This document shows, piece after piece, positions 1-15,496 of a stretch of 15,496 nucleotides of DNA (position 1 is the stretch's first letter; every line of letters starts with the position of its first letter). Source of the stretch: an uncultured Propionibacteriaceae bacterium (GTDB taxonomy: Bacteria; Actinomycetota; Actinomycetes; Propionibacteriales; Propionibacteriaceae). A program made the translations under genes and the position numbers. Location of the stretch: NCBI GenBank assembly GCA_936941515.1, contig CAKZJI010000211.1, positions 1 through 15,496 of the forward strand, written 5' to 3'. The notes beneath the pieces were generated by a model. That model worked only from the letters and a program-made list of their open reading frames with translations. It ran no database searches and was not told the origin of the DNA.

Positions 1-401
1 GTGGTGAGGCGAACGGAATCGCGGCATGGCAGGGGATGGGCCAGACGGATCCCCTTGTCGCGAGCGTGATGACGTTGTTCCTGCTGAGCTTCGCGGGGAT
101 TCCGCTGACGGCGGGCTTTGTCGGCAAGCTGGTGGTGTTTGCGGCGGCCTGGGAGGGCGGTTTCGGGTGGCTGGTGCTGGTGGCGGTCATCGCCAGCCTG
201 GTGACGGCTTTCTTCTATCTGCGGGTTGTGGTGGCTATGTGGTTCAGCGCCCCTGAGCGGGGTGAGAGGGGATCGGTGGCTCCGGCCTCGGCCGCGACAT
301 GGCTGCTGGTGGGCGTCGCGGGGCTGGCGACGGTGTTCCTGGGGCTGTTCCCCGGTACTATCCTTGATCTGGCGGCTGGCGCCGCGCAGTTCATTCGCTG
401 A
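1..401 (+). CDS. nuoN: NADH-quinone oxidoreductase subunit N, C-terminal part
   Basis: This is the 3' end of a gene that begins before the window; the reading frame is open from base 3 and gives 132 residues before TGA. NuoN is one of the antiporter-like, proton-pumping membrane subunits of respiratory complex I. The fragment carries the family's late signature, with LFLLSFAGIPLTAGFVGK at bases 75-128, and three hydrophobic segments (around VASVMTLFLLSFAGIP, WLVLVAVIASLVTAFFYL and TWLLVGVAGLATVFLGLF) as expected for its last transmembrane helices. NuoN is usually the last gene of the nuo operon. A polyprenyl synthase starts 15 bases downstream on the same strand, so the two are probably cotranscribed. 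The assignment is firm; only the missing 5' part is unknown. Confidence 0.93.
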   Translation, partial: GEANGIAAWQGMGQTDPLVASVMTLFLLSFAGIPLTAGFVGKLVVFAAAWEGGFGWLVLVAVIASLVTAFFYLRVVVAMWFSAPERGERGSVAPASAATWLLVGVAGLATVFLGLFPGTILDLAAGAAQFIR

Positions 402-416
402 TCCTACGGAGTCACC

Positions 417-1367
417 TTGGCCCTCGACATCGATTCTCTCTCGGCGCGTTTCGAGGAGCAGCTACGGCAGGTCGCGGTAGCGGACTCGCCATTCGTGACG
501 GAGGCCGCCAGTCACCTGATCACGGCCGGGGGCAAGCGATTCCGGCCCCAGTTGGTGTATCTCGCCTCCCAGTTCGGGGATGGGGCGGATGAGGAGCGCC
601 TGTTGAAGGCGGCCCTGGTGATGGAGTTGACGCATGTCGCCAGCCTCTACCACGACGACGTTATGGACGAGGCCGACGTGCGTCGTGCCGCCCCGTCGGC
701 GAACTCCCGGTGGGGGAATTCGATAGCCATCCTCATCGGCGACTACCTGTTCGCCAAGGCCTCCATTCTGGTTGCGGATCTGGGGGTCGACTACGTGCGG
801 CTGCAGGCTGAGACCTTCACTCGTCTTGTCCAGGGGCAGATTGCCGAGACTCGCGGTCCTGCGGCAGGGGAGAACCGGCTTGCCCACTACCTGCAGGTGA
901 TCGCCGACAAGACCGGCTCCCTGATCGCGGCATCTGCGCTGTTCGGCGCCATGGTGGGAGGAGCCTCGGCTGAGGTGCGGCGGGCGCTGGCTGCCTATGG
1001 TGAGGAGATCGGGCTGGTGTTTCAGCTCAGCGACGACATCATCGATATCACCAGTGACGTCACGGGCAAGACCCCGGGGACGGATCTGAGGGAGGCAGTG
1101 CCGACCCTTCCGACGCTGCTGCTGGCGCAGAGCACGGATCCGGCTGACCAGCCGCTGAAGGATCTGCTGGCTGGTGATCTGAGCAGTGATGCGGCACTGG
1201 CGGAGGCTTTGGGGCGACTGCGGGCCCACCCGGTCATTGAGCAGGCCCGCGCCGAGGTGCGCCGCCGTGCTGAGCTGGCCTGCGCCCACCTGGCCCCCCT
1301 GCCGGACGGCGAGGCCAAGGAGCTATTGATCCAGGTCTGCGACGAGTTGGCTGCGCGCAGCAGCTAG
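417..1367 (+). CDS. trans-polyprenyl diphosphate synthase (menaquinone side chain)
   Basis: A 316-residue all-trans polyprenyl diphosphate synthase, which extends allylic diphosphates with isopentenyl diphosphate. It has the family marks: GGKRFRP near residues 38-44, the first aspartate-rich motif DDVMD at 80-84, KTGSL at 165-169, the second aspartate-rich motif DDIID at 206-210, and GKTPGTDLREA just after. The start is TTG at 417, preceded by CGGAG (407-411) at 5 bases; the encoded LDIDSLSARFEEQL matches a normal family N-terminus. Long-chain synthases next to nuo genes in actinobacteria are generally thought to make the menaquinone tail, which fits cotranscription with complex I. Chain length cannot be read from sequence alone. 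The gene ends 20 bases from the convergent CobW-like gene with no terminator visible between them. Confidence 0.92.
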   Translation: MALDIDSLSARFEEQLRQVAVADSPFVTEAASHLITAGGKRFRPQLVYLASQFGDGADEERLLKAALVMELTHVASLYHDDVMDEADVRRAAPSANSRWGNSIAILIGDYLFAKASILVADLGVDYVRLQAETFTRLVQGQIAETRGPAAGENRLAHYLQVIADKTGSLIAASALFGAMVGGASAEVRRALAAYGEEIGLVFQLSDDIIDITSDVTGKTPGTDLREAVPTLPTLLLAQSTDPADQPLKDLLAGDLSSDAALAEALGRLRAHPVIEQARAEVRRRAELACAHLAPLPDGEAKELLIQVCDELAARSS

Positions 1368-1387
1368 CAGTTCCGCGGGCACCGGTG

Positions 1388-2458
1388 TCAGGCTTCCTCC
1401 TGCTCGGCTGTGCCGAGCCAGAGTCCGAGGCCGTCGTCGATGTCCCAATCATTCACCCGGGAGGCCTCCCAGTCGGTGAGCAGGATGTCGCGGAAGGCCC
1501 GTTCAACCCGTTCACGGTCCGCGGCGTCGATGCCTGTGATCACCAGCCGTGTGTGACGTTCCCGCTCGCTAGCCCATGGCCCGGCGTCGCCGATGCTCAA
1601 CTGACCGCCCGCCCCATCCCAGGCCACCATCATCTGGGGGCGTGAGGGTACCCACGTCAGGCCGCGGCTGCGCAGGCGGCCCGCCCCGATGAGCTCCACC
1701 TGTTCGTAGAGACGGCCCGGGTGGAGCGCGCGGTCGCTGGAGAGCACCAGAGTCCATACGCCGTGACAGTCGACGCTGCGGTGGTGGTGTGGGCCGGTCG
1801 GGGTGCGACGCTGGGCGGCCAGGAAGTCGTGGGAGCGGCTCATCAGGGCTGCCGCGTCCAGGTGGTGAACCCGGGCGCGCCCCCGGTCGCCGACTAGGTG
1901 CTCCAGGACCGCGTTCGTGGTTGCATCCGGTTCTCCCAGGGTGGCGATCACATCCGCGAAGTCCAGCTGGGCGCAGGCTGCCTCGCCGACGGCGCGTTCG
2001 TCGGTGAGTGACAGCGTCAGTCCGCGGTCCTCCAGGAGGTCGTCGCCGAAGATGTCCTCAACCAGCGTTGACTCGTCGGCGACGGCCAGGACGGTTGCCA
2101 GTCTGGCATCGATCAGCCCGGTGCGGATGGCCTCGCGGAGCTGCCAGGTGACGGCCTCCGGCGCGGCGGTCAGGGGCAGTGACACCACTACGTGGCCCCA
2201 GGTGCGTCGTTCCAGCAGATTGGCCAGGGCGGGCACTAGGTCTTCACGTGTGGCGCAGGAGATGCAGCCGTGCTCAAGTGTCACGATGTCGGTCTCAACA
2301 ATGCCTGTCGCATCCCAGCAGCGCCGTCGCAGCTCGCCGTCGGGGGATAGGTCATGCTGGATCACCAGGGCGTCTGGGAGATCGACCAGGAGAGCGCTCG
2401 TCGCGGTTGCTCTGGCGACCTGGTCCCAGGCGGCCACCAGGGCGATGTCGGTGGTCAT
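1388..2458 (-). CDS. COG0523/CobW-like protein with degenerate GTPase motifs
   Basis: A 356-residue protein related to the CobW/YciC/ZigA (COG0523) metallochaperone GTPases. The ATG at 2458 overlaps the stop of rpmE2 as ATGA, so translation is probably coupled. Family resemblance is seen in [13 protein letters not shown] (residues 62-74), in the C-terminal half ([10 protein letters not shown] and [12 protein letters not shown]), and near the end ([19 protein letters not shown]). What is missing is striking. No GxxGxGK[ST] P-loop is present in the N-terminus, the Walker B-like region reads [14 protein letters not shown], the position of the NKxD specificity motif reads TLGEPD, and the usual CxCC metal motif is C65-I-S-C68. 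The protein therefore probably does not hydrolyse GTP. Its place in a Zur-type ribosomal-protein island suggests a role in zinc-starvation adaptation of ribosomes, as for mycobacterial Mrf. Family placement is fairly sure; function is inference. Confidence 0.82.
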
Positions 2459-2703
2459 CTGGTCTTCCCGTAGCGCTGCTGGAACTTCTCCACACGGCCC
2501 GTGACGCTGAGCTGACGGGCCTTGCCGGTGTAGAAGGGGTGGCTGTCGGCGGTGATCTCGACATCGACCAGGGGGTAGGTGTTGCCGTCCTCCCAGGTGA
2601 TGGTGGTCTTCGAGGTGATGGTTGAGCGTGTTAGGTACATCGTCTGGGTTGAGATGTCGCGGAAGACCACGGGGTGGTAGTCGGGATGGATGCCAGGTTT
2701 CAT
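2455..2703 (-). CDS. rpmE2: 50S ribosomal protein L31 type B (zinc-independent)
   Basis: An 82-residue L31 of the type B (YkgM-like) form. It begins [16 protein letters not shown] and carries the typical SHPFYTG and [12 protein letters not shown] segments. It has no cysteine, so it cannot hold the zinc ion of type A L31; such copies replace the zinc form under zinc starvation. Two ATG codons lie in tandem (2706 and 2703). The second is chosen because the family begins MKP and GGAG sits at a proper distance from it. It is first in a - strand unit with the CobW-like gene, with a 4-base overlap, and is divergent from rpmB across the Zur-box-like site. Confidence 0.95.
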
Positions 2704-2729
2704 CATGTCTCCAAGGGTTGCGGAACAAG

Positions 2730-2744
2730 TAGGAATCATTATCA
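2730..2744. promoter_or_regulatory. Zur-box-like operator in the divergent promoter region
   Basis: The 15-mer TAGGAATCATTATCA lies midway between rpmE2 and rpmB. By my count it matches 11 of 15 positions of an actinobacterial Zur-type palindrome, TGAAAATCATTTTCA. On the + strand TATCAT (2740-2745) can serve as a -10 for rpmB, with a start about 28 bases before its ATG. On the - strand GATAAT over 2737-2742 can serve as a -10 for rpmE2. A bound Zur dimer would block both promoters. Zur control of cysteine-free ribosomal-protein paralogs is well established in actinobacteria; binding here is inferred. Confidence 0.75.
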
Positions 2745-2779
2745 TTAGCACTCGTAGTTCGCACAACCCGAGGAGTGTC

Positions 2780-3016
2780 ATGTCTCGACATTGCCAGGTC
2801 ACCGGTGCCGCGCCGGGCTTCGGTCGCAACGTCCCCTGGTCCAAAAAGAGGACCGCGCGCCGCTTCAACGTCAACGTCCAGAGGAAGCGGTATTGGGTGC
2901 CGTCGCTGGGCCGTCATGTCAGGCTCACGGTCTCAGCGCGGGGCATCAAGGTGATCGATGCCCGCGGCATCGACGCTGTCGTGGCGGAGATGATCGCACA
3001 GGGGAAGAGGCTGTAG
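2780..3016 (+). CDS. rpmB: 50S ribosomal protein L28, zinc-independent paralog
   Basis: A 78-residue L28. It starts [17 protein letters not shown] and continues through the family core ([36 protein letters not shown]). It has a single cysteine (residue 5) rather than the two CxxC pairs of zinc-ribbon L28 forms, so it is a non-zinc type. ATG at 2780 follows AGGAG (2771-2775). It is the first gene of the + strand unit rpmB-rpmG-rpsN and the Zur-box-like site lies about 35 bases before its start, so it should be made when zinc is scarce. Confidence 0.95.
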
Positions 3017-3019
3017 GGC

Positions 3020-3187
3020 ATGGCGAAGAAGAACGACCTGCGTCCCCTGGTGAGGCTGCGCTCCACTGCGGGCACGGGGTACACCTACGTCACCCGCAAG
3101 AACCGTCGCAATGACCCTGACCGGATCGTGTTGCGCAAGTACGATCCGGTGGTCCGGCGGCACGTTGAATTCAAGGAGGCCCGCTGA
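3020..3187 (+). CDS. rpmG: 50S ribosomal protein L33, zinc-independent paralog
   Basis: A 55-residue L33 read directly from the sequence: [20 protein letters not shown], then [20 protein letters not shown] and a basic tail ending FKEAR. There is no cysteine, whereas zinc-binding L33 has two CxxC pairs. The start ATG at 3020 lies 3 bases after the rpmB stop, with GAAGAGG inside the end of rpmB as ribosome-binding site. Its stop overlaps the rpsN start as TGATG, which implies translational coupling in a single operon. Confidence 0.95.
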
Positions 3188-3492
3188 TGGCCAAGCGCTC
3201 CAAGATTGTGGCGAATCAGCGCAGGGCTCGCATCGTTGCTCAGCAGGCCGAGAAGCGGGCTGCGCTCAAGGCAGTCATTGAGAGCCCTGACGCCAGTGCG
3301 GAGGAGCGGTTTGCGGCTGTCCGCAAACTGGCTTCCCTCAAGCGCGACGGGTCTCCCGTTCGGCTGCGAAACCGGGATGCCGTCGATGGGCGACCGCGCG
3401 GCTATCTGCGGATTGCCGGGGTGTCGCGAGTGCGGTTCCGGACGCTGGCGCATCGCGGTGAGCTTCCGGGGATCGTGAAATCCAGCTGGTGA
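3187..3492 (+). CDS. rpsN: 30S ribosomal protein S14, zinc-independent paralog
   Basis: A 101-residue S14 of the long, cysteine-free class ([20 protein letters not shown] at the start; the conserved [17 protein letters not shown] and [15 protein letters not shown] at the end). The short zinc-binding S14 has a CxxC...CxxC ribbon that is absent here. A strong AAGGAGG (3173-3179) precedes the ATG by 7 bases and the start overlaps the rpmG stop. It closes the + strand alternative ribosomal-protein operon. An alternative S18 (rpsR2), often found in such operons in other actinobacteria, is not present here. No clear terminator follows. Confidence 0.95.
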
Positions 3493-3606
3493 ACCGTTTC
3501 ATCGTATTTTGGTATGGCGGCATGACTCTCTGACTTTCCTCAGCGTCACCTTGGCATGTTAACGTTCGAGAGACAGTTGAAAGGCTGGGGGGGAGAGGGA
3601 GAAGTC

Positions 3607-5604
3607 ATGCCGCAGAAAACTCACAATCTGAGGAGGCGGCGCTTACCGGCGCTGCTTCTGGCGTTCTTCTTGAGCCTGGTGGGTCTTGCGACGGTGAGTC
3701 CGCAGGCCAGGGCAGCTGAAGTTGACGCCATCATCCCTGAGAGCATCAAAATCATCCGGGACTCCGATGAGCAACCGGATGTGTACCTGTGGGGCATGGT
3801 CCGAATCGAGGCGGACTGGGCCATTCCCGACAACTCTGGCAAGGCCGGCGACACCTTCACGCTGGGCCTGCCCGAGGAGTTCAAGGCCACCAGGGCCACC
3901 TTCGACCTGGTGGGACGTGACGGGGATCCGCTGACCTATGGCACCTGCGCTCTGTCCAGCAATGAGCTGATCTGCACACTCAACGAGAACGTTGAGAATA
4001 AGACCGACGTCGGCGGCTCGGTCTGGGTTGAGGCCCAGGTTGTCAAAACCACGGACCAGAGCAAGCTGAAGTTCGACCTGGGGAACCGAGGCAAGGTCGA
4101 GGTGCCGCTGCCCAACAACCAGCCTGGCATCGGCTACGGCAAGAGGATGCCCACCGACATTCAGAAGAGCGGCTGGTTCCCCGGCGAGGACGCCAGGACG
4201 CGGGAGGAGGATCCCTCGCTGGTGGCCTGGCAGATCGCTATCCCCGGTTCGAAGATCGCTGACCGGTCCAAGGTCGAGATCACCGACACCTTCAAGGTGG
4301 AGGGCATGGATCTCAATGTCGTCCCCGGATACCCGAAGGTCTTTTCGTCCACGCTGGATCCCCAGTGCTGGAATGAGAGCAAGCCTGATGGCTGCCGCAA
4401 GGATTACGACGAGAACACCACACCGTCGTTCACTTACCAGATCGATGAGACCGCCGACGTGGTGACTGCCACGCTGGACAACAAGGAGGAGAACTTCTCC
4501 GCCGACCGCATCTACGCGATGATTCTCTGGGTGAAGGCCCCCCAGCCGATCGCGGAGGGCACCAAACTGGTCAACAAGGCCATGGTCGACTCCACCGAGG
4601 TGAACGCGGAGACCACCAAGCGGGCCGCAGGAGGCGGCACCGGAGCCGGTAGGGCCCTCGGTCACCTGAAGGTGAGGAAGGTTGTCACCGGGGACAATGC
4701 CAACAGCCTGCCCGGCGACACCACCTTCCCTGTGACCTACAGCTATGAGGCCGGCGGCAGCACCAAGACGGGTGAGCTCTCCCTCACCGCGGATGGTGAT
4801 TTCGTCGACCTGCCCAACATCCCGAATGGCTCGGTTGTCACTCTGACGGAGAAGACCCCAGAGGTCGCAGGCTTCACCTTCGGCGACCCGGTGTTCTCAG
4901 GTGAGGGCGTCAACGACGGTGTTCCGGACGGCAACAGTGCGCAGATCAAGATCGAGGGCAGCAAGACCATTGACCTGACCCTGACGAACACCGTGAGCAA
5001 GGTCACAGCCGCGGTCACCCCGGTGATCCCCACCGTGACCCCGGGGGTCTGCAAGCCAGGCTCGACCACCCCGACCCCGCCCACGGTGACCGGTGCCGAC
5101 GACACCGACCAGATCGACTACAGCGAACCGAAAATCACCGTGGACGGCTCCGAGGCGACGGTCACCCTGACCGCCACCCCCAAGGGCGGCGCGACGATCG
5201 ACACCGCGAAGCTGCCGGAGGGCTGGTCGGTGGTGAATGGCGTGGTGACCTTCTCGAAGACCATCACGCAGCCGGACTGCTCGGCGAAGACCGTCTCCCC
5301 AGTCTCCCCGAAGGTGACCCCGGGGGTCTGCAAGCCAGGCTCGACCACCCCGACCGACCCCACCGTCGAGATTCCGAAGACGGAGGGTGTGACCTATGGC
5401 GAGCCGAAGATCGAACGTGCGGGAAAGAACAAGGTCAAGGTCACCCTGACCGCCAAGCCTGCACATGGCCAGGCCTTCTCCATTGACAAGCTGCCAGCTG
5501 GGTGGACACCCAACCAGGACGGCTCGGCCACCTATGTCCAGGTGCTGGATGATCCGGCATGCAAGGTTCCCAGCAAGCCAAGGCTTCCGAAGACTGGCTC
5601 CTGA
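3607..5604 (+). CDS. secreted adhesin-like protein with DUF5979 and terminal LPKTGS
   Basis: A 665-residue surface-type protein. The ATG at 3607 is preferred to one at 3556 because the purine-rich GGGAGAGGGAGAAG lies just before it and it gives a clean signal peptide: basic RRRR, a hydrophobic core about 14-30, and a cleavage-like ARA-A near 35-37. Residues about 38-340 resemble Ig-fold adhesin heads (WAIPDNSGKAGDTFTLGLPE), with cysteines at 114, 123, 254 and 263. Residues about 352-463 are a DUF5979/CnaB-like domain with candidate isopeptide residues K358, E415 and N461. Two repeats of about 90 residues follow (471-558, 564-652), each with a cysteine pair 76-77 apart. The chain ends SKPRLPKTGS, with no hydrophobic segment or basic tail, so the usual sortase signal is cut short. 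A terminator lies 45 bases after the stop. It is a paralog of the protein at 8688. Confidence 0.85.
   Translation: MPQKTHNLRRRRLPALLLAFFLSLVGLATVSPQARAAEVDAIIPESIKIIRDSDEQPDVYLWGMVRIEADWAIPDNSGKAGDTFTLGLPEEFKATRATFDLVGRDGDPLTYGTCALSSNELICTLNENVENKTDVGGSVWVEAQVVKTTDQSKLKFDLGNRGKVEVPLPNNQPGIGYGKRMPTDIQKSGWFPGEDARTREEDPSLVAWQIAIPGSKIADRSKVEITDTFKVEGMDLNVVPGYPKVFSSTLDPQCWNESKPDGCRKDYDENTTPSFTYQIDETADVVTATLDNKEENFSADRIYAMILWVKAPQPIAEGTKLVNKAMVDSTEVNAETTKRAAGGGTGAGRALGHLKVRKVVTGDNANSLPGDTTFPVTYSYEAGGSTKTGELSLTADGDFVDLPNIPNGSVVTLTEKTPEVAGFTFGDPVFSGEGVNDGVPDGNSAQIKIEGSKTIDLTLTNTVSKVTAAVTPVIPTVTPGVCKPGSTTPTPPTVTGADDTDQIDYSEPKITVDGSEATVTLTATPKGGATIDTAKLPEGWSVVNGVVTFSKTITQPDCSAKTVSPVSPKVTPGVCKPGSTTPTDPTVEIPKTEGVTYGEPKIERAGKNKVKVTLTAKPAHGQAFSIDKLPAGWTPNQDGSATYVQVLDDPACKVPSKPRLPKTGS
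5035..5355 (+). repeat. direct repeat within the first adhesin gene
   Basis: The two C-terminal repeats of the protein share an identical 42-base stretch, at 5035-5076 and at 5314-5355, offset by 279 bases (93 codons), starting GTGACCCCGGGGGTCTGCAA. The rest of the repeat units are clearly related but less alike. Such perfect identity at synonymous sites points to recent duplication or gene conversion. Confidence 0.85.
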
Positions 5605-5934
5605 ACCATCAATCAGCTCATTCCTGAGCTGGCGACCCTTTGCCCCTGCGGGGCCCGGCGTTGACCGGGCCCCGTTTCATGTTTCTGCCGATGCTGATGT
5701 GAAGGGCATTTGCATGATGGTCTCACGCATCGGGCTGTGACTGTATAGGCTCGGGTCGGGGGATGGCGCGAAAGGGAGCCCTATGACCAAGACCTGGTGC
5801 AACGTCGTGGCGGCGATGAGGTGGAGCAGATGGGGGCACGCCGGTGGTGATGGCGGAGCTGTTTCCCAGACGCCGATGGGGGAGGGGCGCCGCCTTGAAC
5901 CATGGCGGTGGCAGGACCCGGCAGAGGGCATCCG
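5605..5934 (+). other. intergenic stretch before the HEAT-like gene
   Basis: This stretch of about 330 bases holds the terminator of the upstream gene, then about 100 bases without an obvious gene, then a possible 51-codon ORF described separately. A weak -10-like TATAGG at 5744-5749 lies about 34 bases before that ORF, but no good -35 partner is seen. Confidence 0.5.
5649..5677 (+). terminator. rho-independent terminator after the first adhesin
   Basis: A perfect 10-bp stem, CGGGGCCCGG at 5649-5658 and CCGGGCCCCG at 5665-5674, has a 6-base loop and is followed by TTTC. It lies 45 bases after the adhesin stop codon. The short T run makes it a weak classical terminator, but this is typical for high-GC actinobacteria. 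Confidence 0.85.
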
Positions 5935-5938
5935 ATGA
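5783..5938 (+). CDS. possible small ORF coupled to the HEAT-like gene
   Basis: A 51-codon ORF starts MTKTWCNVVAAMRWSRWGHA and ends with its TGA inside the ATG of the next gene (ATGA at 5935-5938). AAAGGGAG precedes the ATG by about 4 bases. The overlap and ribosome-binding site are what a coupled leader or small protein would show. Against this, the peptide resembles nothing I know, has no clear domain, and is rich in W, R and G as chance frames in GC-rich DNA can be. It could be a leader that sets translation of the downstream gene, or no gene at all. Confidence 0.35.
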   Translation: MTKTWCNVVAAMRWSRWGHAGGDGGAVSQTPMGEGRRLEPWRWQDPAEGIR

Positions 5939-8043
5939 TCCCCCCCTGGCGGAGGCTGATCGAGGCCACCAGCTGGGGTCAGTTGGAGAACGCCTATGGG
6001 AGTGCCACGGGAACCGCAGCCGATCTGATGGCGCTGGCCGACCCGGAGGAGTCCGCCTATGCGTTCGATCAGCTGTCCATCTCTGTGCTGCGCCGAGGAG
6101 CCCTCTATTCCGCAACCTTCCCGGCGATCCTGGTGGTGGCGCACATGGCCGCCACCAGGGCCGCCGACCTGGAGTCGGCCTTTGCCCTGCTGGAGGACTT
6201 CGCGGAGAGCGTGGCGACGCTGCCTCAGGGGAATCCGCGTCACGAGCTCGCGCACCGAACCTTGGCGGAGATGCAGCTGATCCTGTTGCCCTTGGTTGCG
6301 GGGGAAGACGTCGCCGCGGCGCAGGCGGCTGCGCTCCAGGGCGTCACCGGGCAGCTTGCCCCCGGGGCGGGACAGATTCTGCTGGAGAGGGCCTGTCAGC
6401 AGCCCACCGACGATGTTGCACTGGCTGCGGCTGGGGCGTTGGGGCGTGCGGGCGGACAGCCCGGGGACCTGCCCTGCGACTGGCGTTTCGATGTGGTCGC
6501 CGCCTGGTTGAGGTTGCTCAGGGGGGAGGAGAGCGAGGCCGACATCGATCTCGTGACAACTCGCTGGGAGGATCTGCGTGAGGTGCGTGCTGCCGTCGAT
6601 CCCCACGCCCAGCGGCCATGGGACTTCCTGCCTGCGAGGAATCCGTCGGGAGCGCGCAGGCTCTACAGCCAGCTTCCAGATCCGGAGGCTGCGGCGCGGG
6701 GGCTCCTCGCGGTGATCCAGGCCTCACGCAGCGAGGCCGCCCGCGCCCAGATGAGCCTGCTGGAGATCCTCAGCCAGTTCTCGATCCGGGCTGATGTGGC
6801 GGTGTACATCCTGCAGCATCTTGTGCCGACGAGTGAGGTCTGCGACGCGCTCGACGCCTACGGCTCACGGGCAGCCCGCCCCAAGGCAGATGGCGATAAC
6901 CGCGCCGATGTCGCCGCGGCTCTGGCAGTGGCGGGTGATCCCCGTTGGGAGGAGCATCTGCTGGCCGTTCTTGAGACGAATCCGCGGGCCCTGCATGTGA
7001 TGGTCTCGTCGGTGAGCAGTGCGACGAAACTGGGCTACGCTTTTGGGCGTGCGCCGGTGGTCGGGTCGGAACGTCTGGCGCGTGAGATTGCGGAGGTTTT
7101 GGCGGAGGAGCGGATGGCCCGACCCTCAGAGGGCGTGAAAGCGGTTCTGTGGTGGCTGGCCCACTGGGGAAGCGCCTCGTCGAAGGTCGCGCGAGAACAG
7201 GTTCTGGCGTGGTCCGACCAACTGCCTGGCTCCGTCGCGCGTGTTGTGGCCTCGTGGGGCGACAAGGCGGATGCGCGACTCGTCCGTCAAATGGAGGGGA
7301 CGGACCCAGAGGTGCGGTTTGCCCTGGCCAGCCTCAGCGGTGAGCTGGAGGACTGGCGGGCGTTGCTGCACGAAGAGCCTCTCCTGCTGGCGAGCCGTGT
7401 GTTGGAGGCCTACCCGGAGCCGGATGACCCAGAGTTCATTGATTGGGCAGCGCAGTTCCTGAGTGGCGATGGAACCAACATCGGCCAGGAGCGGCTGCTT
7501 GCCGCGGATCGCCTGGTTGCCGCCGACGTGAGGGACGCAGTGGAGTTGTGGCCCGGGGTGGTGGAGCTGATCGATGCCGGGAACAGGGTTGCTGCGGAGG
7601 CCGCGTCACTTGCGGTGGTGTGGCTGGTGGAGGGCCGGTTGACGCGGGCCCATCGCAGTGAGCTGTCGAATCTGCTGCGTGATGTGGCCTCCAGCGGACG
7701 GGGCATCCGATGCGCTGCCCGGGAGACTGGTCGGGCAGCGGCCGCCCGGGCGTGGCTCCTGTTGGGTGAGGAACCTGCGGTGACACAGGACCTGCTGGTG
7801 GAGATCGTCCAGACGGGGCTGGCGGACTGGGGAGAGCATGGATCGGTCCTGGATCTGCTCACCACTATCGCCGAGGTCGCTGACGGGCCGTCCCGACAGG
7901 CTGTGCTCCACCCCGTGCGTGAGGTGCTGGCCTCTGACGCCAGGCTGCGGTTCTTCTCCAGCTGCATCATCAAGGATGAGGCAGAGCGTGCGGCATTGAC
8001 TGAGCTCACGGGCCGGCTCTCGGGCCCCCGCCACGGTGGCTGA
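5935..8043 (+). CDS. large HEAT-like alpha-helical repeat protein
   Basis: A 702-residue protein with no signal peptide or membrane segment, so probably cytoplasmic. It begins IPPWRRLIEATSWGQLENAYGSA, which resembles the N-terminus of actinobacterial HEAT-repeat hypothetical proteins. The rest is a long run of Ala/Leu/Glu-rich helices with helical-pair periodicity, as in armadillo/HEAT solenoids. Such proteins act as protein-binding scaffolds and some serve as immunity or regulatory proteins; nothing here shows the partner. The start at 5935 is preferred because AGAGGG precedes it, ATG overlaps the TGA of the small upstream ORF, and the family-like segment begins there. An ATG at 5902 would add 11 residues but lacks a good ribosome-binding site. 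It lies between the two adhesin genes with no sign of shared function. Fold is fairly sure; function is unknown. Confidence 0.8.
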   Translation: MIPPWRRLIEATSWGQLENAYGSATGTAADLMALADPEESAYAFDQLSISVLRRGALYSATFPAILVVAHMAATRAADLESAFALLEDFAESVATLPQGNPRHELAHRTLAEMQLILLPLVAGEDVAAAQAAALQGVTGQLAPGAGQILLERACQQPTDDVALAAAGALGRAGGQPGDLPCDWRFDVVAAWLRLLRGEESEADIDLVTTRWEDLREVRAAVDPHAQRPWDFLPARNPSGARRLYSQLPDPEAAARGLLAVIQASRSEAARAQMSLLEILSQFSIRADVAVYILQHLVPTSEVCDALDAYGSRAARPKADGDNRADVAAALAVAGDPRWEEHLLAVLETNPRALHVMVSSVSSATKLGYAFGRAPVVGSERLAREIAEVLAEERMARPSEGVKAVLWWLAHWGSASSKVAREQVLAWSDQLPGSVARVVASWGDKADARLVRQMEGTDPEVRFALASLSGELEDWRALLHEEPLLLASRVLEAYPEPDDPEFIDWAAQFLSGDGTNIGQERLLAADRLVAADVRDAVELWPGVVELIDAGNRVAAEAASLAVVWLVEGRLTRAHRSELSNLLRDVASSGRGIRCAARETGRAAAARAWLLLGEEPAVTQDLLVEIVQTGLADWGEHGSVLDLLTTIAEVADGPSRQAVLHPVREVLASDARLRFFSSCIIKDEAERAALTELTGRLSGPRHGG

Positions 8044-8081
8044 CCCAGCCATAGGGCTATGAGCCCAGCTCTGGCCCTCGA

Positions 8082-8099
8082 CCTGGCCGATCGGCCAGG
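8082..8099. repeat. perfect 18-bp palindrome
   Basis: CCTGGCCGATCGGCCAGG reads the same on both strands and lies 38 bases after the stop of the HEAT-like gene. As RNA it could form a 7-bp stem with a GAUC loop and act as a terminator, but no T run follows. As DNA it is a symmetric site of the sort bound by a dimeric regulator. The sequence does not tell which. Confidence 0.7.
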
Positions 8100-8275
8100 A
8101 ATGTTCTCAGTTGTTCGTGTTGGCAACGTTGATCGCTGCCTGATGCAGGCCGGTCTTGCTCCTGTGCCCTGCCGTTTCGGAATGCGCATCCCATCCGCTT
8201 GGTTGTGAGAGCCAAGTTGCATTTTGGAGCCGTGACCGATTTACTATCGGCGAATCAAATCAAGAGTAATGGGGG

Positions 8276-8596
8276 GTGAGCGAGTTGAGCATTTTCGTGT
8301 CCACTGGCCCCTTCCGTCTCAATGTCATCGCGTCGGGGCAGGGTGCCCTGAGCTCCTGGCGCGGCAATCTCCCCACCGGCACCCACGAGCAGGGTGGGAG
8401 AGATGGGGAAGCTGGGTTCTATCGCGTCGCCGACCAACCATTCCAGGCCAGGTCGTCTGTCGTTCGATCGGTCGGAATGGGCGGCGTGAAGGTTGTCGAT
8501 GAGGCGTTCCAGCTGATCCTGGGCTGGGGGTGGCATCTCGGAAGTCTTGGAATGGGGGAGGCGTCCCCAGTCCTACCGAAACCTCAGAATCTTTGA
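8276..8596 (+). CDS. uncertain hypothetical ORF
   Basis: A 106-codon ORF from GTG at 8276, with weak upstream GGGGG only. The product, starting MSELSIFVSTGPFRLNVIAS, has no signal peptide, membrane segment or recognised motif. G or C fills about 70% of third positions by my count, lower than in the solid genes nearby, and a 93-codon antisense ORF over the same stretch scores about the same, so coding bias does not decide between them. A possible promoter (TTGCAT at 8217, TACTAT at 8242, 19-base spacing) lies before it, with the inverted repeat CCGAT...ATCGG over the -10. It may be a small gene, a remnant, or noise. Confidence 0.25.
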   Translation: MSELSIFVSTGPFRLNVIASGQGALSSWRGNLPTGTHEQGGRDGEAGFYRVADQPFQARSSVVRSVGMGGVKVVDEAFQLILGWGWHLGSLGMGEASPVLPKPQNL

Positions 8597-8617
8597 GAGG
8601 ATTCCTGTCGCCAGGGT

Positions 8618-8646
8618 TTGCTTCGAGCGTTGGTTTCGCATTTAAT
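8618..8646 (+). promoter_or_regulatory. candidate promoter for the second adhesin
   Basis: TTGCTT (8618-8623) and TTTAAT (8641-8646) are spaced by 17 bases. The -10 matches 5 of 6 consensus positions, the -35 only 3 of 6. Transcription would start near 8653, about 35 bases before the TTG start. Confidence 0.45.
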
Positions 8647-8687
8647 TTGAGTGTTTTCACCTGCATCATGAAAGGGAGGGGGCTGAG

Positions 8688-11534
8688 TTGATACTCAGAG
8701 AAAGGTCGACGTCTATGCGTGGCGTCGGCGTCGTGCTGATGGCGCTGCTCGTCGGCGTCATCTCGATGATTCCCGGTGTGAGGGCGTACGCCGACACGGT
8801 GTCCGCTGTCGACCCGGGCTCGATCACCATCAAATCTGCCAAGGACGACGGAGAACCGGTCTACGTCTGGGAGGACCTCGTGCTGACCGCCAAATGGCGG
8901 ATCCCGGACAACAGCGGCCAGGCGGGCCAGCAGTTCACCCTGGCCCTGCCCGAGCCGTTCTCCCTGAAGACCGGAGAATTCGAGCTGAAGGGCGTCGGTA
9001 ACGACACACTGACCTATGGGACATGCGCCGCGGTCGACAGGGAGCTCACCTGCACCCTCAACGGCAATGTGGTCGGCAAGACCCAGGTCCACGGGACCCT
9101 GACCCTCAACTTCAGCTCCAACAAGACCTACGACCAGGGCACCGTCAACGTGTCCGTCAACGGCCAGGACAAGAGCGTCCCGCTGCCACCGGCGAACAAC
9201 ACTGGCATCGGGTACAACCCGAGCTTCCCCGACAATGTGGGCAAGAGCGGCTGGGTTGATTCCAACAACCCCAAGCGCGTCAAGTGGCTCATCCGGTTCC
9301 CCGGACGGGACTTCACTGATCGTTCGAAGGTGACGGTTGCAGACACCTTCGCGGTCAATGGCATCGACTTGTCTGTGGTGCCGGATTCCGTGACCGTCTA
9401 CAAGCTGGTGTCCAGCGCCAAGTGCTGGAATGAGAACCGCGATCCGGCCTGCTACATCGAGCTCTATCCAAACAAGGACGTCAACTACAAAGGCAACCCC
9501 AAGATCACCGTCGACATCCAGGATGGCAAGTTCACCACCGACATTGACCTCCAGACCCAGAACTTCAGCGACCAGCACATGTACATCGTCGAGGTGGAGC
9601 TGGAGAGCAAGGAGGACATCCCGGTCGGCGCGGAGCTTGTGAACAAGGCCGACGTCGGAGGAAAGGCGACTGAGGGTGTCATCACCCGCGACATGACGGG
9701 CTCCGGCACCGGAAGCGGACTCGATGGGTCGGTTGGCCACATCAGCCTCAAGAAGAACGTTGCCGGTGGCAACTTCGCTGCCGCAGACTTCCCGGTGAAA
9801 TACTCTTACGAAGTCAAGGGCACGCTGAAGGAAGGCACCCTGATCTTGAAGGGCGACGGTACCCCCGTCTCCCTGGCGAACATCCCCCACGGAACCCGGG
9901 TCGCCCTCGCCGAGGACGTGGCTGCCCTTCCCGCGGGAGTCACCTTCCAGGACCCAGTGTTCTCCGGTGACAACGTCGCCGACGGTGGAGCGAACAGCCC
10001 CGCAGCGACCGTTGAGGTGACCGGTGGCGGCAAGACCACCGAGGTGACTCTCACCAACACCGTGCAGGAGGACAAGGTCGCGACTCCGGTTGATCCTGTG
10101 GTGACTGCTGGGGTATGTGCGCCGGGTGCGACCAAGCCGTCTGATCCGACGGTGAAGGTGGCTCAGACTGAGGGCATCACCTATGGGCAGCCGAAGATCA
10201 CCACGGCTGGCGACAAGGCCACGGTGACTGTTGTCGCGACCTTGGAGGCTGGCTACACGTTCCCGGCGAATCTTCCTGCGGGCTGGACCCTGAACCAGGA
10301 CGGGACCGCCACCTACACCAAGACGGTGAATGTGCCGACGTGTGAGTTGCCGAAGGTCGCTGTGGTCTCCCCGACGCTGAGTCCCGGAACCTGCGCGCCG
10401 GGTGCGACCAAGCCGTCTGACCCGACGGTGAACGTTCCCCAGACCCCCGGCATCACTTACGGTCAGCCGGATATCAAAGTTGCGGATGGGAAGGCGACGG
10501 TGACCCTCGTCGCGACTCCGGATGCCGACAAGCAGATTGATGCTGATGCCCTGCCTGCGGGCTGGGCCATGAACCCAGATGGCAGGACTGCCACCTTCAC
10601 CGGTGAGGTCCAGCAGCCGAAGTGTGAGGTGGAGGTGACTCCCGTCAATCCCGAGGTGGAGGAGGGCGTGTGTGTGCCGGGTTCGGCCACGCCATCTGAT
10701 CCGACGGTGAAGGTGGCTCAGACCAAGGGCATCACCTATGGGCAGCCGAAGATCACCACGGCTGGCGACAAGGCCACGGTGACTGTCACCGCGACCTTGG
10801 AGGCTGGCTACAAGTTCCCGGCGAATCTGCCTGCCGGCTGGGTGATGAACCAGGACGGATCCGCCACCTTCACCAAGACGGTGAACGTGCCGCCCTGCGG
10901 ACCGGGCGTGGTGTCTCCGGTTGATCCTGTGGTGAACGCCGGAACCTGCGCGCCGGGTGCGACCACGCCGTCTGATCCGACGGTGGAGCTGGCCCAGACC
11001 AAGGGCATCAAGTACGGCGACCCGGTGATCAAGACCGCAGACGGGAAGGTGACTGTCACCGTCGTTGCGACCTTGGAGGCTGGTTACACGTTCCCGGCGA
11101 ACCTGCCTGCGGGCTGGACTGCGAACCAGGACGGGACCGCCACCTTCACCAAGACAATGGATGTGTCGGCTTGCCAGGGCGTTCCTGTCACCCCGGTGTC
11201 CCCGAAGATCACCCCCGGCGTCTGCGTTCCCGGATCGAAGACCCCGAGCGCCCCGAAGGTCGAGATCCCGAAGGTGCCGGGACTCACCTATGGTGATCCG
11301 AAGATCCAGGTCGTGGGACGAAAGGTCGTCATCACTGTCCAGGCCACTCCAGACAGCGGATACAGCGTCAATGCATCCGACATGCCTGCCGGATGGACGC
11401 TGAATCAGGATGGCTCTGCCACCTTCACCCTCGTCGCCGATCAACCGGTCTGCAGTACCCCGGTGAAGCCGAGAATGCCCAAGACCGGAGCCAACGGCCT
11501 TGAGGCTCTGCTGAGGCTGTTCGCTCAGGCCTGA
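8688..11534 (+). CDS. secreted adhesin-like protein with DUF5979 and five cysteine-pair repeats
   Basis: A 948-residue paralog of the protein at 3607. TTG at 8688 is chosen as start because AGGGAGG (8673-8679) lies 8 bases before it; an ATG at 8715 would shorten the signal peptide by 9 residues and still leave it workable. A hydrophobic core (about 12-30) and a VRAYA-D cleavage-like site follow. Residues 37-345 are the Ig-fold adhesin-like head with WRIPDNSGQAGQQFTLALPE and cysteines 113, 122, 246 and 255, matching the first paralog. Residues 350-459 are a DUF5979/CnaB-like domain (candidates K355/K356, E409, N457). Five repeats follow (466-552, 559-646, 650-737, 742-829, 835-922), each with two cysteines 75-77 apart. 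The chain ends MPKTGANGLEALLRLFAQA: an LPXTG-like box, but only a short weakly hydrophobic tail and no terminal basic residues. Surface display or secretion is likely; covalent anchoring is doubtful. Confidence 0.85.
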   Translation: MILRERSTSMRGVGVVLMALLVGVISMIPGVRAYADTVSAVDPGSITIKSAKDDGEPVYVWEDLVLTAKWRIPDNSGQAGQQFTLALPEPFSLKTGEFELKGVGNDTLTYGTCAAVDRELTCTLNGNVVGKTQVHGTLTLNFSSNKTYDQGTVNVSVNGQDKSVPLPPANNTGIGYNPSFPDNVGKSGWVDSNNPKRVKWLIRFPGRDFTDRSKVTVADTFAVNGIDLSVVPDSVTVYKLVSSAKCWNENRDPACYIELYPNKDVNYKGNPKITVDIQDGKFTTDIDLQTQNFSDQHMYIVEVELESKEDIPVGAELVNKADVGGKATEGVITRDMTGSGTGSGLDGSVGHISLKKNVAGGNFAAADFPVKYSYEVKGTLKEGTLILKGDGTPVSLANIPHGTRVALAEDVAALPAGVTFQDPVFSGDNVADGGANSPAATVEVTGGGKTTEVTLTNTVQEDKVATPVDPVVTAGVCAPGATKPSDPTVKVAQTEGITYGQPKITTAGDKATVTVVATLEAGYTFPANLPAGWTLNQDGTATYTKTVNVPTCELPKVAVVSPTLSPGTCAPGATKPSDPTVNVPQTPGITYGQPDIKVADGKATVTLVATPDADKQIDADALPAGWAMNPDGRTATFTGEVQQPKCEVEVTPVNPEVEEGVCVPGSATPSDPTVKVAQTKGITYGQPKITTAGDKATVTVTATLEAGYKFPANLPAGWVMNQDGSATFTKTVNVPPCGPGVVSPVDPVVNAGTCAPGATTPSDPTVELAQTKGIKYGDPVIKTADGKVTVTVVATLEAGYTFPANLPAGWTANQDGTATFTKTMDVSACQGVPVTPVSPKITPGVCVPGSKTPSAPKVEIPKVPGLTYGDPKIQVVGRKVVITVQATPDSGYSVNASDMPAGWTLNQDGSATFTLVADQPVCSTPVKPRMPKTGANGLEALLRLFAQA
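10083..11453 (+). repeat. five tandem repeats of about 270 bases
   Basis: Units at 10083-10343, 10362-10625, 10635-10898, 10911-11174 and 11190-11453 encode the domain that begins PVxPxVxxGxCxPG and ends with GW..NxDG.AT and a second cysteine. Units 1 and 3 share runs of about 60 identical bases (e.g. GGGCATCACCTATGGGCAGC and onward) offset by 555 bases, and units 1, 3 and 4 share GCGACCTTGGAGGCTGG. Units 2 and 5 are more divergent. The pattern indicates recent recombination among units. Confidence 0.9.
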
Positions 11535-11544
11535 TCAATGCTGG

Positions 11545-11576
11545 GGCGGACTCTGGCCCTGTGGTGAGAGTCCGCC
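11545..11576 (+). terminator. terminator after the second adhesin
   Basis: A perfect 10-bp stem, GGCGGACTCT (11545-11554) and AGAGTCCGCC (11567-11576), with a 12-base loop, lies 10 bases after the stop codon. CAGCCTTT follows, so the T run is weak. Confidence 0.75.
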
Positions 11577-11584
11577 GCAGCCTT

Positions 11585-11635
11585 TCCGGTCCCGTGCTGA
11601 TCTGCCGCATCAGCGGTGAGGTCAGCTGGACCGGA
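11585..11635 (+). other. nested hairpin element
   Basis: TCCGGTCC (11585-11592) pairs with GGACCGGA (11628-11635) and encloses a second hairpin, GCTGAT (11596-11601) with ATCAGC (11609-11614). It sits between the two terminators downstream of the second adhesin. Its role is unknown; it could stabilise or process the transcript end. Confidence 0.5.
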
Positions 11636-11645
11636 CAAAATCCGT

Positions 11646-11682
11646 GAAAGCGGGGCTCCGGCCTTCCTGGAGCCCCGCTTTC
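11646..11682. terminator. strong bidirectional terminator
   Basis: A perfect 14-bp stem, GAAAGCGGGGCTCC (11646-11659) and GGAGCCCCGCTTTC (11669-11682), with a 9-base loop. The AAA/TTT at its ends lets it act in both directions. It is a second, stronger stop for the adhesin transcript. Confidence 0.85.
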
Positions 11683-11807
11683 GTCATGTGATGCGCCCCC
11701 TTTCGGCAACAACCGATCAACTGCATTTTGTCATCCTTTCGGACGACGCAGATTTCCTGCTATCTTCTGCTTGCTGCTGAACAGATTCATGAGGCGGATG
11801 GGATCGC

Positions 11808-11882
11808 ATGAGGTTCATCTGGTGGGGGGAATGGAATCAGTTCTGGAAACCGGCCATTGGTCGATTCCGAACTTCTCGATAA
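11808..11882 (+). CDS. possible tryptophan-rich, cationic 24-residue peptide
   Basis: ATG at 11808 opens 24 codons before TAA. The peptide starts MRFIWWGEWNQFWKPA and ends RFRTSR: four W, three F, five basic and one acidic residue. GGGA lies about 5 bases upstream, a modest ribosome-binding site. Such composition is seen in short antimicrobial or leader peptides, but third-position bases do not favour G or C and a second frame overlaps it, so chance is quite possible. No modification, export or immunity gene is adjacent. Confidence 0.2.
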   Translation: MRFIWWGEWNQFWKPAIGRFRTSR

Positions 11883-11945
11883 AAACGCAGGCGGGGGGCT
11901 TGCGGCCGAAAGGTGAGGCAGCTGACGCGGGGGAGCGTCGTTCGT

Positions 11946-11979
11946 GAGGGGCCTAGACTGGATGAGTCGGGCCCCTTTC
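11946..11979 (+). terminator. terminator-like hairpin
   Basis: GGGGCC (11948-11953) pairs with GGCCCC (11970-11975), with an inner GACT (11956-11959) and AGTC (11965-11968), and TTTC follows. It implies a transcript ending here, from a source between 11683 and 11945, although no convincing gene is seen there. Confidence 0.65.
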
Positions 11980-12049
11980 GTATGCACATTGAAATATCGC
12001 ACCGGAATTCTGCACTCTCTAGTCTGAATCCTGAGGTGGGTGATCTCCA

Positions 12050-12181
12050 GTGACTGAGGCGTCACTGATCATCGTTGTCGCCCATCATTCCGTCGCCTTG
12101 AGGAAGTGTGAGGTGGTCGCAGGGCAGGTCATCATTTGGGGACGCAGAATCACCCTGCTTGTGTCCTGCCCGGGGGACTGA
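12050..12181 (+). CDS. uncertain 43-codon ORF
   Basis: A GTG-started ORF (VTEASLIIVVAHHSVALRKC at the start, ending VSCPGD) lies 42 bases before the membrane-protein gene, with GAGGTGGG about 9 bases before it. It has two short hydrophobic stretches. Its start overlaps the hairpin CAGTGAC-GTCACTG (12048-12067). No family is recognised, and it may simply be leader sequence of the next gene. Confidence 0.2.
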   Translation: MTEASLIIVVAHHSVALRKCEVVAGQVIIWGRRITLLVSCPGD

Positions 12182-12197
12182 CTGCCTCTGCAGGCCC

Positions 12198-12203
12198 TAT
12201 GAT
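12198..12203 (+). promoter_or_regulatory. candidate -10 element for the membrane-protein gene
   Basis: TATGAT matches 5 of 6 positions of the -10 consensus. Transcription would begin near 12210, giving a very short leader that just includes GAAAGGA (12212-12218). No consensus -35 is seen at the right distance. Confidence 0.4.
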
Positions 12204-12223
12204 TTGGGGGAGAAAGGAACCAC

Positions 12224-13543
12224 ATGTCCATACCCAGCGATTCCCATAATCCTCCCCCGCAGCCTGGCCCCGGCCATCCTGGGGGAGCGGGAACCAGCCA
12301 GCCGACGCCACCGCACCCCTATGCCACGCAGGGGAGCGCCCAGCAGGCAGGCTCCCAGTTCGCTTCACCAACGCAGGGCCGGCCTCAGGTTCAGCAACAG
12401 CATGGCTACCAGAACGTACCGCCCCAGCAGAGGCCGCAGGGCCCTCAGGGAATGCCAGGTCAGCAGATGTATGCGACAGGCTACCCCCAGCAGGGCTACG
12501 GGCAGCCGGCCCCGAAAAAGCCGAAGACGGGGCTGTGGATCGGTCTCGGCGTCGTCGCCGTGGTCCTAGTCGGGGCTCTCGTCCTGGTCCTCTCAGGTAT
12601 CCTGCCGGGAACCAGGACCGCTGAAGGCGAGCCTGGGGGCGGTTCACAGCTTCCTGCCGACCCCAAGGAAGCCGCCAAGACCATTGCCAAGGACTATCTG
12701 ACGGCTCTCTCCGAGGGACGCGCTGATGACGCCAAGGCCTTCCTGAGCTCCACGTCGTTCTCGGACGCCTCCCTGCTCACTGCCGAGGTTCTGAAGGACT
12801 CCGTTAGCCGCGCGCCGATGACGGACATCAAGGTCGACGAGCCGACGGGGGACGCACCGTATTTCAGTGTCTCCGTGTCCTACGCTCTGGGGGGCGCCAC
12901 GGCCACGGACGAGTACCGGATCAACACTCGCAACAAGCAGATCCAGTTACACCTGCCCACCTTGTACCTGTCCCGGGCGGACAAGGTCGATGTGACGGTG
13001 AACGGGGTCGCTGTCAAAGCGACGACTCCCGCAGTGTTCCCCGGAAGCTATCAGGTAGCAAGTGCCAACAAGTACCTGGAATTCACCGGAACCACCGAGA
13101 CCGTTATCAAGACATCGGAGGACGGCGGCTACATGGCGATGGAGCTGAAGGTGAGTCAGGCGGGCATCGACCTGTTCCGTGAGAAGGTGCTACCGGAGGC
13201 CAAGGCCTGCCTCGCCTCGGCCAATCTCGACCCCGGCTGTGACATGGCCATGAGCGGCACGCTGCAGGACGGCACCACCGTGGCTGATGGCTCACTCAAG
13301 CGCACTCAGAGTTCCGAGGAGAGCATCGTGATGGAGAGCGTCGTCCCCGAGGTGGGCAGCTCGGTTCCAACCATCATCTCATCCAGTAAATTCGGGCAGT
13401 TCGACGTCACCGGCACCTGCACCAGACCCAGCGGGGAGACGGCCGACTGCAAAATCTACGGCCTGGGCAAGGGGACGAGGTGGGCCAAGGCCTCGATCAA
13501 CGTGGCCGACGCCGAACCGAAGGTGACCTGGGAAGGAAGGTAG
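12224..13543 (+). CDS. single-pass membrane protein with Pro/Gln-rich N-tail
   Basis: A 439-residue protein with three parts. Residues 1-100 are a disordered Pro/Gln/Gly-rich tail (for example QGMPGQQMYATGYPQQGYGQ) ending in the basic KKPK. Residues about 104-127 form one transmembrane helix (LWIGLGVVAVVLVGALVLVL). Residues about 130-439 form a large domain outside the membrane: the segment after the helix (DPKEAAKTIAKDYLTALSEG at 146-165) resembles DUF4878/NTF2-like domains found after such helices in actinobacteria, followed by a mixed beta region with four cysteines. The positive charges just before the helix predict an inside tail and outside C-terminal domain. ATG at 12224 follows GAAAGGA. 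It is probably monocistronic, since a terminator follows at once. Its function is unknown; an envelope-stress or cell-wall role would be a guess. Confidence 0.8.
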   Translation: MSIPSDSHNPPPQPGPGHPGGAGTSQPTPPHPYATQGSAQQAGSQFASPTQGRPQVQQQHGYQNVPPQQRPQGPQGMPGQQMYATGYPQQGYGQPAPKKPKTGLWIGLGVVAVVLVGALVLVLSGILPGTRTAEGEPGGGSQLPADPKEAAKTIAKDYLTALSEGRADDAKAFLSSTSFSDASLLTAEVLKDSVSRAPMTDIKVDEPTGDAPYFSVSVSYALGGATATDEYRINTRNKQIQLHLPTLYLSRADKVDVTVNGVAVKATTPAVFPGSYQVASANKYLEFTGTTETVIKTSEDGGYMAMELKVSQAGIDLFREKVLPEAKACLASANLDPGCDMAMSGTLQDGTTVADGSLKRTQSSEESIVMESVVPEVGSSVPTIISSSKFGQFDVTGTCTRPSGETADCKIYGLGKGTRWAKASINVADAEPKVTWEGR

Positions 13544-13550
13544 CTGACAC

Positions 13551-13584
13551 GGGCTCTGGCACGTTCGTGGAACTGCCAGAGCCC
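13551..13584. terminator. bidirectional terminator between convergent genes
   Basis: GGGCTCTGGCA (13551-13561) pairs perfectly with TGCCAGAGCCC (13574-13584), and the loop adds GTTC (13563-13566) with GAAC (13570-13573), leaving one bulged base. It lies between the stop of the membrane protein (+) and the stop of korB (-), so it can end both transcripts. Confidence 0.85.
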
Positions 13585-13591
13585 TCGCCTG

Positions 13592-14629
13592 CTATGTGAT
13601 CTCCCAGGAGGTTTTCCCGAGCATCGCGGCCTGCAGCGCCTCATGGGGATTCTCCGCACGGGCGTGGACCAACTGTTCACGCAACAAGTCGTCGTAGGCT
13701 GGCCGCTCCACGCGACGGAAGATCCCCACCGGGGCGCGGTGCATGACTCCATGATCGGTGAGTTGAGCCAGGGCGAAAGCCTGTGAGGGGTCCTGACGAG
13801 CCTCCTCATGCACCACGATCTGCCCAGGGTCTGCATCTGCGGTTTCGGCCACCACAAGCTGGCCGCCGGGCTGGCGAATGACACAGAGCTGGTCGTCGGC
13901 TCCGAAGAGCACCGGCTCTCCGTCGCGAAGCCGGATCAGCGCATTGACAGACTCCGGCCCCTTGAGGGCCTCGAAAGCCTCGTCATTGAAGATGGGGCAG
14001 TTCTGGTAGATCTCCACCAGCGTCGCACCGCGATGCGCCGCCGCAGCCTTCAGGATCTCGGTCAGCTGGGTGCGATCTGAGTCCACTGCACGCGCCACGA
14101 ACGACGCCTCGGCGCCCAACGCCAGCGCGACGGGGTTGAAGGGGGCGTCCACCGACCCGTAGGGCGTGGATTTCGTCAGCTTCCCCAGCTCCGAGGTGGG
14201 GGAGTATTGCCCTTTCGTCAATCCGTAGATCCGGTTGTTGAACAGCAGGATGTTGATGTTCACATTGCGTCGCATCGCGTGGATCAGATGATTGCCGCCG
14301 ATGGACAGGGCGTCGCCGTCACCTGTGATCACCCACACATTGAGGTCCTCGCGGGCGGCAGCGACCCCCGTCGCGATGGCGGTGGCGCGCCCATGGATGG
14401 AATGCATCCCGTAGCAGTCCACGTAGTACGGGAACCGGGAGGAGCAGCCGATGCCGGAGATCACGACGGTGTTCTCGCGGGCGATGCCCAGATCGGCCAT
14501 CATCGACTGGAATGTGCTGAGGATCACGTAGTCACCGCAGCCGGGGCACCAGCGGACCTCCTGGTCACTGGTGTAGTCCTTCCGGGTCAGCGGAGCCTGC
14601 GCCGAAGGGACGCCTGCCAGGCCGTGCAT
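13592..14629 (-). CDS. korB: 2-oxoacid:ferredoxin oxidoreductase, beta subunit
   Basis: A 345-residue beta subunit, the thiamine-diphosphate and iron-sulfur subunit of 2-oxoglutarate (or related 2-oxoacid):ferredoxin oxidoreductase, which converts 2-oxoacid, CoA and oxidised ferredoxin to acyl-CoA, CO2 and reduced ferredoxin. The cluster ligands are visible: CPGCGDY (C28, C31), GIGCSSRFPYY (C62) and QNCPIFND (C211). The thiamine-binding motif runs from GDGDALSIGGNHLIH (103-117) to LLFNN (128-132). Length is normal for the family. Its ATG shares one base with the korA stop (TGATG), preceded by GGTGAG, so the pair is coupled. In actinobacteria this enzyme usually serves as the 2-oxoglutarate step of the citric acid cycle; the exact substrate is inferred. 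Confidence 0.95.
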   Translation of the reverse strand: MHGLAGVPSAQAPLTRKDYTSDQEVRWCPGCGDYVILSTFQSMMADLGIARENTVVISGIGCSSRFPYYVDCYGMHSIHGRATAIATGVAAAREDLNVWVITGDGDALSIGGNHLIHAMRRNVNINILLFNNRIYGLTKGQYSPTSELGKLTKSTPYGSVDAPFNPVALALGAEASFVARAVDSDRTQLTEILKAAAAHRGATLVEIYQNCPIFNDEAFEALKGPESVNALIRLRDGEPVLFGADDQLCVIRQPGGQLVVAETADADPGQIVVHEEARQDPSQAFALAQLTDHGVMHRAPVGIFRRVERPAYDDLLREQLVHARAENPHEALQAAMLGKTSWEIT

Positions 14630-15496
14630 CAGCTCACCCCCAGGTTGTCGATTGCAGACATCAGGTCCGCCTCCAACTCGCCGACGGAGATCGGCAGCCC
14701 CCGCACCCGCGAATAGGACGTCACATCCACCAGATAGCGGCCTCGCAGCAGGAAGGCCAGCTGCCCCAGATTCATCTCCGGCACGATCACCTTGTCGTAG
14801 GACCTCAGCACCTCGCCGAGGTTTCGGGGCATCGGGTTCAGGTGTCGCAGATGGGCTGTTGCCACCTCCCGGTTGCTCAACCGCACCCGTCGCGCCGCGG
14901 CTGCGATCGGGCCATATGTCGATCCCCAGCCCAGCACCAGCACCCGGGCCCTTCCTGAGGGATCATGCACTTCCAGATCCGGGATGTCACGCGCGATTCC
15001 GTCGACCTTCGCCTGCCGGGTCCGCACCATGAGGTCATGGTTCTCGGGGTCGTAGGAGATGGCTCCAGTCACGGAGTTCTTCTCCAGCCCGCCAATGCGA
15101 TGCTCCAGGCCGGGCGTCCCCGGCACCGCGACAGCCCGCACCAGATTCTCGTCGCGCACGTAGGGATGGAAGGTCGGTTTGCCGTCAGGCCTGGTCGCAT
15201 TCGGCTCCGTGGCGAACCCCGGCGTGATGGAAGGGAGGGAATCCAGATCGGGGATGCGCCAAGGCTCCGCGCCATTGCCCAGGTAGCCGTCTGTCAGCAT
15301 GATCACGGGCGTCCGATACGTGACGGCGATCCGGCAGGCCTCAACAGCTGTGAGGAAGCAGTCGGCGGGGGACTTGGCAGCCAGCACCGGCACCGGCGAC
15401 TCGCCGTTGCGGCCCAACACCGCCTGCAGCAGGTCGGCCTGCTCGGTCTTCGTGGGCATGCCCGTTGAGGGCCCAGCCCGTTGGACGTTCACGACC
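14629..15496 (-). CDS. korA: 2-oxoacid:ferredoxin oxidoreductase, alpha subunit (5' partial)
   Basis: The C-terminal 288 residues of the alpha subunit. The frame is open to the window edge, and VVNVQRAGPSTGMPTKTEQA at the edge is an internal family motif, so the GTG near 15492 is not the true start. The family's N-terminal part (gamma domain and start of the alpha domain) lies outside. Further marks are TPVIMLTDGYLGN, VLVLGWGSTYGPI and HLRHLNPMPRNL near the end, then VPEMNLGQLAFLLRGRYL. The GPSTG and KTEQADL segments belong to the substrate and thiamine-binding region at the subunit interface. The gene is transcribed ahead of korB, with overlapping stop and start codons. Assignment is firm. 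Confidence 0.94.
   Translation of the reverse strand, partial: VVNVQRAGPSTGMPTKTEQADLLQAVLGRNGESPVPVLAAKSPADCFLTAVEACRIAVTYRTPVIMLTDGYLGNGAEPWRIPDLDSLPSITPGFATEPNATRPDGKPTFHPYVRDENLVRAVAVPGTPGLEHRIGGLEKNSVTGAISYDPENHDLMVRTRQAKVDGIARDIPDLEVHDPSGRARVLVLGWGSTYGPIAAAARRVRLSNREVATAHLRHLNPMPRNLGEVLRSYDKVIVPEMNLGQLAFLLRGRYLVDVTSYSRVRGLPISVGELEADLMSAIDNLGVS

What the first reader, a model, noticed from the sequence alone, without database searches (positions are those of the whole stretch)
5550..5604. First adhesin ends exactly at its sortase motif (LPKTGS, then stop)
A sortase substrate normally needs, after LPXTG, a hydrophobic segment of about 15-20 residues and basic residues. Here the chain stops one residue after the box. 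I checked the downstream sequence in all three frames and found no hidden membrane segment, so a single nonsense change or frameshift does not explain it. The paralog at 8688 has a related defect. Two neighbouring proteins sharing the form KPR[LM]PKTG at or near the end suggests either decay of both or a secreted, non-classical use of the motif, for example as a peptide recognised in trans.
Basis: partly seen in the sequence, partly recalled or inferred. Interest (0 to 1): 0.7.

Follow-up and report, generated by a model that had tools for sequence, protein, structure and literature searches.

The report
Adhesins ending at their sortase motif
A family of surface-adhesin-like proteins from Arachnia and related bacteria ends exactly one residue after the LPXTG cell-wall motif, without the usual membrane tail, and has kept the motif while the sequence beside it changed; this bare end is likely read by a sortase enzyme, which would make it an unusually short natural signal for attaching a protein to the cell wall.

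Summary
The first adhesin (3607-5604) ends KPRLPKTGS-stop; a terminator-like hairpin follows at 5648-5675 and no downstream frame encodes a membrane segment. In a whole-protein search, 72 of 79 homologue clusters end exactly LPXTG (or PPKTG) plus one residue. The paralogue (8715-11534) carries MPKTG plus 14 residues, shared by 4 of those 79 clusters. A profile search added one close relative with an ordinary tail (P0119) and 11 distant partial relatives, all 11 tailed, so the tail was probably lost in an ancestor while the motif stayed. Over a tree of 29 representatives (10.4 changes per column) the P, T and G of the motif changed 0 times; positions -9 to -30 changed 4-19 times each. 'Motif plus one' equals the published minimum for sortase A ligation in vitro. 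I infer that a sortase reads the bare C-terminus. No genome was available, so no sortase was shown and anchoring is untested. Cutibacterium acnes DsA1, LPXTG without a membrane or charged tail, is a published precedent: a new variant of a known kind.

The parts
3607..5604 (+). First adhesin, 665 aa, ends KPRLPKTGS-stop
   Evidence: ORF; 99.85% identical to P0001
3607..3714 (+). Predicted Sec signal peptide (36 aa, ending ARA), by eye; no signal-peptide program was run
   Evidence: basic start, hydrophobic core (best 19-residue mean 2.19 in the first 45 residues); no lipobox Cys seen
3793..4053 (+). Big_8 Ig-like domain of the adhesive region
   Evidence: PF17961, 56.3 bits
4666..4995 (+). DUF5979 domain
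   Evidence: PF19407, 52.2 bits
5584..5601 (+). LPKTGS, the C-terminal six residues
   Evidence: sequence; conserved end in 72 of 79 clusters
5602..5604 (+). TGA stop
   Evidence: sequence
5648..5675 (+). Terminator-like hairpin, 11 pairs
   Evidence: consensus scan and fold
8715..11534 (+). Paralogous adhesin, 939 aa from ATG 8715 (ORF listed from TTG 8688)
   Evidence: ORF; 41% identical to the first over 667 columns
11475..11489 (+). MPKTG of the paralogue
   Evidence: sequence
11490..11531 (+). 14 residues after the paralogue's motif, ANGLEALLRLFAQA; too short and not hydrophobic enough for an ordinary membrane tail
   Evidence: sequence; same last 40 residues in P0004, P0055, P0056, P0066
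11540..11682 (+). Two hairpins downstream of the paralogue (about 11540-11581 and 11646-11682), possible terminators; not called by the consensus scan
   Evidence: fold; absent from the list

Best explanation
The six C-terminal residues LPXTGx are likely the whole wall-sorting signal of these adhesins: after predicted Sec export, a sortase would cut between Thr and Gly of the free C-terminus, release only a Gly-X dipeptide and join the adhesin to the cell wall. Shown here: the bare end, its conservation in the family, the lack of another membrane span, and a predicted MSCRAMM-like fold. Inferred: export, the sortase, the cut and the wall link. Without a stop-transfer tail part of the protein should escape, so a mixture of wall-bound and secreted adhesin is expected. 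The tail was probably lost from an ordinary signal like that of P0119.
For: 72 of 79 clusters from the whole-protein search end motif plus one residue. On 29 representatives (of 113 short-ended proteins) the P, T and G of the motif change 0 times over 10.38 changes per column, L twice, X only between K and R, while the last residue changes 14 times but the length after Gly never does. A review states that C-terminal LPXTG must be followed by at least one residue for sortase A ligation (PMC8229434, passage). Relatives with tails exist: P0119 (Gram_pos_anchor 23.3 bits, cut-off 20) and P0123-P0133 (11 of 11). The model (mean pLDDT 84.4) best matches wall-anchored adhesins UafA, Cnm and CNA. No other membrane span in 29 of 29 representatives (best 19-residue mean after residue 45 is 1.44).
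Against: No genome was held, so no sortase has been shown here. No wall linkage is tested. The stop-transfer role of the normal tail (abstract of PMC4617865, listing) argues that a tail-less substrate is not held for sortase. The review says Gly is preferred after the motif, but 0 of 113 short-ended proteins end in Gly; in the 108 counted the last residue is Ala in 83. The paralogue keeps the motif with 14 further residues. The short end was found only in this adhesin family, which queried the tail, returned no other family.
Confidence: 0.55

Rival explanations
1. The adhesins are soluble, secreted proteins and the exposed LPXTGx is used in trans, by sortases of neighbouring cells or of other species in the oral biofilm.
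For: No stop-transfer segment. C. acnes DsA1, also without such a tail, is described as both surface-associated and secreted (PMC5527093, passages).
Against: No data here on other cells' sortases; own-cell use needs fewer assumptions.
Confidence: 0.17
2. The conserved end is read by something other than a sortase, for example a C-terminal protease, a secretion or glycosylation factor, or an assembly partner.
For: The conserved unit may be longer than LPXTG: residues -7 and -8 change only 3 and 1 times. No sortase was shown.
Against: The conserved letters are the sortase pentapeptide, and tailed relatives carry a sortase-type motif at that place.
Confidence: 0.15
3. Vestige: the tail was lost in an ancestor and the motif persists through short time or gene conversion between copies.
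For: A single clade of short-ended rows is not rejected (AU p 0.361, or 0.145 without the paralogue rows). Repeats in the paralogue could recombine.
Against: 0 changes at P, T and G against 4-19 at positions -9 to -30; conversion should also make the linker uniform.
Confidence: 0.08
4. A normal tail is added by read-through, frameshift or an assembly error.
For: Three of the 79 clusters have odd or partial ends (P0076, P0077, P0078).
Against: No membrane segment in three frames within 240 nt; terminator-like hairpin 43 nt on; the same end in 72 of 79 clusters. DNA beyond the stop was seen only in this window.
Confidence: 0.02

Closest known systems
Classical LPXTG cell-wall sorting signal (Pfam Gram_pos_anchor PF00746)
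   Same: LPXTG motif near the C-terminus of a predicted exported adhesin
   Different: No hydrophobic segment and no basic tail; 1 of 26 members scanned matches PF00746, the tailed P0119
Cutibacterium acnes DsA1 (PA25957)
   Same: LPXTG without membrane-spanning domain and charged tail; thought to be surface-associated and secreted (PMC5527093, passages)
   Different: LPXTG at position 411 of 432, so about 17 residues follow; PT-repeat protein; homology to this family not tested. The window paralogue, with 14 residues after the motif, is the nearer analogue
MSCRAMM adhesins (CNA, Cnm, UafA, ClfA, SdrG)
   Same: Predicted fold of the adhesive region (sequence match to ACE 2z1p only at E 0.004)
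   Different: Low identity (10-18%); those proteins are anchored by a full sorting signal (recalled)
C-terminal sortase tags used for ligation in vitro
   Same: LPXTG at a C-terminus followed by at least one residue (PMC8229434, passage)
   Different: Engineered tag with Gly preferred; here a natural end, mostly Ala
Split fimbrial genes of Propionibacterium freudenreichii
   Same: Unusual LPXTG arrangement in the same family of bacteria (PMC5902329, passages)
   Different: There the motif lies in small separate ORFs after truncated fimbrial genes, read by the authors as interfering with fimbriae

Membership tests
Classical sortase substrate | LPXTG motif near the C-terminus | tested here: met
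   5584-5598; 72 of 79 clusters
Classical sortase substrate | Hydrophobic segment after the motif | tested here: not met
   One residue follows; downstream frames at most 0.83
Classical sortase substrate | Basic C-terminal tail | tested here: not met
   Chain ends ...GS
Classical sortase substrate | Match to Gram_pos_anchor or LPXTG_anchor models | tested here: not met
   P0001 no match; 1 of 26 members in each library
Classical sortase substrate | N-terminal signal peptide | tested here: inconclusive
   Judged by eye and hydropathy; no signal-peptide program run
Classical sortase substrate | Sortase encoded in the same genome | not testable with these tools
   No genome held; no actinobacterial centre accepted
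Classical sortase substrate | Covalent link of LPXT to peptidoglycan | not testable with these tools
   Needs wall digests and mass spectrometry
Tail-less LPXTG protein (as DsA1) | LPXTG without membrane-spanning domain and charged tail | tested here: met
   DsA1 from PMC5527093
Tail-less LPXTG protein (as DsA1) | Sequence homology to DsA1 | not tested
   No DsA1 sequence was fetched
MSCRAMM-type adhesin | Tandem Ig-like adhesive fold | tested here: met
   Prediction only: model pLDDT 84.4, Foldseek probability 1.00 to UafA, Cnm, CNA, SdrG, ClfA
MSCRAMM-type adhesin | Binding of a host matrix or plasma protein | not tested
   Needs a binding assay

The most novel reading that the evidence does not exclude
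Arachnia and close Propionibacteriaceae run a tail-less sortase pathway: their adhesins have shed the membrane-stop tail and a sortase captures free LPXTGx C-termini, so that the whole wall-sorting signal is reduced to the enzyme's six-residue minimum.
Probability: 0.4. Interest if true: 0.8.

Novelty: new variant of a known kind. Interest (0 to 1): 0.6.

Why it matters
The accepted sorting signal needs a membrane-stop segment and a basic tail so that sortase can catch its substrate. A family that keeps only LPXTG plus one residue, under strong conservation, would show that the enzyme's minimal peptide is enough in a living cell. It would also mean that predictors of wall proteins overlook a class: Gram_pos_anchor matched 1 of 26 members scanned, and that one is tailed. 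It turns the unexplained tail-less LPXTG of C. acnes DsA1 into a question that can be tested by comparison.

Tried and rejected
Local decay or assembly error: rejected by 72 of 79 clusters with the same end, the empty downstream frames and the terminator-like hairpin.

Read-through or frameshift to a hidden tail: no membrane segment within 240 nt in three frames. DNA past the stop was available only for this window.

Other anchors: Pfam and NCBIfam scans of 26 members listed no domain that I recognise as wall-binding except the P0119 anchor. No further membrane span in 29 of 29 representatives.

A second protein family with the same end: a search with the last 40 residues of P0014 gave 74 proteins, each with at least one Pfam domain of this family. 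This query selects for the tail and is not used as evidence of frequency; its length band (0.55-1.75 times 941 aa) also excludes short proteins.

Other phyla: the pattern for [L/F]PKTGx-stop matched 0 of 11 Companilactobacillus genomes and 53 of 299 Bacillota genomes, 59 places. Counted by hand from that table, the backward control has about 77 matches, so there is no excess. Of the 30 of 59 places fetched as loci, the longest frame from a start codon is 96 residues. The other 29 were not read.

Relatives elsewhere: genome contigs gave one weak partial hit (Companilactobacillus, 31%); plasmids one partial hit (a Listeria record, 16% of the query, not followed); phages none; viral contigs 0 matches to a KPGLPxTGx-stop pattern.

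Sortase: a Companilactobacillus sortase was compared with the PDB to find a query suited to Propionibacteriaceae; I could identify none and did not search further.

Several losses of the tail: on the best tree P0119 falls among short-ended rows and three state changes are needed for the three kinds of end, but one clade is not rejected (AU p 0.361 and 0.145). No claim is made. Several long branches make the base unsure.

Papers: ten searches showed no title or abstract start about LPXTG-plus-one ends in Arachnia; the library is open-licence PMC only, and listings were capped. The C. acnes class F sortase paper (doi 10.1042/BCJ20180885) is not held, so its substrate list was not seen.

Full report
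What is in the window. The first adhesin runs from ATG 3607 to TGA 5602-5604 (665 aa) and ends KVPSKPRLPKTGS. Its start looks like a Sec signal peptide (by eye). It has Big_8 and DUF5979 domains. A model built from 26 family members has mean pLDDT 84.4, with the last ten-residue stretches low, and its best Foldseek matches in the PDB are the MSCRAMM adhesins UafA, Cnm, CNA, then SdrE, ClfA and SdrG among others; TM-scores by target length are 0.46-0.62 for the first ten. By sequence the family profile finds only one PDB entry, the collagen adhesin 2z1p, at E 0.004. The second adhesin (ATG 8715 to 11534, 939 aa) is 41% identical to the first over 667 columns, carries C-terminal repeats with a spacing near 276 nt and ends KPRMPKTGANGLEALLRLFAQA.

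The gene stops there. A terminator-like hairpin of 11 pairs (10 G-C) begins 43 nt after the stop (a consensus match). In three frames up to 240 nt past the stop, the best 17-residue hydropathy mean is 0.83, and 1.11 for the paralogue, against 1.88-2.84 in the 12 tailed relatives.

The short end is the common state of the family. The whole-protein search gave 79 clusters; 72 end in motif plus exactly one residue. The seven others are four clusters of the paralogue (84-96% identical to the window's copy, with the same last 40 residues), two ends that look frame-shifted (P0076, P0078) and one partial record (P0077). Many clusters are close to one another (A. propionica), so 79 is not a count of independent events. 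Named members come from Arachnia propionica, [Pseudopropionibacterium] massiliense and Propionibacterium sp. oral taxon 192. The profile search (125 hits, 120 listed) added 18 proteins: 5 short ends, one odd end (P0120), one close relative with a full tail (P0119, 44% identical to the first adhesin) and 11 distant proteins that share only part of the query (14-41% covered; Microbacterium, Leucobacter and Agromyces among the named), 11 of 11 with a hydrophobic and basic tail. P0119 matches Gram_pos_anchor at 23.3 bits, cut-off 20; 1 of 26 members scanned matches that model. In sum, 133 distinct proteins: 113 short ends, 4 paralogue ends, 12 tails, 4 odd ends. Of the 113, 36 came from one search, which used the tail as its query and says nothing about frequency.

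The motif is under selection. On a maximum-likelihood tree of the N-terminal part, 29 short-ended representatives (of 113) span 10.38 changes per column. P, T and G of the motif change 0 times, L twice (to M or P), X 6 times but only between K and R. The last residue changes 14 times (A, S, V, I, T, N, D), yet the number of residues after Gly does not change in these rows, which were chosen for that end. Positions -9 to -30 change 4-19 times each. In 378 ungapped N-terminal columns the mean is 6.1, and 9% of columns do not change, so a single unchanged column is not rare, but three in a row at the end of a fast-changing linker are. Positions -7 and -8 change only 3 and 1 times, so the recognised unit may be longer, near PGLPKTGx.

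Why one residue. [quoted passage not shown] The natural ends sit at exactly that minimum, although none of the 113 ends in Gly and most end in Ala (83 of the 108 counted). This match is the main reason to think of a sortase; it is an inference.

How it would work. Export, cleavage between Thr and Gly by a membrane-bound sortase, release of Gly-X, and linkage to the wall. Without a stop-transfer segment part of the substrate should be lost. C. acnes DsA1 fits: LPXTG at position 411 of 432, no membrane-spanning domain or charged tail, thought to be both surface-associated and secreted, and some strains lack the motif (PMC5527093, passages). C. acnes is reported to have one sortase, of class F (PMC7913060, passage), and 19 predicted substrates (PMC8200545, passage) from a study I could not read.

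Limits. No genome was held for the window. No sortase is shown, other Arachnia proteins could not be surveyed, and the number of tail losses is unsettled (AU p 0.361 and 0.145). Wall attachment is untested. In Bacillota the same end is at background level (59 matches, about 77 in the backward control, 299 genomes), and 0 of 30 places read is in a frame longer than 99 residues.

Verdict. Observation confirmed; decay rejected; non-classical use of the motif favoured. A new variant of a known kind, with a published tail-less precedent.

Noticed in passing
window 1388-3492: A cluster of ribosomal proteins L31 (- strand), L28 and S14 (+ strand; a small ORF between them looks like L33 by eye) beside a CobW-type GTPase that matches the MRF model below its cut-off (132.8 of 375 bits). 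This resembles the zinc-starvation set of alternative ribosomal proteins (recalled), and an AT-rich stretch near 2733-2747 recalls a Zur box.
   Followed up: partly
window 10082-11173: The paralogue has repeats spaced about 276-279 nt, and its four homologous clusters range from 755 to 1031 aa with identical last 40 residues, which suggests variation in repeat number of the stalk.
   Followed up: partly
window 5902-8043: An ORF of 713 aa between the two adhesins has no Pfam or NCBIfam match at E 0.001.
   Followed up: no
window 12224-13543: A 439-aa protein with a membrane segment and a weak match to the Rv0361 C-terminal model (22.6 bits, cut-off 37).
   Followed up: no
P0002 (homologue of the first adhesin): Its end reads PPKTGA, so the first motif residue is Pro; P0116 and P0117 have MPKTGN.
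   Followed up: no
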